From: Nitrososphaerota archaeon
GTDB lineage: Archaea; Thermoproteota; Nitrososphaeria; Nitrososphaerales; Nitrosopumilaceae
Direction: 5' to 3'
Assembly: GCA_016201435.1 (NCBI GenBank)
Contig: JACQCT010000005.1
Coordinates: 1 to 64,000 of the forward strand
DNA: 64,000 nt
Shown: piece after piece, positions 1 to 64,000 of the stretch
How positions within the stretch are numbered: the stretch's first letter is position 1
Layout: each line of letters opens with the position of its first letter
Made by a program: the position numbers and the translations under genes
Notes under the pieces: generated by a model
What the model was told of the DNA's origin: nothing
The model's input: only the letters and a program-made list of their open reading frames with translations
Databases searched by the model: none

Positions 1-2
1 GA

Positions 3-1718
3 TCCACAGTAAAACTATTTGACAGTAAAACGCAGATTGGTTCTGCAACAGCAACTGGTGGCTCATGGTCCATTGTCACATCAACATTATCAGATGGTTC
101 ACACACTATACGAGCTAATGCAACAGATGCAGTTGGAAACAAAGGTATGAATTCTGCAAGTATTACAGTTACAGTTGACACCACAAAACCAACCGTATCA
201 ATTACATCACCAATAAACGCCACAAATATAGGCTCATCATCAGTATCACTTACCGGCACCGCATCAGATTCTTCTGGTATAAAGTGGGTCGCAGTTTCCA
301 TTGATTCCGGAGTATACTCATTTGCAACTGGTACTACATCATGGTCATTTAATATACAACCACTAACAGAAGGTTCTCATACAATATCTGCTTGGGCATC
401 TGATAACACAGGAAACACACAAACCACATCTATTACAGTTATAATTGATACTACAAAACCAACCGTATCAATCACATCTCCCTCAAATGGTGCTACCATA
501 TCTGCTGGTAATTTCACCGTGACTGGAACTGCATCTGATATTGGCAGTGGAGTAGCATCTGTTGTTATGTTTGTAAATGGTTCTCAAACTGCAGTTCCTC
601 CAAAGGCAGGTAGTTGGTCTAGTTGGACTGCAAGTATTCCAATTACTAAATCAGGATCAAATATACTAGGAGCACAGGTTACAGACAACGCTGGATATCA
701 AACAACAACATCGATTCAACTTACAGTAATAGACAAAACTCCACCTACAGTATCAATCACATCTCCCTCAAATGGTGCTACCATATCTGCTGGTAATTTC
801 ACCGTGACTGGATCTGATATTGGCAGTGGAGTAGCATCTGTTGTTATGTTTGTAAATGGTACCAACCAAACAGCAGCTACGCCAAAAATTACGGGAAATT
901 GGTCTAGTTGGACGGCTCATCTGCCCTTTGCACAACCTGGTCCCAATACACTTGTAGTGCAAGTCACTGATAATTCAAACAATTCAATGGTTTATGCCTT
1001 TCCAGTTAATGTGGCTGATAAAACAGCCAGACTTGCTAAATCTCCTTCTCCAACTATGTTTTGGTTTATAGTACGTAATGGTTTTCCTGACATGACAAAT
1101 CTGACACAGCTGTATCAAAAACATGCTAAACCATCATACTTGATTACTCAATTCACTAACAGTCTATTGGACTCAAGTGTAACAACCAGCATTTCTAATA
1201 TGAAATCTGTAACTTACTTCTCGTTGTTAGACATACAGAACAACGCGAACATCCTTCATACTAATGGGTATAAATGGATAGTTTATGATCTGGAGCCCAG
1301 CTTTTCACCAGTAAACGAGATATCTGATCCCGTTAACTCTGTTCAACAAGCTTCCCAGATAGCACACAGTAATGGATTAGGACTTGCTATTACACAAGCA
1401 CAAATCCCTCAATCGTATTTTCAAGGCATGGCTACTTATTCTGATGCCTTTGTTCTGCAAGTCCAAGATAGAATCAATGGTGACCCTACAATATTTCTAA
1501 CTGGAATAAAATATAACATAAATCTGATAAGGACAGCTAACCCAAATGAAATAGTGATCTTACAAGGAAGTACAATAAAGGACACACCTAGTCAGATAAA
1601 TGCTGCATACGATATGACATACAAGATGATTGATGGCCTTACAGTATTTTATAACATGACCTCAACTGATATACCAAAAATGGCTCAAGTCTTTACACAT
1701 GTAGATGGTATCAGCTAA
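3..1718 (+). CDS. Secreted Ig-like repeat protein with C-terminal YDxE (TIM-barrel-like) domain, 5' partial
   Basis: The reading frame is open from base 3, so the gene begins upstream of the window; the ATG at 147 is internal. The visible part has about four bacterial Ig-like repeats of 85-95 residues (each with a TVSITSP start and SGSDIGSGV-type middle), then a C-terminal module of about 225 residues from about base 1040. This module carries a YDLEP motif at 1284-1298, an IAHSNG motif and a QVQD motif, and ends in HVDGIS. The same module ends the protein at 23762-25093, with very similar sequence and the same final residues. I infer a secreted or surface protein, because all sibling proteins have signal peptides, and a glycosidase-like barrel, because of the D-x-E at a putative strand end. 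No catalytic activity is shown. The Ig repeats are Thr/Ser-rich and have no Cys. Confidence 0.8.
   Translation, partial: STVKLFDSKTQIGSATATGGSWSIVTSTLSDGSHTIRANATDAVGNKGMNSASITVTVDTTKPTVSITSPINATNIGSSSVSLTGTASDSSGIKWVAVSIDSGVYSFATGTTSWSFNIQPLTEGSHTISAWASDNTGNTQTTSITVIIDTTKPTVSITSPSNGATISAGNFTVTGTASDIGSGVASVVMFVNGSQTAVPPKAGSWSSWTASIPITKSGSNILGAQVTDNAGYQTTTSIQLTVIDKTPPTVSITSPSNGATISAGNFTVTGSDIGSGVASVVMFVNGTNQTAATPKITGNWSSWTAHLPFAQPGPNTLVVQVTDNSNNSMVYAFPVNVADKTARLAKSPSPTMFWFIVRNGFPDMTNLTQLYQKHAKPSYLITQFTNSLLDSSVTTSISNMKSVTYFSLLDIQNNANILHTNGYKWIVYDLEPSFSPVNEISDPVNSVQQASQIAHSNGLGLAITQAQIPQSYFQGMATYSDAFVLQVQDRINGDPTIFLTGIKYNINLIRTANPNEIVILQGSTIKDTPSQINAAYDMTYKMIDGLTVFYNMTSTDIPKMAQVFTHVDGIS
465..581 (+). 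repeat. Direct repeat copy 1 (117 bp) within the Ig-like gene
   Basis: This segment recurs at 750-860. The only difference is a 6-bp in-frame deletion in the second copy, which removes two residues (Thr-Ala) of an Ig-like strand. Such identity between neighbouring Ig domains indicates recent duplication or gene conversion. Confidence 0.9.
750..860 (+). repeat. Direct repeat copy 2 (111 bp), with 6-bp deletion
   Basis: Second copy of the segment at 465-581, 6 bp shorter and otherwise identical by eye. The deletion keeps the reading frame. Confidence 0.9.
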
Positions 1719-1866
1719 TCTTATTCGATCTATGGTTCAGTAATAGAATATGAAATTATAACTATAACACCAAGCTTAACAAAAATTCCATTATGTGCTC
1801 TTTTTATACCTACTTGAATGTTATTAATTTAAAAAACGCCTTTTATTATTAAAATGATGATTACTT

Positions 1867-2802
1867 ATGCACGCATTAGTAACAGGTAATACAGGTTTTA
1901 TTGGTACGCAGCTTTGTAAGGATCTACTCAAAAAAGGGCTCGAAGTTACAGCGTTATCACGAAATCAAGAAAATTTTAATCTGGCATCTCTTTCCAAAGA
2001 TATTGATACAAAAAAACTTCATCTAGTAAATTGTGACATTTTAAATGAAACTGAACTGCACGAAATTTTCAACAAAATAGGAACTGTTAATTGCATTTTT
2101 CATCTAGCTGGTCAAACCTATAGGAAGGATTTGTCTAACCCAAAAATTTATTTTCAGAATAATTTTGTTGGTACATTAAACATATTAGAAATTTGCAGAA
2201 ATTTTGATGTTAAGAAACTTGTATTTAGCTCAAGTATGGCAGTATACGGTCTTAGTATAAATCAATATGCTCCTCAATACCTTCCAGTAGACGAGAAACA
2301 TCCAATCAAACCTTATGATTTCTATGATGCAAGTAAATACCACGCAGAAGAGTTATGCAATTTCTATCAAACAAGATATGGTATAGAATCCATAGTCCTT
2401 CGTTATTCAAGAGTTTACGGTCCTACTATGGGCAAGGGACTTATCTTTCAAGCAATAAAGAAGGCAATATCTAATGAACAGATCGAGGTTATGGGCGACG
2501 TAAGTACAGATTTTGTTCTTGTAGATGACGTATTACAGGCAAACATATCCTCATTAGAAAAGAATTTTCAAAAAATGGAAATTTTTAATATTGGAAGTGG
2601 AGAAGAAAAAAGTTTGCATTGGATTTGTTCAACAATTATTGATTTGTGTCATTCTTCATCAAAGATAATATTTCATCAAGAACCAAAATCAAAATTTTCT
2701 TTAGATATTTCCAAAGCTGGAAAAATGCTTGATTATAATCCGACTAAAACAAAAGAAGGTTTAATAGAATGTATAAATTACATTAAAAATTCCATAACAT
2801 GA
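1867..2802 (+). CDS. NAD-dependent epimerase/dehydratase (nucleotide-sugar)
   Basis: Extended SDR fold enzyme of 311 residues acting on an NDP-sugar (4-epimerase or 4,6-dehydratase class). The N-terminal Rossmann glycine motif TGNTGFIG lies at residues 6-13. A conserved FSSSMAVYG stretch follows, and the catalytic YDASKYHAEE (YxxxK) is near residue 157. ATG start. It overlaps the following aminotransferase by 4 bp, so the two are co-transcribed. A WbqC-like gene and a membrane GT2 follow, which places it in biosynthesis of an amino sugar for a surface glycan or lipid-linked glycan. The exact substrate cannot be read from sequence. Confidence 0.88.
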   Translation: MHALVTGNTGFIGTQLCKDLLKKGLEVTALSRNQENFNLASLSKDIDTKKLHLVNCDILNETELHEIFNKIGTVNCIFHLAGQTYRKDLSNPKIYFQNNFVGTLNILEICRNFDVKKLVFSSSMAVYGLSINQYAPQYLPVDEKHPIKPYDFYDASKYHAEELCNFYQTRYGIESIVLRYSRVYGPTMGKGLIFQAIKKAISNEQIEVMGDVSTDFVLVDDVLQANISSLEKNFQKMEIFNIGSGEEKSLHWICSTIIDLCHSSSKIIFHQEPKSKFSLDISKAGKMLDYNPTKTKEGLIECINYIKNSIT

Positions 2803-3944
2803 CTGTAAAATCAACACCGTTGAAAAAAATAGCTAGTGCCCTACCATTCTTTGAAGATGCAGACATTGAAAAAATTTCAGATGATGTAAAGACAATATTA
2901 AAGTCAAAGAAATTAGTACTTGGTCCATATACTCAAAAATTTGAGAATCTATTTAGCGAATACATTGGAACAAAGTATGGTATAGCAGTTAGCAGTGCTA
3001 CAGCTGCATTGGAAATCGTTCTATCTTATTGTGATGTTAAGGATGCAGAAGTAATTGTTCCATGCAATACATTTATCGCTTGTCCTAATACTGTTTTGTA
3101 CGCAGGAGGTAAACCTGTTTTTGCTGACATGAATCCCGATACGTTTTGTTTGGATATCAATGATGTGAAAAGAAAGATAACTTCAAAAACCAAAGTCATC
3201 ATGGTTGTACATTTGGCCGGATTGCCTGAACCAGAAATGGATAATCTAGCCAAAATTTGTAAAGAGAGGAACATTTTCCTAATGGAGGATTGTTCTCATG
3301 CCCATGGTGCAGAGTTTAACGGTAAAAAGGTTGGTTCATTGGGAATAGGCGGCTGTTTTAGCTTTTTTGCTACAAAGATTATTCCAACTGGTACGGGAGG
3401 GATGATAACAACTGATGACGAAAAGTTGCAGGAATTTGCTGAGGCTTTCCGACATCAGGGGGGAATTGGTGGAGAAGGTAGAATTGAAGTTTTTGATAAG
3501 TTTGGATATGACTTTATGATGAGTGAAATCACCGCGGCTTTAGGCATAAACCAACTACAAAAATTGGAAAAACATTTGGAAAAGCGAAGAATGATTGCAG
3601 CACAATATGAAAAAGAACTATCTAAGATTGACGGAGTAAAATGTCTGCCTAATACAAATCCCACACACTCATACTGGAAATTCATTACCGTTCTTGACAA
3701 AGGAATAGATAGAAACAAAGTGAGATCAATTCTAAGAGAACAGCATTTCATTGATGCAGGAATACTTTATCCAACATTATGTCATTTGCAACCTGTGTAT
3801 CAAAACCTAGGTCATAAGGAGGGAGAATGCCCTATTGCAGAAGAAGTTATGAAACATCAACTTACACTTCCAGTAAATCCATTCATGACTGAAGAAGATG
3901 TATTCTACGTAACGGAATCATTAAACAAAGTAATTCATCAGTGA
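2799..3944 (+). CDS. DegT/DnrJ/EryC1/StrS-family sugar aminotransferase
   Basis: PLP-dependent fold type I aminotransferase of 381 residues that aminates keto-sugar nucleotides. Visible motifs are the substrate-loop sequence LGPYTQKFE near the N-terminus, VPCNTFIA, the PLP-contact segment MEDCSHAHGA, and the lysine-bearing SFFATKIIPTGTGG; this Lys is expected to form the Schiff base. Normal family length. It starts inside the end of the epimerase gene (ATG overlapping by 4 bp), and the WbqC-like gene follows 6 bp after its stop. Together they suggest synthesis and modification of an aminated sugar. Confidence 0.9.
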   Translation: MTVKSTPLKKIASALPFFEDADIEKISDDVKTILKSKKLVLGPYTQKFENLFSEYIGTKYGIAVSSATAALEIVLSYCDVKDAEVIVPCNTFIACPNTVLYAGGKPVFADMNPDTFCLDINDVKRKITSKTKVIMVVHLAGLPEPEMDNLAKICKERNIFLMEDCSHAHGAEFNGKKVGSLGIGGCFSFFATKIIPTGTGGMITTDDEKLQEFAEAFRHQGGIGGEGRIEVFDKFGYDFMMSEITAALGINQLQKLEKHLEKRRMIAAQYEKELSKIDGVKCLPNTNPTHSYWKFITVLDKGIDRNKVRSILREQHFIDAGILYPTLCHLQPVYQNLGHKEGECPIAEEVMKHQLTLPVNPFMTEEDVFYVTESLNKVIHQ

Positions 3945-3950
3945 TTCAGT

Positions 3951-4679
3951 ATGATACTAAGTATACATCAACCAGATTTCTTACCATGGTTAGGTTTTTT
4001 CAATAAGGTACAGCAAAGTGATTTGTTGGTCATAGGGGATCACGTACAATATAGAAACAAAGGTTACCAAAATAGAAATAGGATAAAGACTGCAAATGGT
4101 GCACAATGGTTAACCGTGCCAATAGTGCACGATTGGGGACAGGCAATAAATCAGGTCCAAATAAATCAAACAGAACAAAACGGAGTACCGTGGGAAGAAT
4201 TACATCTAAGAACATTTCAGGTTAATTACAGTAAAGCTCCTTTCTATGACAAATACATTGGAATTTTTGAAGACATATACAAAAGAAAAATCAAACTTCT
4301 TGCAGACAACAATTTGGAATTGCTGAAGGCTACCTTTGAGATCCTAGGTATCGACATTCCTATCAAAAGGACTTCTGAAATGACCCTTAACAATTCAAAA
4401 ACTGAACTTATCATAGAGATATGCAAAACTGTAGGAGCAGACTCGTATCTGTCTGGAATGGGAGGATCAAAGTATATGGAGGAAAATCTATTTGAGAAAA
4501 ATGGAATAAAACTTTTGTTCAATAACTATGATCATCCTGTTTACAATCAACAATTCATAAAGTTGGGATTCTTACCAAACATGTCTATCATAGATTTAAT
4601 ATTCAATCATGGACCAGAGTCACTTGAAATTATAAAGTCAGGATTCAAAGGATTTGAGCTACGTTCCATTCCAAATTGA
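3951..4679 (+). CDS. WbqC-like family protein
   Basis: Protein of 242 residues starting MILSIHQPDFLPWLGFFNK, the characteristic opening of the WbqC-like family found in O-antigen and other polysaccharide loci. Some members are proposed to act on amino-sugar intermediates, but the reaction is not generally settled. It begins 6 bp after the aminotransferase, so it belongs to the same transcription unit. No signal peptide or membrane segment, so it is likely cytoplasmic. The family assignment is firm; the function is inferred only from context. Confidence 0.85.
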   Translation: MILSIHQPDFLPWLGFFNKVQQSDLLVIGDHVQYRNKGYQNRNRIKTANGAQWLTVPIVHDWGQAINQVQINQTEQNGVPWEELHLRTFQVNYSKAPFYDKYIGIFEDIYKRKIKLLADNNLELLKATFEILGIDIPIKRTSEMTLNNSKTELIIEICKTVGADSYLSGMGGSKYMEENLFEKNGIKLLFNNYDHPVYNQQFIKLGFLPNMSIIDLIFNHGPESLEIIKSGFKGFELRSIPN

Positions 4680-4721
4680 ACTACATTACAAATAATAACT
4701 AAAAAATAAGATAAGATATAG

Positions 4722-6611
4722 ATGCAACCATTAAACATTGTTAAAAGGTCTCTTTACTATTTTCCTGTAAGATTCATGTTATGTGCTCTCTTCTTGTCCT
4801 ACGTTCTTATAAAATACGATACAATTCTCCAGATAACAGAAAAAAAGATTCTTGCAGGAATGTTACAGTTTTTCCATTTTCCAGCGTATTATCTAACCGG
4901 GCATCTTTACGTGGGTCACTTTAACGCCCCCACACAATTAGAAGTGCCTATAGACACACAACTTCTTTTCTTTATTTTCTTTTTGTCACTGGCGCTTGTC
5001 GTACGTGGCTCACTTTCAACACGAGCTAGAATTTTATTCCATGGAGGGCTCTGTGCATTGACGTATCTAGTAGCTGAATTTCTGATTATCATTTTGTTCA
5101 CAAAATTAGGATTCAGTTCTCCAGTGCCATACATACAAGCAGGGATAATTAGTTGTGGTATAGTGGGGGCCTTGTTTATTGAGTCGCTTCTCTTTAACGT
5201 AATCACTCTGCCCAAACCAACAAAATCTCAAACCATAATTCAAAGGAGCTATATTGATGAATACATCTTTCTTGCTATTTTGCTTTTTAGTGCAGGAGCA
5301 ATAACTTACGCCTCACTTAATCTTGCGCAAGTTACCTCGGATTCTCCAGCTGCATCATATGTAGCTCTTAATATCTCTAACATTCTTGCCTTCAAATATT
5401 ATATCGCTTATTTTATATATGAAGCAAAGATGCCGCAGTGGATCCAACGGATAAGGCATCCAGCTTTAAAAAGTGATTCTCATATGTCTGCTTCTTTTCT
5501 ACTTCCAGCTTACAACGAAGAAAAAGGAATTGCAAAATGTATAGGAAGCATAGACATTGCGGCAGCAAATTATCCTGGCGAGACGGAAGTAATAGTTGTA
5601 AACGATGGTTCAACAGATAATACTGCTAAAGTAACAGAGGAAGCATTACAAAAGCTAAAACACAGCACAGGCAAACTTTACACTATTCCAAACTCAGGAA
5701 AGGGATATGCATTGCAGCATGGATTGGAAAGAGTTACTGGCGACATTATATTCAGAGTAGACACTGATTCTGTTGTAGACAAATTTGCAATACAACCAGT
5801 AATGAATCACTTTAGGGATCCAGATGTTGGTTCCGTGTCCGGAATGATATTTCCAATAGACGAACATAGTTTGTGGCAAAAAGCTATGGTAATGCTAGGC
5901 TGTCTTTTTGTTTTCTATAGGAGAGGACAGGAATTAATTGACTCAATATTGGTTCAACCAGGAGCATTTTCTATCTTTAGAAAAGACGCACTGATAAAAG
6001 TGGGGGGATGGGCAAAACATCAATTTGGTGAAGACGGAGAACTTACCATTAGACTAGGAAGAGTTGGCTACAAGAATGAATTTGAACAACGTGCCGTTGT
6101 ACTATCGGCAGCCCCAAAAACACTACGTGAACTTCGTGAACAACGCATTCGATGGGGCATTGCATACTATCATTCTCGCGGAAGAAATACTACTATCCTC
6201 CGAGAATATAGTGGACCAAGAAGAGTAATCTTTTTGCTGAATCTGCTTTCTCATGGTGGTGGATTCGCACTATCAATGTTCTGGCCATTCCTAGTTGCAG
6301 CAATTTTAGTCGGAACTACTCATTACTCAATATCTAACTTGGGAACACTATTAGGTGTGCCACTACAGTTGGCATTAGTTGAGATACTGATTTTTGGACT
6401 ACAGTATATCTTGTACATTTATTTTCTTAAAAAATTCAAGAAATTTTATTTGGTCAAGTATCTACCACTGATGAGAGTATATGATCTGATTCTTTCCTTA
6501 TTTGTCAAACCGGAAGCTATGGAAATTCTTATTGCATGGTCATCAAAATATAAGGAATTAAATGATAAAACTTACAAGATCCTGGGAAGAATGGCGAAAA
6601 AGCCAATTTGA
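4722..6611 (+). CDS. Membrane glycosyltransferase family 2, processive-type
   Basis: 629 residues. Residues 1-235 hold five or six hydrophobic helices. A GT2 catalytic domain follows, with VVNDGSTDNT (nucleotide binding), RVDTDS (DxD-type metal site), GEDGELTIRLG (catalytic Asp region) and EQRIRWG, the Q-x-x-R-W motif of processive synthases such as hyaluronan or poly-GlcNAc synthases. Further membrane helices end the protein. The presence of QxxRW suggests polymer synthesis with export through its own membrane pore. It lies 42 bp downstream of the WbqC-like gene and probably uses the sugar nucleotides made by the upstream enzymes. The polymer is unknown. An oligo-T stretch follows the stop codon. 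Confidence 0.87.
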   Translation: MQPLNIVKRSLYYFPVRFMLCALFLSYVLIKYDTILQITEKKILAGMLQFFHFPAYYLTGHLYVGHFNAPTQLEVPIDTQLLFFIFFLSLALVVRGSLSTRARILFHGGLCALTYLVAEFLIIILFTKLGFSSPVPYIQAGIISCGIVGALFIESLLFNVITLPKPTKSQTIIQRSYIDEYIFLAILLFSAGAITYASLNLAQVTSDSPAASYVALNISNILAFKYYIAYFIYEAKMPQWIQRIRHPALKSDSHMSASFLLPAYNEEKGIAKCIGSIDIAAANYPGETEVIVVNDGSTDNTAKVTEEALQKLKHSTGKLYTIPNSGKGYALQHGLERVTGDIIFRVDTDSVVDKFAIQPVMNHFRDPDVGSVSGMIFPIDEHSLWQKAMVMLGCLFVFYRRGQELIDSILVQPGAFSIFRKDALIKVGGWAKHQFGEDGELTIRLGRVGYKNEFEQRAVVLSAAPKTLRELREQRIRWGIAYYHSRGRNTTILREYSGPRRVIFLLNLLSHGGGFALSMFWPFLVAAILVGTTHYSISNLGTLLGVPLQLALVEILIFGLQYILYIYFLKKFKKFYLVKYLPLMRVYDLILSLFVKPEAMEILIAWSSKYKELNDKTYKILGRMAKKPI

Positions 6612-6620
6612 TAATTTTCA

Positions 6621-6628
6621 TTTTTTTT
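6621..6628 (+). terminator. Oligo-T transcription terminator candidate
   Basis: A run of eight T lies 10 bp after the GT2 stop codon in an AT-rich gap before the next gene. Archaeal RNA polymerase terminates at oligo-T runs without needing a hairpin, so this plausibly ends the polysaccharide operon. Confidence 0.35.
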
Positions 6629-6743
6629 GAAACATGTTTTTCTATGATTAAGAAATATTAAATTTTAAATATTAGATGATTTCCAAAATTGGAATGAAGT
6701 GGGGTTTCCTTTTATAGGGGAAATTCGTATACGATGACACGGG

Positions 6744-7220
6744 TTGGTTGCATTGAATGAGATAAAAATAAATTTGCACATTACAAAATTTATGTCATTA
6801 TCAATACTCGCAGTTCTGTCAATTTTCTTCATATCTTATTTTTCTGCTGACGCACATAGTGCATATGCTGCCAGTCCAGGTCTCATAAGTGGAACGGTTT
6901 TTATTGATTCAAATCTCAACGGCATAAAAGATGGTGGTGAGTCTGGAAAGTCAGGGTGGCAAATTACACTAACTGGAACACTTTCAAATGGTACTGCAAT
7001 CACTCCAAGAAATGTTAATTCTAATAGCACGGGTGGATATGCTTTCAACCAATTACTCCCAGGAACTTATACACTAACCGAAGCTGATGTTTCTGGATGG
7101 GTGCACACTTCACCAAAAATTATCACTAGCATATCTATTGGATCAGGCACAGTAGTTACAAATAACTTTGGTAATGTTCAACTCGGTACAATCACTGCAA
7201 GACTGGAACTTATACTCTAA
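6744..7220 (+). pseudogene. N-terminal fragment of SdrD_B-like surface protein, split by frameshift
   Basis: The reading starts with TTG at 6744 (another TTG at 6753) and encodes a signal peptide with a hydrophobic core ending near AHSAYAA. One SdrD_B-type Cna-B-like domain follows (VFIDSNLNGIKDGGES, then PGTYTLTEADVSGWV). The frame ends at a TAA at 7218, just after the repeat sequence GTITAR. The sequence continues in another frame with GTYTLTETNQAGFAQ from about 7205, and that frame leads into the giant downstream gene. The fragment is therefore the 5' end of that gene. Under archaeal rules it would be a short secreted peptide with the bulk of the product lost, unless the break is an assembly artefact in repeated DNA. 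Confidence 0.75.
7062..7202 (+). repeat. 141-bp exact direct repeat, copy 1
   Basis: Identical to 8012-8152, an offset of 950 bp. It covers the end of a Cna-B-like unit up to the conserved GTITAR junction. The frameshift of the giant surface gene lies exactly at the 3' end of this copy. Confidence 0.92.
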
Positions 7221-7303
7221 CTGAAACAAACCAAGCTGGATTTGCTCAATCATCAGCTAACCCTGTTACTGGTATTGTACTACCACCATCTGGTGTCGTC
7301 AGC

Positions 7304-10300
7304 TTGTCATTTAACTTTGGTAATGTTCAACTCGGCACAATCACTGCAAGACCATTTAATGATGCAAACGCAAACGGAGTACAAAACGTAGGTGAAATTC
7401 TGGTATCTGGATGGAGCTTTACTCTTACTGGAACCTTGGTAAACGGAACTGCGATTGCCCCAATAAACATCTCGTCTAGTCCAACGGCTGTGTTTTCAAA
7501 TCTTTATCCTGGAACTTATGCTCTGACAGAAACAAACCAAGCTGGCTTTGCTCAATCAACACCTAACCCAGTGTCCTCTATTTCCCTTCCTTCTGGAGGC
7601 AGTCTGTCATTTAATTTTGGTAACTTTAAGCTTGGTACAATCACTGCACGACCATTTAATGATTCTAATTCAAACGGAATACAAGATGCAGGTGAAGCCT
7701 TGGTATCTGGATGGAGCTTTAGTCTCACTGGTAAATTCTCAAACGGTACTAATGCTCCTACAGTAAACATAGTATCTAGCCCCACCGCAGTATTTTCAAA
7801 TATATTTCCTGGAAATTATAATCTAACAGAATCTGATCAAGTTGGTGTATTTCTTGACTCTAATCTAAACGGAATATTAAACATAGGAGAGCTTGGAAAG
7901 AAGTCATGGCCAATAACATTAACTGGCACATTAAATAATGGCACTATTCTTTCACCAATAACCGTCAATTCATCATCTACGGGTTCATTTGCTTTCAACA
8001 AATTAAGTCCCGGAACTTATACACTAACCGAAGCTGATGTTTCTGGATGGGTGCACACTTCACCAAAAATTATCACTAGCATATCTATTGGATCAGGCAC
8101 AGTAGTTACAAATAACTTTGGTAATGTTCAACTCGGTACAATCACTGCAAGAAATGGAGATTTAGCGAAAGACGGTGGAGAAATAAACGTTCCAAATTGG
8201 AACGTCACATTAACACAAAATGGTGTGAAAATAGCATCAAAGTTGACAGATGTAAATGGCACGGTACTATTCAATTCACTAACATCTGGAATCTATAACA
8301 TAACAGCTGCAACTCCTGGCTTTTACGTACATACCCAACCACTAAATGGCACCTATTCAGTTAATATCACAAGTATTGGGGGTCTGCATCTTGTCTCATT
8401 GGGTATTTTCAATGAAGTACCCGGCTTACTTACTGGATTTGGGGATATTACAACCATAGCCCCAGAATCAATAGTGATGGATTCACAGGGATTCATATAT
8501 GATACTGACGTCTTTGGTAACGCTATCAAGAAATTCGCAAAGAATGGAACATTAATCATGACATTTGGTTCTCAAGGTTCAGGTCCAGGTCAATTCATTA
8601 ACCCTGCAGGTATAGCGCTAGATTCCCAAGGTAACATCTACGTTACTGATCTAAATCAAAGAGTTCAGAAATTTGATCCACACGGTAACTTCATTATGCA
8701 ATTTGGTAGTTTTGGTAACGGTCCAGGTCAATTCAGTAGTCCAAGAGGAATATCTGTAGACCCTCAAGGAAACATCTATGTCGCAGACGGAAACAATCAC
8801 CGAATACAGAAGTTTAACAGTAATGGAAACTATTTGTTGACCATTGGAAAACAAGGTGTACCATATAGCTATATTCGTTTACCATTTGATGTTGAAGTAA
8901 TAGATTCAACAGGCACTGTATATGTTGCAGATACAGGAAATGATCGTATTCAGAAATTTGATGTAAATGGTAATTGGATATCTGCATTTGGTAAATTTGG
9001 AAAAAATGCTACTGGCGATTTTCTTAGACCAAGAAATGTAGCAGTGGATACAAATGGTTTCATCTATGTATCTGATACCTACAACAACCGTATCCAAATA
9101 TTTGATAGTAATTACAATTTTGTTAGAACATTTGGCAGCATAGGTTCAGGTCCAGGACAATTCCTTAATCCTTCTGGACTCATTGTTGATAATGGAATAA
9201 TCTATGTTGCAGACATATCAAACGATAGAATAGAATCATTCTATACAAACGGAACTTTCATCGACCAGTTTAGGACAAGGGCGTCCTCGATGGAACCTTA
9301 CTTTGTCATATTTGATCAACAAGGACATCTTCTTGCCGCAGATGGGCATAATCACAAAATATTAGGATTTAATGCTACTACTGGAGATCTTGTATTCACC
9401 TTTAGTCAGCTTGGAACAAACCCGGGTGATTTGAGAGGACCTAGAGGAATAGGAATAGATTCACAAGGTAATAGAATCGTAGCAGAAGACTACAATAATC
9501 GTGTTTCTATATTTGATCCGAGCGGAAATTTCCTAAAGACTTTTGGTAGTACTGGTACGGGACCAGGTCAGTTCAAGCAACCAAGAGGAATTCTAATTGA
9601 TTCTGCAGGAAACATTCTGGTAGCAGATACGCAGAATAGCCGAATTCAAAAGTTCACTAGTAATGGTACCTATATTACACAGTTTGCGACCTTCAAACCA
9701 TATCAAATTGCATTTGATGCACAAGAAAATATCTACTGTGCAGATGAAACAGCAGCGTACATAGAAAAACTTGCACCTAATGGCACATCGCTTGCACGCT
9801 TTGGTATCAATGGTACGGCGCCTGGTCAGCTAAACAATCCAAGAGGAGTTTACATAGATAATTCTGGAAACATATGGGTCTCAGACTCGGGTAATAACAG
9901 AATTCAGAAATTTGATTCGAATTTCAATCTACTTACTATCCTTGGTAGTGGTGGTACAGGAACAGGACAATTCAGTGATCCACGTGCGATTCTAGTCGAC
10001 TCTTCTGGAAATCTTTGGGTTGATGATACTGGAAACCTACGCATACAAGAATTTGATTCAAATCTTAACTTTGTAAAGGCAATCAGCTTTGCATTCACAG
10101 CTAACACAAACTTTGGTCCTGTTATATTGGCAGACCCACCTGGTGGCACTTTCAACGCTACTCAACATGTAACACTATCAACAGATGAACCATCTGTTAT
10201 TTACTATACTACTGACGGAAGTACTCCAACTCAAGCCAGTCCAAAATACACTGGCACACCAATTGCCATAGGTATTACAACTACGTTAAACGCGTTTGCA

Positions 10301-12646
10301 ATTGATGTAGCTGGAGCTGTTGGAGGTATCTTATCACAAATTTATACAATTGATGCTACACCTCCTACAGTAACAATAATTGCCCCATCTGATGGTGCTA
10401 TCTTGAACACTTCCATAATCACCATTAATGGAAATGCGACTGACTCTGGTTCAGGTGTTGATGCTTTAGCAATTCAAATTGATGGTGGTTCATTTACTCC
10501 TATTTCTGGAACTTCAACATGGTCATTTACCACATCCGCACTATCAGATGGTCAACACACTATCAGTGTTAGAGCAAAAGACAATGCTGGTAACGTAGGA
10601 GTAAAATCTATTACTATTACAATTAATACAGGAGTTCCAACAATATCGATAACGACTCCATCTAACGGAGCAATTGTAAAAACATCTATAGTACAAATTA
10701 ATGGCACTGCCTCTGACGTGGTTCCTATTTCAAAGGTAGAAGTTCAAATTGACGGTGGGACATTTAATCTTGCAACTGGAACTTCAACATGGTCATTTAC
10801 CACATCAGCACTTTCCGATGGAACTCATACAATAAATGCAAAACTTACTGACAATGGTGCAAACACTCAGACGACCTCATCAACTGTTACAATAGATACG
10901 GTATCCCCAACAATTGCAATTTTAGCTCCATCTAATGGAACCATTGTAAAAACATCTACAGTACTAATTAATGGCACTGCCTCTGATGTTGGTTCAGGAT
11001 TACAAAAGGTAGAAGCATCAGTAGATGGTGGTCCATTTGTTCCTGCAAGTGGAACTGCAAATTGGTCATTTGCCTTTAACTCTCCATTTGATGGTTCACA
11101 TACTATTGTAGCTAGGGCTACTGATAATGCAGGCAATACCGTATTAAGTTTGATTGCAATTTCAGTTGACACGCACGCACCAATAGTTTTCATTACATTG
11201 CCAGTAAATGGTTCAACTGTAGGATCTTCTTCTGTACCTGTAACTGGTACTGCCTTTGATGCAGGAACTGGAATACAAAGTGTCCAAGTCTCACTAGATA
11301 ACGGCGCATTTAATCTTGCAAGTGGCACTTCTCCTTGGTCATTTAACGCCACTCTTGTAAATGGACAACACAAGATACAAGCAAAAGCTACGGATAATGC
11401 AGGTAATTTTGCTACATCAACAATTAATGTTACTGTGAACGTGGTGCAAGCTCCAGTTACTATTACAACTGTTACAAATCCTTCTCCAAGATGGGGCGTT
11501 GACTCTGTCTTTGTTTCTGGAAATGTAACTGGTAGTGTAGCCGTGGGTGACACTATATTCATTAATTGGGGTGATGGTGCTTCAACCACAGGAATTACAA
11601 TCTCAGGAGGAAAATGGGGTCCAGTATCTCATATTTATGGTTCGTCAGCAATCGCTGCTAATCCCAACTTGATACTTGCAACTTGGATTAGTAGCTCACA
11701 TGTGACAAAGGGAACAAGCATACCATCATTAATCATGGTAGCAAAACATACAACAGGCATTGCACTAACACAAGCAAAGAATTTGCCATGGGGCAAGTCC
11801 ACCTCATTTACTGCTGTACTTGTTGATGCTGATAGCAGTAATGCTGCTATTCCAGGAAAGACAATCCACTTTAACGGTACAGGAGTAATTGGTGTGGCAG
11901 ACCAAGCAACAAACGGTACAGGCTTTGCAATCAGTACAGGAACTGCTCCAAGCACAGTATCTACAACATGGACATATCAATCTCACTTTGCAGGTGACTC
12001 TTTGTATTTGCCAATTAATTCAGCAGTAAAGGTTTACAGCACTACACAACACCATACATTCGTACTAGTTGGTGCTCGAAGTGCACCATGGGGAGGAACA
12101 TCATCGTTTATCTCCCTTCTTAAGGATGCTGATAACAGTGCTGCTGGCATCTCAGGAAAGACAATCCACTTTAACGGTACAGGAGTAATTGGTGTGGCAG
12201 ACCAAGCAACAAACGGTACAGGCTTTGCAATCAGTACAGGAACTGCTCCAAGCACAGTAGCTAACGGATGGACAGTACAGGCTCACTTTGCAGGTGACTC
12301 GTTGTATTTCAAATCTGATTCTGTGGTACGAACTTATAGTACACTAAAGCATGGTACAGCTCTATCATTATCATTACCGACTTCGGTAAATCATGGTAAC
12401 ACATACTCCGTTTTCGGTACATTAAGGGATGGTATAACAGGAGCTACAATAGCCTCAAAGACAATAACATTTACAGCTGATGCTCCGATAGTTATTCCAA
12501 GCACAGGAACTAGTGGTATTGGTAACTATGCTGTGAGTGGATTGACTGCGCCATCAGCCGGTTCATATAATATACAATCTCACTTTGCAGAAGACTCTCT
12601 TTACCTCTCAAGTAATTCTCCTCAAAAAACTCTAGTCGTTAAGTAA
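7304..12646 (+). CDS. Giant SdrD_B / NHL / Ig-like secreted surface protein (main fragment after frameshift)
   Basis: 1780 codons read from a TTG at 7304, although the open frame reaches back to about 7205 and the true 5' end is the signal-peptide fragment at 6744. Domains in order are SdrD_B/Cna-B-like repeats (residues 1-370); about ten NHL repeats forming a beta-propeller (375-925, repeating GPGQFxxPRGI and NRIQKFDSNG); a chitobiase C-terminal-like Ig domain (about 942-1010, with VIYYTTDGSTPT); four Ig-like domains (1019-1375); a PKD-like domain with INWGDG (1390-1475); and three more Ig-like segments. There is no obvious C-terminal anchor. It likely acts outside the cell in adhesion or glycan binding. 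Several junctions such as GTITAR-NGDLAKDGGE look like fused partial repeats. The paralog at 13481-16459 is shorter and intact. Confidence 0.82.
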   Translation: MSFNFGNVQLGTITARPFNDANANGVQNVGEILVSGWSFTLTGTLVNGTAIAPINISSSPTAVFSNLYPGTYALTETNQAGFAQSTPNPVSSISLPSGGSLSFNFGNFKLGTITARPFNDSNSNGIQDAGEALVSGWSFSLTGKFSNGTNAPTVNIVSSPTAVFSNIFPGNYNLTESDQVGVFLDSNLNGILNIGELGKKSWPITLTGTLNNGTILSPITVNSSSTGSFAFNKLSPGTYTLTEADVSGWVHTSPKIITSISIGSGTVVTNNFGNVQLGTITARNGDLAKDGGEINVPNWNVTLTQNGVKIASKLTDVNGTVLFNSLTSGIYNITAATPGFYVHTQPLNGTYSVNITSIGGLHLVSLGIFNEVPGLLTGFGDITTIAPESIVMDSQGFIYDTDVFGNAIKKFAKNGTLIMTFGSQGSGPGQFINPAGIALDSQGNIYVTDLNQRVQKFDPHGNFIMQFGSFGNGPGQFSSPRGISVDPQGNIYVADGNNHRIQKFNSNGNYLLTIGKQGVPYSYIRLPFDVEVIDSTGTVYVADTGNDRIQKFDVNGNWISAFGKFGKNATGDFLRPRNVAVDTNGFIYVSDTYNNRIQIFDSNYNFVRTFGSIGSGPGQFLNPSGLIVDNGIIYVADISNDRIESFYTNGTFIDQFRTRASSMEPYFVIFDQQGHLLAADGHNHKILGFNATTGDLVFTFSQLGTNPGDLRGPRGIGIDSQGNRIVAEDYNNRVSIFDPSGNFLKTFGSTGTGPGQFKQPRGILIDSAGNILVADTQNSRIQKFTSNGTYITQFATFKPYQIAFDAQENIYCADETAAYIEKLAPNGTSLARFGINGTAPGQLNNPRGVYIDNSGNIWVSDSGNNRIQKFDSNFNLLTILGSGGTGTGQFSDPRAILVDSSGNLWVDDTGNLRIQEFDSNLNFVKAISFAFTANTNFGPVILADPPGGTFNATQHVTLSTDEPSVIYYTTDGSTPTQASPKYTGTPIAIGITTTLNAFAIDVAGAVGGILSQIYTIDATPPTVTIIAPSDGAILNTSIITINGNATDSGSGVDALAIQIDGGSFTPISGTSTWSFTTSALSDGQHTISVRAKDNAGNVGVKSITITINTGVPTISITTPSNGAIVKTSIVQINGTASDVVPISKVEVQIDGGTFNLATGTSTWSFTTSALSDGTHTINAKLTDNGANTQTTSSTVTIDTVSPTIAILAPSNGTIVKTSTVLINGTASDVGSGLQKVEASVDGGPFVPASGTANWSFAFNSPFDGSHTIVARATDNAGNTVLSLIAISVDTHAPIVFITLPVNGSTVGSSSVPVTGTAFDAGTGIQSVQVSLDNGAFNLASGTSPWSFNATLVNGQHKIQAKATDNAGNFATSTINVTVNVVQAPVTITTVTNPSPRWGVDSVFVSGNVTGSVAVGDTIFINWGDGASTTGITISGGKWGPVSHIYGSSAIAANPNLILATWISSSHVTKGTSIPSLIMVAKHTTGIALTQAKNLPWGKSTSFTAVLVDADSSNAAIPGKTIHFNGTGVIGVADQATNGTGFAISTGTAPSTVSTTWTYQSHFAGDSLYLPINSAVKVYSTTQHHTFVLVGARSAPWGGTSSFISLLKDADNSAAGISGKTIHFNGTGVIGVADQATNGTGFAISTGTAPSTVANGWTVQAHFAGDSLYFKSDSVVRTYSTLKHGTALSLSLPTSVNHGNTYSVFGTLRDGITGATIASKTITFTADAPIVIPSTGTSGIGNYAVSGLTAPSAGSYNIQSHFAEDSLYLSSNSPQKTLVVK
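8012..8152 (+). repeat. 141-bp exact direct repeat, copy 2
   Basis: Identical to 7062-7202. After this copy the reading frame stays open, but the next codons (NGDLAKDGGE) enter the middle of another Cna-B-like unit, as if part of a repeat had been removed in frame. Confidence 0.92.
11853..11959 (+). repeat. 107-bp exact direct repeat, copy 1
   Basis: Identical to 12153-12259, exactly 300 bp away, so one repeat unit is 100 codons. It encodes a strand-rich part of a C-terminal Ig-like domain (GKTIHFNGTGVIGVADQ). Confidence 0.92.
12153..12259 (+). repeat. 107-bp exact direct repeat, copy 2
   Basis: Identical to 11853-11959. Its 3' part overlaps the 53-bp segment at 12248-12300 that is shared with two other genes. 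Confidence 0.92.
12248..12300 (+). repeat. 53-bp segment shared by three genes (copy 1)
   Basis: Identical by eye to 21295-21347 on the same strand and to 23197-23249 on the opposite strand. It encodes the Ig-like stretch PSTVANGWTVQAHFAGDS in three different secreted proteins. Confidence 0.9.
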
Positions 12647-12831
12647 CTATCTTTATCTTTTGCAGTAAGAATTCAGATACTTGCAAATTAAAAATCACTG
12701 ACTGTTCCAGATCTTATTATTGATTGTTATTTTGGGTTCTGTCAAGTTATCAGCACATTTCATAAATTTTCTCCTTGTAAACTCTCGGCTCATTGAAGTT
12801 GTTTATAGAATAGTATGAGATGGATCGAACA

Positions 12832-13032
12832 ATGGCTGATAAATATATAATAATTATTGGAATACTGATTTGTGGTTTTGCTCTATTTGGATATATCACA
12901 CCATTTCTAAGAGAACCAATTGAAATGTTAACTAAAATGAATCCAATGCCAATAGCTCTAATCTTCGGCACTCCGTTTTTTTGTGGTGTTGCTGTCATTA
13001 TAATAGGAGTTAGGTCTAATGGCAAAACCTGA
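12832..13032 (+). CDS. Small two-helix membrane protein, tandem paralog A
   Basis: 66 residues from the ATG at 12832; an in-frame ATG at 12820 would add four residues. I prefer 12832 because the neighbouring paralog also begins with Met-Ala and an acidic or charged stretch. There are two hydrophobic helices (about 4-22 and 40-60) separated by a loop rich in Pro and Met, and a basic tail RSNGKT. The second helix carries FFCGVAVIIIGVRS, matching FFCGIVLAVVAARS in the next gene. I do not recognise the family. It lies between two convergent giant NHL genes. Confidence 0.65.
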   Translation: MADKYIIIIGILICGFALFGYITPFLREPIEMLTKMNPMPIALIFGTPFFCGVAVIIIGVRSNGKT

Positions 13033-13062
13033 TCAAAATCACTACAGGAGATTGATCTAATA

Positions 13063-13269
13063 ATGGCAAATGAAGGTGAATTTATTGCAATGGGATCTAT
13101 TATAGCAATATTTAGTATGTTACTGTTAGTTTCTCCCCCTTTAGATAATCTTGTTCTTATGTTTTGGAAAATCAATTTAGATTTACTCCAAAAATTCTCC
13201 GTTTTCTGGTTTTTCTGCGGAATTGTACTTGCAGTTGTGGCAGCTAGGTCTAGGAAAAAAACCCGCTAA
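13063..13269 (+). CDS. Small two-helix membrane protein, tandem paralog B
   Basis: 68 residues starting MANEGEFIAMGSII, with two hydrophobic helices and a basic tail RSRKKTR. It lies 30 bp downstream of a similar gene and shares its FFCG motif at the start of helix 2 and its R-S ending, so the two arose by tandem duplication. The basic tail predicts a cytoplasmic C-terminus by the positive-inside rule. Function unknown; no domain recognised. Confidence 0.65.
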   Translation: MANEGEFIAMGSIIAIFSMLLLVSPPLDNLVLMFWKINLDLLQKFSVFWFFCGIVLAVVAARSRKKTR

Positions 13270-13322
13270 GAAACCAAGAAAAAAGGTAGCTCCACTCACA
13301 ATTAGTAAATCATATTGTGTAA

Positions 13323-13418
13323 TCATAGACTAGCCCTCTGGATCAAAGTTTTCCACTTGTCGTCTCCCTGAATTGTAATACCGTAAGCTTCAGAAGGTGA
13401 TTTTCCATCTAATGTCAT
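13323..13418 (-). pseudogene. Transposase C-terminal remnant
   Basis: Read on the minus strand, 31 codons give MTLDGKSPSEAYGITIQGDD followed by KWKTLIQRASL and a stop. This resembles the C-terminal tail of DDE/integrase-type archaeal IS transposases (a [ML]xLxGKTPAE.xGI...G.NKWxxLIxxA pattern, from memory of the family). In-frame stops lie upstream, so the rest of the gene has been lost. No terminal inverted repeats were found next to it. Confidence 0.5.
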
Positions 13419-13480
13419 AATCATCTAATTTGATTAATTGCCACAATACTTTTGATTGCTCAACACAATTTCATGAACAC

Positions 13481-16459
13481 TTAGGATACAGTAAGAGTTT
13501 GCTTTGCTGAAAATGCAAAGTTGTAAGAATCATCACCATTAAACTTGTCTTGTATTCTGTACGAACCAGCTGATGGTGCGGTCAAAGATGACACTAAATA
13601 TTTGCCAGACGAATCCGTAGTAGCGTTTGAAATGACTATAGGAGCATCAGCTTTGAAAAGTATTGTCTTTGAAACTCCTGTACCATCAAGATGAATTACT
13701 TTTCCTGAAAATGGGCTTCCTCTATCAGTATCGTTAAGAGTTACGCCAAATGATGTAGACTGACCCCATGGTAGATTGCTAACATTAACTAACGCAAGAG
13801 AGGTCTTATGTTTTTGAACTGTTATTGATGAGGGGGAGCTACTCGCCTTACTGTTGGTATCATTTACCAGTGTTGCAACTATTTGATTTGGATTTGTCAT
13901 CAATGATGAAGAATTATAAGTATGTGAAACTGGTCCCCATATACCTCCCACTATTGCAATGTTTGGAGTAGATCTTCCATCGCCCCAATCTATTGTAACT
14001 GTATCTGTAGCATCACTATTTGTTACGGAACCTGATACGAGAACAGAATCTACATCCCATCTAGGAGATGAGTTGCTAATTGTACCAATGTTTATTGAGG
14101 AAGGAAATGAATAGACTTGAGTCGAGGTTGGGCTATTGTTTCCTCCCACATCTCTTGCAAAGAACTTTAATTTCGTGTCAGAGCCTATTGCTATTGGGCC
14201 AGTAAATATAGAACTTGATGTATTTGGACTAGTGCCATCAAGCGTATAATAAATAGTGGATGGCTCAGATGCCGTAAGGCTCACTAATTGAGATGACGGG
14301 TAAAAACCACCTGCTGGTGTTGCAGTGACACTTGGTGATGTAATATCATTACCGGTAAATGTATAATTAATTTGCTTAATGAATGTGCCAGTATTTGTAA
14401 GCTGTTGGACTCGGAAATTTCCTGTATCATCAACCCAGATATTTCCACTTGAATCAACCACAATACCTCGCGGATCACTGAACTGACCAAATCCTATTCC
14501 ACCTTTTCCTATTGATGATATAAAGTTGCCATTTGAATCAAATTTCTGAATTCTATTATTGGCTGAATCAGCAATGTAGATTATTCCCGTACCATCAACG
14601 AAGACTCCACGTGGGTTGCTGAGTTGTCCAGGGCCTGAACCACCTGTACCAAAGCGAGCAAGCGAAGTACCATTTGGAGCAAGCTTCTCTATGTAGTTTG
14701 CATTTTCATCCGCAGAATAGATATTTCCTTGTGCGTCAAGTGCAATTTGATATGGCAAAACTGTTGGAAATGATGTGATGTAGTTTCCACTGTTATCAAA
14801 TTTTTGAATTCTATTATTTTGCGTATCTGCTACCAGAATATTTCCTGTAGAATCTACAAGAACGCCCCTAGGTTGATTGAATTGGCCAGGACCTGAACCG
14901 CTGATACCAAATTGCGATACAAAGTTGCTATTTGCATCAAATTTTTCAACTCGATTATTGTAGTTGTCAGCAACATAGAGGTTACCTTGCTTATCATTAG
15001 CCATTCCTCTGGGACCATGGAATGTACCTGCATCTGCTCCAAGACCTGCAAAGTGTGACAAAAGGTATCCTGTATTTGGATCAAACAACAATATCTGATG
15101 ATTATGGCCATCACTTACAAGCAAATTTCCACTAGGATCAAAGTTTACAAAATATGGTTCTATCTTTGATGGTCTAATTCTGAAATCTGAAACAAATGTA
15201 CCGTCATTATTAAAAATCTGCATTCTATCATTTGAGCTATCTGTAACAAATATTGTTCCAGTTGAATTTATGAAAACACCAGAAGGATTTGCTAATTTTC
15301 CTGGTAAACTTCCTAAACTTCCAAAAGCTCGGACAAAGTTATAGTTCTTGTCAAAGATTACTATACGGTTGTTATAGGTATCTGCAACGTAAGAATAGTC
15401 ATCAGGACCAACATGAATGCTTCTTGGTCTATTAAATGGTGTTGAACCATTTGAGAATTTACCAAATGTTACAAGGTACTTACCGTTAGAGTCATACTTA
15501 TCCACTCTATTGTTACCCGTGTTTATGACAAGCACGTTGCCTTGAGAGTCTAATGTTACATCAAATGGCAATCGCAGATAACTAAATGGAGAACCTGGTT
15601 TACCAATAGTTAATAGATAATTTCCGTTCTTGTTAAATTTCTGTACCCTATTGTTGTTTCCATCTGCGACATAGATGTTATCCTGCGAGTCTATTGCAAT
15701 TCCTCTTGGTCTATTGAATTGGCCTGAAGCATTACCATTACTGCCAAAGCTCATCAGATAATTTCCATTTGAATCAAATTTCTGAATTCTTCCACTTGAA
15801 CTGTCTGAAACCCAGATGTTTTCATGTGAATCAAGCGCTACACCTGAAGGAAAGAAAAATTGTCCTTGTCCGAATCCTTGGCTTCCAATTGTTTTTATTA
15901 AGGTTCCATTTCTGTCAAATTTTTTAACAATTCCATTAGTGACATCTGTGTCATACAAGAATCCATGAGAATCCATCACAACTGATTCTGGTGCAAGTTT
16001 TATTATATCGCCAAAGTTTGTAAGTGATGCGTCATTCTTGCTTACTCCAAATATTTTTGACATTGTGTCATTTGAGATTATAGAGACTTGGTAAGTATCG
16101 TTAAGTGGTTGTGTTGCAACATAAGGAGAAGGCAAGGACGCACTAACATTATAGGAACCTGCTGCAAGCCCCAAAAACGAGAATTGTCCGTTAACATCCG
16201 TGTTTGTTGATGAAACTACCACACCATTCTTAGACAGAATGACATTCCAGCTTGAAAGATTCTTTTCTCCACCGTCTTTAATCAAATCTCCATTAGTGTC
16301 ATTATATACAGATCCGGTTATGCTTCCTCCTGATATTCCCAAAGCATAAGATGAGCTTGACAGTAAAAATAAAGAAATCATGCATAATGAAATAATAACT
16401 AAACTCTCTTTATTTTTAAAATTTGATGCTATAAAATTAATCTTCAAGATCAACCCCAA
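13481..16459 (-). CDS. SdrD_B / NHL / chitobiase-C-like secreted protein
   Basis: 992 residues with a signal peptide (hydrophobic core about 18-40, ending SSSYALG). Next comes one SdrD_B/Cna-B-like domain (about 45-130, VYNDTNGDLIKDGGEK). An NHL beta-propeller of about ten repeats follows (145-690, repeating GPGQFNQPRGV and NRIQKFDSNG), then a chitobiase C-terminal-like Ig domain with IYYTLDGTSPN (about 705-770), a PKD-like domain with IDWGDG (about 775-870) and a last Ig-like segment. It is a close paralog of the giant gene at 7304-12646 but in inverse orientation, ending tail-to-tail with it. It lacks the Ig array of that gene and is intact. Likely an extracellular binding or adhesion protein; no catalytic motif seen. 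Confidence 0.85.
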   Translation of the reverse strand: MGLILKINFIASNFKNKESLVIISLCMISLFLLSSSSYALGISGGSITGSVYNDTNGDLIKDGGEKNLSSWNVILSKNGVVVSSTNTDVNGQFSFLGLAAGSYNVSASLPSPYVATQPLNDTYQVSIISNDTMSKIFGVSKNDASLTNFGDIIKLAPESVVMDSHGFLYDTDVTNGIVKKFDRNGTLIKTIGSQGFGQGQFFFPSGVALDSHENIWVSDSSSGRIQKFDSNGNYLMSFGSNGNASGQFNRPRGIAIDSQDNIYVADGNNNRVQKFNKNGNYLLTIGKPGSPFSYLRLPFDVTLDSQGNVLVINTGNNRVDKYDSNGKYLVTFGKFSNGSTPFNRPRSIHVGPDDYSYVADTYNNRIVIFDKNYNFVRAFGSLGSLPGKLANPSGVFINSTGTIFVTDSSNDRMQIFNNDGTFVSDFRIRPSKIEPYFVNFDPSGNLLVSDGHNHQILLFDPNTGYLLSHFAGLGADAGTFHGPRGMANDKQGNLYVADNYNNRVEKFDANSNFVSQFGISGSGPGQFNQPRGVLVDSTGNILVADTQNNRIQKFDNSGNYITSFPTVLPYQIALDAQGNIYSADENANYIEKLAPNGTSLARFGTGGSGPGQLSNPRGVFVDGTGIIYIADSANNRIQKFDSNGNFISSIGKGGIGFGQFSDPRGIVVDSSGNIWVDDTGNFRVQQLTNTGTFIKQINYTFTGNDITSPSVTATPAGGFYPSSQLVSLTASEPSTIYYTLDGTSPNTSSSIFTGPIAIGSDTKLKFFARDVGGNNSPTSTQVYSFPSSINIGTISNSSPRWDVDSVLVSGSVTNSDATDTVTIDWGDGRSTPNIAIVGGIWGPVSHTYNSSSLMTNPNQIVATLVNDTNSKASSSPSSITVQKHKTSLALVNVSNLPWGQSTSFGVTLNDTDRGSPFSGKVIHLDGTGVSKTILFKADAPIVISNATTDSSGKYLVSSLTAPSAGSYRIQDKFNGDDSYNFAFSAKQTLTVS

Positions 16460-16568
16460 AATTCTAAATGTAAAACAGATTATATAAGTTCAACAATGTG
16501 TTTCCAAGTTTGGAAGAACAAGAAACCTTTTTGTATGTAACGGCTTTAATGCGCTATAGGGTTGGGCA

Positions 16569-18368
16569 GTGATAACAAATTTTAAAACGGCAGTTTATCT
16601 TGCTAGTTTTACTGCAATAGCATTTATTATTTCATTTCTACTTACTGAACCATCACAGGCATATGCACATCTTGCCTTTATACCTCCACCAACATTTAAT
16701 CCCATTAATGTAACAGATCATAATTTCAAGGCTCAGATGATAATTTCAGGACTGGATGATCCGACTGGTATGACTTTTGTGGGAAATGATATTCTTGTAA
16801 ACGAACTTCATACAGGGCATGTTCGTCACTTTACTTTGCAAGGAATAGAAAAACCGCTTGCTCTTGATCTTTCTAAAACGGTAACTTTCCTAAATGGAAT
16901 TATAAGTTCTGATAATACCGTTTATGTTTATGGCACAGTAAATTTTACTAACACTACTTCGCTAATTACGAAGAATGTGGTATACCAGTACAACTGGAAT
17001 GGTAATTCGCTTATTAACCAAACTGTGGTGAAGATACTAAATGGTGGTCTTCATAATGGCGGAGTCTTTGCAGTTGGTAATGATAGAGCCGTGTACACCA
17101 TAGATGGAGAAGGATATGGAAGTAGAGGACCTACCCAAAATCAGGTTGGAGGAACTCTTGATGATACAAGTATTATTGTTACGGTAAACCAACCTGGTAA
17201 TGTTATCGTACCATCTTCTGCGCTTAACCCCTTAGATCAATACTATGCAATAGGAATTCGCAATAGTTTTGGTCTCACGATAGATCCCGTTACTGGTAAA
17301 CTTTGGGATACAGAGAATGGTCCAGACTCTGGGGATGAAATAAACTTGGTGTTTCCAAAATTCAACAGCGGTTGGTATCCGATAGCAGGGTTTGGGACAT
17401 CAGATCAAATAGCAAGTATTCCACCTCTTGACAGTTTCGTATATCACGATCCATCTTTCGCCTGGGAAAAGCCAGTAGCACCTACTAGTCTTACATTTAT
17501 TCAATCTAAACCATTAGGAATCTACAACAACACTCTTGTAGTCGGAGATTTCAATAATGGAAAATTATACAAATTCAAGTTAAATTCTACAAGAACAGGT
17601 TTTGTTTTCAATGATAATGGTTTGAAAGACCTTACAGAGAACATTGGTGATAATACAACTGAGATAACCTTTGTAACTGGAAACAATGCCATCGTAGACA
17701 CTCTTCAGGGACCAGACGGTTTCTTGTATGTACTAGATATCTCAAATCGTGCAATTTATAGAATAATGCCTGCATCTCAAACACCTCCAGATGTCATTCA
17801 CAGTCTCAATTCTACTGTAGTATCTAGTACACAAGTTAATCTGGTATGGAACAAGCCACAGCCTGGAGGTGCTTCAATTCAAGGTTACAACATATTTAGA
17901 AATGTCAATAATGGTGGTTTGAAACTACTTGCATCCGTTTCAGGTGCTAGCACTACATCATATTCAGACAATTCACTTAACTCAGGAGACTCTGTCAAAT
18001 ATGGAGTTAGAGCGGTTAGTACTATTGGCAAGGCACCTTTTGCATTTACCGGAATCATAAAGGTAACAACTTCCACAGTACCAGCACCGATAACTGACCT
18101 ATCTTTGAATGCAATATCAAGTACGCAGGTGAATCTAAGTTGGACTAAACCCTCAGATGGCGGCTCTCCAATTACATCTTATCTGATATATAGAAGTCTT
18201 AATGGTAGCGGTTTTAGTGCTCTAACTTCGATTGATGGTACTTTGACATCTTATGCAGACACAACACTTCATCCGGGAGATGCTGTCACATATGCTATGA
18301 AAGCTGTGAATTCAGTTGGTCGAGGACCGGTGTCTAATATTCCTGTATCGGTAAAAACACCACTTTAG
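16569..18368 (+). CDS. Secreted glucose/sorbosone dehydrogenase-like propeller with two FN3 domains
   Basis: 599 residues from a GTG start, with a signal peptide (hydrophobic core about 8-24). Residues 50-410 resemble the six-bladed GSDH/PQQ-dependent sugar dehydrogenase domain: GLDDPTGMTF, LHNGG (His and Asn at the PQQ/Ca face), RNSFGLTIDP, TENGPDSGDEIN, and QGPDGFLYVLD at the last blade. Two fibronectin type III domains follow (about 412-505 and 507-599). In characterised relatives the propeller oxidises soluble sugars using PQQ; whether this archaeal protein binds PQQ is unknown. It starts 109 bp from the divergent NHL gene. Its context suits extracellular carbohydrate handling. Confidence 0.82.
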   Translation: MITNFKTAVYLASFTAIAFIISFLLTEPSQAYAHLAFIPPPTFNPINVTDHNFKAQMIISGLDDPTGMTFVGNDILVNELHTGHVRHFTLQGIEKPLALDLSKTVTFLNGIISSDNTVYVYGTVNFTNTTSLITKNVVYQYNWNGNSLINQTVVKILNGGLHNGGVFAVGNDRAVYTIDGEGYGSRGPTQNQVGGTLDDTSIIVTVNQPGNVIVPSSALNPLDQYYAIGIRNSFGLTIDPVTGKLWDTENGPDSGDEINLVFPKFNSGWYPIAGFGTSDQIASIPPLDSFVYHDPSFAWEKPVAPTSLTFIQSKPLGIYNNTLVVGDFNNGKLYKFKLNSTRTGFVFNDNGLKDLTENIGDNTTEITFVTGNNAIVDTLQGPDGFLYVLDISNRAIYRIMPASQTPPDVIHSLNSTVVSSTQVNLVWNKPQPGGASIQGYNIFRNVNNGGLKLLASVSGASTTSYSDNSLNSGDSVKYGVRAVSTIGKAPFAFTGIIKVTTSTVPAPITDLSLNAISSTQVNLSWTKPSDGGSPITSYLIYRSLNGSGFSALTSIDGTLTSYADTTLHPGDAVTYAMKAVNSVGRGPVSNIPVSVKTPL

Positions 18369-18507
18369 TGAAAAGATTGATTTGAATCAAATATCAAAAA
18401 TTGAAAATATATTCGATCAAATATCACATAATTATATTGATCAATTATTTGTGAGAGAGATCTTTCATTACATGACACAAAAAGAATTGTTGAGAATTTG
18501 ATGACAT

Positions 18508-21500
18508 ATGGTTTTTGATTCAAGTGTAAGGCCTTTTTGGAGATTCACTGTTAAAAGAGGATCAGTGTTCCTTATTACTGGCACAGTATTCTTGTTATTC
18601 CTTACTCAGATACCATCTTCAATTATTCCAAATGTTCAAGCTGCAAATCCAGCAAACAACATTTTGATTTTGCATAAGGAAACATCCCAGACTCCCAACA
18701 ATTCATATCAAATGTTTGCAGTAAGCCCTGAGGGAAGTGGTATGACTACATCCACTTCCATGCAGCCAACCATTGCATTTTACACAAAAAATGACACCTC
18801 ATCAACTGTTACTGTTTTTTCAGGAAACTGGAATGCATCATTAAGATATGCTAGTAAGCCAGTTCCTGATTCAATTCCTGTCATTCCAAATTTGATTTAT
18901 TATTTTCAAACATTAAACAACAATAAGACTCCTGATTCTAGTGGCAATGCAAGAGATTTTAACATTCCAACCAATTCTAGTGCACCAACTTTAGGAATAT
19001 TTGGACAGCATGTAACAAACGCATTTAGTTTTGACGGCATTAATGATTTTCTTTATGGACAATCACCATTAGCAAGCAACGTTGATGACATCAAAGGTGG
19101 TCCTGACACAACAGCGGGCTGGTTCAAATATACTGGAACAAACAATAATAACAAAAAGATCATTTATCGTGAAGGAAGTTCTCCTGGTGGAGACTATTAT
19201 GAAATAGCATTAGGTAACGGTACTGCCGCAGGACATGGTAAACTTTTCTTTACCTTCCAAACAACTGCTACACCTAGTACAAACCCACCGCAGGGAAATT
19301 GTTTTACAATTTCTTCAAATTTAGAAAATGGCAATTGGCAACATTTTGTAGCTGTGAGAGATGGAGATTTTACATGTAGGATATACATCAATGGAACACT
19401 TAATGGGATACCTGATACAATTGGATGCCCAGCATGTACTGGAGCAGGTACCAACACTGTTGATATAAGTGGGCCTGCTGAAATTGGCAGAAGTCCAGTA
19501 CCAGGCATTCCAAATTATTTTCAAGGCAACATTGATGAAATATTTCACTGGAACAATTACTCACTGACTTCTACTCAGGCAATGGCTCTGTATAATGCAA
19601 ATTATGGAGCCAAAGCTCATACTATGATTTTCAAAATAGATAAAACTGATTCTACAGGAACAACCAAGGCCAACATCAAGACTGATACAAGATATCTTCC
19701 ATTCTTTGATACAAGGGCCACAAACAGTTTCAATAAGATAATAAATTATACAACTAGTGTTTCCTCAAACCAAATATTTGGTGGTGGTGACAGACTCAAG
19801 TTTACAATCATCTGGCAAAGCGGTCTTAACATGACACTTCGATTAGATGACAACACGTTATCAAATCCGATAACAAGCTTTCTCCAAACTCCGCTCTTGA
19901 CTTCAGGTTTTCCTATTTATAATGGTGGAACAAATGGGACTGACATAACACCACCTGTTGTCACAGGACATCTCAGTAGATTACCTAACAGCAATAATTG
20001 GTACAATACTCCTGTCACAGTTACTTGGAATGGAACTGATACAAGCGGAATTGCATCATGTGACGGCCCTACAACATATTCAGGCCCAAGTGGAACTTCT
20101 ATTTTCATCATAGGTCATTGTACTGATAATGCAGGAAATATTGGAACAGGTAGTGTTGCAATAGATTATGATTCTATCTCTCCGGCTCTAGGTCTTCCAA
20201 CCACATTAGAAGTTAAAACACAAAATCCTTCTGGTGCAACTGTTTTGTACAATGTAACAGCCACTGATAATATCTATTCACCAATATCTACCTCTTCTAA
20301 AAAATATTCCACTGCCATATTATTTGGTTCAACAACGCCAAGTAATGATACAGTCAAGATGCTCTTGAAGTATTATAATTCAACTGACTATATTCCAGAT
20401 TATAAAAATGCGCCACGATTCTCCTTGTTTCCTAACCAAACCAGAGTCCTAGTTTCACCATCTCTTGCAGATATGCAAAATGAGATTAATCTAGTAAAAA
20501 ATTTCATTTTAAAGCCAAACATTTTGGCATATGATATTGAAAACTGGCAATATACACCACAGCAAGAACAGGACAATCCAGTACAATCGATTAATCAAGC
20601 TGCAGACATCGCACACACTTCGGGATATCAGTTTGGGACAACACCAGGTGCATCCATGATAACAAACATCTATCAATCCCTAAACTGGACTAAAATAGAA
20701 TTTTTTGTTATACAGTTTCAGAGTGTAGTATCAAACCTGAGTTATTTTACACCCAACACCAACCAGATTTCAAATTTTGCAAAATCTGCAAATCCTTCAA
20801 CCCAAGTTCTAGTCCAGGTTGACCCCACTCTTAGTACAACTGATCAGATAATCAGTGGAATCGATTCTGTAAGAAATTCGTCAATTGACGGTGTTGCGGT
20901 GTTATGGCACTCAAGCGTTCCCAATTCAGATTTAGAAAAACTTGTAAGATATGTCAAGCTCGGATGGGGTCAAATAAATTGCAATCCCCCCTCTGGTTCA
21001 ACATTTTTACCTGGTTATATAACAGTAATCTGTTCGGTAACAGACATGGCAGGCAATTCTGTTTCAAGTTCCTTTGTAGTACATGTCAACTACACAAAGC
21101 CTCTTTCAATCTTAGCGTTAAACAATGTATCCAATGTAGCTTGGGGCCAAAACGTTACAATCACAGGTTCACTGACAAATAGCAGTGGAGTTGGCTTGGC
21201 TGGCAAGCAAATCACAATTAATGGAAATGGATTAACCAACACCTTGTCTACAGTTACAAATTCAACTGGCGGATTTACAATATCAGGTGTTTCACCAAGC
21301 ACAGTAGCTAACGGATGGACAGTACAGGCTCACTTTGCAGGTGACTCACTTTATCAGAGCTCAGATTCTGCCATACTCAACTACAACACAACAAAGCACA
21401 ATACCTCACTTAGTTTATTGATACAGCCAAATCCTTCAACTGAAAACTCTTACTGTATCCTAATCAACCTTCTAAGAACAAAAATTATCTCATTAGGTAA

Positions 21501-21552
21501 CGACATGATGCAGTCATACGATTGTATCAAGTTTACAGAATATGTGTTGTAA
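18508..21552 (+). CDS. Secreted LamG / Ig-like protein with internal YDxE barrel-like domain; aberrant C-terminus
   Basis: 1014 residues. The hydrophobic signal segment is at about 18-45. A LamG/concanavalin-like domain follows (about 125-370, with AGWFKYTG, NWQHFVAVRDG and RIYINGTLNG), then an Ig/HYR-type domain (about 475-550). The YDxE module is at about 590-820 (AYDIENW near residue 675, then IAHTSGYQFGTTP and FFVIQFQ). A second HYR-like domain and one Ig-like domain (870-965) complete the ordered part. The last 45 codons lose the Ig pattern after IQPNPSTENSY and end in a Cys-containing tail, so the final Ig domain looks truncated by a frameshift or rearrangement. LamG suggests glycan binding next to a possible glycosidase. 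Confidence 0.8.
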   Translation: MVFDSSVRPFWRFTVKRGSVFLITGTVFLLFLTQIPSSIIPNVQAANPANNILILHKETSQTPNNSYQMFAVSPEGSGMTTSTSMQPTIAFYTKNDTSSTVTVFSGNWNASLRYASKPVPDSIPVIPNLIYYFQTLNNNKTPDSSGNARDFNIPTNSSAPTLGIFGQHVTNAFSFDGINDFLYGQSPLASNVDDIKGGPDTTAGWFKYTGTNNNNKKIIYREGSSPGGDYYEIALGNGTAAGHGKLFFTFQTTATPSTNPPQGNCFTISSNLENGNWQHFVAVRDGDFTCRIYINGTLNGIPDTIGCPACTGAGTNTVDISGPAEIGRSPVPGIPNYFQGNIDEIFHWNNYSLTSTQAMALYNANYGAKAHTMIFKIDKTDSTGTTKANIKTDTRYLPFFDTRATNSFNKIINYTTSVSSNQIFGGGDRLKFTIIWQSGLNMTLRLDDNTLSNPITSFLQTPLLTSGFPIYNGGTNGTDITPPVVTGHLSRLPNSNNWYNTPVTVTWNGTDTSGIASCDGPTTYSGPSGTSIFIIGHCTDNAGNIGTGSVAIDYDSISPALGLPTTLEVKTQNPSGATVLYNVTATDNIYSPISTSSKKYSTAILFGSTTPSNDTVKMLLKYYNSTDYIPDYKNAPRFSLFPNQTRVLVSPSLADMQNEINLVKNFILKPNILAYDIENWQYTPQQEQDNPVQSINQAADIAHTSGYQFGTTPGASMITNIYQSLNWTKIEFFVIQFQSVVSNLSYFTPNTNQISNFAKSANPSTQVLVQVDPTLSTTDQIISGIDSVRNSSIDGVAVLWHSSVPNSDLEKLVRYVKLGWGQINCNPPSGSTFLPGYITVICSVTDMAGNSVSSSFVVHVNYTKPLSILALNNVSNVAWGQNVTITGSLTNSSGVGLAGKQITINGNGLTNTLSTVTNSTGGFTISGVSPSTVANGWTVQAHFAGDSLYQSSDSAILNYNTTKHNTSLSLLIQPNPSTENSYCILINLLRTKIISLGNDMMQSYDCIKFTEYVL
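21295..21347 (+). repeat. 53-bp segment shared by three genes (copy 2)
   Basis: Same 53 bp as 12248-12300 and, inverted, 23197-23249. It lies in the last complete Ig-like domain of the LamG protein, shortly before its aberrant C-terminus. Confidence 0.9.
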
Positions 21553-21578
21553 TTAAAGATTCAAAATTTCAAAAATAA

Positions 21579-23537
21579 TCATTCTTGTTTAAGTGCAGCA
21601 AGTTTCATTGTAAGATCGTTTATAATATCTGTATACGTGGTATCATTTATTTTATTGTCCAGCTCATACGGATCTATTCTTAAATCATACAATTCTTTTT
21701 CACCAGTGTCTAATTCTAAGTATTTGAAGTCAATAGTTCTTACGCCATACATAGTTGGTATGGTCCCATTTGGATCAAGATTCTCCAAAAGAACCCCGTC
21801 CCTCCATGTGGAATTCTCATTCTTTATCATGGGCACAAAACTCATTCCATCTACTTTTGTAGGAGGAGTTATCCCCGCAAGACTAGCTATGGTTGGTGCA
21901 AGGTCTATGTTAGAAATCAGTTTGTCATTGACTTGATGATCCGAAATGAATGGTGGATATCGTACAAGTAATGGTGAACGAATACTTTCATCATACAATA
22001 CAATTTTTCCTGCCAATCTATGCTCTCCAAGCATGTATCCGTTATCTGTCATGTAAATTATCATTGTATTGTTTATTTCTGGTCCCAAGGTATCAAGGAT
22101 GCCTGCTACCGCCTCATCGACAGCTTTTAGTGAGCAAATTCTTGTCTTATAATCAGAATCTAAAACATCTGCGTCACTTTGTCTAAGCGGTTTCTGCTTT
22201 TTAACAAAAGCTGGTTTATCTGAAACATCTGTTTCATTATATGATGGCTCCTTAGTTGAGGTTAGATTGTCACAAGTTCCAATATGCCTTGGCGCTACAA
22301 CAGGGTATGGGTTTCCATTATGAGGCGCATATGGTGTAAATTCCAAGAAAAATGGTCTATTGGCAGTTTTTATGAATTTCATTGCCCTGTCTTTGATGAC
22401 ATCGGTTCCGTAGTCGTCTGCTTTGTTTCCAAAATAATGTTTTACACCATTTTCACTTAAACTGTAATTGTAGTATCCTCCAAAGTAAAAAACATGCCAG
22501 TCATTCCACCCCGGTGGTACTTTGGGAGCAATCTCGTCGTATCCATTCATGTATTTTCCAATGAGGCTAGTAGTATACCCTTTCTGCTTCAACCAGACAG
22601 CTAAGGTCGAAGTATCGTTGAAAGACTTGGCTCCAAATGGCGGTGAGTTTGAAAGAACTCCGTGATTATGTGCATATAGACCTGTTAAGAAAGTAGCTCT
22701 ACTAGGACAACATAAGGGATAAGATATGAAGAAATTAGTAAAGTTAATTCCTTGATCAGCTATTCTAGATTTCACACTAGGCATGGAAACAAAATCATTC
22801 CATCTTTGATCATCAGTCATGATGACGATGAAATTTGGTTTTGACTCGGAAACAGTTAATGTTTTTTTGGAGGAAAAACTTTTCTCATACGATGAGTTTC
22901 CTGAAAAGCTAGCCTGGATTGTATAGTTGCCAAAAATATTTGGGGCCATCAAGTCTGTTATAGCAAATTTGCCAGATGAGTTTGTAGTTGTTTTGTTAAC
23001 TATTATTGGTGAAGTAGCAGAGAATGATATTTTCTGCGAACTTATTCCTGCTTTAGTAATGGAATCTATGATAGTCCCCACTATCTTGAAGTGTGAGGAC
23101 GGAGATGTTTTTGCAGGTGTTATTGAAAAACCAAGATTGGTCTTATGTTTGATAGTATTGTACAGAATTGCATTAGACTCTGATGAAGTACAAAATGAGT
23201 CACCTGCAAAGTGAGCCTGTACTGTCCATCCGTTAGCTACTGTGCTTGGAGCTGTTCCTGTTACCGAAAACCCTCCAGTGGAATTTGTAACGACGGACAA
23301 GAAGCTTGTAGAACCTGTTCCGGTAAATGTGACCTGTTTTCCAGCTAAACCACTTCCAGTGTTATTAATTAGTGATCCTGTAATTGTAACACTTTGTGAC
23401 CATGGAACATTATTTACAGGCTGTAGAGAAAGTGTTGTTGGTGTATCTGCACTAACAGAAGAAAAACCAAAAACCACAAATACACAAAGTACTACCGGTA
23501 TTAACAAAACTGGAAAATTTTTTATTTTGTTCAACAT
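21579..23537 (-). CDS. Secreted sulfatase with two N-terminal Ig-like domains
   Basis: 652 residues with a signal peptide (about 8-30). Two Ig-like domains follow (35-125 and 130-230), related to the Ig domains of the neighbouring surface proteins. An S1-type sulfatase domain fills 233-650. Its metal-site start is PNFIVIMTDDQRW. The signature CCPSRATFLTG near residue 275 matches C-x-P-S-R, whose first Cys must be oxidised to formylglycine. YAPHNGNP and MTDNGYMLGEH provide further conserved active-site segments. Relatives act on sulfated glycans or sugars. No formylglycine-generating enzyme or anSME is visible in the window. It ends convergently, 27 bp from the LamG gene. Confidence 0.9.
   Translation of the reverse strand: MLNKIKNFPVLLIPVVLCVFVVFGFSSVSADTPTTLSLQPVNNVPWSQSVTITGSLINNTGSGLAGKQVTFTGTGSTSFLSVVTNSTGGFSVTGTAPSTVANGWTVQAHFAGDSFCTSSESNAILYNTIKHKTNLGFSITPAKTSPSSHFKIVGTIIDSITKAGISSQKISFSATSPIIVNKTTTNSSGKFAITDLMAPNIFGNYTIQASFSGNSSYEKSFSSKKTLTVSESKPNFIVIMTDDQRWNDFVSMPSVKSRIADQGINFTNFFISYPLCCPSRATFLTGLYAHNHGVLSNSPPFGAKSFNDTSTLAVWLKQKGYTTSLIGKYMNGYDEIAPKVPPGWNDWHVFYFGGYYNYSLSENGVKHYFGNKADDYGTDVIKDRAMKFIKTANRPFFLEFTPYAPHNGNPYPVVAPRHIGTCDNLTSTKEPSYNETDVSDKPAFVKKQKPLRQSDADVLDSDYKTRICSLKAVDEAVAGILDTLGPEINNTMIIYMTDNGYMLGEHRLAGKIVLYDESIRSPLLVRYPPFISDHQVNDKLISNIDLAPTIASLAGITPPTKVDGMSFVPMIKNENSTWRDGVLLENLDPNGTIPTMYGVRTIDFKYLELDTGEKELYDLRIDPYELDNKINDTTYTDIINDLTMKLAALKQE
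23197..23249 (-). repeat. 53-bp segment shared by three genes (copy 3, inverted)
   Basis: Reverse complement is identical to 12248-12300 and 21295-21347. It encodes the end of the first Ig-like domain of the sulfatase in the same frame as in the other genes. Confidence 0.9.
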
Positions 23538-23761
23538 AAATAAACTTTCAAATAATTTTTTGGTTTATAATCTTTGTTAGATGATCTATTACTAAAAATT
23601 ATAATACGTCACTTGAACACGATCAGGATTATGTTGATAGTATAAAAAATTTCTAGAATTTCATATCCATAAGGTAGAATTCAGTAGATTTTTCTTGTCA
23701 TTTTCAAAAAATACATCCTATTGTAGATAATGCAACTTTGGACAATCGTTAATGTAATAAT

Positions 23762-25093
23762 ATGTCTAGTAATAGCCATAGGGCAATATCTTCAGTTGTA
23801 ACATTGATAATTACAGTTGCTTCAGTAGTGCTGGGAACTGGAGTTGTTACCTTTGGCAATAGCATTTTTGTTGCACAATCTAATCAGGAATCTATTTCCA
23901 CCCAAAATGTTAAGATCTGGATTAATCCAGCAAGTTCAAACGATATTGCATGGGCAGCTGCTGGAGTTGAAAACAGAGGGGATAAGATGGTATCAGTAAA
24001 TACAATACAAATGCGTGGTACATCTATTCCATATTCAAATTGGTATGTAGAAAAAAACCAAACTGCTGTTACGACTGAAAACTATCAATCTCAATACGTC
24101 TTCACGGGAACCGATACCGGTGGAATAATGAAAAGCAATACATCGCTTTCCTCAAATAGTGCATGCCCAGTCAATGATCCTAAAGTAATTAGAATTGATT
24201 TTGACGGCTCTTCTGGTTCAAAACCAATGCTCTGTCTAAGTCAGACAAATAGTCCTGTTTCTCTTAACCCCGGTGAAAAAATGATTATCTATTTCAAATT
24301 GCCAAATGGACTGCTTACTGCTCTAGATTCTGGCAAATCCACTAACGTGGGTATCTTTGCTGACAATGCGGGTGCACCAGTAAGTGTCATAGTTGGTAAT
24401 TCAGACAAAAGCTCCGATGTATCAACGGTGTTTGTATTTCTAGTACGTACTGGATTTCCAGATGAACCTAGTCTCATTTCTCTGTATCAAAAACATGCGA
24501 GATCTTCGGATATAGTAGCACAGTTCTCCAAGCAACTACTTGATAACAGTGTAACAAGTCAAATTCCAAGTCAACTGGCTACCACTTATTTTTCAATAAG
24601 TGATATTCAAAACAATGCAGCAATGCTTAACGCAAATGGATATGCTTGGGTTGTCTATGATATAGAACCTGGTTTGACTCCTGTAGCAGAAACCTCTGAT
24701 CCAATTGGCTCTGTCCAACAGGCATCACAGATAGCACACGCCAATGGTCTGAAATTTATGGTGACTCCAGCTGGAATACCTTTACAGGATTTCCAAGCAA
24801 TGGCTACATATTCTGATGGTTTTGTTTTGCAAGCACAGGATCTGATAAATGATCCCGATCTTACATTGTTTGTCAATACAGTAAGCAACTCAGTCAATGA
24901 TATACGAGCAGGTAATCCAAACTCAGTGATAATTCTTCAAGGCAGTACAATAAAAGATACTCCTGATCAGATGAACACTGCATATGATCTAACCAAGGAC
25001 ATGGTAGATGGCATCACAATATTTTACAATCAGAATGTTAATGACATTCCAAAGATAGCCCAAGTTCTAACCCATATTGATGGCATTAGCTGA
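23762..25093 (+). CDS. Pilin-like N-terminus fused to YDxE (TIM-barrel-like) domain
   Basis: 443 residues. The N-terminus SSNSHRAISSVVTLIITVAS has a basic residue followed by Ala-Ile-Ser and a 20-residue hydrophobic helix. This fits an archaeal type IV pilin/archaellin-type signal, cleaved before or near the helix. Residues about 45-205 form a beta-rich region like archaeal pilin or flagellin-like domains. Residues about 220-443 are the YDxE module (YDIEP near 299, IAHANGLKFMVTP, GFVLQAQD, end HIDGIS), strongly similar to the C-terminus of the gene at 3-1718. Likely a surface-anchored or filament-associated protein. The barrel's function is unproven. Confidence 0.8.
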   Translation: MSSNSHRAISSVVTLIITVASVVLGTGVVTFGNSIFVAQSNQESISTQNVKIWINPASSNDIAWAAAGVENRGDKMVSVNTIQMRGTSIPYSNWYVEKNQTAVTTENYQSQYVFTGTDTGGIMKSNTSLSSNSACPVNDPKVIRIDFDGSSGSKPMLCLSQTNSPVSLNPGEKMIIYFKLPNGLLTALDSGKSTNVGIFADNAGAPVSVIVGNSDKSSDVSTVFVFLVRTGFPDEPSLISLYQKHARSSDIVAQFSKQLLDNSVTSQIPSQLATTYFSISDIQNNAAMLNANGYAWVVYDIEPGLTPVAETSDPIGSVQQASQIAHANGLKFMVTPAGIPLQDFQAMATYSDGFVLQAQDLINDPDLTLFVNTVSNSVNDIRAGNPNSVIILQGSTIKDTPDQMNTAYDLTKDMVDGITIFYNQNVNDIPKIAQVLTHIDGIS

Positions 25094-25137
25094 TTATAGT
25101 AAAATTTGATCAACAAATAGACCTTATGAGTGTAATC

Positions 25138-26208
25138 TCAACGTTGTATTTTGGTTAAGAGATCCTTTATGTTGTCAGTTGACTGTGGACCTCCATAATA
25201 TATCAAGAACTTGTTTATGTTTCCACCATGCAAGTCGTTAATTGCCCCTATGTTTTCATCGGGTGTTCCGCCTACTGGTGTGAGTGCAAGTTGAACAAAT
25301 GTTAAGGTATTGGGGGATTTGTCAGAAATCTGCTTAATTATATTCTTCATGTTATTGCCTTCGATGGCACCATTAGACAGTTTAAAGTATCCTTGGAATT
25401 GTATTACAAGAGAATCTGTATGTTGAGCTACTTGTGACCAATCCCAATCCTTCATAACTATTTGTCCGTTTTGTATTGTTCCGTAGGTTGGTGTGAACAT
25501 TAACTTAAATCCATTATCATGAGTAACCTTCAAAGCTCTGTCAAGCAGGGATGTTGTTTCTTGCTGATTTGTTGTATATTCTGGAGTTTTATCCCATGGC
25601 TCAAAATCATAAGCGATATAATCAATTCCTTTAGGCAACTTTGGAACCTTTGACTCAACGTCGTTTATACTGGCATACCAAACCAGTGTTATTACGTTTA
25701 CGCCAGGTTTTACCTTACTTTTGATGTCAACAGCTTGTTGTAAAACAGATGATGCCTTAGAATCATCTGCAAGAGATGTGCTTACAATCAAATAATCTCC
25801 AGGTTTCAAATTATCTTCAAATAATTGTATGTTGGCAGAGTTACTACTTGCAAGGAATGCTAAATTAAATTTTGAAGTCGGTGTAGATATCGGGGGTGGT
25901 TTTGTTTGAGATTGATTCTGAGGGGCTGTTTCTTGAGGAGGCACTTTTGGTACCATTACTCCCCATCCTTGTTGTAAAAGACGTATTGATGTAGACTGTT
26001 TTACACAAGCAGCGGAATTATCACTTGCTTTCAAAATTAACTCTAAACCAGATTTGCACACAACATCACTAGCTAAAACTCCCTTTTCCATCTGTTTTCT
26101 TGGAGACTCGATAGATTCAGCAAGGGAAAAAGGAATGTTTACAATAACCACTATTAATAAAAAGATAATCAGTAATACCGCATAATGGCTAATATTACTC
26201 ATGTTCAC
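25138..26208 (-). CDS. Secreted stand-alone YDxE (TIM-barrel-like) domain protein
   Basis: 356 residues with a signal peptide (hydrophobic core about 8-30, ending FSLAES). A linker rich in Pro, Gln and Thr (about 95-112) leads into the YDxE module (about 113-356): IAYDFEPWDKTP near residue 200, THDNGFKLMFTP, SLVIQFQG and a final LTFVQL strand. It has no Ig repeats, so it shows the module can stand alone after a linker. Two Cys in the mature N-terminus (VVCKSGLELILK, AACVKQ) may form a disulfide. It ends convergently, 44 bp from the pilin-like member of the same family. Confidence 0.8.
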   Translation of the reverse strand: MNMSNISHYAVLLIIFLLIVVIVNIPFSLAESIESPRKQMEKGVLASDVVCKSGLELILKASDNSAACVKQSTSIRLLQQGWGVMVPKVPPQETAPQNQSQTKPPPISTPTSKFNLAFLASSNSANIQLFEDNLKPGDYLIVSTSLADDSKASSVLQQAVDIKSKVKPGVNVITLVWYASINDVESKVPKLPKGIDYIAYDFEPWDKTPEYTTNQQETTSLLDRALKVTHDNGFKLMFTPTYGTIQNGQIVMKDWDWSQVAQHTDSLVIQFQGYFKLSNGAIEGNNMKNIIKQISDKSPNTLTFVQLALTPVGGTPDENIGAINDLHGGNINKFLIYYGGPQSTDNIKDLLTKIQR

Positions 26209-26368
26209 ATTGGCTAATTTTTGTTTTATTAAGGATTACTATACAATGTTAATTAAAGTCCTTTTTCATTATTCACATTCTTTAGATCAAAGTGCAACAT
26301 TTTATTAATAAATCTGGCTTCAAATAACAAACAACGATAATGGATAATAAAATCTAGTATTTCCAAAT

Positions 26369-26881
26369 TTGGCAGATGGTCTTTTTATTCTTTTGAGAAA
26401 TACACGTGCCATGGATGGTGTATTTGAGGAAAGACAAAATAATGTACTTTCAAGGTATGGAGAAAAATATTATCCAATCAGCAACACTGATGATTTAGAA
26501 AGCTTACATAATCTAATACGTGGACTATCAATATCTAAGAAATATAATGTTCCGAACAATGATGGTTGGATAACACTTGACAATTCGTCTCATATCAAAT
26601 TAATTTTGGAAAACTATGGAGATTCAGACAAAAGAAAAATTCTTGCGATAATATCCGAGACGCCACTCCCAATTACTAAAATACCCTATGTTTGTAATAT
26701 GCCACAAACATCTGCTTATAGAAAGTTCACCTCGCTAATTCAAAATGGGTTGATCATACGAGGTGGTTTCATTTCCAGTCATGGAAGAAGGTTAACGGTA
26801 TACAAGCCAATTTTCGAAAAGGTACAGATTGATATAATAAAAAATAGAATTACACTCAAAGTCAAACTGACAAAAAATTAG
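26369..26881 (+). CDS. Winged-helix DNA-binding protein (ArsR/MarR-like)
   Basis: 170 residues from a TTG start. The C-terminal half (about 95-150) has a winged-helix pattern: KRKILAIISETPLPITKIPY, a recognition-helix-like segment PQTSAYRKFTSLIQNGLI, then a wing with ISSHGRRLTVYKP. The N-terminal 80 residues match no domain I know. Proteins of this shape are common in Thaumarchaeota as transcription regulators. It lies alone, 160 bp downstream of the divergent YDxE gene; its targets are unknown. Confidence 0.65.
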   Translation: MADGLFILLRNTRAMDGVFEERQNNVLSRYGEKYYPISNTDDLESLHNLIRGLSISKKYNVPNNDGWITLDNSSHIKLILENYGDSDKRKILAIISETPLPITKIPYVCNMPQTSAYRKFTSLIQNGLIIRGGFISSHGRRLTVYKPIFEKVQIDIIKNRITLKVKLTKN

Positions 26882-26989
26882 CCAGAATATTCTTTTGTGA
26901 CCGTCACACAGCCGGTCTAAATCCATATTCAACATGTATCAAACCTGGACACACACATCAATATCTATGGGCAAGTTTGAAATATCAAC

Positions 26990-27172
26990 ATGGAAAACGT
27001 ACTGATCACAAAGGAACGTATGAAACACATCGTAGATGCAGCGTACGACACAAGGAGTTTTCAGGCATTCATTAGTGTTATGACTCACGCTCAAACATGT
27101 AAGGAATGTTCAGACCTATTTCACGAGTCAATGAAGAAGGCGCAGAATCATTTGGCAATTGAACTAGTCTGA
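26990..27172 (+). CDS. Small CxxC protein, unknown function
   Basis: 60 residues starting MENVLITKERMKHIVDAAYD, with one C-x-x-C pair (TCKECSDLFHESM) and otherwise helical, mixed charge. ATG start; no signal peptide or membrane helix. It looks like a small cytoplasmic protein, and the single CxxC could be half of a metal site completed by dimerisation, or a redox pair. The function is not recognised. An alternative frame over the same bases is also open but has composition typical of a shadow. Confidence 0.5.
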   Translation: MENVLITKERMKHIVDAAYDTRSFQAFISVMTHAQTCKECSDLFHESMKKAQNHLAIELV

Positions 27173-27330
27173 CAATTTGGAAATGCCATGATAAGGGAAA
27201 AGAACTATTATTTCTAAAATTGTCTCAAATGATACCACGTTGAACCAAATCTTATGACTGACAGAATAATTATGTAAGTGTCTTAAATTACATACATCTC
27301 TCTATATTGTTTTTGCAAAAATTAATCTTA

Positions 27331-28200
27331 ATGATAATTCAAACTAAAAACGATAACATAGATAACACAATAAATCAAACTAACAGAGCTAATCTTTCCA
27401 ATTTAAATACACAAATTACACATCTCCATAAGGAACTAAATCAATTAAAGAAAAAAAACAGGCGAATTATTTTTTTTACGTTACTTCCATGCACCGTTTT
27501 ATTATTTGTGCTAACCATTTATCTTACAGGACATTTATTAGAACAAAACGACAAAGAGTTTCTCGATAGAGGAAGAATCCTAATTGAACCGCTCAGAGCT
27601 AACATAATAGATACTACCATACCATGGCATCTTGCCGCAGACCAAACAATCAATGTTAACATAATAAACTCCGAGTCCGTATCTTCACATAAGATAGATA
27701 TTATCAGAGACGCAATCCTCTCTCCGCAAATTGTAAATATCAGCGGTGATTCACAAGGTGGATCTACTGGCACTGTATATTATGCGGGCTGGGAAGCAGC
27801 ATTAACACATGCATCAGAAAAACCAACGAAATTCTTTATACCTAAGAAATTTAGTGTAACTGAATCTCTAGATAACATAGGCGATATTACAATTATACTT
27901 TCACATCTTAAGAATGAAGAAGGATATCTAGGATTTACTAAATTAAAAATAGACAATGATCAGATAGTGAAAGCAACTATGACAATATATGATGTCGATA
28001 ATTTATCAGACGCGGATCTTTCCACAATTGCTAAACATGAGTTTGGTCATGCGTTAGGTCTTGGGCATTCTGCTAGCGGTAATGACTTGATGCATGACAC
28101 TATTGACACAAAATATAGTTATATTTCAAAGTGTGATATTGAAGCCGTATCCGAATTATATGATGGGAAAGAATCTACCGAAATCGTTTGTGGCACATAG
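27331..28200 (+). CDS. Membrane-anchored matrixin-like metalloprotease
   Basis: 289 residues from the ATG at 27331; a TTG at 27307 would add eight. A coiled-coil-like segment (about 20-43) precedes one transmembrane helix (about 47-68). An ectodomain follows with the metzincin zinc motif HEFGHALGLGH (HExxHxxGxxH) near residue 240 and DLMHDTI after it as the Met-turn. It is expected to be an extracellular zinc endopeptidase of the matrixin type tethered by its N-terminus. Thaumarchaea carry several such proteases; the substrate is unknown. It is flanked by small regulators and forms no evident operon. Confidence 0.85.
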   Translation: MIIQTKNDNIDNTINQTNRANLSNLNTQITHLHKELNQLKKKNRRIIFFTLLPCTVLLFVLTIYLTGHLLEQNDKEFLDRGRILIEPLRANIIDTTIPWHLAADQTINVNIINSESVSSHKIDIIRDAILSPQIVNISGDSQGGSTGTVYYAGWEAALTHASEKPTKFFIPKKFSVTESLDNIGDITIILSHLKNEEGYLGFTKLKIDNDQIVKATMTIYDVDNLSDADLSTIAKHEFGHALGLGHSASGNDLMHDTIDTKYSYISKCDIEAVSELYDGKESTEIVCGT

Positions 28201-28207
28201 GAAATAA

Positions 28208-28552
28208 CTAGTTATCTTTCAACATAAACAGGCCTAACATGACTCGTCCTTTGTCCGTTATGTAATACATCATATTGAAACCGGCAGGTTCCTTTCTGAC
28301 AAAATTATACCTTACACAAAGATGAAGATAGTTTAGAAAAGATTTTTTCATTCGTATGTTTGATTTTATATAGAGATCGGAAAAAGTCATTGGATTGTAT
28401 CGTACTTGGTATAATAACTTTAGAAGTGATATGGTACTAAAATCACGCGCCCTTGCTTTCACCGAATCCAAAACTTGTTCATCTCGTGTGATGATAAAAT
28501 CAGAATACTGATCTGCCACTTCTACTGGGATGTACGTCATTCTTGTTCTCAT
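28208..28552 (-). CDS. Archaeal winged-helix regulator
   Basis: 114 residues. The C-terminal 70 follow the archaeal winged-helix pattern: ISLLKLLYQVRYNPMTFSDL, recognition-helix-like MKKSFLNYLHLCVRYNFV, and a wing ending YYITDKGRVMLGLF. This ITxKGxxxL ending is common to such small archaeal regulators. The divergent Lrp-type gene starts about 120 bp away, so both may share a control region. No effector domain is seen. DNA binding is inferred from fold pattern only. Confidence 0.65.
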   Translation of the reverse strand: MRTRMTYIPVEVADQYSDFIITRDEQVLDSVKARARDFSTISLLKLLYQVRYNPMTFSDLYIKSNIRMKKSFLNYLHLCVRYNFVRKEPAGFNMMYYITDKGRVMLGLFMLKDN

Positions 28553-28672
28553 ATTACGGTATTGGTACCGTACCTTACCTTATTAATCTTAACTAGAAGT
28601 TTTTTTGAGCTATACTATAGCTTTTTTCAACAAATTCCATTTGTTTTTATTCAAGATGATGCGAACTCAAAC

Positions 28673-28909
28673 ATGCATAGTGCGTTTATACTAATGAATG
28701 CAGAACTTGGCAAAGAAAATCATATTGTAAAGGAACTACGACAAGTTCCAAACGTCAAAGAAGTTTATCCAGTTTATGGAGTATATGATGTATTGATGGA
28801 ATTAGAAGCAGATTCAATGGAAGTCTTGCGTGAAACAATTACCACAAAGATTAGGAAATTAGATGGAATCAAGTCCACTTTGACTATGATAATTGTAAAA
28901 GACCAATGA
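28673..28909 (+). CDS. Lrp/AsnC-type RAM domain protein (stand-alone)
   Basis: 78 residues from the ATG at 28673. A longer in-frame reading back to 28475 exists, but it would overlap the divergent regulator and has no domain signature. The sequence starting HSAFILMNAELGKENHIVKE, with VYPVYGVYDVLMELEA and IKSTLTMIIVKD, is the alpha-beta RAM (ligand-binding) domain of Lrp/AsnC regulators without the helix-turn-helix. Such stand-alone RAM proteins oligomerise, bind small molecules such as amino acids, and may modulate partner regulators. Confidence 0.8.
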   Translation: MHSAFILMNAELGKENHIVKELRQVPNVKEVYPVYGVYDVLMELEADSMEVLRETITTKIRKLDGIKSTLTMIIVKDQ

Positions 28910-28959
28910 TCCTACTAAATAATTGCCTATAATAATTTGGAAAAGTAGAGAATAGGGAT

Positions 28960-29967
28960 TTGGCAGAAAATTTACTTTTATTGTTAGGGTGGCTAGGTGA
29001 GCTTATCTTTGCTAGTTGGTTGCTGTCTGATGGAGCAGAGCATCTTGCAGAACGATGGGGTGGAAAGTTTGTTGGAAGAACACTTCTTAGTATTGCAACA
29101 ACGCTTCCAGAAATTGCAATTGTTGTAGCTGCTGCAAAAGATGGCTCTTATGGCACTGCGCTAGGTTCCGCTCTTGGCAGCAATCTTTTCATGATGACAC
29201 TTGGTCTTGCTGTAATGCTGATTATTGCAACAACAAAACTTTCCAAGGCACCACAGAGATTTATTGATGTAAAACAATTCAAGCTTGATAAAATTCTACT
29301 AGTAATCACGGCTGTAGTTGGAGCCATGTTGTTTATTGATGGATATGATATTACTGATGGAATTATATTTACGGGATTTTTTGGTGCATACCTGTATTTT
29401 GCATTCCGTGAGATGAGACAAGAGAAAAAAGAAACAGCACTTGAATCTGAACTTCATGCAACACATGAGGCAAAATTGTCAAAAAAACACTTTGGCCGTT
29501 CGATGATTCTTTTTATTGTGGGTACAATTGGAATTTTTATTGGTGCAGAGCCATTTGTGCATTCTCTTGAAGGTGTTGCATTGGATAGCGGTGTTTCTGT
29601 TGTTGTACTTGCGGTAATAATAAGTCCTATTGCTGGAGAGATGCCAGAAAAAATATCTATGATTTTTTTGGCACGTAAAGGTGCAAGCGGTGCGTCTATT
29701 GCAGTAGCAAATGTTTTAGGATCCAAAATTCTAAACAACACACTACTTCTTGCAGTAGCTGTCTTTGCAGCAATGTCGTATCAAGGATTTACAACAAAAA
29801 TTCCAAACACCTCGCTTTTAGAAAATCAAATGATCCTAGTTACAGTAATCACAATCATTGCACTTATTCCTATGTTCAAAAACAAACTTGGTCTGAAAAG
29901 TGGAATTATGCTTTTAATTTTATATGGAATAGGTATTGGATTCCAGTTTGTTTTACCTTCCCTTTAA
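28960..29967 (+). CDS. CaCA-family cation exchanger (Na+/Ca2+ antiporter-like)
   Basis: 335 residues from a TTG start, with about ten hydrophobic helices in two homologous halves. The first half has SIATTLPEIAI followed by GSALGSNLFMMTLG; the second has AVIISPIAGEMPEKISM followed by ANVLGSKILNNT. These are the two alpha-repeats whose acidic residues (Glu in TLPE and GEMPE) bind cations in the CaCA superfamily. Ion specificity cannot be told from sequence; Na+/Ca2+ or H+/Ca2+ exchange is most likely. It overlaps the convergent tldE-like gene by 4 bp. Confidence 0.88.
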   Translation: MAENLLLLLGWLGELIFASWLLSDGAEHLAERWGGKFVGRTLLSIATTLPEIAIVVAAAKDGSYGTALGSALGSNLFMMTLGLAVMLIIATTKLSKAPQRFIDVKQFKLDKILLVITAVVGAMLFIDGYDITDGIIFTGFFGAYLYFAFREMRQEKKETALESELHATHEAKLSKKHFGRSMILFIVGTIGIFIGAEPFVHSLEGVALDSGVSVVVLAVIISPIAGEMPEKISMIFLARKGASGASIAVANVLGSKILNNTLLLAVAVFAAMSYQGFTTKIPNTSLLENQMILVTVITIIALIPMFKNKLGLKSGIMLLILYGIGIGFQFVLPSL

Positions 29968-31316
29968 ATTGGAACTACCTTTACTCCATCAACTTTGATA
30001 GACGGAGTGATACAGGGAAGTGAATTCCATTGCAATACATTTTTTGTATCCTTTGCTATGGCTGAAACATTCTGTAATAGTGTTGGAAGGTTGTGTACTA
30101 TTCTGACTGATTTGCCAGGTTTTTTAATGACCCCATTTTCTATTATTCTAATTCCACTTCTTGCAGTACAAGAAAAATCCCCACGCTCTGGATTTACCGG
30201 ATATGTATACCAGAGTCTTCCTACAAGCAGTCCTTTTTTTGTGTTTTTTATTATCTCGTCCTTTGTTTCACCCTTGCCGTCTATTCTTAGATTGTGTGGT
30301 AATGGAAAGGGGATTGGCTGTGCATTTCTGCCCATAGGTGAACCCATCCTACTTGCATTTCCTGTAGATTCCTTGCCTTCTTTGAACGCATAAAATGAGT
30401 CGGAAAATGTATTTGTAAAGATGCCTGATTTTATGAGGTGTTGCGGTAAAGTGGGAACTCCTTCGTCATCAAAGGACTTGCTACCAATTCCTTCTGGATG
30501 ATGCGGGTCATCTATTAGATTAAAGTTTTCAGTGGCTATGTTTTTACCAATCTTATCTACAAAACAACTTCTTTTTTCTGAATATGTTTTTAGATTAAAA
30601 TTTGAAGAAAATACAAAAGCGAGCATTTCTCCAATCGCATAAGGCTCAAAAATAATACTATAAGTTTCAGATTGACAACTTTCTGGATTTATAGAATTTA
30701 TACACATTTCTGCAGCATCCTTTCCAACCGTTTCAGCAGAAAAGTTGTTAGCAGTCCTCGAAGAAATGGCACCAATACCACTTACTGGAGTAATACCATA
30801 ATCTGAATCTGCATTAATATTTCCAGCAATGTATGTTGCTTTATCCTTACAATTTAATCCATTACTGTTGGCAATCTCAATGTTTTCTGAAACAATATTC
30901 AAAGATCCCGAAATTGTTGTAATCTTTTGCTGTTTGGCAGAATTGATCATTTCCTGTGCAATATCTGATGCTTCTATTCCTGAAATCTCTGCAAGATTTT
31001 TATCAAAAGTTTTTTCAACTATGGAAAATTTTGTGCTAAAAGGTAAGGACTTCCAGAAATTTTTTGGTTTGGCATGAGATGTTGATTGTAATGCCTTTTC
31101 AACTATGTTATTTTCAAAATTTGTAGTCCTGGCAGAACCGATTCTTTTTTCATGTATGACTCTTACGGCAATGCCTCTTTCTTGGCTCTGTTTTAATTCA
31201 GCTATTTCAGAATCTGTTATTCTTACTGTTGTAATCTTTTTTTCTACAAAGAACACTTCATACTCATCCAAATGTAGACTTTTAGCCTTTGAGAGTACCT
31301 TCTCACAAGCTGACAA
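29964..31316 (-). CDS. TldD/PmbA-family protein (TldE-like subunit)
   Basis: 450 residues, TTG start. The N-terminal domain starts DEYEVFFVEKKITTVRITDS, which matches PmbA/TldE proteins, and GRLWYT and FSCTARSGIRIIENG appear in the C-terminal domain. TldE is the non-catalytic partner of TldD in a metalloprotease that degrades unfolded peptides and matures some peptides in bacteria. I see no HExxxH in this protein, in line with TldE. The start codon lies directly after the cofH stop with no gap, so it is translated from the same transcript as cofG and cofH. A functional tie to F420 synthesis is not known to me. Confidence 0.82.
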   Translation of the reverse strand: MSACEKVLSKAKSLHLDEYEVFFVEKKITTVRITDSEIAELKQSQERGIAVRVIHEKRIGSARTTNFENNIVEKALQSTSHAKPKNFWKSLPFSTKFSIVEKTFDKNLAEISGIEASDIAQEMINSAKQQKITTISGSLNIVSENIEIANSNGLNCKDKATYIAGNINADSDYGITPVSGIGAISSRTANNFSAETVGKDAAEMCINSINPESCQSETYSIIFEPYAIGEMLAFVFSSNFNLKTYSEKRSCFVDKIGKNIATENFNLIDDPHHPEGIGSKSFDDEGVPTLPQHLIKSGIFTNTFSDSFYAFKEGKESTGNASRMGSPMGRNAQPIPFPLPHNLRIDGKGETKDEIIKNTKKGLLVGRLWYTYPVNPERGDFSCTARSGIRIIENGVIKKPGKSVRIVHNLPTLLQNVSAIAKDTKNVLQWNSLPCITPSIKVDGVKVVPI

Positions 31317-32582
31317 CTAGTTTCGCCTATTTTTGTACCTGTATTTGTCCAACTTGATTAATTCATGATAAGAGCCAAACTGTGATGTATTTTCAACTTT
31401 ATCCAAAACATCCTCTTTTTCTTTAGCGGTTTCATACGTCTGTATTATTTTGTAAGATGTAGTTCTTTGTGCTGGAATTCTACCAATCCGTCTTATGAAA
31501 TTTCTAATCTCTTTTGGTTTAAGAAGTTGTCCGTGTTTTGCTCCTGCGGCAGTGGATATGCTTTCATTTATCAGCGTGCCGCCAAAATCATTTGCTCCCC
31601 ACATAAGCAAGTGCTGTGACATGTTTCCGCCCTCTTTAACCCACGAAGTTTGAATGTTGTTTATATAATTATTTAACATGATGCGTGATATGGCATGCAT
31701 TAAAAGTACATCATTTCCATCCGCGCCATTTTTTATTCCAACATGGAGATTGTTTTTGTACATTGGAGCTTCGGTATGTATGAAATTCAACGGAACAAAT
31801 TCTGTAAAACCTCCAGTCTCCTTTTGAATTTCACGGATCAAACCGATGTGTCTTACTCTGTCTTCTGGAGTTTCCAAGTGACCAAACATGATAGTAGCTG
31901 TTGAAGGAATTCCTAGTCTATGAGCTGTTTTAATTATTTCAATCCAGTTTTTGACACTTATTCTTCCAGGAGAAATTCTGTCACGAAGTTTTTGATCTAA
32001 AATTTCTGCTGCTGTCCCAGGAAGTGAATCAACTCCAGCTTCTTTTAATCGCAAAAGATATTCTTTGATTGGTATGTTGGATCTTGTTGCACCATACAAT
32101 ACTTCTTCTGGCGAAAACCCATGAATGTGAATATCTGCGACTTCATTTTTTATTGCCCTGCAAATGTTCTCATAAGTTTCTCCATCCATGTTAGGAGGCA
32201 GACCTGCTTGCACACAAACTTCTGTTGCACCTAGTGTCATTGCCTCTCTGGTTCGCCTTACGATTTCCTCTGTAGGTAAAAAGTAGCCCTCCTCTTCGCG
32301 AAAATCCCTGCTAAATGCGCAAAATCCACATTGTTTTATGCAGACATTTGTAAAATTGATGTTTCTGTTTATAACATAAGTAACAACATCACCAACTCTT
32401 CTTTTTCTTAATTCATCTGCAACCATGCCAATAAGGTGAAAATTTATTCCCTTTGCATAAAACAATCTAGCTGATTCTTCTACTGAAATTTCTTTTTCAG
32501 CGAGAGCTCTATCCAAAGTTTCAACTATTAATGGATCAGCATGTCTTAACAGAGAATCAAACAGTGATGTTTGAACACTCAT
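31317..32582 (-). CDS. cofH: FO synthase subunit CofH
   Basis: 421-residue radical SAM enzyme. The [4Fe-4S] motif C-x3-C-x2-C appears as VCIKQCGFCAFSRD near residue 78-90. The barrel continues with CVQAGLPPN, HIHGFSPEEV, LPGTAAEILD and the end-of-barrel SQHLLMWGANDFGGTL. CofH joins 5-amino-6-ribitylaminouracil to a tyrosine-derived group. CofG then closes the ring to make FO, the deazaflavin core of F420. The gene overlaps cofG by 4 bp and abuts tldE. cofD and cofC for the later steps are at 54-55.5 kb. Confidence 0.93.
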   Translation of the reverse strand: MSVQTSLFDSLLRHADPLIVETLDRALAEKEISVEESARLFYAKGINFHLIGMVADELRKRRVGDVVTYVINRNINFTNVCIKQCGFCAFSRDFREEEGYFLPTEEIVRRTREAMTLGATEVCVQAGLPPNMDGETYENICRAIKNEVADIHIHGFSPEEVLYGATRSNIPIKEYLLRLKEAGVDSLPGTAAEILDQKLRDRISPGRISVKNWIEIIKTAHRLGIPSTATIMFGHLETPEDRVRHIGLIREIQKETGGFTEFVPLNFIHTEAPMYKNNLHVGIKNGADGNDVLLMHAISRIMLNNYINNIQTSWVKEGGNMSQHLLMWGANDFGGTLINESISTAAGAKHGQLLKPKEIRNFIRRIGRIPAQRTTSYKIIQTYETAKEKEDVLDKVENTSQFGSYHELIKLDKYRYKNRRN

Positions 32583-33748
32583 TTTTGATACTCCATTCTC
32601 ACAAATCCTTCAGAGTCTGTTTTTCCTAATACCACGTCTTTAAGATCTGGATGCACAAATGAAAAAAATTCTGGATATACTGGAAGTCTTGCTTTTAACT
32701 CAAATCCTGCTTTAAGAGAATTTTTTGCAACCGTATCTATAGCGGGCCAAGAGAATTCGGGATTTACATAATCAGGAGTTAGTGGGGAAATTCCTCCCCA
32801 ATCATTTATTCCAACAGATAGAAAACTTGCATAGGTATCTGGAGAAAGGTTTGGCGGAACCTGGATATTCATTTCTGGCATAATTACTCTGGCAAGCGCA
32901 ACTAGTGTTTTGAAATATTTTTCTTCTGGAGAGGGAACATTTTTCATCATGGTATCTGATTTTGGTTGAAAATTTTGTAAAATAATTTCTTGAATGTGGC
33001 CATATTTTTTATGAATCTCTTTTATGGCATAGATTGAATCAATTATCTCAAATGCGGTCTCCCCAATTCCAATGAGAATTCCTGTAGTAATTGGAATGCC
33101 AAGTTCACCAGCATCTTTTAGAACCCGAAGTCTTGCTTTAGGATATTTACTTGGAGCAAACTCATGCGGCATACCATGTTGTGAGAGACGTATGCTAGAA
33201 TTTTCAAGCATAAGACCAAGACTCACATTAGTTTTTCTAAGTTCATTCATTTCTGTTTTTGTAAGGTTTCCGGCATTAGTATGAGGAAAAAGTCCTTCAC
33301 TTAGCGCAATTTCAGATGCATGAATCAAGTACTCGACAGTACTTGCAAAACCATTTTCTTTAAGCCATGTTCTTGCTTCTTGGTATTTTTGCTCTGGTCT
33401 TTCTCCTGTAACAAATAATGCCTCTGTACATTTGTGAGTTTTTCCAATCTTTGCAAGATTTTGTACATCACGCTTTGACATCATGGAAATCTTTGATTGG
33501 TCTGGTTCTGATTTGTAAGTACAATATGAACATGTGTCTCTGCAGAGATTAATTAAATTGAAAAAGACTTTTCTTGAATATGTGACGTGTGTTCCTTTGT
33601 ATTTGTTTCTTAAAATTTGTGAAATTTTGTAAAGTTCAAAGGAGTTCTGTTGTGATTCCTCATAGATTTGGTAAGCCTCATCCTTTGAAATTTCTTTATT
33701 ATCGATAACTCTGTTTAATGCGTCAGAAATTAAGGTAAGTTTGCTCAA
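32579..33748 (-). CDS. cofG: FO synthase subunit CofG
   Basis: 389-residue radical SAM enzyme, TTG start. The cluster motif C-x3-C-x2-C reads NLCRDTCSYCTYKSEP near residue 67-76. ALFVTGERPEQKY and GILIGIGET are typical CofG segments, and GINDWGGISPLTPDYVNPE closes the barrel. Partner of CofH in making FO. First gene of the cofG-cofH-tldE unit, with a 4-bp overlap to cofH. The 39-bp gap to the upstream htrA-like gene leaves room for only a short leader. Confidence 0.93.
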   Translation of the reverse strand: MSKLTLISDALNRVIDNKEISKDEAYQIYEESQQNSFELYKISQILRNKYKGTHVTYSRKVFFNLINLCRDTCSYCTYKSEPDQSKISMMSKRDVQNLAKIGKTHKCTEALFVTGERPEQKYQEARTWLKENGFASTVEYLIHASEIALSEGLFPHTNAGNLTKTEMNELRKTNVSLGLMLENSSIRLSQHGMPHEFAPSKYPKARLRVLKDAGELGIPITTGILIGIGETAFEIIDSIYAIKEIHKKYGHIQEIILQNFQPKSDTMMKNVPSPEEKYFKTLVALARVIMPEMNIQVPPNLSPDTYASFLSVGINDWGGISPLTPDYVNPEFSWPAIDTVAKNSLKAGFELKARLPVYPEFFSFVHPDLKDVVLGKTDSEGFVRMEYQK

Positions 33749-33787
33749 CAGCTGAATTAGCTAATGTCAGTGGTATTTATTCTTGTA

Positions 33788-34924
33788 CTAGTGTTGGCTT
33801 TGATTGGGTCTTTCTTCAAGAATCAAATCAAAATTGCTTGTATGACCATTACGAAGGATCTTTAAAGTTATTTTGTCACCAACAGATTTTTCTTCTTGCA
33901 AATAATTTAGAATATCTTCAAGTTTTCGTACTTGATTGTTATCAATACCTATGATTACGTCTCCGCCCACTTTGTATTTTGTACCATCTACAGTAGTTGT
34001 ATTAGTGTAACCGTGAAGACCTGCCCTTCCTGCTGGACTTTCCATTACAACATTTTGGATCATAAATCCACTAGTTACTGGTAATCCCAGAATGTCCGAC
34101 AAGTACGGGTCAATACTAATTCCAGATATTCCGATCCATGGATGTTTGAAATGTCCATTTTGTATAATGGAGGGAACAATTTTTTTAATAGTGTTTGAGG
34201 GAATTGCAAATCCTATGCCAGAAAACTCACCAGTACCAGATTGTATGGCTGTGTTGATTCCTATTACTCGTCCTTGCATGTCAAGTAATGGCCCGCCAGA
34301 GTTTCCAGGATTTATTGCAGTATCTGTCTGAATTACATCTGGTATTGAAAATGATGCAGTATCTGGAGTCTCCAATAGTCTTCCTACCTGACTAACTATT
34401 CCTGATGTAACTGAACCACTAAGACCAAAAGGACTTCCTATTGCTGCTACTGGTTCTCCAATACGTAATTTTGACGAGTCCCCTAGAATCAGTGGATGTA
34501 GAACTGACGAGTCTGCATTTACTTTGATGACCGCCAAGTCCGCAAAGGGATCCGTACCTACAACTGTTGCTGTGTATGACCCTCCTTCATGAAATGTTAC
34601 TGTAATTTTTGTGGCATTTTTAACAACATGATTATTTGTTATAATATGACCATTTAGATCATATACGATTCCTGATCCAAGATCACGACCACTTGATGTA
34701 TTGTTTGACGTGCGAACAATTACTTGTACTACACCATCGTCAGATTTTGCAAAAAGATCAGCAAGAGACATTCCAGAATTTTTAGATAACGTTTGATCAA
34801 AATAATTTGTGTTCATAGATCCATTCATAAGATCAATTTTTTGTGGTGAAATAAAAAAAACAAAGACCAGTAATATTACAATTCCGCCGTAAATGCTGCC
34901 CAAAACCGCAGTTGTCTTATCCAA
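33788..34924 (-). CDS. HtrA/DegP-like membrane-anchored serine protease
   Basis: 378 residues. One N-terminal transmembrane helix (about 7-28) anchors a trypsin-like domain. The catalytic triad is visible as His in ITNNHVV, Asp in DPFADLAVI and Ser in INPGNSGGPLLD. A C-terminal PDZ domain (about 275-370) has the GxxGxxG-type GRAGLHGY and GVGDKITLKILRNG-like end. Such proteases act on misfolded extracytoplasmic proteins. It is downstream of a GT2 gene and an SRPBCC gene on the same strand, with a 37-bp gap. Confidence 0.93.
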   Translation of the reverse strand: MDKTTAVLGSIYGGIVILLVFVFFISPQKIDLMNGSMNTNYFDQTLSKNSGMSLADLFAKSDDGVVQVIVRTSNNTSSGRDLGSGIVYDLNGHIITNNHVVKNATKITVTFHEGGSYTATVVGTDPFADLAVIKVNADSSVLHPLILGDSSKLRIGEPVAAIGSPFGLSGSVTSGIVSQVGRLLETPDTASFSIPDVIQTDTAINPGNSGGPLLDMQGRVIGINTAIQSGTGEFSGIGFAIPSNTIKKIVPSIIQNGHFKHPWIGISGISIDPYLSDILGLPVTSGFMIQNVVMESPAGRAGLHGYTNTTTVDGTKYKVGGDVIIGIDNNQVRKLEDILNYLQEEKSVGDKITLKILRNGHTSNFDLILEERPNQSQH

Positions 34925-34961
34925 GATCTAAAAGTATGGATGTTCATCTATAATCCTTCCT

Positions 34962-36170
34962 CTACAAGCTTATTGAATTTTGGATCTGATCTACCATTGA
35001 ATATGTTCTCCCTCTCCATATTACAGCAGTGTTACTTTTTGCTTGTAAAATCCCAGATGCAAATCCTATGACAATAATGAAACTGCCTATAGGACCAAGC
35101 ATTGCATGTTTGAGACCAAGTGGCAGTCCTTTTTTTACCTCTATAATTGCAGCAACATAAAGAAGAGAAACTGTAATAATTGAAACTATAAAAAGCACTG
35201 AAAATGATTCAGATAAATTTGCAAAGATTGCAGAATATGCCAAAATAGGAAATGGCATGAAAAGCAAAAATAAAACTGCGACAAAAATCCCTACTGCGAT
35301 GTTCTTGTTTTGAAGATAAAGTGGGATCATTAGACGCTTTAAGGCGTGCCAAAGCGTTGACCAGTCTCGTGCCCAAACTGCCTCTATGAGATGTTCGCCA
35401 CGGACCATTTTCATATTGTTGCCTGATTCCTTTACCTTTTTTCCAAGGGCACCATCTTCGACAATTTCTCCTTTTACTCCTTCATGGGTTCCAACACTTT
35501 CATATGTTTTTCTCTTGATTATGAAAAAACTCCCAAAAAAATAACCTGTTTTTTTTGATGGATCGTTTACACGAATAGCTGAAAATCTAGTGTGCAAAAA
35601 GGTTGAAAGCATAGGTAGTGTGATTTTAATCCACTTGTCAAGACAAATCATTTTTGGAATGACAGTAAGCGCATCAAGACTCTCGCTTAGAAGATGTGAC
35701 ACTGATAATGAAATCATTTTTTTTGAATGTATGGTGTCGGCATCTGTAAATAACAAGAGTTCCCCAGTGGATTTTTTAAAACCTTCAAAGCAAGCCCAAT
35801 TTTTTCCTATCCACTTTTCTGGTTTAGGGTCTGCCAATACGTAAATGATCTTGGAATTTTTTTCTGCCATTTTTTTAATTATTTCTCCAGTTTTATCTTC
35901 TGATCTATCGTCAATTGCTATTATCTCATAATTTTCATAATCTTGGTCTAAAAGCGAAACAAGGCATTTTTCAATAAACCCTTCCTCGTTTCTTGCCGGT
36001 AAGATAACTGATACCTTTGGTTTTGGGTGTGGTCTTGCTTCAAACTGGTCTAAAAAAGGCGAATCTCTAAATGAAATCCACATTGATTTTATCAATAGAA
36101 TCCAAGTTATAGCAACTCCAACTAAAATGGCAGCTAGAATATAATTAAAAATATCTAAGATAATTTCCAT
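34962..36170 (-). CDS. Membrane glycosyltransferase family 2
   Basis: 402 residues with one N-terminal helix (about 8-28). A GT2 domain follows, with VSVILPARNEEGFIEKCL, DDRSEDKTGEI and LFTDADTIHS (DxD), and three or four helices end the protein (about 290-385). The layout resembles CrtQ-type and related enzymes that glycosylate membrane lipids or carotenoids. The substrate is not deducible. It starts 4 bp after the stop of the SRPBCC gene, so they are co-transcribed. Confidence 0.85.
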   Translation of the reverse strand: MEIILDIFNYILAAILVGVAITWILLIKSMWISFRDSPFLDQFEARPHPKPKVSVILPARNEEGFIEKCLVSLLDQDYENYEIIAIDDRSEDKTGEIIKKMAEKNSKIIYVLADPKPEKWIGKNWACFEGFKKSTGELLLFTDADTIHSKKMISLSVSHLLSESLDALTVIPKMICLDKWIKITLPMLSTFLHTRFSAIRVNDPSKKTGYFFGSFFIIKRKTYESVGTHEGVKGEIVEDGALGKKVKESGNNMKMVRGEHLIEAVWARDWSTLWHALKRLMIPLYLQNKNIAVGIFVAVLFLLFMPFPILAYSAIFANLSESFSVLFIVSIITVSLLYVAAIIEVKKGLPLGLKHAMLGPIGSFIIVIGFASGILQAKSNTAVIWRGRTYSMVDQIQNSISL

Positions 36171-36174
36171 GAAA

Positions 36175-36591
36175 TTATCTCTCTGCTTCTTGTTTTATGC
36201 TTTGTAGTGCCTGCTCAGTTCCACTCTGAATGTGCTTTTTTACCATGCCTGTAAACATGCCCATCATTCCTGAGAGTTTCATATCCCAAACTGCTTCTAG
36301 GTGAATTACGCCCTCTTTTGGTGTAAGAATTATTGTCTTGGTACCATTTATGACTCCCTTAGTAAATTCAGCTTGAATTTTTTCCATGGGATACAAGGTC
36401 ACAGTCTGAATACATTTCGAGTCTTTGAAGGCAATTGTGACCTCACGTGTAACAACATTTCCTTGTTTTGATATGTTTCTTACTTCCTTTGTACCTTTCC
36501 AGAATTTAGGTTCTCCATCAAGATCAGATGTGATATTCCAAACTTTTTCAAGTGGTGCGTTTATGTCAACAGAACTTTGTATCTGAACCAT
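36175..36591 (-). CDS. SRPBCC-family (polyketide cyclase/Coq10-like) protein
   Basis: 138 residues with the START/Bet v1-like pattern: SSVDINAPLEKVWNITSDLD at the N-terminus, a central antiparallel sheet with VTREVTIAFKDS, and a C-terminal long helix MFTGMVKKHIQSGTEQALQS. Such small proteins bind hydrophobic ligands such as lipids or quinones. It is upstream of and coupled to a membrane GT2, so its ligand may be a lipid. Divergent from the GT39-type gene. Confidence 0.8.
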   Translation of the reverse strand: MVQIQSSVDINAPLEKVWNITSDLDGEPKFWKGTKEVRNISKQGNVVTREVTIAFKDSKCIQTVTLYPMEKIQAEFTKGVINGTKTIILTPKEGVIHLEAVWDMKLSGMMGMFTGMVKKHIQSGTEQALQSIKQEAER

Positions 36592-36669
36592 GTCAAATAT
36601 TTTTTGACAGTCTACATATTAGTTTTCATTCTCGTATGGTGTCTTCGGCATAGACAGAATAAGTTTAAT

Positions 36670-38175
36670 GTGTCAGACATATTGAATAAAATATTGAGTA
36701 CAACACTCAGGTTAGGTAATTACAATTACATTCTTCTGATAATCATATTACTAGTATCTGCCTTTACGCATCTTTGGAATGCTTCTGGCTTTCCTGATAT
36801 TTTTTTTGATGAGGGGGTATATATGCACAGAACCATGCATGTGTTAAATGGTCTTGGCCCACAGGAAGGATCATATTATGATCATCCTTTTTTTGGGCAG
36901 ATCTTTCTTGCTGGGGTCCTAGCCATTATAGGATATCCACAGTCCTTAAATCCTTCAGGTGATGCAAGTTCAATTTCCCTTCTCTATCTAGTTCCTAGAC
37001 TTGTTATGGGAATGCTTGCCGTAGTTGATACATTTCTCATATACAAGATAGCTGACAAACGTTACGGTCGGAGCGTAGCGTTGATTTCTGCGGTATTATT
37101 TGCTGTAATGCCTATAACATGGATATTTAGAAGAATATTACTTGATTCGATTCTACTGCCTTTTCTTTTGTTATCAATATTGTTGGCTCTTTACTCAAAG
37201 GACTCTAAACATAACAATCTACTAGTTTTACTATCTGGCGTTTGTTTAGGACTTGCAATATTTACAAAAATACCTGCTTTCACTATGATGCCGCTAGTGG
37301 GAAGTCTTGTCTTTTTCAACAACCGCAAACACTTCAAAATGCTAGGATTGTGGATCATACCTGTAATCACAATTCCGCTTATCTGGCCTCTCCAAAGTAT
37401 TGTATCTGGGCAGTTCAGTTATTGGATACATTATGTATTTTATTTTCAAACCCACAGAATGGGCGGTTCAGATCTATTTGCAATTTCTAAAGCATTTGGA
37501 CAGATAGATCCAATACTATTTGGGCTTGCAGCAGCATCTATAGTATTTGCCGCAATCAGAAAGAACTATCTGATTTTGGCTTGGTTTGTACCTTTTGTAA
37601 TCTTTCTATATTTGATAGGTTATACTCAATATTTTTACTGGATTCCGGTCATACCTGTAATGTGTATTGCTGCTGGAATCCTAATAGTAGAGTTGTCAAA
37701 AAAGATTCCTAGAATAAAAATTGCAAAAATATGTCCTATTGTTGTAATTGTAGGTATTGGTATTTTTGGAATAGTAAACCTTACGCAGATTATAACAACA
37801 AACATGTCACGCGCAGAATACGCAGCAACATCTTTTGTAGCAAATGAACCAGATTATGATAATGATACAAGTATTCTTGCAAGTTCTACATATTCATGGA
37901 TATTTAGTGACATCTTTCATAAAAAACACGTTTTATTAGATTATTCCATAATACTTTTTCAGCCTCTAAATACTAGTAAGGCTATACTTGTAGCAGATCC
38001 ACATTTCATCATTGATCTTAAAAGAGGAAAGCAGCTTGTGGACCTTTATCAGTCTACGCAACCTATAGCTACATTTGATGGGAATCTTTCAAAATATGAC
38101 ACATCTAATTATCCATACCAGAGCCTCTTTTCTACCTATGAGGGAAGTCATATAGAGATTAGAGTGAAAAAGTAA
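36670..38175 (+). CDS. GT39-like membrane glycosyltransferase (PMT/ArnT type)
   Basis: 501 residues from a GTG at 36670. A TTG at 36577 extends the frame but overlaps the divergent SRPBCC start; I prefer 36670, which leaves a 78-bp divergent promoter region. About eleven hydrophobic helices are present. After the first helix the loop contains FFDEGVYMHR, whose Asp-Glu matches the DE motif of GT-C enzymes that use polyprenyl-phosphate sugars. It probably transfers a sugar from dolichyl-phosphate to a protein or lipid outside the cell. The convergent Dol-P-sugar synthase gene at 38286 could supply its donor. Confidence 0.82.
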   Translation: MSDILNKILSTTLRLGNYNYILLIIILLVSAFTHLWNASGFPDIFFDEGVYMHRTMHVLNGLGPQEGSYYDHPFFGQIFLAGVLAIIGYPQSLNPSGDASSISLLYLVPRLVMGMLAVVDTFLIYKIADKRYGRSVALISAVLFAVMPITWIFRRILLDSILLPFLLLSILLALYSKDSKHNNLLVLLSGVCLGLAIFTKIPAFTMMPLVGSLVFFNNRKHFKMLGLWIIPVITIPLIWPLQSIVSGQFSYWIHYVFYFQTHRMGGSDLFAISKAFGQIDPILFGLAAASIVFAAIRKNYLILAWFVPFVIFLYLIGYTQYFYWIPVIPVMCIAAGILIVELSKKIPRIKIAKICPIVVIVGIGIFGIVNLTQIITTNMSRAEYAATSFVANEPDYDNDTSILASSTYSWIFSDIFHKKHVLLDYSIILFQPLNTSKAILVADPHFIIDLKRGKQLVDLYQSTQPIATFDGNLSKYDTSNYPYQSLFSTYEGSHIEIRVKK

Positions 38176-38285
38176 TAAATTATTTAACGAAAACATCTAG
38201 TCTCATTTTAGCCATTGAATTATAGCATAATCAAGACATCAAGTTTTTCATATTTTTAGTACATCGATATCTGATTATTACAGAA

Positions 38286-39464
38286 TTAACTCCAGACTTT
38301 TTCTTGGAAAGTCCATCTTTTGTTTAAGATGAAGTTTCCTACGGATGCTATGACAACTGCTACAAAGAGTGCTACAGAATAATTCAAATGTCTTGATTCT
38401 ACTAGAATGTAAATCATGAAAATCTGGAATATCGCGCCTATTCCACTAAAGCCCAAAAATAATCCGTATTGTCTGAGAGTTTTTTTAAGATTGAAATCTA
38501 TGTCTTCAAACGTCCACACTTTGTTTAGAATAAAGTTTGACGTCATAGAAAATACAATTCCTATCATAGTTGCATAAATGTACCATAAATTAGATAACAC
38601 TACTCCAAAAAGAAAAGAAACTAGATAGTTCACCAGTAAACCTGATGCGCCAACAGTATAGAATCGTCCAGCTTTTGAGAGAAATCGGACTGAAACGCGT
38701 TTTTCTTTTTCGCTAATGTTCTTACCGTGTCGATATAGCTTCCACAATGATTTTACATAATCAATAGCTACAGATGTATCAAGTTTACTTGAACCTTCTT
38801 TACGATTTATGAACTCGTATGGAATTTCTTTAACTTTGACTCCGCGTGCTTTTACAAGTATTTCTAAAAGTATTTTGTATCCTATGGCATCAAATTTGAT
38901 ATTATTAATAATATTGCGTTTGAATGCAAAAAAGCCTGACATTGGATCCTTGATTTTTATTCCTAGTCCATGTCGTGCAATTTTGGTTGCCCCTTTACTA
39001 ATAATTTTTCGTTTAAATGGCCATCCTTTTACAGCTCCCCCATTAACATATCTTGATGCTACAACAATATCGCACTCTGATTTTTGAAGCTCCTCTATCA
39101 TTTTTGGAATTGTTTGTGGTGGATGTGAGAAATCACTATCCATGACAACAACAGCATCTCCTTTGGCATAATTTATACCGGCAAGAATTGCAGAACTCAA
39201 ACCGCGTTCTGTTTTTCTATGGATGATTTGAACAGACTGGGCATTTTCTTTTTTAGAATTTTTTGCATATTCTTCAACAATGTTTCCTGTACCATCAGGT
39301 GAATTATCATCAACTACTATTATCTCAGTATCTATGCCAATAGGTAGATGTTTACGTAAAGAATCCAGTATGCCGATAATATTTTTAGATTCATTATATG
39401 TAGGTACGATAACTGATAGAGATTTTGATCGTATAGTTACAAGTTCCTTTTGTGCAATACTCAT
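38286..39464 (-). CDS. Dolichyl-phosphate sugar synthase (GT2) with GtrA domain
   Basis: 392 residues. The GT2 domain at 10-240 is of the Dol-P-mannose synthase type, with VIVPTYNESKNIIGILDS, VVDDNSPDGTGNIVEEY, VVMDSDFSHPPQ and MSGFFAFKR. A GtrA-like domain of four helices fills 265-390. The fusion is typical of archaeal polyprenyl-phosphate sugar synthases, with GtrA probably helping move or anchor the lipid-linked sugar. It ends convergently to the GT39-type gene that would use such donors. Confidence 0.9.
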   Translation of the reverse strand: MSIAQKELVTIRSKSLSVIVPTYNESKNIIGILDSLRKHLPIGIDTEIIVVDDNSPDGTGNIVEEYAKNSKKENAQSVQIIHRKTERGLSSAILAGINYAKGDAVVVMDSDFSHPPQTIPKMIEELQKSECDIVVASRYVNGGAVKGWPFKRKIISKGATKIARHGLGIKIKDPMSGFFAFKRNIINNIKFDAIGYKILLEILVKARGVKVKEIPYEFINRKEGSSKLDTSVAIDYVKSLWKLYRHGKNISEKEKRVSVRFLSKAGRFYTVGASGLLVNYLVSFLFGVVLSNLWYIYATMIGIVFSMTSNFILNKVWTFEDIDFNLKKTLRQYGLFLGFSGIGAIFQIFMIYILVESRHLNYSVALFVAVVIASVGNFILNKRWTFQEKVWS

Positions 39465-39616
39465 GTTATTTCTACCTGTTTTTGATTTTAATGGTTATTA
39501 AAATTAACTTATGATTTACATATTGAACTAAATTTGAAAGCATTTAGTATATTGAGATCTAAAATAGACGTTTTAATTTTCGAAATCAATTTTAATGTGA
39601 TAAAATTATCCTTGGT

Positions 39617-39943
39617 GTGCCAAATATAACATATGATGATTTTGCCAAACTCGATATTCGTATAGCCAAAATACTTGGCACAGAAAAAATACCTGGAAAA
39701 TCAAAAATCATAAAAGGAATCATAGATTTGGGAGAAGAGAAACGTGAAGTAATAATTGGCGGTGCAGAGTATTATCAACCAGAAGATCTAATAGGCAAGA
39801 CGGTGGTTGTTATCGCAAATCTAGAACCACGAAATATTGCAGGATTTGAATCAAATGCAATGCTTTTGGCTGCAGATGTAAATGATAAACCATTCTGGTT
39901 AACAGTAAGTGAAGATGTGCCGCTTGGAACAAAAATAAAATAG
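39617..39943 (+). CDS. tRNA-binding (EMAP/Trbp111-like) protein, MetRS beta type
   Basis: 108 residues from a GTG start, an OB-fold of the tRNA_bind family: FAKLDIRIAKILGTEKIPGK, KREVIIGGAEYY and VVVIANLEPRNIAGFESNAM. These match the C-terminal tRNA-binding domain of methionyl-tRNA synthetase (metG beta subunit) and Trbp111. Stand-alone versions occur in archaea and bind tRNA elbows as dimers, sometimes complexing with MetRS. No MetRS gene is in the window. Confidence 0.9.
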   Translation: MPNITYDDFAKLDIRIAKILGTEKIPGKSKIIKGIIDLGEEKREVIIGGAEYYQPEDLIGKTVVVIANLEPRNIAGFESNAMLLAADVNDKPFWLTVSEDVPLGTKIK

Positions 39944-39951
39944 TATACCAA

Positions 39952-41406
39952 TCAAACTTTGAGATTTTTTGCCATATTGCTTTTTGTGGTAATTATCTTA
40001 TCTGGATTTAGAATATTTTTTGGGTCAAACTCTTGTTTTATTTTCTTGAAAACAGAATAAACATCATTTCCATATTGTAATTTTACAAACTCTGATCTGG
40101 CAAGACCATCTCCATGTTCACCTGTTATGGTTCCTCCAATTTCTATTATTTTGGAAAAAAATTCTACAGCTATTTTTTTCATCATTTTTTTGTTTTTGTT
40201 TCTAATTATGGGCCTAATATGCAAGTTACCGTTTCCAGCATGACCGTATGTGATTATATCTAACTTGTATTTTTTTGAAATCTTTTTGATTATATCTACA
40301 AGCAAAACAAGTTTCTCAACAGAAACCGCCGCATCCTCAATTAACGTTGGCAAACTTTGATTTGGAGTCATACCTCTAAGACTGAATCCTAAAGCTGAAT
40401 TTCTTATATTCCACCACTTTTTTACTTCGTCTTTTTTTGTCAGAGTTTTGATGATTCTTGTACCTGTGATTATCTTGCCAAGATCAGCCTTACTTTTCTC
40501 AATGTTTTTGTCAAACTCTACAAATAGCAGACATCCTGTATCTGTAGGAAAATTAAATTTTATGTGTTCAATTATGTTCTTATCTATTAACTCTAATGCA
40601 GAAGGTGCAAGTTTGACTATTTTTGCAGAATCAATTACAGCTTGTTCTAAATTTCTATAAGATAGTATGATTAGAATTTTCTTTTTTGGTAGTGGTAAAA
40701 TCTTTATCTTTGCAGAAACGATAATGCCCAAGGTTCCTTCAGAGCCTGCAATAATTTTTTGCAAGTCTGTTTTTTTTGTGATCTTATCTAGTCTGTAACC
40801 ACAAGAATTTTTTGATACATGAGGGAATTTTTTTTGAACATTACGATTTATCATTTTTAATATTTTATTATCAAATTGTGATTTTGATGGAAGATTTATT
40901 GTCTTGCCACTTGAAGTTATTATCCTAACTCCGATCAAGTTGTCTATGACACTGCCATACTTGAGCGAATGGCTACCACTCGCGTTTGTGGCAATCATCC
41001 CACCAACTGTGCAGTATGGACCAACAGATGGATCTGGCCCAAAAAATTTACCGTCTTTTTCTAATTTTTTATCAAGAGTTCCCCTGAGGACACCTGCGTC
41101 AGCTTGCACATAATTTGGATATACTTTGATTTTATCAAAATTCTTCAAATCAAGAATTATTCCCCGGCCTAGCGCACTTCCAACAAGACCTGTTCCAGCA
41201 CCACGAGGTGTGACTGGGATGCTCTTTTTTGATGCAAATCTTAGAATTTTGATAATCTCCTTTTCATTTCTTGGAAAAACAATGACTAGCGGTTTTACAA
41301 GATATGAACTGGAATCCACAGAATAAAAATCACGACTATATTTATCCCAAAGTACCTGACAATGTGTGATTCTCTGAATCTCAGTACCTATTTTTTCTGC
41401 TTTCAT
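39952..41406 (-). CDS. FAD-linked oxidase, GlcD / D-lactate dehydrogenase type
   Basis: 484 residues. FAD_binding_4 domain (about 35-175) with PRGAGTGLVGSALGRGIILD and GPDPSVGPYCTVGGMIATNA, where FAD pyrophosphate contacts are expected. The FAD-oxidase C domain contains YGHAGNGNLHIRP and GTITGEHGDGLARSEF, the conserved His residues of D-2-hydroxyacid dehydrogenases. It is likely a glycolate or D-lactate dehydrogenase; the substrate and electron acceptor are not readable. No GlcE or GlcF neighbour. It ends 8 bp from the convergent tRNA-binding gene. Confidence 0.9.
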   Translation of the reverse strand: MKAEKIGTEIQRITHCQVLWDKYSRDFYSVDSSSYLVKPLVIVFPRNEKEIIKILRFASKKSIPVTPRGAGTGLVGSALGRGIILDLKNFDKIKVYPNYVQADAGVLRGTLDKKLEKDGKFFGPDPSVGPYCTVGGMIATNASGSHSLKYGSVIDNLIGVRIITSSGKTINLPSKSQFDNKILKMINRNVQKKFPHVSKNSCGYRLDKITKKTDLQKIIAGSEGTLGIIVSAKIKILPLPKKKILIILSYRNLEQAVIDSAKIVKLAPSALELIDKNIIEHIKFNFPTDTGCLLFVEFDKNIEKSKADLGKIITGTRIIKTLTKKDEVKKWWNIRNSALGFSLRGMTPNQSLPTLIEDAAVSVEKLVLLVDIIKKISKKYKLDIITYGHAGNGNLHIRPIIRNKNKKMMKKIAVEFFSKIIEIGGTITGEHGDGLARSEFVKLQYGNDVYSVFKKIKQEFDPKNILNPDKIITTKSNMAKNLKV

Positions 41407-41488
41407 TACAATTCATTGTTTTTATAAGTTAAAAATGATCATGGTTTTTAACAAAGATTTAATTTGGTAAAAACAAGCTTTTCTATTA

Positions 41489-42610
41489 TTGGATTTTCTA
41501 GGAATTAATATAGACAAACTCTTCAACTTTAATGATAATTCCAATCCTCTGATGCTGCTTGTGTGGATTATACCAATAATAATCTTCATGCTTTATGGCC
41601 AAAGAATTCAGTTACAAATAACATCATCTGAAATTAACAAATCACTTGAAAAACTAAAGACGTTCAAGGAAGATACAAGAAAAGAATTACTTGAATACAT
41701 AAAAACTACGATAAAACCAACAACAGATCCATCTACAAAAATCGACAGGTATCTCGAGTATTTTACAATAATGCCGGTTGATATGGATCCAAATGGAATT
41801 ATTCAGAAAATCAGACATATCATGCGTTCGCGTGAGGATTATACCAGATTGCAAGTGAAAACAATTTCATCAGAAATGAACTCAATGGATGCAAGTAAGA
41901 TAGAAAACATTCTAGAAGCAGTTACTACTTTGCACTTGCTTTACAAAATGGTAAGACATCTCTATCTTACAGCAAAAAAGCAAAATAATTTTCCACTCAT
42001 TTTACCACTACAAATGATGATACCGTTTATCATGGAAGAAGCAGAGGCACTAAAGGGTGCTGTTTCTGCCTTCAAACAAGGTCAACCAATAGGTGATGGA
42101 ATTGGACCAATGATTATTGGAAAGATGATGCTTGGAACAGAAAAGAAAACCGCTGCATTTGAGACGGTGTGGAGCGAAAAAGAATTCGAGGGAAGAAAGC
42201 TCTATCTTATGAAGGCAGAAGGACCAACTGCAACAGTTGGAAGGCCAGGTGATGCGCTAGAAAGAATCATCTCTGAAAGTAAACCTGACGTAATAGTAAT
42301 GGTTGATGCAGCGCTAAAACTAGAAGGAGAAGATTCTGGTACGATATCGCAAGGATTTGGTGCCGCAATTGGAGGAATTGGTACTGATAGATACCAAATT
42401 GAGGAGGTTGCAACAAAACACAAAATACCACTTTATGCTATTGTGATAAAACAATCAATCAAAGAAGCCATCACACTTATGAAAAAAGAAATTGCCGATT
42501 CAGCGGAAAAGGTAACATCACAAATTCATGAAATGATCAAAGATAATGCAAAACCAGGAGAATCAGTCCTGGTAATTGGAGTAGGTAATACTCTTGGAGT
42601 TTCGCAATGA
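41489..42610 (+). CDS. DUF1512-like archaeal membrane-anchored protein
   Basis: 373 residues from a TTG start. One N-terminal hydrophobic helix (about 17-34, LMLLVWIIPIIIFMLYGQ) precedes a helical middle and a C-terminal alpha-beta part with GPTATVGRPGDALERI, DVIVMVDAALKLEGEDSG and GFGAAIGGIGTDRYQIEE. I recognise it as the archaeal family DUF1512, whose function is unknown. The Gly-rich motifs suggest ligand or nucleotide binding. It overlaps the next zinc-ribbon gene by 4 bp, so the two are translationally coupled. Confidence 0.75.
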   Translation: MDFLGINIDKLFNFNDNSNPLMLLVWIIPIIIFMLYGQRIQLQITSSEINKSLEKLKTFKEDTRKELLEYIKTTIKPTTDPSTKIDRYLEYFTIMPVDMDPNGIIQKIRHIMRSREDYTRLQVKTISSEMNSMDASKIENILEAVTTLHLLYKMVRHLYLTAKKQNNFPLILPLQMMIPFIMEEAEALKGAVSAFKQGQPIGDGIGPMIIGKMMLGTEKKTAAFETVWSEKEFEGRKLYLMKAEGPTATVGRPGDALERIISESKPDVIVMVDAALKLEGEDSGTISQGFGAAIGGIGTDRYQIEEVATKHKIPLYAIVIKQSIKEAITLMKKEIADSAEKVTSQIHEMIKDNAKPGESVLVIGVGNTLGVSQ

Positions 42611-42792
42611 AATTTAAAAGAAAAAAAGAAGAGATCATTACACCATATACTATAGAGCAATGCAATTCTTGTAACGCAATTTCAAAACGAAAGTTCAAAG
42701 AAGGTGATTATATATTTAAAAAAACCGATACATGTTCATCATGTAAGGGCCAGATATTAATTACCAAAATTTTTGGCGAAGTTAGTGTCTAG
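42607..42792 (+). CDS. Small zinc-ribbon protein
   Basis: 61 residues with two C-x-x-C pairs (EQCNSCNAISKRKFKEGDY and DTCSSCKGQILI) that fit a single zinc ribbon. The N-terminus is basic. The start overlaps the DUF1512 stop by 4 bp, so its product likely works with that protein. It ends convergently with the methionine aminopeptidase gene, overlapping by 4 bp. Similar conserved small zinc proteins are common in archaeal housekeeping clusters; no specific function recognised. Confidence 0.75.
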   Translation: MKFKRKKEEIITPYTIEQCNSCNAISKRKFKEGDYIFKKTDTCSSCKGQILITKIFGEVSV

Positions 42793-43718
42793 AGTGTAGT
42801 AATTGTTATTCCATTTTCTTGTGGTATGAATGTGTGTTCTGCCTGTGCTACTCTTTCGCCATTTGCCTCTGTTAATACAGGGTATGATCTTACTACCTTG
42901 TTTTTAACAAGCTTCTCTAGTAAAATTCTCGCATTTTTTTCTTCCCAAGTTGGGACAAGCCATCTTAGTGCAAATGGAAGCATGTTGAATTTTTCCCATA
43001 TGTGATCAGCAAGCTTGTCAGCTTCCACTTCCTTTGTTCTTTTTCGTGTGATAAGCGAAAAAATATTTCTTGTTTTGCCTTCACGTACAAATCCTAGCCC
43101 TTCTTTTGTTGTAACAAATGGCTCACACGCATAAGCTTCGGTAGGCAAAAATGAAAAAGATCCTATGGACCAAATATTTGGTATTGATTTTCCAGCATGA
43201 ATAGTGTATTGTTCTAAAGAATGACCGCTTAGATTTGCTATTGGTTGGCATCCCATCTGTTTTACTGTATTTTCTATTGTTTTTCCTACATCACTTGACT
43301 TTGTACCTACTCTTATGATGGACATGGCATCCTTTAGTGCTGCTTCTGCGGCTTGGACTAGGAAATCGAACTTGGGATCATAGCATACTGTTACTGCAGT
43401 ATCTGCAATGTGGCCGTTAAGTTGCACTCCAAGATCAATTTTTAGTAAATCTGTTTCGCTGATTACCCGCTGGTCGTTTGGCTCTGCGGTATAGTGAGCT
43501 GCTATCTCGTTTAGACTGGTATTTACAGGAAAAGCACACTTGCCACCCTTTTGAATAATTTCTTTTTCTATTGATTCGCAAATCTCAAACAACGTAGAAC
43601 CGACATGATCTTTTTTTCTTGCATTTTCTCTGACTTCTGATGCAATCTTTCCTGCATTAATGTAATCTTGGATTTGCACAGGGTGGTCTTGGTTTTGTAT
43701 GTTATTTAAAATCATCAT
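42789..43718 (-). CDS. map: Methionine aminopeptidase, type II
   Basis: 309 residues of the pita-bread fold. Metal ligands are visible as Asp in IDLGVQLNGHIADTAVTV (two Asp), His in IHAGKSIPN, Glu in YACEPFVTT and Glu near the C-terminus in AQAEHTF. The helical insert after the EPFVTT strand (TRNIFSLITRKRTKEVEADK) marks the type II class used in archaea. It removes the initiator Met from new proteins. Divergent from the tRNA-Pro gene, 42 bp away. A second ATG one codon in is equally possible as start. Confidence 0.92.
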   Translation of the reverse strand: MMILNNIQNQDHPVQIQDYINAGKIASEVRENARKKDHVGSTLFEICESIEKEIIQKGGKCAFPVNTSLNEIAAHYTAEPNDQRVISETDLLKIDLGVQLNGHIADTAVTVCYDPKFDFLVQAAEAALKDAMSIIRVGTKSSDVGKTIENTVKQMGCQPIANLSGHSLEQYTIHAGKSIPNIWSIGSFSFLPTEAYACEPFVTTKEGLGFVREGKTRNIFSLITRKRTKEVEADKLADHIWEKFNMLPFALRWLVPTWEEKNARILLEKLVKNKVVRSYPVLTEANGERVAQAEHTFIPQENGITITTL

Positions 43719-43725
43719 CTGTGAA

Positions 43726-43734
43726 GCTTAAATT
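43726..43734 (+). promoter_or_regulatory. TATA-box candidate for tRNA-Pro
   Basis: The AT-rich stretch CTTAAATTG lies 27-35 bp before the first base of the tRNA, the expected distance of an archaeal TATA box to the start site of a tRNA transcript. Position-based inference only. Confidence 0.4.
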
Positions 43735-43760
43735 GGGGATCTCTAAGCTGCATTTGCATC

Positions 43761-43834
43761 GGGATCGTGGTCTAGCATGGTATGATTCGGGTTTTGGGTA
43801 CCTGAGGTCGTCGGTTCAAATCCGGCCGATCCCA
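43761..43834 (+). tRNA. tRNA-Pro (anticodon UGG)
   Basis: Complete cloverleaf: the acceptor stem GGGATCG pairs with CGATCCC. The D arm starts GTCTAG and contains GG. The anticodon stem CGGGT pairs with ACCTG (one G-T pair) around loop TTTGGGT preceded by T, giving anticodon TGG. The T stem GTCGG pairs with CCGGC (one G-T pair) around loop TTCAAAT. Discriminator A. CCA is not encoded. No intron at the canonical site. A T-rich stretch follows. Confidence 0.95.
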
Positions 43835-43911
43835 TTCTTTTGTATTAAAGATATCTTAAGTTTGATTTGTTCACATTGTAACCAAAGTAATAATGAAACT
43901 TGCAACAAAGG

Positions 43912-43921
43912 CTTAAAAATA
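43912..43921 (+). promoter_or_regulatory. TATA-box candidate for riboswitch-crcB transcript
   Basis: CTTAAAAATA fits an archaeal TATA box. Counting about 25 bp downstream puts the start site near 43943, at the first base of the riboswitch aptamer. Confidence 0.5.
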
Positions 43922-43942
43922 TGATAAAGTTATGTGATTACA

Positions 43943-44027
43943 GGCTATGACATTAGCCTTGGAAACATCCTAAACCGCATCAGAAGATGCTGATAATGTC
44001 TACCTAATGAGAATTAAATGGGTAGAC
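43943..44027 (+). promoter_or_regulatory. Fluoride riboswitch (crcB motif) with expression platform
   Basis: The aptamer spans 43943-44004 and follows the known fluoride class. GGCT (43943-43946) pairs with AGCC (43955-43958). Its loop GACATT (43949-43954) pairs with AATGTC (43995-44000) as the long-range helix. The hairpin GCATC-AGAA-GATGC (43977-43990) is followed by TGAT. The conserved order AAAC, hairpin, UGAU and CUAC matches the Thermotoga-type fold as I remember it. A 13-base insertion lies between the AGCC and the AAAC. GTCTACC (43998-44004) can instead pair with GGTAGAC (44021-44027), which would break the aptamer helix. This alternative hairpin is the probable switch. The crcB gene starts at 44083. 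Confidence 0.85.
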
Positions 44028-44082
44028 AAATGACAAACAAAAATCAAAAAGAAAATAAATTCAACAGGGAAAGTGATTCAAT

Positions 44083-44469
44083 ATGAAGGGAATTGAAATT
44101 ATATTTCTAGCAGTAGGTGGATTGGCTGGAACTTTTCTACGATATGGAATAACAAAATCTCCTTTACTTCTTGGTGTATTACCTGTAAACGTATTAATCG
44201 TGAATATAGTGGGAAGTTTTATTCTTGGAGGATTCTCAGTTCTTTCACAACAATGGAATCTTGATGACAAGTATATGTTGCTAGTTGCAATAGGATTCTG
44301 TGGTGGGCTAACTACAATGTCATCCTTTGCGTTGGAAACATCTAACTTGATTGATAACAAACAATATTCTTTAATGGCAATTAACATAATCACAAATGTA
44401 GGTTTGTCATTAGGTTCTATATTTGGAGGCAGAGTTTTGTTAAGTGTCATAATTGGAGCATTAAGATAA
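44083..44469 (+). CDS. crcB: Fluoride ion exporter CrcB/Fluc
   Basis: 128 residues with four transmembrane helices. Family motifs are GGLAGTFLRYGI (helix 1), the central NIVGSFILGG (Asn of the pore), and GFCGGLTTMSSFALE (helix 3, with the helix break). Fluc proteins form dual-topology dimers and let fluoride leave the cell. ATG start; the preceding GGGAAAGTGAT is a weak ribosome-binding match. A fluoride riboswitch lies in the leader and a DUF190 gene follows one base after the stop, a common pair in archaea. Confidence 0.95.
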   Translation: MKGIEIIFLAVGGLAGTFLRYGITKSPLLLGVLPVNVLIVNIVGSFILGGFSVLSQQWNLDDKYMLLVAIGFCGGLTTMSSFALETSNLIDNKQYSLMAINIITNVGLSLGSIFGGRVLLSVIIGALR

Positions 44470-44470
44470 A

Positions 44471-44785
44471 ATGAGAGCCATGAAAATGCAGTCAGTTGTT
44501 ATCAGAATTAAAAAAAATGACACTGTAAAGGGAAAACGTGTCCATATGCTAATACTTGACATTTTGAAAAAGGGGAAAATTTCTGGCGCTACAGTCTGGA
44601 CAGGTACAGGTGGATATGGTAAACGAGGAGAATCCAACATACATGTAGAAGGAATATCAGTTAACATGCCGCTTGTTATCGAAGTAATTGACGAATTATC
44701 AAAACTTGAAAAGATACTGCCAGAGATAAAAAAATTAGTTGGTGATAACGGCTTGATTACTATGCACGAAGTTGGTATGATCTGA
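44471..44785 (+). CDS. DUF190 (PII-like) protein next to crcB
   Basis: 104 residues of the DUF190 family, which has a PII/GlnB-like ferredoxin fold: KGKRVHMLILDILKKGKISG, ATVWTGTGGYGKRGE and VIEVIDELSKLEKILPEIKK. The start lies one base after the crcB stop, so it is in the same operon and under the riboswitch. DUF190 genes are often beside or fused to crcB, and a role in regulating fluoride export is proposed from that association. No known ligand from sequence. Confidence 0.9.
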   Translation: MRAMKMQSVVIRIKKNDTVKGKRVHMLILDILKKGKISGATVWTGTGGYGKRGESNIHVEGISVNMPLVIEVIDELSKLEKILPEIKKLVGDNGLITMHEVGMI

Positions 44786-44823
44786 ATTTACAGATCTAAC
44801 ATAATCCACAGTTAGGACATTAG

Positions 44824-44831
44824 AAAAAAAA
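44824..44831 (-). terminator. Oligo-T terminator candidate (minus strand)
   Basis: Eight A on the plus strand, thus eight T in the minus strand, 10 bp beyond the stop of the small minus-strand gene at 44842. Confidence 0.35.
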
Positions 44832-44841
44832 TCAGTTAGTT

Positions 44842-45141
44842 TTACGCTATTATCTTTTGATCTGGAATCTCAGTTAGCGTAAAGACAAATCTAGAGCCCT
44901 CGAATTCTGTCGTGCCCTCTCTTTCCCAGTTTACTTGGTATGATTTTGTCAAATGTCCTCCTATTATGGATATTACCTTTGGTACACTCTCGTACAACCG
45001 TTCAACTTTTTCCTTGTCACGAGTCATAATAAGTGACCTGCGTCTTTTCATGAGATATTTGATGGCTACATTTTTGTGCATATGTCCTTCTACCTCTATC
45101 TTTTCATTGCCAAGATCAATGGTGAATTTTCGTTTTCCCAT
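44842..45141 (-). CDS. Conserved-looking hypothetical protein
   Basis: 99 residues starting MGKRKFTIDLGNEKIEVEGH, rich in Lys/Arg and Glu, with a helical middle (AIKYLMKRRRSLIMTRDKEK) and a beta-rich end (FEGSRFVFTLTEIPD). No signal peptide, helix or metal motif. The coding quality is good (good charge balance and short intergenic distance), but I recognise no family. It ends about 57 bp from the convergent DUF190 gene. Confidence 0.6.
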   Translation of the reverse strand: MGKRKFTIDLGNEKIEVEGHMHKNVAIKYLMKRRRSLIMTRDKEKVERLYESVPKVISIIGGHLTKSYQVNWEREGTTEFEGSRFVFTLTEIPDQKIIA

Positions 45142-45418
45142 TAAATAAAACTAGGCAAAATTCTACAAAAGGATGAAGAGTAACAGAAAGATAGTAAAAA
45201 GAGCACAAATTATGACAATTATATGAGCAAAGATGATCTTTAGAATGATTACAAGATGAAAATTACCTTTCTCTTCAATTAGTTCTTATCTTACTTTTAC
45301 TATTCTAAAAAAGCCAGACAATGAAGAGGAGTTAGAGACATGATACAATATGAGTGCAAATTCAGTGACTCTGAGTCCTGGCATAGACTTTTATTAAAAT
45401 TTCTAGATGTTAACATAA

Positions 45419-45667
45419 TTGGGTTTTGAAAAACGCGAGATAGTCCTGATTATAGGTATTTTATTTTTAATGATAGGCATGTTGCCATTTATCGCTCCTG
45501 TTTATGCAGTTGTAATAGCGGTTGTAATTTATTTTGGCGTGCGCGTATTTGTTGGAAGAAGAAAAAAGCAAATACAAAAAGCTATGGGGGAGGGAATGTG
45601 TGCAGTTTGTGGTCAAAGAATTACAAATAACAAATGTCCGCAATGCGATACTAAAAATCAAACTTAG
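45419..45667 (+). CDS. Small membrane protein with C-terminal zinc ribbon
   Basis: 82 residues from a TTG start. Two hydrophobic helices (about 8-40) are followed by a basic stretch VGRRKKQIQK, then CAVCGQRITNNKCPQC, a typical rubredoxin-like knuckle pair binding one zinc. The zinc domain would face the cytosol. Thaumarchaea carry such short proteins, but I do not know a function. About 280 bp of gene-free DNA lie upstream with no clear signal. Confidence 0.7.
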   Translation: MGFEKREIVLIIGILFLMIGMLPFIAPVYAVVIAVVIYFGVRVFVGRRKKQIQKAMGEGMCAVCGQRITNNKCPQCDTKNQT

Positions 45668-45871
45668 AGTAACGTTCTTTTCGTCATTACTACCATGATT
45701 TTAATTCATTGAGGCAAAAGATTGTCTCATTCTCAATATAGGATAAGTTCTACGTACGGCTTATAATGTATAAAGGAGTACATTATTCATGCCTGCTTGT
45801 ACATATTGGGCATTAACAACTAGCTCAACTTTTACTCTATCAATACCTAAAATTGCAATATTTGTGATGAA

Positions 45872-48800
45872 ATGATAGTGCAGATGAGAGACCCTAGATT
45901 ATATCTTGTAATTGGATTTTTGGCAGTGGTCATACTATGTGTTCAAGTAAATCCTGTAATGGGCCAAAGCTCTATTACTGATAATGTTGTGATAAATGAA
46001 GTTGAAACAGATCCGCCAGGTGATGATTCTAAATCATTATTACAATGGGTAGAGCTGTACAATCCAACATCCCAACCAGTTAACATTGGTGGTTGGACAA
46101 TTGGGGCTACAACTGGCTTGCGAAATACATACACGATTTCTGCTGGCACAAATATTCCAAGCGGTAAATTTTTGACATATACATTTGGGCCATCATGGTT
46201 TCCACATATTGGTGCAGTTGTTCAACTAAAAGATGCAAATGGCATGGTCATAAACCAAACTCCACCGCTCGATGACCAGCAAAATGACTTTAATAGTTGG
46301 CAGAGAATTGCAGATGGATTTAACACAAACTCTAGTAGTGACTGGGCATTCAAAATAGCAACAACAGGCAGTTCAAATGGAATGCTGTCTTCAACTGGAA
46401 CCTCTTCTGCACTAAGTATTGCAGTTGTGACTGATAAAACAAATTATATTTTTGGTGATATGGTAAAAATAAGCGGCCAGGTTTCAAAACAAACTAACAT
46501 ACCAAATCTAAGCTATATCCCAGAACAAATCAAAATAATTGTCACAGGACCCGGATTTCAAAAAACAATCATGGTATATCCTGATAACCATCTTCAATAT
46601 GAAACAGATTTGAAAGCTGATCAGCTGGTGGGATTTAACGAAGGCGATTACAAAGTTTCTGTAACTTACTCAGATGCATCTGCAAATACGCAATTTACCC
46701 TAAGTGAGCAAGCATATGTTCCACCACCACAGCAAGCACAGACTGCACTAACATTTGCCACTGACAAGCCATCTTACATTTTAGGAGATCCGATAAATAT
46801 TGTGGGAAATGTTTCTAAAGTCATCCCGCTTACTGCTGTGACTTACAAAGTATATGATCCTAATAATGTCCAAGTCTATGATGGGACTTTGTTTCCTGAT
46901 ACACAAGGAAGAATCAGTTCGTCTAATTATTATCACACAGGTGCTACAGTATACGGCGTTGTTGTAAATCCGGTAAACCCAGTTTATGGAAGATATGATA
47001 TTGTTGCAAAATATGATACGGCACAAACAACTGCCTCGTTTAACTTGATACAACAGCCAACTCTGAGCGCCCCAATAGTGGTAACTACAGACAAACAGGC
47101 ATACGGATTAGGTGACAGTGTAACAATTTCAGGCCGCACAAATTTGATTGGAGTGTATGATTTTCAAATCGAGATAGTACAATCCTATACATCAGGTGTT
47201 GTTCGTTCAACCTTTGATGTCAAAAGCGCATTAAATGTTGCATCAGATGGTACATTCACATACAAACTGCCAATCCCAGGTACATCGGATAGATTTGGAA
47301 GCTACAGGGTAACAATATCTGAAAAATCCTACAAGGCTCAAGCAGATTTTAATGTAGTACAAGATCCAAGTATTTTTGTAGCAACAAATTCAGGACCCTT
47401 ATCCATTACAACGGATCAATCTTCTTATGCAATAGGTGACTCGTTTAACATTTCAGGTAACATTGCATCAAACCAGCTCACGACAGCTACTAGTCTTATT
47501 ATTACGGTATTAAACGCAGATGGCACTGCACTAATATCAAAAGCTAATACTGCTCCAAACCTTTCAGGAGGAATAGGGTCAGGTGTGGTAGATACCCCTC
47601 TGACATTTTATGCATATCCTGATAGCAATGGCAACTACAAAATCCAGGAAACATTATACCGTAGTGTCTTTGGGACTGGTACGTATACACTTAAAGTCAC
47701 ATATAATAAACTGACATCTAGTACATCATTTTCAGTTTATGATCCACTAGTAACAGGAAATCAAGCTGTGATAGCAAGTACAGACAAGCAAGTTTATGGT
47801 GCTGGAGAGACAGTACATCTGACTGGTAAACTAGCTAGTTTTGTAGACACCTCATCATACACAGTCACACTAACACTGCCTGATGGTAGTTTGATCACAA
47901 ATCCTTTGACAATCACAAATGGATTTTTCTCTTGGGATTGGACCATACCAAACTCCTCTACCACTCACGGAACTCTGGCAACTATAATCAACTCTGGAAG
48001 GCAAAATGTTGTAACCATAAATAATTATCCAAATACATATGGAATCTACAGAATAACAATTGGCTCAAATCATGCCAAGACTGACTTGTTCTTTGGTGTT
48101 TCTAAAAACCCACAAACTGAAACCACGCTGTCCCCATTTTTCCTGCAGACAGACAAAACAGACTATACCACCACTCAAACAGTCCAAGTCTTTGGTCAGG
48201 TAATTCCACAAGTTAACACTGCCGCACTTGAACAAAATACCATGATTAACATTCTTGTATATACTGGTACTGGACAGGAGGTCTCAAGAGCAACAGTTCA
48301 AGTAAACGCAGGAGGTCAATTCCAAACATCACTAGAGTTGCGTCCTGGAGTCTTTCAAACTGGCACATACAAGATTTACGGAAGCTACCTTGGTACATCT
48401 TCACAGGCAAGCTTTAACGTAACTGATCCATTTACCACATCATCAAACAAACTTACATTGTTGATGACAACTGATAAAGACAAATATCTTCCGGGCCAGA
48501 CTGTTTTAATTACTGGCAGAACTGGTTATATAATATCCATTAATTCTGTTGATATTTCTATTGGACTTGCAGATGATACCATAGTAAGCGAAGGACAAAT
48601 AGTATCAAAACAAGGCAGTGTGTTGCCAAAACATACTGTTCCCTTTGATCAAACAAGCTCTTTTAGTTATGATTATAAAATTCCCAACAATGCAAAACTT
48701 GGAAACTATGTTGTAATGGCAAGTGTGCCATTTGGAATATTTAATGTTCCATTCCAAGTTGTAGATCAATTACCAAATGTAGTACCAGCTCCCGAGGTAA

Positions 48801-49330
48801 ATGCAACTCAAGAAAACACAACACAAGGAACACCTCAAATAATTACTCCATCTAGAACACCAAGTACAATTGGACCTATCCAGAAAACAATTCTTTCAAA
48901 TATGATGACAATTGAAAAAGTAAATAGAATAACAGATTCATTTATTCCAATAACCCTTAAAGAAAAAACTACTGGGAATTCCACCTTCTATCCAAGAATG
49001 ATTGATGGATTGCTGCGCGTAAACCCAGGTGATGAATCAAGTGTTAACCTCAAGGTGACTCTAGAAGATGGAACATGCTTGATAGGTCCAGACTCTGATT
49101 GCAAGATTATATCTTCTACTCAAAACTCTGGTTTACTATACCAGCCAGTCCAAGTAGGCAACCAAAACTTTTTGGTTGGATATGCTGGCTCTGGGGATAG
49201 GCTAGAGAAATTTACAATCTTGCCAGCAGATGAGAATGCGGTAATTCAAGATGGGCAGTGGAATATCCAAGTTCTAAAGAAAGACCAGCCATCTAGATTC
49301 TACTATCAGATTACATACGTGTCTAAATAG
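45872..49330 (+). CDS. Giant secreted protein with lamin-tail domain and MG2/Ig-like repeats
   Basis: 1152 residues with a signal peptide (hydrophobic core about 10-28, ending VMGQSS). A lamin-tail domain fills about 38-155 (NVVINEVETDPPGDDSKSLL, QWVELYNPT, IGGWTIG). At least seven repeats of about 100-110 residues follow, each opening with TDK-x2-Y-x-x-GD-x-V-x-I-SG (for example TDKQAYGLGDSVTISGR), which look like MG2/alpha-2-macroglobulin-type beta sandwiches. A C-terminal domain has a Cys pair (TCLIGPDSDCKI). No membrane anchor. Probably a surface-layer associated adhesion or structural protein. Confidence 0.85.
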   Translation: MIVQMRDPRLYLVIGFLAVVILCVQVNPVMGQSSITDNVVINEVETDPPGDDSKSLLQWVELYNPTSQPVNIGGWTIGATTGLRNTYTISAGTNIPSGKFLTYTFGPSWFPHIGAVVQLKDANGMVINQTPPLDDQQNDFNSWQRIADGFNTNSSSDWAFKIATTGSSNGMLSSTGTSSALSIAVVTDKTNYIFGDMVKISGQVSKQTNIPNLSYIPEQIKIIVTGPGFQKTIMVYPDNHLQYETDLKADQLVGFNEGDYKVSVTYSDASANTQFTLSEQAYVPPPQQAQTALTFATDKPSYILGDPINIVGNVSKVIPLTAVTYKVYDPNNVQVYDGTLFPDTQGRISSSNYYHTGATVYGVVVNPVNPVYGRYDIVAKYDTAQTTASFNLIQQPTLSAPIVVTTDKQAYGLGDSVTISGRTNLIGVYDFQIEIVQSYTSGVVRSTFDVKSALNVASDGTFTYKLPIPGTSDRFGSYRVTISEKSYKAQADFNVVQDPSIFVATNSGPLSITTDQSSYAIGDSFNISGNIASNQLTTATSLIITVLNADGTALISKANTAPNLSGGIGSGVVDTPLTFYAYPDSNGNYKIQETLYRSVFGTGTYTLKVTYNKLTSSTSFSVYDPLVTGNQAVIASTDKQVYGAGETVHLTGKLASFVDTSSYTVTLTLPDGSLITNPLTITNGFFSWDWTIPNSSTTHGTLATIINSGRQNVVTINNYPNTYGIYRITIGSNHAKTDLFFGVSKNPQTETTLSPFFLQTDKTDYTTTQTVQVFGQVIPQVNTAALEQNTMINILVYTGTGQEVSRATVQVNAGGQFQTSLELRPGVFQTGTYKIYGSYLGTSSQASFNVTDPFTTSSNKLTLLMTTDKDKYLPGQTVLITGRTGYIISINSVDISIGLADDTIVSEGQIVSKQGSVLPKHTVPFDQTSSFSYDYKIPNNAKLGNYVVMASVPFGIFNVPFQVVDQLPNVVPAPEVNATQENTTQGTPQIITPSRTPSTIGPIQKTILSNMMTIEKVNRITDSFIPITLKEKTTGNSTFYPRMIDGLLRVNPGDESSVNLKVTLEDGTCLIGPDSDCKIISSTQNSGLLYQPVQVGNQNFLVGYAGSGDRLEKFTILPADENAVIQDGQWNIQVLKKDQPSRFYYQITYVSK

Positions 49331-49382
49331 ACATAATTACAAACATCACTTTTTTGGTAGTTTATTATACATCTTATACAAG

Positions 49383-49907
49383 ATGAAAAATGATATGCAA
49401 ATTCAGGTTTTGATGTTCAAGCAGGACGATCCAAAAAAATGTACTGCTGCAAAACTTGTTAAATTTGGAATTGCAAAAGATGTAAGAAGTACTTTGTCAA
49501 ACACATTAATTTTAGATCCTTTTGCAGATAAAGTCATTTTAAAAAATGATAGATTTATTGCTGACTCTATAACTGGAATTGACTGTTCGTGGGAATTTGC
49601 ACAGGAAACATTTGTAAAAAAATTTTTTGGCATACATAGAAAACTCCCACCACTTTTTGCCGGTAATCCAGTTAATTATTCAAAACTAAGCAAGCTTACA
49701 ACAGTGGAAGCAATAGCAGGTGCATTGTTTATTATGGAATTCAATGATCTTGCACATGAAATGTTGAACAAATTCAAATGGGGACATACTTTTTATGATC
49801 TAAACAAAAATCTTCTTGAAGACTACTCAAAAGCGCATTCCGAAGAAGAGATCAACTCTATCCTAAAAGAATATGATATTTATGATATTGCTGTAGAGCG
49901 TTACTAG
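49383..49907 (+). CDS. Tsr3-like rRNA aminocarboxypropyltransferase
   Basis: 174 residues of the Tsr3/DUF367 family. DDPKKCTAAKLVKFGIAKDV opens with the conserved K-C-T; LILDPFADKVI, GIDCSWEF, RKLPPLFAGNPVNY and VEAIAGALFI are typical. In eukaryotes and archaea, Tsr3 transfers the aminocarboxypropyl group of SAM to a small-subunit rRNA uridine, a late ribosome maturation step. ATG start. Confidence 0.9.
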   Translation: MKNDMQIQVLMFKQDDPKKCTAAKLVKFGIAKDVRSTLSNTLILDPFADKVILKNDRFIADSITGIDCSWEFAQETFVKKFFGIHRKLPPLFAGNPVNYSKLSKLTTVEAIAGALFIMEFNDLAHEMLNKFKWGHTFYDLNKNLLEDYSKAHSEEEINSILKEYDIYDIAVERY

Positions 49908-49977
49908 GATGTTTTTTAATGTATAAAGAGACAAGTAGAGATTTATTCAACCATTTTTTCCAAACCGTTAGATAATA

Positions 49978-52326
49978 ATGTCTGCTGAAAAATCATCACC
50001 AGGTCTTGTACGTAGTCTATCACTACTTGACATAACGATGGTTGGAATTGCAGCAATGATAGGAGGTTCGATCTTTAATCTGGTGGGACCAGCTGTACAT
50101 GAAGCTGGTCCAGCATTAATTGTAGCCTTTGTATTTAGCGGAGTAATCAGCTTCTTTACAGCATTGACTTACGCAGAACTAGGTTCTGCGTTTCCAGAAG
50201 CAGGTGGTGGTTATCGATGGGTAAAAGAAGGACTACCAAGGCCAAATGCGTTTATCAGCGGATGGACTGCGTGGTTTGCCCATATGATTGCAGGAAGCTT
50301 GTACGCAGTTTCCTTTGGATCATTTTTTGGAAGCTTGCTTACAAATGTAGGGCTTTCCTCTGAATACGGTGGAGTATCCTTGGAGAAAATTATTGCCACA
50401 ATTTCAATAATTATTTTCACATATGTAAATTACAGAGGGGCTTCACTTACAGGCAAAGTTGGAAATGGACTAACATTTATGCAACTTGCGATTATTGTAG
50501 TTCTAATCATTGCAGGCATCTACGCATTGAGTTTTACAAACCCTAACTGGACAGCAAACTTTCAGAACTTTTTACCAAAGGGAATGACAGGGTTGGTTTT
50601 AGGAATGGGCATTACATACATTGCTTTTGAAGGCTATGAAATAATTGTACAAACCGGAGAAGAAGTTAAAAATCCAAAAAGGAATATTCCAAAGGCAATC
50701 TTCATTACACTTGGAGTTGTTACTGTTCTTTACATTGTTTTTACTTTTGCTTTCTTAGGTGGACTGGATCCGTCTAAAACTGGTAAAGATGCATGGAATT
50801 TCATAGGTGATTATCAAGAGCTGGGAATAGCACAAGCAGCAAAATTTCTACTACCTTATGGAATGATAGCAGTACTAGTTGGCGGTCTGATCTCCACTAT
50901 TGCAGCACTAAGTGCAACTACGTTTTCCTCAAGTAGAGTTTCATTTGCCATGGGAAGACAGTACAACCTACCTTCCATCTTTAGCTCAATTCATCCAAAA
51001 TATCATACTCCTCACTTTGCAATAATCGCATCAGGTTTCATCATGCTTGTGATGGCTGTATGGCTACCGATTGAACAGCTAGCACTTGCAGCTGGAGTGA
51101 TGTTCCTATTCTTGTTTACACAGGTAAATTGGGCGGGAATCCAAATCAGAAGACTTTATGGTCATAAGCTTGATTATGGATTCAAAATCCCATTCTTTCC
51201 ACTTATGCCAATTATTGGCATATGTTGTAAATTAGGGCTTGCTATTTTTCTTCTAATTTACAATCCACTGAGCTGGGCAATTGCTTTTGTCTGGATATTG
51301 ATTGGATTTTCTATTTACAAATTATATATTTCAAAAAAGGAGATTGAACATTACGCACCATTAGTAGCAAATGAGGGACCCACTCATCGAAAAGATTATC
51401 GCATAATGATAGTATCCAACAAGAAAACAGTTGAAAAATTGGTAAAGATAGCATCAGCAATTGCAAAAAATAAAGACGGTGAAATTTCTCTTCTAAGTGT
51501 GGTAACAATACCTATTCAAATACCTCTCTTTATGGGACAAGGATTTACTGAACCTACCATGCGTTCAGTTGGAGATATAAAAAAATCCTTACCTGAATCA
51601 TCAGATTACAGATATCTGGTAAGATTAACACATGACACAACAGAAGCCATTCTAGCAACAGTTGAAGAACAAGGAATTAACTTACTTGTGATGGATTTCT
51701 ACGATCTTCGCAACAACAGAAAATTACTATCACTTACTACGTGTGATATACTCGGGGTGCATATCAAAAAAGAATTTGAAAAAGAACTTTCTCGTATTGT
51801 AGTATTATATGATAAAGGAAGACACTCTGACCTAGGAGTTGAAGTAGCAAGTGCATTTTCCAATACTTTGGGAAGCAGTATGCGAATTGTAAGGGGCGTA
51901 GTTGAATCACCTGAAGAAGAACGTGACATATTGGGAAAAATTAATGAAAAGATGTTTGATTTAGATCTTAAGAAAGTTCCTGTTGAAAGAATCTACCCAA
52001 CAACCGAGGACATTACTAAAGACTTGTTGCAAAACCTAAACAAAGATCCAGAGATTGTCATAGTAGGAGCAGGAAATCAATCGGATCAAGCTTTTAGTCC
52101 AAAGACATTAGCTATTATAGGAAAATCAGATTATAGTGTATTTGTTGTGCGTGACTCTAGGTTTTCAAATATCAGAGCTCGATACTTTTGGCATATGATT
52201 GCCCCTAGACTTAGGGAAAATAAATTCATCTATAATATGTATATCGAGACCATGAAATTGATGGCTTTTGTGAGATCAAAGAAGAAACCTCTCTCCGACG
52301 AAGATTATTTTGCACCAAAAATGTAA
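49978..52326 (+). CDS. APC-family amino acid permease with C-terminal Usp-like domain
   Basis: 782 residues. Residues 15-455 hold about twelve transmembrane helices of the APC/AAT type (TMVGIAAMIGGSIFNLVGPA in helix 1, with the broken-helix glycine run, and ITYIAFEGYEIIVQTGEEVK in helix 6). The C-terminal 320 residues are soluble, with two Usp-like alpha-beta halves (RKDYRIMIVSNKKTVEKLVK and RIVVLYDKGRHSDLGVEVAS), as in other archaeal permeases fused to universal stress domains. The tail probably senses nucleotides and controls transport. The transported substrate is unknown. Confidence 0.9.
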   Translation: MSAEKSSPGLVRSLSLLDITMVGIAAMIGGSIFNLVGPAVHEAGPALIVAFVFSGVISFFTALTYAELGSAFPEAGGGYRWVKEGLPRPNAFISGWTAWFAHMIAGSLYAVSFGSFFGSLLTNVGLSSEYGGVSLEKIIATISIIIFTYVNYRGASLTGKVGNGLTFMQLAIIVVLIIAGIYALSFTNPNWTANFQNFLPKGMTGLVLGMGITYIAFEGYEIIVQTGEEVKNPKRNIPKAIFITLGVVTVLYIVFTFAFLGGLDPSKTGKDAWNFIGDYQELGIAQAAKFLLPYGMIAVLVGGLISTIAALSATTFSSSRVSFAMGRQYNLPSIFSSIHPKYHTPHFAIIASGFIMLVMAVWLPIEQLALAAGVMFLFLFTQVNWAGIQIRRLYGHKLDYGFKIPFFPLMPIIGICCKLGLAIFLLIYNPLSWAIAFVWILIGFSIYKLYISKKEIEHYAPLVANEGPTHRKDYRIMIVSNKKTVEKLVKIASAIAKNKDGEISLLSVVTIPIQIPLFMGQGFTEPTMRSVGDIKKSLPESSDYRYLVRLTHDTTEAILATVEEQGINLLVMDFYDLRNNRKLLSLTTCDILGVHIKKEFEKELSRIVVLYDKGRHSDLGVEVASAFSNTLGSSMRIVRGVVESPEEERDILGKINEKMFDLDLKKVPVERIYPTTEDITKDLLQNLNKDPEIVIVGAGNQSDQAFSPKTLAIIGKSDYSVFVVRDSRFSNIRARYFWHMIAPRLRENKFIYNMYIETMKLMAFVRSKKKPLSDEDYFAPKM

Positions 52327-52359
52327 TCCCTTGTTAGATTTTTTGTATGTTCTAACAAT

Positions 52360-52369
52360 GTTAAAATAG
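52360..52369 (+). promoter_or_regulatory. TATA-box candidate for rnpB
   Basis: GTTAAAATAG lies 24-33 bp before the predicted first base of the RNase P RNA, at the spacing expected of an archaeal TATA box. Position-based inference. Confidence 0.4.
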
Positions 52370-52392
52370 AAATTTCTAGTTATGGTTATCAA

Positions 52393-52675
52393 GGTGCGAG
52401 CTGGTGAACGAGCTACTGCTAAGGCAGAGGAAACTCCTCCCTCCATGCAGTAAATGTGATCCAGAGATGGATAGTCAGAGATGGCTGGCTACAGAACAGA
52501 AAAAAATCCAACCCGGCGTACTGTGATGGAAAAACCTGAGGTTTCCGGTAAGGAGTGAAAAAGCTGACCCACAAGGAGCAAGGCCAAACAAAACTAAAAG
52601 CGCTGCACTTGGTTTAGGTAGGCCGCATAGCTGAATCTCGTGAAAACAGAAGGAGGGTTACGTCTAGCACGCACC
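52393..52675 (+). ncRNA. rnpB: RNase P RNA
   Basis: About 283 nt with the features of archaeal RNase P RNA. The ends pair (GGTGCG at 52393 with CGCACC at 52670-52675, P1). A 5' conserved element AGAGGAAACTCCTCC (CR-I region) and GCAGTAAATGTGATCC follow. The 3' conserved segment ACAGAAGGAGGGTTACG (CR-V/P4 3' strand) precedes the P1 closing strand. The RNA cleaves 5' leaders from pre-tRNAs with archaeal protein subunits. The ends are judged from P1 pairing. It fills the gap between the permease and the next gene. Confidence 0.92.
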
Positions 52676-52676
52676 A

Positions 52677-52686
52677 TTTTGTTTTT
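52677..52686 (+). terminator. T-rich terminator candidate after rnpB
   Basis: TTTTGTTTTT starts two bases after the P1 strand of the RNase P RNA, matching the oligo-T termination typical of archaea. Confidence 0.4.
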
Positions 52687-52717
52687 ATTATACTTGAAAT
52701 GATGATAGATTTTGTTA

Positions 52718-53857
52718 TTACACTGCTGACTTTTTATCGAACCTGTCAGCCCAATGTTTTCGTTCTTCGTATTCTAGTGTTCTAGCTGGACCTGTATCTT
52801 TTGGTCTATTGGCACTATCCTTTAGTTTTTTGTTACTCCAGAATAACACTCCACCGGCTACAACCGCCCCAAAGATTGCCATTCCGTAGATTACTCCGAC
52901 TGGAAGTCCATTTGATGTGTCACCACCTGCAGATCGTGGAGTAGTGCCAAATGCAGGTGTACCGCCTACGCTAGTTGTAACTGCATGGCCCTCTATGTTG
53001 ACTGTAGCTGAACTTGCATGTTGGACTGTTGTAAGTTTGTAATTAGTATCTGTGGAAAAATCTATCATATTTTGTGTTGGTTTTTGAGATCCTGTGTCGA
53101 GGCCACTTTGTCCCATAGCGTAGGTTGTTATTGCCACTTTTTGTCCTTTATACCCAAAGCTGCTAGTCTCAGATATTATAAATGCCGGATCAAAAAGATG
53201 GTTCCATTGATCGATTGGTACTTGTAATATGCTACTTGCATCAATCAAATTATTTTTCAAAGCATCTTCTGCCTTTGTTCCTTGGATATTAGAATAAACA
53301 TCTGGTACTGCCTCTTTCACAAAGCTTATTGGATCATTAACTTCCACATCACCATACTGTGCTGTTTTTATGATGACGGGATCTTTTATTGTAAGTCCCA
53401 TCCATGCAGCATCAATTATTGTTGGGTCATTATCATTATCTCCTTTTTTTATGACATAACTTGTTAATGTTGGAATTAATTCAAGATTGTAATCAATTGA
53501 TGCTGACTTCGCATCTCCTGCAAGGGTTGCAGTATATTCCACGGTCAAGTCTGTTATGATTACAGGGCTTTTCTGATCACGTGTTAGTGCTGTATTTAGT
53601 CGGTGCATCAAATCTTGAACGCTAGTATTGTTAGAGTTTTCAGTAAAACTTATGGTGTAATTCTTGCCTGCCAAGAGATCCTTTAGCTTGCCACCATTTG
53701 GATATTCAATAAATGCTGATTCCAAAAACTTGAAGGTTGCTTGTGTAGGAGTATCAGATGCACTGAGATATACGGAAAGATCTGAAGTTGCCCAAATTGG
53801 AGAAATGCTGCCAAAAATCAATAAACCAATTAATCCTAATGCAAAATACCTACCCAT
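52718..53857 (-). CDS. Secreted, C-terminally membrane-anchored protein of unknown function
   Basis: 379 residues from an ATG at 53857 whose product begins with a clean signal peptide (MGRYFALGLIGLLIF, ending SPIWATS). A TTG at 53914 would add 19 residues before it. The ectodomain has repeated Asx and Thr-rich beta strands. A C-terminal hydrophobic helix (VIYGMAIFGAVVAGGVLFWS) precedes a basic, charged cytoplasmic tail. I do not recognise a domain. The layout fits a thaumarchaeal surface protein. It lies divergently from cofD, with about 136 bp between starts. Confidence 0.65.
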   Translation of the reverse strand: MGRYFALGLIGLLIFGSISPIWATSDLSVYLSASDTPTQATFKFLESAFIEYPNGGKLKDLLAGKNYTISFTENSNNTSVQDLMHRLNTALTRDQKSPVIITDLTVEYTATLAGDAKSASIDYNLELIPTLTSYVIKKGDNDNDPTIIDAAWMGLTIKDPVIIKTAQYGDVEVNDPISFVKEAVPDVYSNIQGTKAEDALKNNLIDASSILQVPIDQWNHLFDPAFIISETSSFGYKGQKVAITTYAMGQSGLDTGSQKPTQNMIDFSTDTNYKLTTVQHASSATVNIEGHAVTTSVGGTPAFGTTPRSAGGDTSNGLPVGVIYGMAIFGAVVAGGVLFWSNKKLKDSANRPKDTGPARTLEYEERKHWADRFDKKSAV

Positions 53858-53993
53858 AGTCACGTTCAGACTACTTTTAGGGTCGGTAATAAATCTTATC
53901 GTAAATACTATCAATAAAATTGAAAATCTGTTTTTGTGGCAAAAGTAATATTGTGCATACTAACATTACCAATCTTCGTAGGAAATTGGAAAA

Positions 53994-54914
53994 ATGATAA
54001 CAATACTTGCAGGGGGCACTGGCTCCGTTAAACTAGTCCGAGGAATATCCTCACAAACAAGAGATATCAACGTGATATCAAACGTTGGTGATAATTACTG
54101 GCTTTATGGTCTGTATATTTGTCCAGACATTGATACCATTCTTTATGGACTTGCTGATTTGCTTGATGGAGAAAAAGGCTGGGGAATAAAAAAAGACACC
54201 TATAATTTCTTGCGTCAAATGGAAATGTTAGGAGAAGAGACTTGGTTTAAAATTGGTGACAGAGATGCGGCAATTCATCTTTTGCGAACAAACATGCTCA
54301 AAAATGGCAAGAATCTATCTGATATTACCACATGGCTGTGCCAGAAGTTTGCTATTGATATAAAAATAATTCCTGTCACAGATAATACTGTAGAGACAAG
54401 AATTGTTACAAACAAAGGTGATCTTCACCTTCAAGAATTCTGGGTAAAACACAAAGGACAAGACAATGTTGAGGGAATAAAATATCTTGGAGCAGACAAA
54501 GCTAGAGCAAATCCTGCAGCTGTAAATGCAATACATGATTCTAAATTGGTTATAATTGCACCAGGAAATCCACTGACAAGCATAGGACCTATTCTTTCAA
54601 TTAAAGGGATAAAAAAAGAACTATCTAAATCAAAAAAGAAAGTTGTTGTAGTAAGTCCACTGATTGGAAACAACTCAGTTAGTGGTCCTGCTGCTAAATA
54701 CATGGAAGCAGCTGGCATGGAGGTATCAGTGTATGGACTTGCAAAAATGTATTCTGATGTGGCTTCTCATATCGTGATAGATTCCTCTGATAGGCTTTTA
54801 ACAAGAAAAATAGAAAATTTAGACATGAAAGTGTATGAAACTAAAATAAAAATGAAAGACAAAAAAGATGAAGATGCTTTTGCGTCTTTTATTTTAAAAC
54901 AAGTGCATGTCTAA
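53994..54914 (+). CDS. cofD: 2-phospho-L-lactate transferase CofD
   Basis: 306 residues starting MITILAGGTGSVKLVRGIS, the CofD signature. NVGDNYWLYGLYICPDIDTI, WFKIGDRDAAIHLLRT and VIIAPGNPLTSIGPIL match the FO- and nucleotide-binding loops. It transfers the phospholactyl (or phosphoenolpyruvyl) group from a GDP-linked donor to FO, making F420-0. It overlaps cofC by 8 bp, so the donor-making enzyme is translated from the same mRNA. Confidence 0.94.
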   Translation: MITILAGGTGSVKLVRGISSQTRDINVISNVGDNYWLYGLYICPDIDTILYGLADLLDGEKGWGIKKDTYNFLRQMEMLGEETWFKIGDRDAAIHLLRTNMLKNGKNLSDITTWLCQKFAIDIKIIPVTDNTVETRIVTNKGDLHLQEFWVKHKGQDNVEGIKYLGADKARANPAAVNAIHDSKLVIIAPGNPLTSIGPILSIKGIKKELSKSKKKVVVVSPLIGNNSVSGPAAKYMEAAGMEVSVYGLAKMYSDVASHIVIDSSDRLLTRKIENLDMKVYETKIKMKDKKDEDAFASFILKQVHV

Positions 54915-55545
54915 ATTACGCACAGGCGCAATTGTTCCAGTAAAAACTTTTTCAAAAGCTAAAACACGACTAAACTTGTCATACGAAAAAACAGAGGATC
55001 TTTGTAAGATAATGCTAGAAGAAGTCTTACAGACAATTTCACAATCCGATATTATAGAAAAAATTACAGTTGTAAGTAAAGATGAATCTGCCTTTAAGAT
55101 TGGGAAAAAATTTGGTGTTGTTGAAATTTACGATGAAAAAGAACAGGGTGTAAACAGTGCAGTTGCAATGGCAGACAAGTATTTTTTGGACGAGGGATTT
55201 GGTGCGACAATCGTGTTTCCTCAAGATATTCCTCTCATGAAAACCGAGGATATACAGACGCTGTATGATTTTCAAATGCCTGACAAGTGCGTACTTGTGG
55301 TGCCCTCAAGAAGATTTGATGGGACAAATGCGCTATTTAGAAGCCCAGTAGACATCATGGAAACTCATTATGATGAGGACAGCTATAAAATACATCTAAC
55401 TACTGCAAATAACAAATCTGCAAAATCTGCACTAGTTTTGATTAGAAGAATAATGCTTGATGTAGATGAACCAGAAGATCTTCAAACTATTTTAAAATAC
55501 TCGAAATCACCAATTTCAAAAATGCTTGAGGATTTGTTAATCTAA
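54907..55545 (+). CDS. cofC: 2-phospho-L-lactate guanylyltransferase CofC
   Basis: 212 residues of the CofC/MobA-like nucleotidyltransferase fold. The N-terminal GAIVPVKTFSKAKTRLN contains the nucleotide-binding K-x-x-x-x-K-T-R-L pattern. VFPQDIPLMKTEDI holds the metal-binding Asp. DEDSYKIHLTTA and DVDEPEDLQTIL follow near the C-terminus. It makes the activated phospholactate (or phosphoenolpyruvate) donor used by CofD. Overlap with cofD of 8 bp. Confidence 0.93.
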   Translation: MSKLRTGAIVPVKTFSKAKTRLNLSYEKTEDLCKIMLEEVLQTISQSDIIEKITVVSKDESAFKIGKKFGVVEIYDEKEQGVNSAVAMADKYFLDEGFGATIVFPQDIPLMKTEDIQTLYDFQMPDKCVLVVPSRRFDGTNALFRSPVDIMETHYDEDSYKIHLTTANNKSAKSALVLIRRIMLDVDEPEDLQTILKYSKSPISKMLEDLLI

Positions 55546-55595
55546 CATTATAATTTTCAAAACTAAATTTTAGATTATAATTGGTGTCAATACAT

Positions 55596-56591
55596 TCACA
55601 CTTGTGTTATGGTTGATTCTTTTTTTGATTTTATGTAGTTTAATGTAATGCCAACAATGGCAATCCCACCGGCAATCAAAAGTAACGACTCTAATGTATT
55701 TGAAAATGGATCTGAAAACTTGTCCGTAATTGAAGACTGAGTCATTTCAGATATGAAATAAGTATATGAAAATATGAAATAGTTTGTTGCCCAATGAATC
55801 AAAACAGCAGGTGCAAAACCATATCTAAAATAAACCCAACCAATTATTATTCCTGATACGGTTGCTTGAGCAAACTTACCTGCACTCCACGGCGTACCTG
55901 AAATAATATGTGCCGCTCCAAAAAATATGGCAACTGTTATAATCAATGCTATTACTTTTTTGTAATTTGTAACTTCCAAATTTTTTGATGGGTGCCAGAG
56001 TGATTTGAAAAAATGTTTTAACGATGCTTTATGGGAAAATATGGCAAAAAGTGGAATACCGATAAGTAGAACTCTAAAACCCACTTCTTCACTTAATGGT
56101 GATGTTGAAACTTGAAAGAATTGGATTAATCTATTTTGGGATGCTGGTGGTTCTATGTTGATGCCAAAACTGTGTTGAATAAAATCAATAATTAGAGAAA
56201 AAACAATTAAAATAGAAAACCAGGTTATCATGCTCAAAAGTGCGTTGTTTTTGATATTCTGCCACCCTTCTATCATTACCAAGGAAAGTGCTTTCATCAA
56301 GCTTCGCTGAGGACCAGCCAGTGAAATAGCGAACAAAACAAGATAGACACACCACATAACAATAAAACCATCACCAATCTCAAAATGAACTGGCAGCTTG
56401 AATCCTATGCCGCCAAGAAAAATGTCTACACCATCAAGTGGATACTGAAAGTTAATTTCTTTTCCTACATTTGAGTTAAAAACCACATATGCGCCGATGG
56501 GGAAAGAAATGATCATCATACCAAAGATAACTGACGCTAGTGCAGAATATGGAATAGCTATAACTCGTAAGAGTTTATCGATTTTTAACAA
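55596..56591 (-). CDS. CPBP-family intramembrane metalloprotease
   Basis: 331 residues from a TTG at 56591; a TTG at 56633 is also in frame but would overlap the upstream aIF1 gene by 35 bp. About eight hydrophobic helices. The CPBP/Abi motifs are SEEVGFRVLLIGIPLF (Glu-Glu with Arg), FGAAHIISG (His) and HWATNYFIFSY (His, Asn). Relatives are eukaryotic CAAX-processing Rce1 and bacterial bacteriocin-immunity proteins. It probably cleaves membrane substrates; targets unknown. It follows an aIF1 gene on the same strand. Confidence 0.85.
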   Translation of the reverse strand: MLKIDKLLRVIAIPYSALASVIFGMMIISFPIGAYVVFNSNVGKEINFQYPLDGVDIFLGGIGFKLPVHFEIGDGFIVMWCVYLVLFAISLAGPQRSLMKALSLVMIEGWQNIKNNALLSMITWFSILIVFSLIIDFIQHSFGINIEPPASQNRLIQFFQVSTSPLSEEVGFRVLLIGIPLFAIFSHKASLKHFFKSLWHPSKNLEVTNYKKVIALIITVAIFFGAAHIISGTPWSAGKFAQATVSGIIIGWVYFRYGFAPAVLIHWATNYFIFSYTYFISEMTQSSITDKFSDPFSNTLESLLLIAGGIAIVGITLNYIKSKKESTITQV

Positions 56592-56598
56592 GTCACAT

Positions 56599-56907
56599 TT
56601 AATGAACTTCAATGCTTGCTTCTGGAAATCCAAGCTTGACTAAAGTAGCTTTGATTGTATCTCTGTGGTCGCCTTGAAGTAAAATGTATCCCTCTTTTAC
56701 TGTGCCACCGCATGCATATTTTGCTTTTAGTTCTTTGACAACTTTAGCTAGATCATTCATCTTTGGATTAACCCCTTCAATCATTGTCCCTTTTTTCTTA
56801 AAACGTCTCTCTTCAAGACGAACTACAATTTGAGTAGCATCTTTTTCAAGTTCTCCACAGGCACATAAATCGTCAGGAAGTCCGCATGTATTGCAGATTA
56901 CCGCCAT
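56599..56907 (-). CDS. Translation initiation factor aIF1 (SUI1 family)
   Basis: 102 residues. A short N-terminal C-x-x-C pair (CNTCGLPDDLCACGE) is followed by the SUI1 fold: TQIVVRLEERRFKKKGTMIE, LAKVVKELKAKYACGGTVKE, GYILLQGDHRDTIKATLVKL. This factor monitors start-codon choice on the small ribosomal subunit. The Cys-bearing N-terminal extension is typical of archaeal versions. Co-oriented with the CPBP gene downstream. Confidence 0.93.
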   Translation of the reverse strand: MAVICNTCGLPDDLCACGELEKDATQIVVRLEERRFKKKGTMIEGVNPKMNDLAKVVKELKAKYACGGTVKEGYILLQGDHRDTIKATLVKLGFPEASIEVH

Positions 56908-56983
56908 TCAAAATAAAAACTTGGTTTCCTACTATTAAGCCTTGTTCGACTACATTTTTTACTTGGAATTCCCAAATTAGTTT

Positions 56984-57313
56984 GTGTCTAAGGATCTTAC
57001 TAAAAAAGCAGTTGAAATGCTTCTAAAAGGTGCAACTCTTGTAAGTGATCCTTGTCCATATTGTAAGGGAGTACGCATCATGAAAAATGGTAGCGCATTA
57101 TGTGTAAACTGTGGAAGAGAAGCTAACGAAGAAAAAATACCTGAAAAAATAGAAGAAAAACCTAGTGGCGATCCCCTACTTGCAAGCCTTGAGCAAAAAC
57201 TAAAGGAGTTAACTAAAGAACTTGAACATGAGAAAGATCATCAAAAACAGCAGCAGATCCTAAAATCAATCAATGATATCATAAATATTAAAGAGAAGAT
57301 CAAAAAGATCTAG
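56984..57313 (+). CDS. Autoantigen p27 (Sjogren/scleroderma) family zinc-ribbon protein
   Basis: 109 residues. The N-terminal helix is followed by CPYCKGVRIMKNGSALCVNC, one zinc ribbon with two CxxC knuckles, matching the UPF0148/autoantigen p27 family found throughout archaea. The C-terminal half is a charged helix (LASLEQKLKELTKELEHEKD) with coiled-coil character. Exact role unknown. It precedes Sec61beta by 41 bp on the same strand, so the two may share a transcript. Confidence 0.85.
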   Translation: MSKDLTKKAVEMLLKGATLVSDPCPYCKGVRIMKNGSALCVNCGREANEEKIPEKIEEKPSGDPLLASLEQKLKELTKELEHEKDHQKQQQILKSINDIINIKEKIKKI

Positions 57314-57354
57314 CACAAAAGTATTTATGTAAAAATCCTGCGAGTTATAGTAAC

Positions 57355-57519
57355 ATGAGTAGCAAGAAATCGGCACCGCTTCCAGCATCTAGTGCGGGTC
57401 TGTTGAGATTCTTTGAGGACGAAACAAAAGGATATAAACTAAGGCCAGAAGTTGTTGTAGCTATTCCAAGTGCGTTGATTGCCGTCTCGTGGATATTAAA
57501 AATATTTTTCCTACCATGA
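57355..57519 (+). CDS. secG: Preprotein translocase subunit Sec61beta
   Basis: 54 residues read directly from the sequence; too short for many ORF cut-offs. The protein starts MSSKKSAPLPASSAGLLRFF, followed by EDETKGYKLRPEVVVAIPSA, then a single C-terminal helix ending IFFLP. This is the archaeal Sec61beta pattern: a Gly/Ser/Ala head, an F-x-x-E motif, a K-x-x-P-x-x-V helix start, and a tail anchor. It is the accessory subunit of the SecYE channel. Its stop overlaps the ATG of the next gene (ATGA), so the DUF2070 gene is coupled. Confidence 0.92.
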   Translation: MSSKKSAPLPASSAGLLRFFEDETKGYKLRPEVVVAIPSALIAVSWILKIFFLP

Positions 57520-59252
57520 CCGAAAATGCTGATAATGTGTCGCGTATACACAAGCGATACACATTAACAACTCTAACTCCATCATCACATTATCTTTCTC
57601 TTCTAATTTCTATAATAGTGACATCTGCAACTGTAACACTTGCGTTATTTGCATATTTTAAAACAAATGACAAAATATTTTTCAGTTTGCCATTGTCAAT
57701 TGCAGTACTTTATGGAACACAGGTTTTAGACGCACGTTTGCTAAAAACAGAATTTTCCAAAATCGTGCATCTATCGGCATTTGGAAATCTTTTGTGGTTT
57801 GTAACCCTCCTTGGAGGGTTTGTATCTGCACATGTTTTTGCAAAACCTGAACTATTACCAATTTATATCACAGAAGGAATGTTTTTGTTTGCAAGCTTTA
57901 GAATTGGACTTTTTACATCTGTCATGGGAGCAAAATTAAAAACTGCGTGGGCAGTTTGTTTGATTCAACCATTGGCAATGTTTTTTGCATTTGTACCATC
58001 AGGATCTTGGATTCCAATGCTTTCAGATTTAAAAGTCATAGGATACGGCCTTGTGTTTTTGTTTCTTGCAACAGCTTGGACACTATTGTCAGATAGAGCA
58101 GCTGGTATCAAAGTTCCAAGAACACACAAAGTATTGCAAGCCTATGTGGCAGCTTGGACAAGAAACGATCCTTCTGAAATGGAAACTTTGATGGAAGAAC
58201 GGTCTCAACCTACCAAAGTATCTACATTTCAAATTTTATTTAAAACAAAAAACAATGAATTTCGGCTAGTTGTACCTGACGTTCATCCAGGACCATTTCA
58301 TCCAATTGGGGGAAGCAACATTCCATATCTGATATACAAAAATCTGAACTACTCTGCAATGGTTATGCATAGCGTCTCTGATCACTCTCTTAACTTACCA
58401 TCAAAATCTCAAGTTGACGCATATCTTTCTAGTCTTACCAAGAGTTCTATAATTCACAAAGGTTTTGATTGCACAAAACCTGTTACAGTTCAAGTAAACA
58501 AAGCCCGTGCGGTTGGAATGCTTTTTGGTAAAACAGCAGTTTTGATTTTATCATTATCGCCACACGGGATGGAGGATGTGCCGCTTTATGTTAAAAGTGA
58601 ACTTGAACAATATGGGAAAAACCGTGGGTTTGAAAAAATCTTAATTGTTGATAGCCATAACGCAATGGGAGAAGAAATTTTAAAACAGGACTCGGATGAT
58701 CTTCTAAAAGCAGCAAAATCAAATCTTGATACATTGATAACAAAAGAAGCATATCCATTAGAAATTGGATATGCAAACTCGGAAAATTTGAAAATTCAGG
58801 CAGACGATCTTGGTCCTGGTAAAGTAGGAATGATGTGTCTGAAAATTAACAATGAGAAATTTTTCCTTGGCTGGGCAGACTCTAACAACATGAGAAATGG
58901 TTTACGTGAAGAAATCGTATCATCTCTTTCAAAATCTGGATATAATTTACTTGATATTTGTACTTCTGACTCTCACTACAAGGCAAGAGAGGCAAGAAAC
59001 AAGTATGGTTATTTCTATTTTGGAAGCCTATCAGAATCACAAGAAGTTGCTTCTTGGTATCTAAATTTGGCAAAAAAATCAGAGCAGAACCTTTCTCCTA
59101 CAATGTTTGAGACACTACAGCAGGAAACTGATGTCAAAGTAATGGGACCAAAACAGCTTGAGAACTATTCAAAATCACTTGACAGGGCAATGAGAATCAC
59201 ACAAGGATTTTTGATAGGGACTACTGCTTTCTTTTTATTCACTTTGCTCTAA
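57516..59252 (+). CDS. DUF2070 membrane protein
   Basis: 578 residues from the ATG at 57516, which overlaps the Sec61beta stop as ATGA; an in-frame GTG at 57489 would lie inside Sec61beta. Residues 25-205 hold about seven hydrophobic helices. A soluble C-terminal domain follows with PDVHPGPFHPIGGSNIP, HSVSDHSLNLPS, IVDSHNAMGEE and CTSDSHYKA, four His/Asp-rich motifs that look like a metal centre. A last helix ends the chain. I recognise the archaeal DUF2070 family; its location behind Sec61beta is conserved in memory of archaeal genomes. Function unknown. Confidence 0.85.
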   Translation: MTENADNVSRIHKRYTLTTLTPSSHYLSLLISIIVTSATVTLALFAYFKTNDKIFFSLPLSIAVLYGTQVLDARLLKTEFSKIVHLSAFGNLLWFVTLLGGFVSAHVFAKPELLPIYITEGMFLFASFRIGLFTSVMGAKLKTAWAVCLIQPLAMFFAFVPSGSWIPMLSDLKVIGYGLVFLFLATAWTLLSDRAAGIKVPRTHKVLQAYVAAWTRNDPSEMETLMEERSQPTKVSTFQILFKTKNNEFRLVVPDVHPGPFHPIGGSNIPYLIYKNLNYSAMVMHSVSDHSLNLPSKSQVDAYLSSLTKSSIIHKGFDCTKPVTVQVNKARAVGMLFGKTAVLILSLSPHGMEDVPLYVKSELEQYGKNRGFEKILIVDSHNAMGEEILKQDSDDLLKAAKSNLDTLITKEAYPLEIGYANSENLKIQADDLGPGKVGMMCLKINNEKFFLGWADSNNMRNGLREEIVSSLSKSGYNLLDICTSDSHYKAREARNKYGYFYFGSLSESQEVASWYLNLAKKSEQNLSPTMFETLQQETDVKVMGPKQLENYSKSLDRAMRITQGFLIGTTAFFLFTLL

Positions 59253-59867
59253 ATCCATCTCTTCTAAATTTCCATAAAATTCATCACAAAAAGAATCTAG
59301 CTGGAATATGGGTATTATGGGAATCTTTTTGATGAATTTGATTTCTTCTTGGTATAGTGTTACGATAGCAGGTAATGCGCCTCGTACTTTTTCTTTGATA
59401 ACATAGTGTTTTGTTCTTTCAATTTGTTTATTGACTGCAGTCTCTAATGCAGAGTAACTTAGCCTCTTCCAATGTTTGCAGTCTATGAGAATTGCCACTC
59501 CTGCTTTTATGCCAATAACATCTATTTGCATTCTTGGTTTTGTTAAAGTTAGGTTTCGTGTGACATCAAACTCTCGTGATTCTAAAATTTCTGAAACAAG
59601 TGCTTCAAAATCCTTCCAGTCTAAAATCTGTGAAATTTCATCAATTGGCGCCCCCATTCTTAATGCAAGTAAACTGGTTTTTAGTTTGTCATTATCTTGA
59701 AAATGTATTTGATCATCTTGGAAAACACCAATGCCGTTTTGCATAAAGTTGTCTAGTATCTGTCGGGCAGTTTCCTCGCTGGTATCTGTTACAACGCTAA
59801 AATCTTTTACAGATACTCCACCTGGAATTATTCCTCTTATGCCCTTAACTAGAATCTGAACGTTCAA
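59235..59867 (-). CDS. Winged-helix protein with Mrr-like restriction endonuclease domain
   Basis: 210 residues. The N-terminal 60 residues have a helix-turn-helix pattern (GGVSVKDFSVVTDTSEETAR, ILDNFMQNGIGVF). The C-terminal part (85-200) matches a PD-(D/E)xK nuclease: FEALVSEILESREFDV with Glu, QIDVIGI with Asp and LIDCKHW with Cys before the catalytic Lys. These fit the Mrr/REase superfamily, acting on DNA. The Glu of the D-x-K pair is replaced by Asp-Cys, so activity is uncertain. Overlaps the DUF2070 gene end by 18 bp. Confidence 0.75.
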   Translation of the reverse strand: MNVQILVKGIRGIIPGGVSVKDFSVVTDTSEETARQILDNFMQNGIGVFQDDQIHFQDNDKLKTSLLALRMGAPIDEISQILDWKDFEALVSEILESREFDVTRNLTLTKPRMQIDVIGIKAGVAILIDCKHWKRLSYSALETAVNKQIERTKHYVIKEKVRGALPAIVTLYQEEIKFIKKIPIIPIFQLDSFCDEFYGNLEEMDLEQSE

Positions 59868-59933
59868 TACTCGTGGTTAATTTTTGCATTTATAAAATAT
59901 TATTCATAAAATGTGATTAGAATATAACCACCA

Positions 59934-60068
59934 AATGTTATACTAGGAATAATTTTGAACCTATTTTTCAAGAAAACACCTGCAGAACAAGCAGGAATAC
60001 AAGATCTTGGTCAAAATAAAATTGAAAATTTGATTAAGATGACTTCAAAACAAAATATCCGACAATAG
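59934..60068 (+). pseudogene. Transposase C-terminal remnant
   Basis: 44 codons from an ATG at 59934 end in FFKKTPAEQAGIQDLGQNKI followed by ENLIKMTSKQ, which follows the [KT]TPAE.AGI..xG.NKxxxLI tail of archaeal DDE-type transposases (family pattern from memory). The catalytic part is missing. It occupies the gap before the TIR gene, which suggests an insertion element once lay here. Confidence 0.45.
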
Positions 60069-60100
60069 TTAAAAACAACTGTGTCATCTAATAATCGAAA

Positions 60101-60652
60101 TTGACCATATTCGTATCTCATAGCAAATATGACAAAGATATAAGACAATTTTTTTCTGAGATATTTGCAATTTCTGGCGTAAAAGCAAGTTACATGGAAT
60201 TTGAAGATTTGGATGGCAAATATGCAGGGTTTGAAATTGCAAATAAAATTAAACCCATGATAGGTGGTGCTCAAGCAGTTTTTGTATTGTTGGGTAAGGG
60301 AGTACTACAACCTACAACACAAACACCAGAGTTCACTCATAATTGGATTAATTTTGAAGTTGGCGTTGCGGCTGGTTCCAATAAACGAGTTTGGGTTTTT
60401 GAAGATTTTAATAATTTTATTAAATTTCCTATTCCATACGTAACGGATTACGCTCGATTCAATTTAGGTGATGATGAACACATTAAGATATATCGTGAAC
60501 TTATTGAGAACATTTTTGCTAAAAAGATATCAATGAAACCGACTTGGACTATAACATGTAAATTGTGTCATGCTGAATACAATGTCTGGGATGGTCAAGA
60601 AACGTTAAACTGTCCAGTTTGTAGAAGAGCTATTGTAATAAAACCGATTTAA
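60101..60652 (+). CDS. TIR-domain protein with C-terminal zinc ribbon
   Basis: 183 residues from a TTG start. Residues 1-140 fit the TIR fold of prokaryotes: IFVSHSKYDKDIRQFF (strand A and helix A), VKASYMEFEDLDGKYAGFEI (a BB-loop-like segment), VFVLLGKGVL and NWINFEVGVAAGSNKRVWVF, where the Glu of WxxFExG is at the NADase position. The tail 150-183 is a zinc ribbon (CKLCHAEYN, CPVCRRA). TIR enzymes of this kind degrade NAD or make cyclic signals in anti-phage defence, or act as simple scaffolds. No partner gene (Thoeris, STING, Argonaute) is adjacent. Flanked by a transposase remnant. Confidence 0.78.
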   Translation: MTIFVSHSKYDKDIRQFFSEIFAISGVKASYMEFEDLDGKYAGFEIANKIKPMIGGAQAVFVLLGKGVLQPTTQTPEFTHNWINFEVGVAAGSNKRVWVFEDFNNFIKFPIPYVTDYARFNLGDDEHIKIYRELIENIFAKKISMKPTWTITCKLCHAEYNVWDGQETLNCPVCRRAIVIKPI

Positions 60653-60837
60653 TCTCTGCTCTCCGAAACTTAACACCATGAATTTCTAGATGTCAACCTC
60701 TGACATCTTAACAGAAGTAAAAATGAAAAGAGATATTACTTAAACCCAAATATTTTGTAGAAATTATCATCTCTTTTTAGTTAGTGTTTTTAACCTGATT
60801 TCTTATTCTTATATACGGTTTTAAGCAAAACAGTGCA

Positions 60838-63294
60838 TTGAATCCACTTTTAATACTGTGCTGTGTTGTTTTTGTTTTCGGTTCCACTCTTGCTTTTGCT
60901 GACAAGGGAACCTATGTAGACAAGGTACAATTCATCCAATACTCTGATGACAATACGGCATTTGAAGAAGTAAAAAATGGAAATTTGGACATTTATTATT
61001 GGCAAATCCCTTTTGAGAGAATTGCTGACCCTCAATCACGGGAAGGTCTAAAAATATTTCAATCAACTGGTCAATCGTACAGCCTTCTTGTAAACCCAGC
61101 TCCATCTGAAAAATTCAATCCTTTCTCAATAAAAGATGTTAGATTTGCACTAAATTATTTGGTAGACCGAAACCTAATCATTGATGAACTTCTTGGCGGC
61201 TATGGTGTACCGATGGTTTCAGCATACAAACCATTTGATCCTGATTATCTTTTGATTTTGGATGAGCTTGAATCATTTAACTTTAGATATAATCCTGTAT
61301 TGGCAGAACAAATGATCACAGACTCTCTTACAAAGGCGGGAGCGCAAAAGATTGACAACAAATGGTACTATGATTCAAAACCAATAGAGATTACAATTTT
61401 TATTAGAAGCGATGATCAAATACGAAAGTCAATTGGTGAGGTAATTTCTTCACAGCTGGAAAAAATTGGATTTTCTATAAAAAGAGATTATGGCGATTTA
61501 AACAAGGCATTTACGATTGTATATGGTTCAAACCCATCTGATCTAAAATGGAATATCTACACTGAGGGATGGGCAGCAAGTGGCTTTGTAAGATATGATT
61601 CGGTTCTTACCGCACAAATGTATTCCCCCTGGTTTTCTAACATGCCTGGATTTAACAATCCGTCATATTGGAATTACAAAGATGATTACATGGATTCTAT
61701 TTCACAAAATATTTTTCTTGGAAATTTTACATCAGCAGAACAAAGAACTGAATTATTAAAAAAAGCAGTAGATGAAGGCATTAAAGAATCTGTTAGGGTT
61801 TTTCTTGTAAGTAAAATTGATCAGTATGTGTCAAACAAGAAAGTAGATGGAATAGTAAATGATTTTGGTGCTGGAATAACAAGCAGGTTTACTCCTATCA
61901 ACGCAAGGGATAATTCTGATTCTCTAACAATAGGAGTACACAAAATTTACCAGGGCGCTTGGAATCCTGTTGCAGGTTTTAGCGATTCTGCAAGCCAGCA
62001 AATTTTGGGTGCAATATCTGACCCGGGAAGCTTCAAAAATCCATATACTGGAGTAACCATTCCTGTTCGCTCTAGTTGGAAAGTAGAGACTGCAGGTCCA
62101 GCGGGCAAGCTAGATGTACCATCAGATGCAATAAAATGGGATCCCACTCAGCAAAAATGGATTCAAGTTGGCAATAATGTAAACTCTACAAGCAAAGTAA
62201 CATTTCATCTAACATTTGGAAACTGGCATAATGGTCAAGCAATGGACATGAACGATGTCTTATATTCGATTTATTTCCTATATCAGTGGGGAGCAGAACC
62301 TTCAGAAAATAGCAAGACATTTGATTCGGAATATTCGCCAAAGGCAAATCAGGCTGCAAAGACGCTAATTGGAATTAGAGTTATTGATAAAAACACAATC
62401 GAAGTTTACCAGGATTATTGGCATTTTGATGAAGGGGAGATTGCTGATTCTGCAGGTGTTTTTCCTTCAATGCCATGGGAGATATTTTATGCCATGGAAA
62501 AATCTGTGACTGATGGCAAGGTTGCGTTTTCAAGATCAGAAGCTGTTAGCAAAAATGCTGACTGGCTTTCGTTGCTTGTTCCAAATGATGCAAATATGAT
62601 AAAATCAACTCTGGAAGATTTTTCAAAATCAAATTCTATTCCTGTGGCTTTAGCAGGATTTGATAAAAATTCTAAATACTATTCTGAAAGGTATTCTGCA
62701 TCTGTATCATGGATTGAAAAGCATAACCATGCGGTAATAAGTGATGGACCGTTTTATCTTGATAGTTACTCTCCCGAGGCTAGAATCATAACAATAAAGG
62801 CATTTGATGATCATACATATCCATTTGGAACAGGTTACTGGAAAAAATTTGAGAACATTAATGTTGCCAAGATAAATAGAATTGATGTTCCTACAACTGT
62901 TTCATTAGGAAAAGAATTGACAATTCCAATTTCGGTTACATCTAATTGTACAATTTACTATTATTTCCTAAATGCCGATGGTAAAGCAGTAGATTCTGGT
63001 ATTTTGCAATCTGGTACTGGAAACACCACTATTGTTTTACCAAAAGAAAAAACATCACTTTTGAGTATGGGTGCAAATGACTTGAAAATATTTGCAGTAT
63101 CAGAATCTGCTCTCAAGCCAGACATTTTCTATACCAGCTTTTTAGGAATTCAAGGCGAAAGCCCTAAAATGCCTGAGATTATACCTGAATCTGGCACTCC
63201 AACTGTCAGTTCAGACTATGTTGTAGTTGGTGGTGTTTTGGCAGCAATTGCTATTGGAATTATAATGGTGTTAAAGAAAAGGAAGAAACCCTAG
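60838..63294 (+). CDS. Circularly permuted SBP_bac_5-type substrate-binding protein (ABC importer)
   Basis: 818 residues from a TTG start. The signal peptide ends TLAFA and its cleavage leaves DKGTYVDKV. The next 310 residues are what is normally the C-terminal half of a DppA/OppA protein: AFEEVKNGNLDIYYWQ, then DVRFALNYLVDRNLIIDELL and GEVISSQLEKIGFSIK. From about 355 the normal N-terminal half begins: SLTIGVHKIYQGAWNP, VTFHLTFGNWHNGQAMDMND, then DGPFYLDSYSPEARI near 635. An Ig-like domain (690-770) and a C-terminal helix (about 791-811) with tail KKRKKP anchor it. It feeds the permease that starts 35 bp downstream. The ligand is peptide- or nickel-like by family, but unknown. Confidence 0.88.
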   Translation: MNPLLILCCVVFVFGSTLAFADKGTYVDKVQFIQYSDDNTAFEEVKNGNLDIYYWQIPFERIADPQSREGLKIFQSTGQSYSLLVNPAPSEKFNPFSIKDVRFALNYLVDRNLIIDELLGGYGVPMVSAYKPFDPDYLLILDELESFNFRYNPVLAEQMITDSLTKAGAQKIDNKWYYDSKPIEITIFIRSDDQIRKSIGEVISSQLEKIGFSIKRDYGDLNKAFTIVYGSNPSDLKWNIYTEGWAASGFVRYDSVLTAQMYSPWFSNMPGFNNPSYWNYKDDYMDSISQNIFLGNFTSAEQRTELLKKAVDEGIKESVRVFLVSKIDQYVSNKKVDGIVNDFGAGITSRFTPINARDNSDSLTIGVHKIYQGAWNPVAGFSDSASQQILGAISDPGSFKNPYTGVTIPVRSSWKVETAGPAGKLDVPSDAIKWDPTQQKWIQVGNNVNSTSKVTFHLTFGNWHNGQAMDMNDVLYSIYFLYQWGAEPSENSKTFDSEYSPKANQAAKTLIGIRVIDKNTIEVYQDYWHFDEGEIADSAGVFPSMPWEIFYAMEKSVTDGKVAFSRSEAVSKNADWLSLLVPNDANMIKSTLEDFSKSNSIPVALAGFDKNSKYYSERYSASVSWIEKHNHAVISDGPFYLDSYSPEARIITIKAFDDHTYPFGTGYWKKFENINVAKINRIDVPTTVSLGKELTIPISVTSNCTIYYYFLNADGKAVDSGILQSGTGNTTIVLPKEKTSLLSMGANDLKIFAVSESALKPDIFYTSFLGIQGESPKMPEIIPESGTPTVSSDYVVVGGVLAAIAIGIIMVLKKRKKP

Positions 63295-63328
63295 ATGTTA
63301 TTAACTCTACAATAGTTATCAGATAAAG

Positions 63329-64000
63329 ATGAGCTTCACACGATTCATCATAAAACGAGCCGTAACAATGTTTGGTGTGCTCATGGCCACATTGCTCATT
63401 ACTATAGCACTTGTTGGCTCTAACATGGATGCTATTTTAAAACAAAGTGTCGCACTTGAGGTACGACAGCAAGTTACTGACAACAAGCACCTAGTTTCAA
63501 GTTTCAAAAATCCGCAAGATCTAGATACATTTGTAGAAAATCAAATTAAACAGAGAACAGAAGCACTAGGACTTGACAAGCCTTGGTACTATCCGCCAAG
63601 ACTTGGACTTTCAATGTACAAGATACTGACACTTGATTTTGGACATGCAAAATTTCTTACTAGTGATACTGGTTCATCTAATGTAAAGGACATCATATTT
63701 GAGAAGATGCCTAGGACAATTTTACTTTTTACAACTGCTACTTTGATAATTTCATTAATTGGAATATTTCTTGGCGCACTTGCCGGAAGCAAGATAAACT
63801 CAAAGCTAGACAAGATAACATCTACTTTTGCTATAATTAGCAGCAGCTTTCCAGTCTGGTGGATAGGCATGCTTATGATCTTTGTATTTGCATTTGTGTA
63901 TCAAATCTTTCCAGCAAGGGCAACTCCATTAATTCCTGTAACTGATCCTGGCTACATTGGTGCACTTTTGTATCACATGGCACTACCATTAATCACACTA
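63329..64000 (+). CDS. ABC transporter permease (DppB/OppB type), 3' partial
   Basis: 224 codons visible and open at the window end. ATG start. It begins MSFTRFIIKRAVTMFGVLMA, a DppB-like N-terminal helix, followed by a loop of about 130 residues including YPPRLGLSMYKILTLDFGHA, the DFG motif of OppB/DppB. The transmembrane part then starts (PRTILLFTTATLIISLIGIF, LGALAGSKINSKLDKITS). It lies 35 bp downstream of the permuted binding-protein gene; further permease and ATPase genes are expected beyond the window. Confidence 0.88.
   Translation, partial: MSFTRFIIKRAVTMFGVLMATLLITIALVGSNMDAILKQSVALEVRQQVTDNKHLVSSFKNPQDLDTFVENQIKQRTEALGLDKPWYYPPRLGLSMYKILTLDFGHAKFLTSDTGSSNVKDIIFEKMPRTILLFTTATLIISLIGIFLGALAGSKINSKLDKITSTFAIISSSFPVWWIGMLMIFVFAFVYQIFPARATPLIPVTDPGYIGALLYHMALPLITL

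What the first reader, a model, noticed from the sequence alone, without database searches (positions are those of the whole stretch)
60838..63294. A naturally circularly permuted family 5 ABC substrate-binding protein
In DppA/OppA-type proteins the order is N-terminal strand with ...FxLRxGVxWHDG..xxADDV, then GTGPFxLxxY, then the xxLxxGxxD region, VRxALxxAxDRxxI, and finally the C-terminal lobe. Here the signal peptide is followed directly by the later part (VKNGNLDIYYWQ, DVRFALNYLVDRNLI, QLEKIGFSIK). The early part comes afterwards (GVHKIYQGAWNP, FHLTFGNWHNGQ, DGPFYLDSYSPEARI). The break falls in the strand that ends in Q-I-D-T-L in DppA, here split between KIN at the end and DKVQF at the start. 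An Ig-like domain and a C-terminal anchor were added. I know of no description of such a permutation in this family.
Basis: partly seen in the sequence, partly recalled or inferred. Interest (0 to 1): 0.85.

Follow-up and report, generated by a model that had tools for sequence, protein, structure and literature searches.

The report
Circularly permuted archaeal peptide-binding protein
This archaeal gene makes a nutrient-catching (peptide-type) transport protein whose front and back halves have swapped order, and the same family has been re-cut at least three more times, once apparently returning to the original order, which makes it a rare natural record of how a protein chain can be re-threaded.

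Summary
The 818-aa ORF 60838-63294 carries one family 5 solute-binding domain in swapped order: Pfam SBP_bac_5 146-350 at aa 25-249, then 18-143 at aa ~453-670. Against the crystallised Thermococcus OppA (7fi3), the family profile aligns as a circular shift (346-637 to 18-309, 2-247 to 322-591, 274-334 to 663-723). It is not a tandem pair: each part occurs once. Full-length permuted relatives lie throughout the phylum, in about 240 of 398 genomes sampled, with a second, shorter permuted subfamily.

Three further results were not foreseen. (1) One archaeal family holds canonical-order members and, in two species, a third order (C2-N-C1) at 57-63% identity to a canonical neighbour. (2) In trees this group nests inside the permuted clade (AU test p=2e-6 against permuted monophyly), so canonical order was probably regained. 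The three joints are shared pairwise, as expected if a tandem duplicate was trimmed in two ways. (3) An independent permutation with another cut occurs in Halobacteria and Alphaproteobacteria.

Function is inferred: an anchored oligopeptide-type binding protein feeding the adjacent OppB/OppC permeases. I found no description in the held library. Substrate and fold are untested by experiment.

The parts
60838..63294 (+). Gene of the circularly permuted family 5 substrate-binding protein, 818 aa, TTG start
   Evidence: ORF; start conserved in 42 homologues; homologues
60838..60900 (+). Predicted N-terminal signal peptide (aa 1-21)
   Evidence: sequence MNPLLILCCVVFVFGSTLAFA; N-terminal helix in model; cleavage not tested
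60910..61902 (+). Canonical SECOND part of the fold, now first (aa 25-355; segments C1 aa 25-90 and C2 aa 90-355)
   Evidence: Pfam SBP_bac_5 146-350; = 7fi3 322-591 and 663-723
61903..61920 (+). Joint where the canonical C- and N-termini are fused (aa ~356-361)
   Evidence: profile positions 334/346 = 7fi3 723 / 18
61918..62877 (+). Canonical FIRST part of the fold, now second (aa 361-680)
   Evidence: 7fi3 18-309; Pfam SBP_bac_5 18-143
62884..63162 (+). Beta-sandwich-like domain (aa ~683-775) between the binding domain and the anchor
   Evidence: strands in AlphaFold2 model; no Pfam match in this protein
63214..63282 (+). C-terminal hydrophobic helix (aa 793-815) followed by KKRKKP: membrane anchor
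   Evidence: model helix; sequence
63329..64000 (+). OppB/DppB-type permease (continues beyond the window to 64381); an OppC-type permease follows at 64378-65742 of the contig
   Evidence: PF00528 E 2.8e-39 and 2.5e-27 (locus L300)

Best explanation
The gene encodes a membrane-anchored family 5 (OppA/DppA-type) substrate-binding protein whose binding domain is naturally circularly permuted. The chain starts just before the strand that follows the GPF/Y motif region, runs through the old C-terminal half, crosses a short joint that fuses the old ends, and finishes with the old N-terminal half. Signal peptide in front, and beta domain plus anchor behind, frame the re-threaded domain. It most likely folds into the usual two-lobe clamp and hands oligopeptide-like substrate to the OppB/OppC permeases encoded next to it. 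The permutation is ancestral to most relatives in this archaeal phylum. It probably arose by tandem duplication and fusion followed by trimming; in one archaeal family a second duplication gave back the canonical order and also a third order. Shown: order, homology, spread, nesting of canonical forms, shared joints. Inferred: fold, transport function, substrate class, tandem intermediate.
For: Order. Single copy of each part in about 200 relatives. Conserved across about 240 of 398 phylum genomes (my count of hits with E <= 3e-36) and in 198 of 205 ORFs examined. Short permuted subfamily with both Pfam parts above cut-off (49-272 = 145-361; about 421-583 = 4-154). Third order in two species genomes, 97% identical to each other, and clean rotation against a canonical neighbour (46-364 to 495-813 at 63%; 362-826 to 38-496 at 57%). 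Nesting: IQ-TREE and AU test; both halves separately place the canonical group among permuted ones. Joints shared pairwise. Permease neighbours. AlphaFold2 model and OppA as top fold hit.
Against: The fold was not superposed non-sequentially on OppA, because the tools do not release coordinates. Foldseek gives only a half match (TMt 0.37, rmsd 8.9). No extant tandem intermediate was found. The deep root of the long clade is weakly supported, so whether Thermococcus OppA is a second reversion or the ancestral state is open. In the C-half tree the node joining the canonical group to its nearest permuted sisters has support of only 0.485, though the next node out has 1.0. The window's own second-half Pfam match alone is below cut-off. 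No binding data exist.
Confidence: 0.85

Rival explanations
1. Tandem pair: two partly degenerated family 5 domains in a row, each having lost the opposite half, so that the order only looks permuted.
For: A tandem duplicate is a step in the favoured mechanism, and partial deletion would leave C-part then N-part.
Against: Each part is present exactly once in about 200 relatives, the parts add up to one complete OppA with the old ends fused by a short joint, and the whole is conserved end to end across a phylum. As a present-day description it equals a permutation.
Confidence: 0.03
2. Parallel permutation at one hot spot: the canonical members of the archaeal family f39 kept the ancestral order, and the permuted lineages around them each permuted independently at the same site.
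For: Permutation is clearly recurrent in this protein family, so repeated events at one tolerant site are not absurd.
Against: It needs at least four independent permutations to the same cut around f39, against one re-permutation. The third-order members keep the C2-N joint of the permuted neighbours (26 of 36 identical, same length). The AU test rejects a single permuted clade but does not by itself exclude parallel events.
Confidence: 0.15
3. Fission and fusion: the domain was once made as two chains that were later re-fused in the other order.
For: A recognised alternative route to circular permutation (PMC3320104).
Against: No free-standing half was seen among the loci examined, and the pairwise sharing of all three joints in f39 fits duplication better.
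Confidence: 0.1
4. Assembly artefact or misread frame in a metagenome-derived genome.
For: The window's genome is a 66-contig assembly with estimated contamination of 8.9%.
Against: Same order in dozens of genomes including single-contig ones; third order in two separately assembled species.
Confidence: 0.01

Closest known systems
Thermococcus kodakarensis OppA (PDB 7fi3), archaeal oligopeptide-binding protein
   Same: Same long-type family 5 domain over its whole length; best sequence and fold match (E 1.4e-53 and 2.5e-17; profile 7.8e-95)
   Different: Canonical order; the window protein is its circular shift, with a C-terminal beta domain and anchor helix
Family 5 substrate-binding proteins DppA/OppA/AppA/NikA (Pfam PF00496, cluster C SBPs)
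   Same: Both halves of the model, neighbouring OppB/OppC-type permeases
   Different: Order of halves swapped; cut near model position 145
Type I versus type II periplasmic binding protein topologies ('domain dislocation', from memory: Fukami-Kobayashi 1999)
   Same: A proposed topological rearrangement within substrate-binding proteins
   Different: That concerns strand order between ancient superfamilies; here one family at up to 63% identity shows different cyclic orders
Swaposin and DNA methyltransferase circular permutations (PMC3320104)
   Same: Natural circular permutation attributed to tandem duplication and trimming
   Different: Those are other families; here canonical order appears to have been regained, and two cyclic orders sit within one archaeal family that is nested in a third

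Membership tests
Family 5 substrate-binding protein (PF00496) | Significant match to the family model | tested here: met
   97.1 bits against cut-off 32.4
Family 5 substrate-binding protein (PF00496) | Both parts of the domain present | tested here: met
   7fi3 18-309, 322-591 and 663-723 all matched
Family 5 substrate-binding protein (PF00496) | Collinear order with the model | tested here: not met
   model 146-350 precedes 18-143; hence a permuted variant, not an ordinary member
Family 5 substrate-binding protein (PF00496) | Two-lobe fold with ligand cleft | tested here: inconclusive
   AlphaFold2 pLDDT 76.9 and OppA top hit, but only a sequential half alignment
Family 5 substrate-binding protein (PF00496) | Linked to Opp/Dpp-type permeases | tested here: met
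   two PF00528 permeases directly downstream; oligo_HPY ATPases elsewhere in the genome
Family 5 substrate-binding protein (PF00496) | Exported and surface-bound | tested here: inconclusive
   signal-like N-terminus and C-terminal hydrophobic helix by sequence and model; no experiment
Family 5 substrate-binding protein (PF00496) | Binds peptide or similar ligand | not testable with these tools
   needs a binding assay
Natural circular permutation | Homologue with same parts in rotated order, each once, old ends joined | tested here: met
Permutation by duplication | Tandem or partly trimmed intermediate | tested here: not met
   none among about 205 ORFs; indirect support only, from the shared joints

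The most novel reading that the evidence does not exclude
Family 5 substrate-binding proteins are a hot spot of natural circular permutation. One event founded a phylum-wide archaeal clade. Within it a tandem duplicate in one archaeal family was trimmed two ways, giving a reversion to canonical order and a third order, and an independent event in Halobacteria and Alphaproteobacteria used yet another cut. A natural reversion of a circular permutation with all three joints preserved would be a direct record of the duplication mechanism.
Probability: 0.65. Interest if true: 0.85.

Novelty: new variant of a known kind. Interest (0 to 1): 0.77.

Why it matters
Circular permutation is usually inferred between remote relatives, where the path is lost. 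Here four cyclic orders of one domain exist. One pair is about 60% identical with a residue-exact cut. One lineage appears to have gone back, and all three joints can be read. That makes the duplication-and-trimming model testable and shows which cuts the two-lobe clamp tolerates, which is useful to people who engineer binding proteins as sensors. It also means that collinear domain models and sequential fold searches under-read these proteins in a major archaeal phylum: half of the domain goes unreported or falls below threshold.

Tried and rejected
Tandem double-domain reading: rejected, each part occurs once. Assembly artefact: rejected by dozens of independent genomes. Fission into two genes: no free halves seen in the fetched loci. 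The first outgroup tree mis-split the Nitratireductor protein because it is itself permuted; that tree was discarded and redone with correct rotation. L215 and L263 lack segment C1: L215 is cut by a contig end, L263 is N-terminally short for unknown reasons; neither was counted as a new order. Literature (10 searches): no paper on a permuted substrate-binding protein of this family was found; the library lacks most subscription journals, so absence is weak evidence. Plasmid tblastn with the window protein gave only matches to one half.

Full report
The observation. The window ORF 60838-63294 (818 aa) has a signal-like N-terminus, a family 5 binding domain in swapped order, a beta domain and a C-terminal helix. 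Pfam SBP_bac_5 gives model 146-350 at aa 25-249 and, when the second half is scanned alone, model 18-143 at aa ~453-670. The nearest solved relative by sequence, archaeal OppA 7fi3, matches with query 370-662 to chain 18-309 and query 29-272 to chain 324-592. A profile of 33 relatives (A1) extends this to a third stretch, 274-334 to 663-723, so nearly the whole OppA chain is covered in shifted order, with the old ends meeting at profile 334/346. This is a circular permutation, not a chance match and not a tandem pair.

Spread. Relatives were found in 50 of 61 close genomes, nearly all aligned over their full length in the same order; 80 named loci, mostly Nitrosopumilales, also match over the whole domain. 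In a sample of 398 genomes of the phylum 306 had a match; by my count of the printed table about 240 of these are strong (E <= 3e-36). Searching each half separately in 60 genomes of many families gave C-part before N-part wherever both were found in one frame, except in G106. Ordinary canonical family 5 proteins of about 550 aa occur in many of the same genomes, so both forms coexist. A second, shorter permuted subfamily (about 720 aa; L271-L281) has both Pfam parts well above cut-off in the same swapped order: in L279, 145-361 at aa 49-272 (whole protein E 3e-69), then 4-154 at about aa 421-583 (second half alone, E 6e-28); L271 is alike.

Other cyclic orders. I split the domain into N, C1 and C2 (C1/C2 boundary at about position 65 of the C-half). 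Of 205 ORFs, 198 are C1-C2-N, four are N-C1-C2 (canonical; all from one archaeal family, f39: L222, L282, L283, L284), one is C2-N-C1 (L285, also f39), and two lack C1. A second species genome of the same genus carries the C2-N-C1 form at 97% identity. L285 is a clean rotation of L283: 46-364 to 495-813 (63%) and 362-826 to 38-496 (57%), with nothing lost or repeated at the cut. L222 aligns collinearly with 7fi3 along its domain.

History. I re-ordered all sequences to canonical order and built trees. With 88 sequences the f39 group (canonical plus third order) nests within the permuted clade, next to permuted L288/L265 (98.7/100) and then L267/L266 (99.8/100). Trees of each half alone agree on this neighbourhood, although the closest node has support of only 0.485 in the C-half tree. 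Forcing the permuted proteins to be monophyletic costs 95 log-likelihood units (AU p = 2e-6). Reversion to canonical order is therefore the simplest reading; parallel permutation at one site is the rival. The deep placement of Thermococcus OppA is weakly supported and left open. Its sequence in the trees was taken from the aligned stretches printed, with a gap at 605-662.

Joints. The C1-C2 joint is shared by permuted and canonical forms. The C2-N joint is shared by permuted L288 (GLWTPWALRTAHTVDGTLTVLEFSSQGALFMSSWNP) and third-order L285 (GLWSAWGLRTATAQDGTITALEFSSTGALFMSAWNP): equal length, 26 of 36 identical by my count. The N-C1 joint is shared by L285 and L283 with equal length. A tandem C1-C2-N-C1-C2-N ancestor in f39 would contain all three joints and yield both other orders by trimming. 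That is what the duplication model predicts (PMC3320104). No such tandem gene was seen, so this step is inferred.

An independent case. A bacterial protein taken as an outgroup (WP_113156578.1, Nitratireductor plasmid) turned out to be permuted with another cut: canonical-model 375-516 first, then 43-370. Pfam and PDB matches (5isu: query 211-523 to 27-337, then 50-173 to 359-477) agree. Five relatives from Halobacteria and Alphaproteobacteria share the order and sit beside ABC transporter genes. Five of the six (L313 could not be split) form a clade of their own (97) apart from the archaeal permuted clade.

Function. Directly downstream lie two PF00528 permeases of OppB and OppC type. Four oligo_HPY ATPase genes lie on other contigs. 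The window genome has a single SBP_bac_5 hit, so this permuted protein is its only detected binding protein of the family. I infer an oligopeptide-type importer; the substrate is unknown. From general knowledge of OppA domain limits, both the window cut and the old termini lie in lobe I, so both hinge crossings stay intact, which would explain why the clamp tolerates the change. The cut in L285 lies near the first crossing.

Structure. AlphaFold2 on 42 sequences gave pLDDT 76.9 and pTM 0.70. Foldseek ranks 7fi3 first (E 2.5e-17) but aligns only 389 columns (TMt 0.37), as a sequential method must for a permuted chain. A non-sequential superposition could not be run here.

Limits. The paper library lacks most subscription journals. 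No experiment was done.

Noticed in passing
L310:508-2106 (Nitratireductor plasmid), L313-L317: A separate natural permutation of family 5 binding proteins in Halobacteria and Alphaproteobacteria, cut in the C-terminal lobe (model 371/375); 125 plasmid records cover at least 80% of it in one place, an upper bound on collinear relatives.
   Followed up: partly
L032:1320-7001 (-) and L033:632-3913 (-): The permuted family 5 domain fused in one chain with type I binding domains (Peripla_BP_6/ANF_receptor, one or two copies) and, in L032, FG-GAP and SdrD_B repeats: two unrelated classes of binding protein in one polypeptide.
   Followed up: partly
G000:C15 89185-91427 and G000:C16 2435-4673: Four oligo_HPY ATPase genes in two separate pairs, away from the binding protein and permeases: a split Opp system, or in part contamination (8.9% estimated).
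   Followed up: partly
L263:797-3133 (-) oriented coordinates: A permuted relative lacking segment C1 and the start of C2 although not at a contig end; truncated gene, frameshift or another rearrangement.
   Followed up: no
L128: A record titled 'Gammaproteobacteria bacterium BBSC-SA02' carries the thaumarchaeal-type gene at 61% identity to the window; probably a mislabelled or mixed assembly.
   Followed up: no
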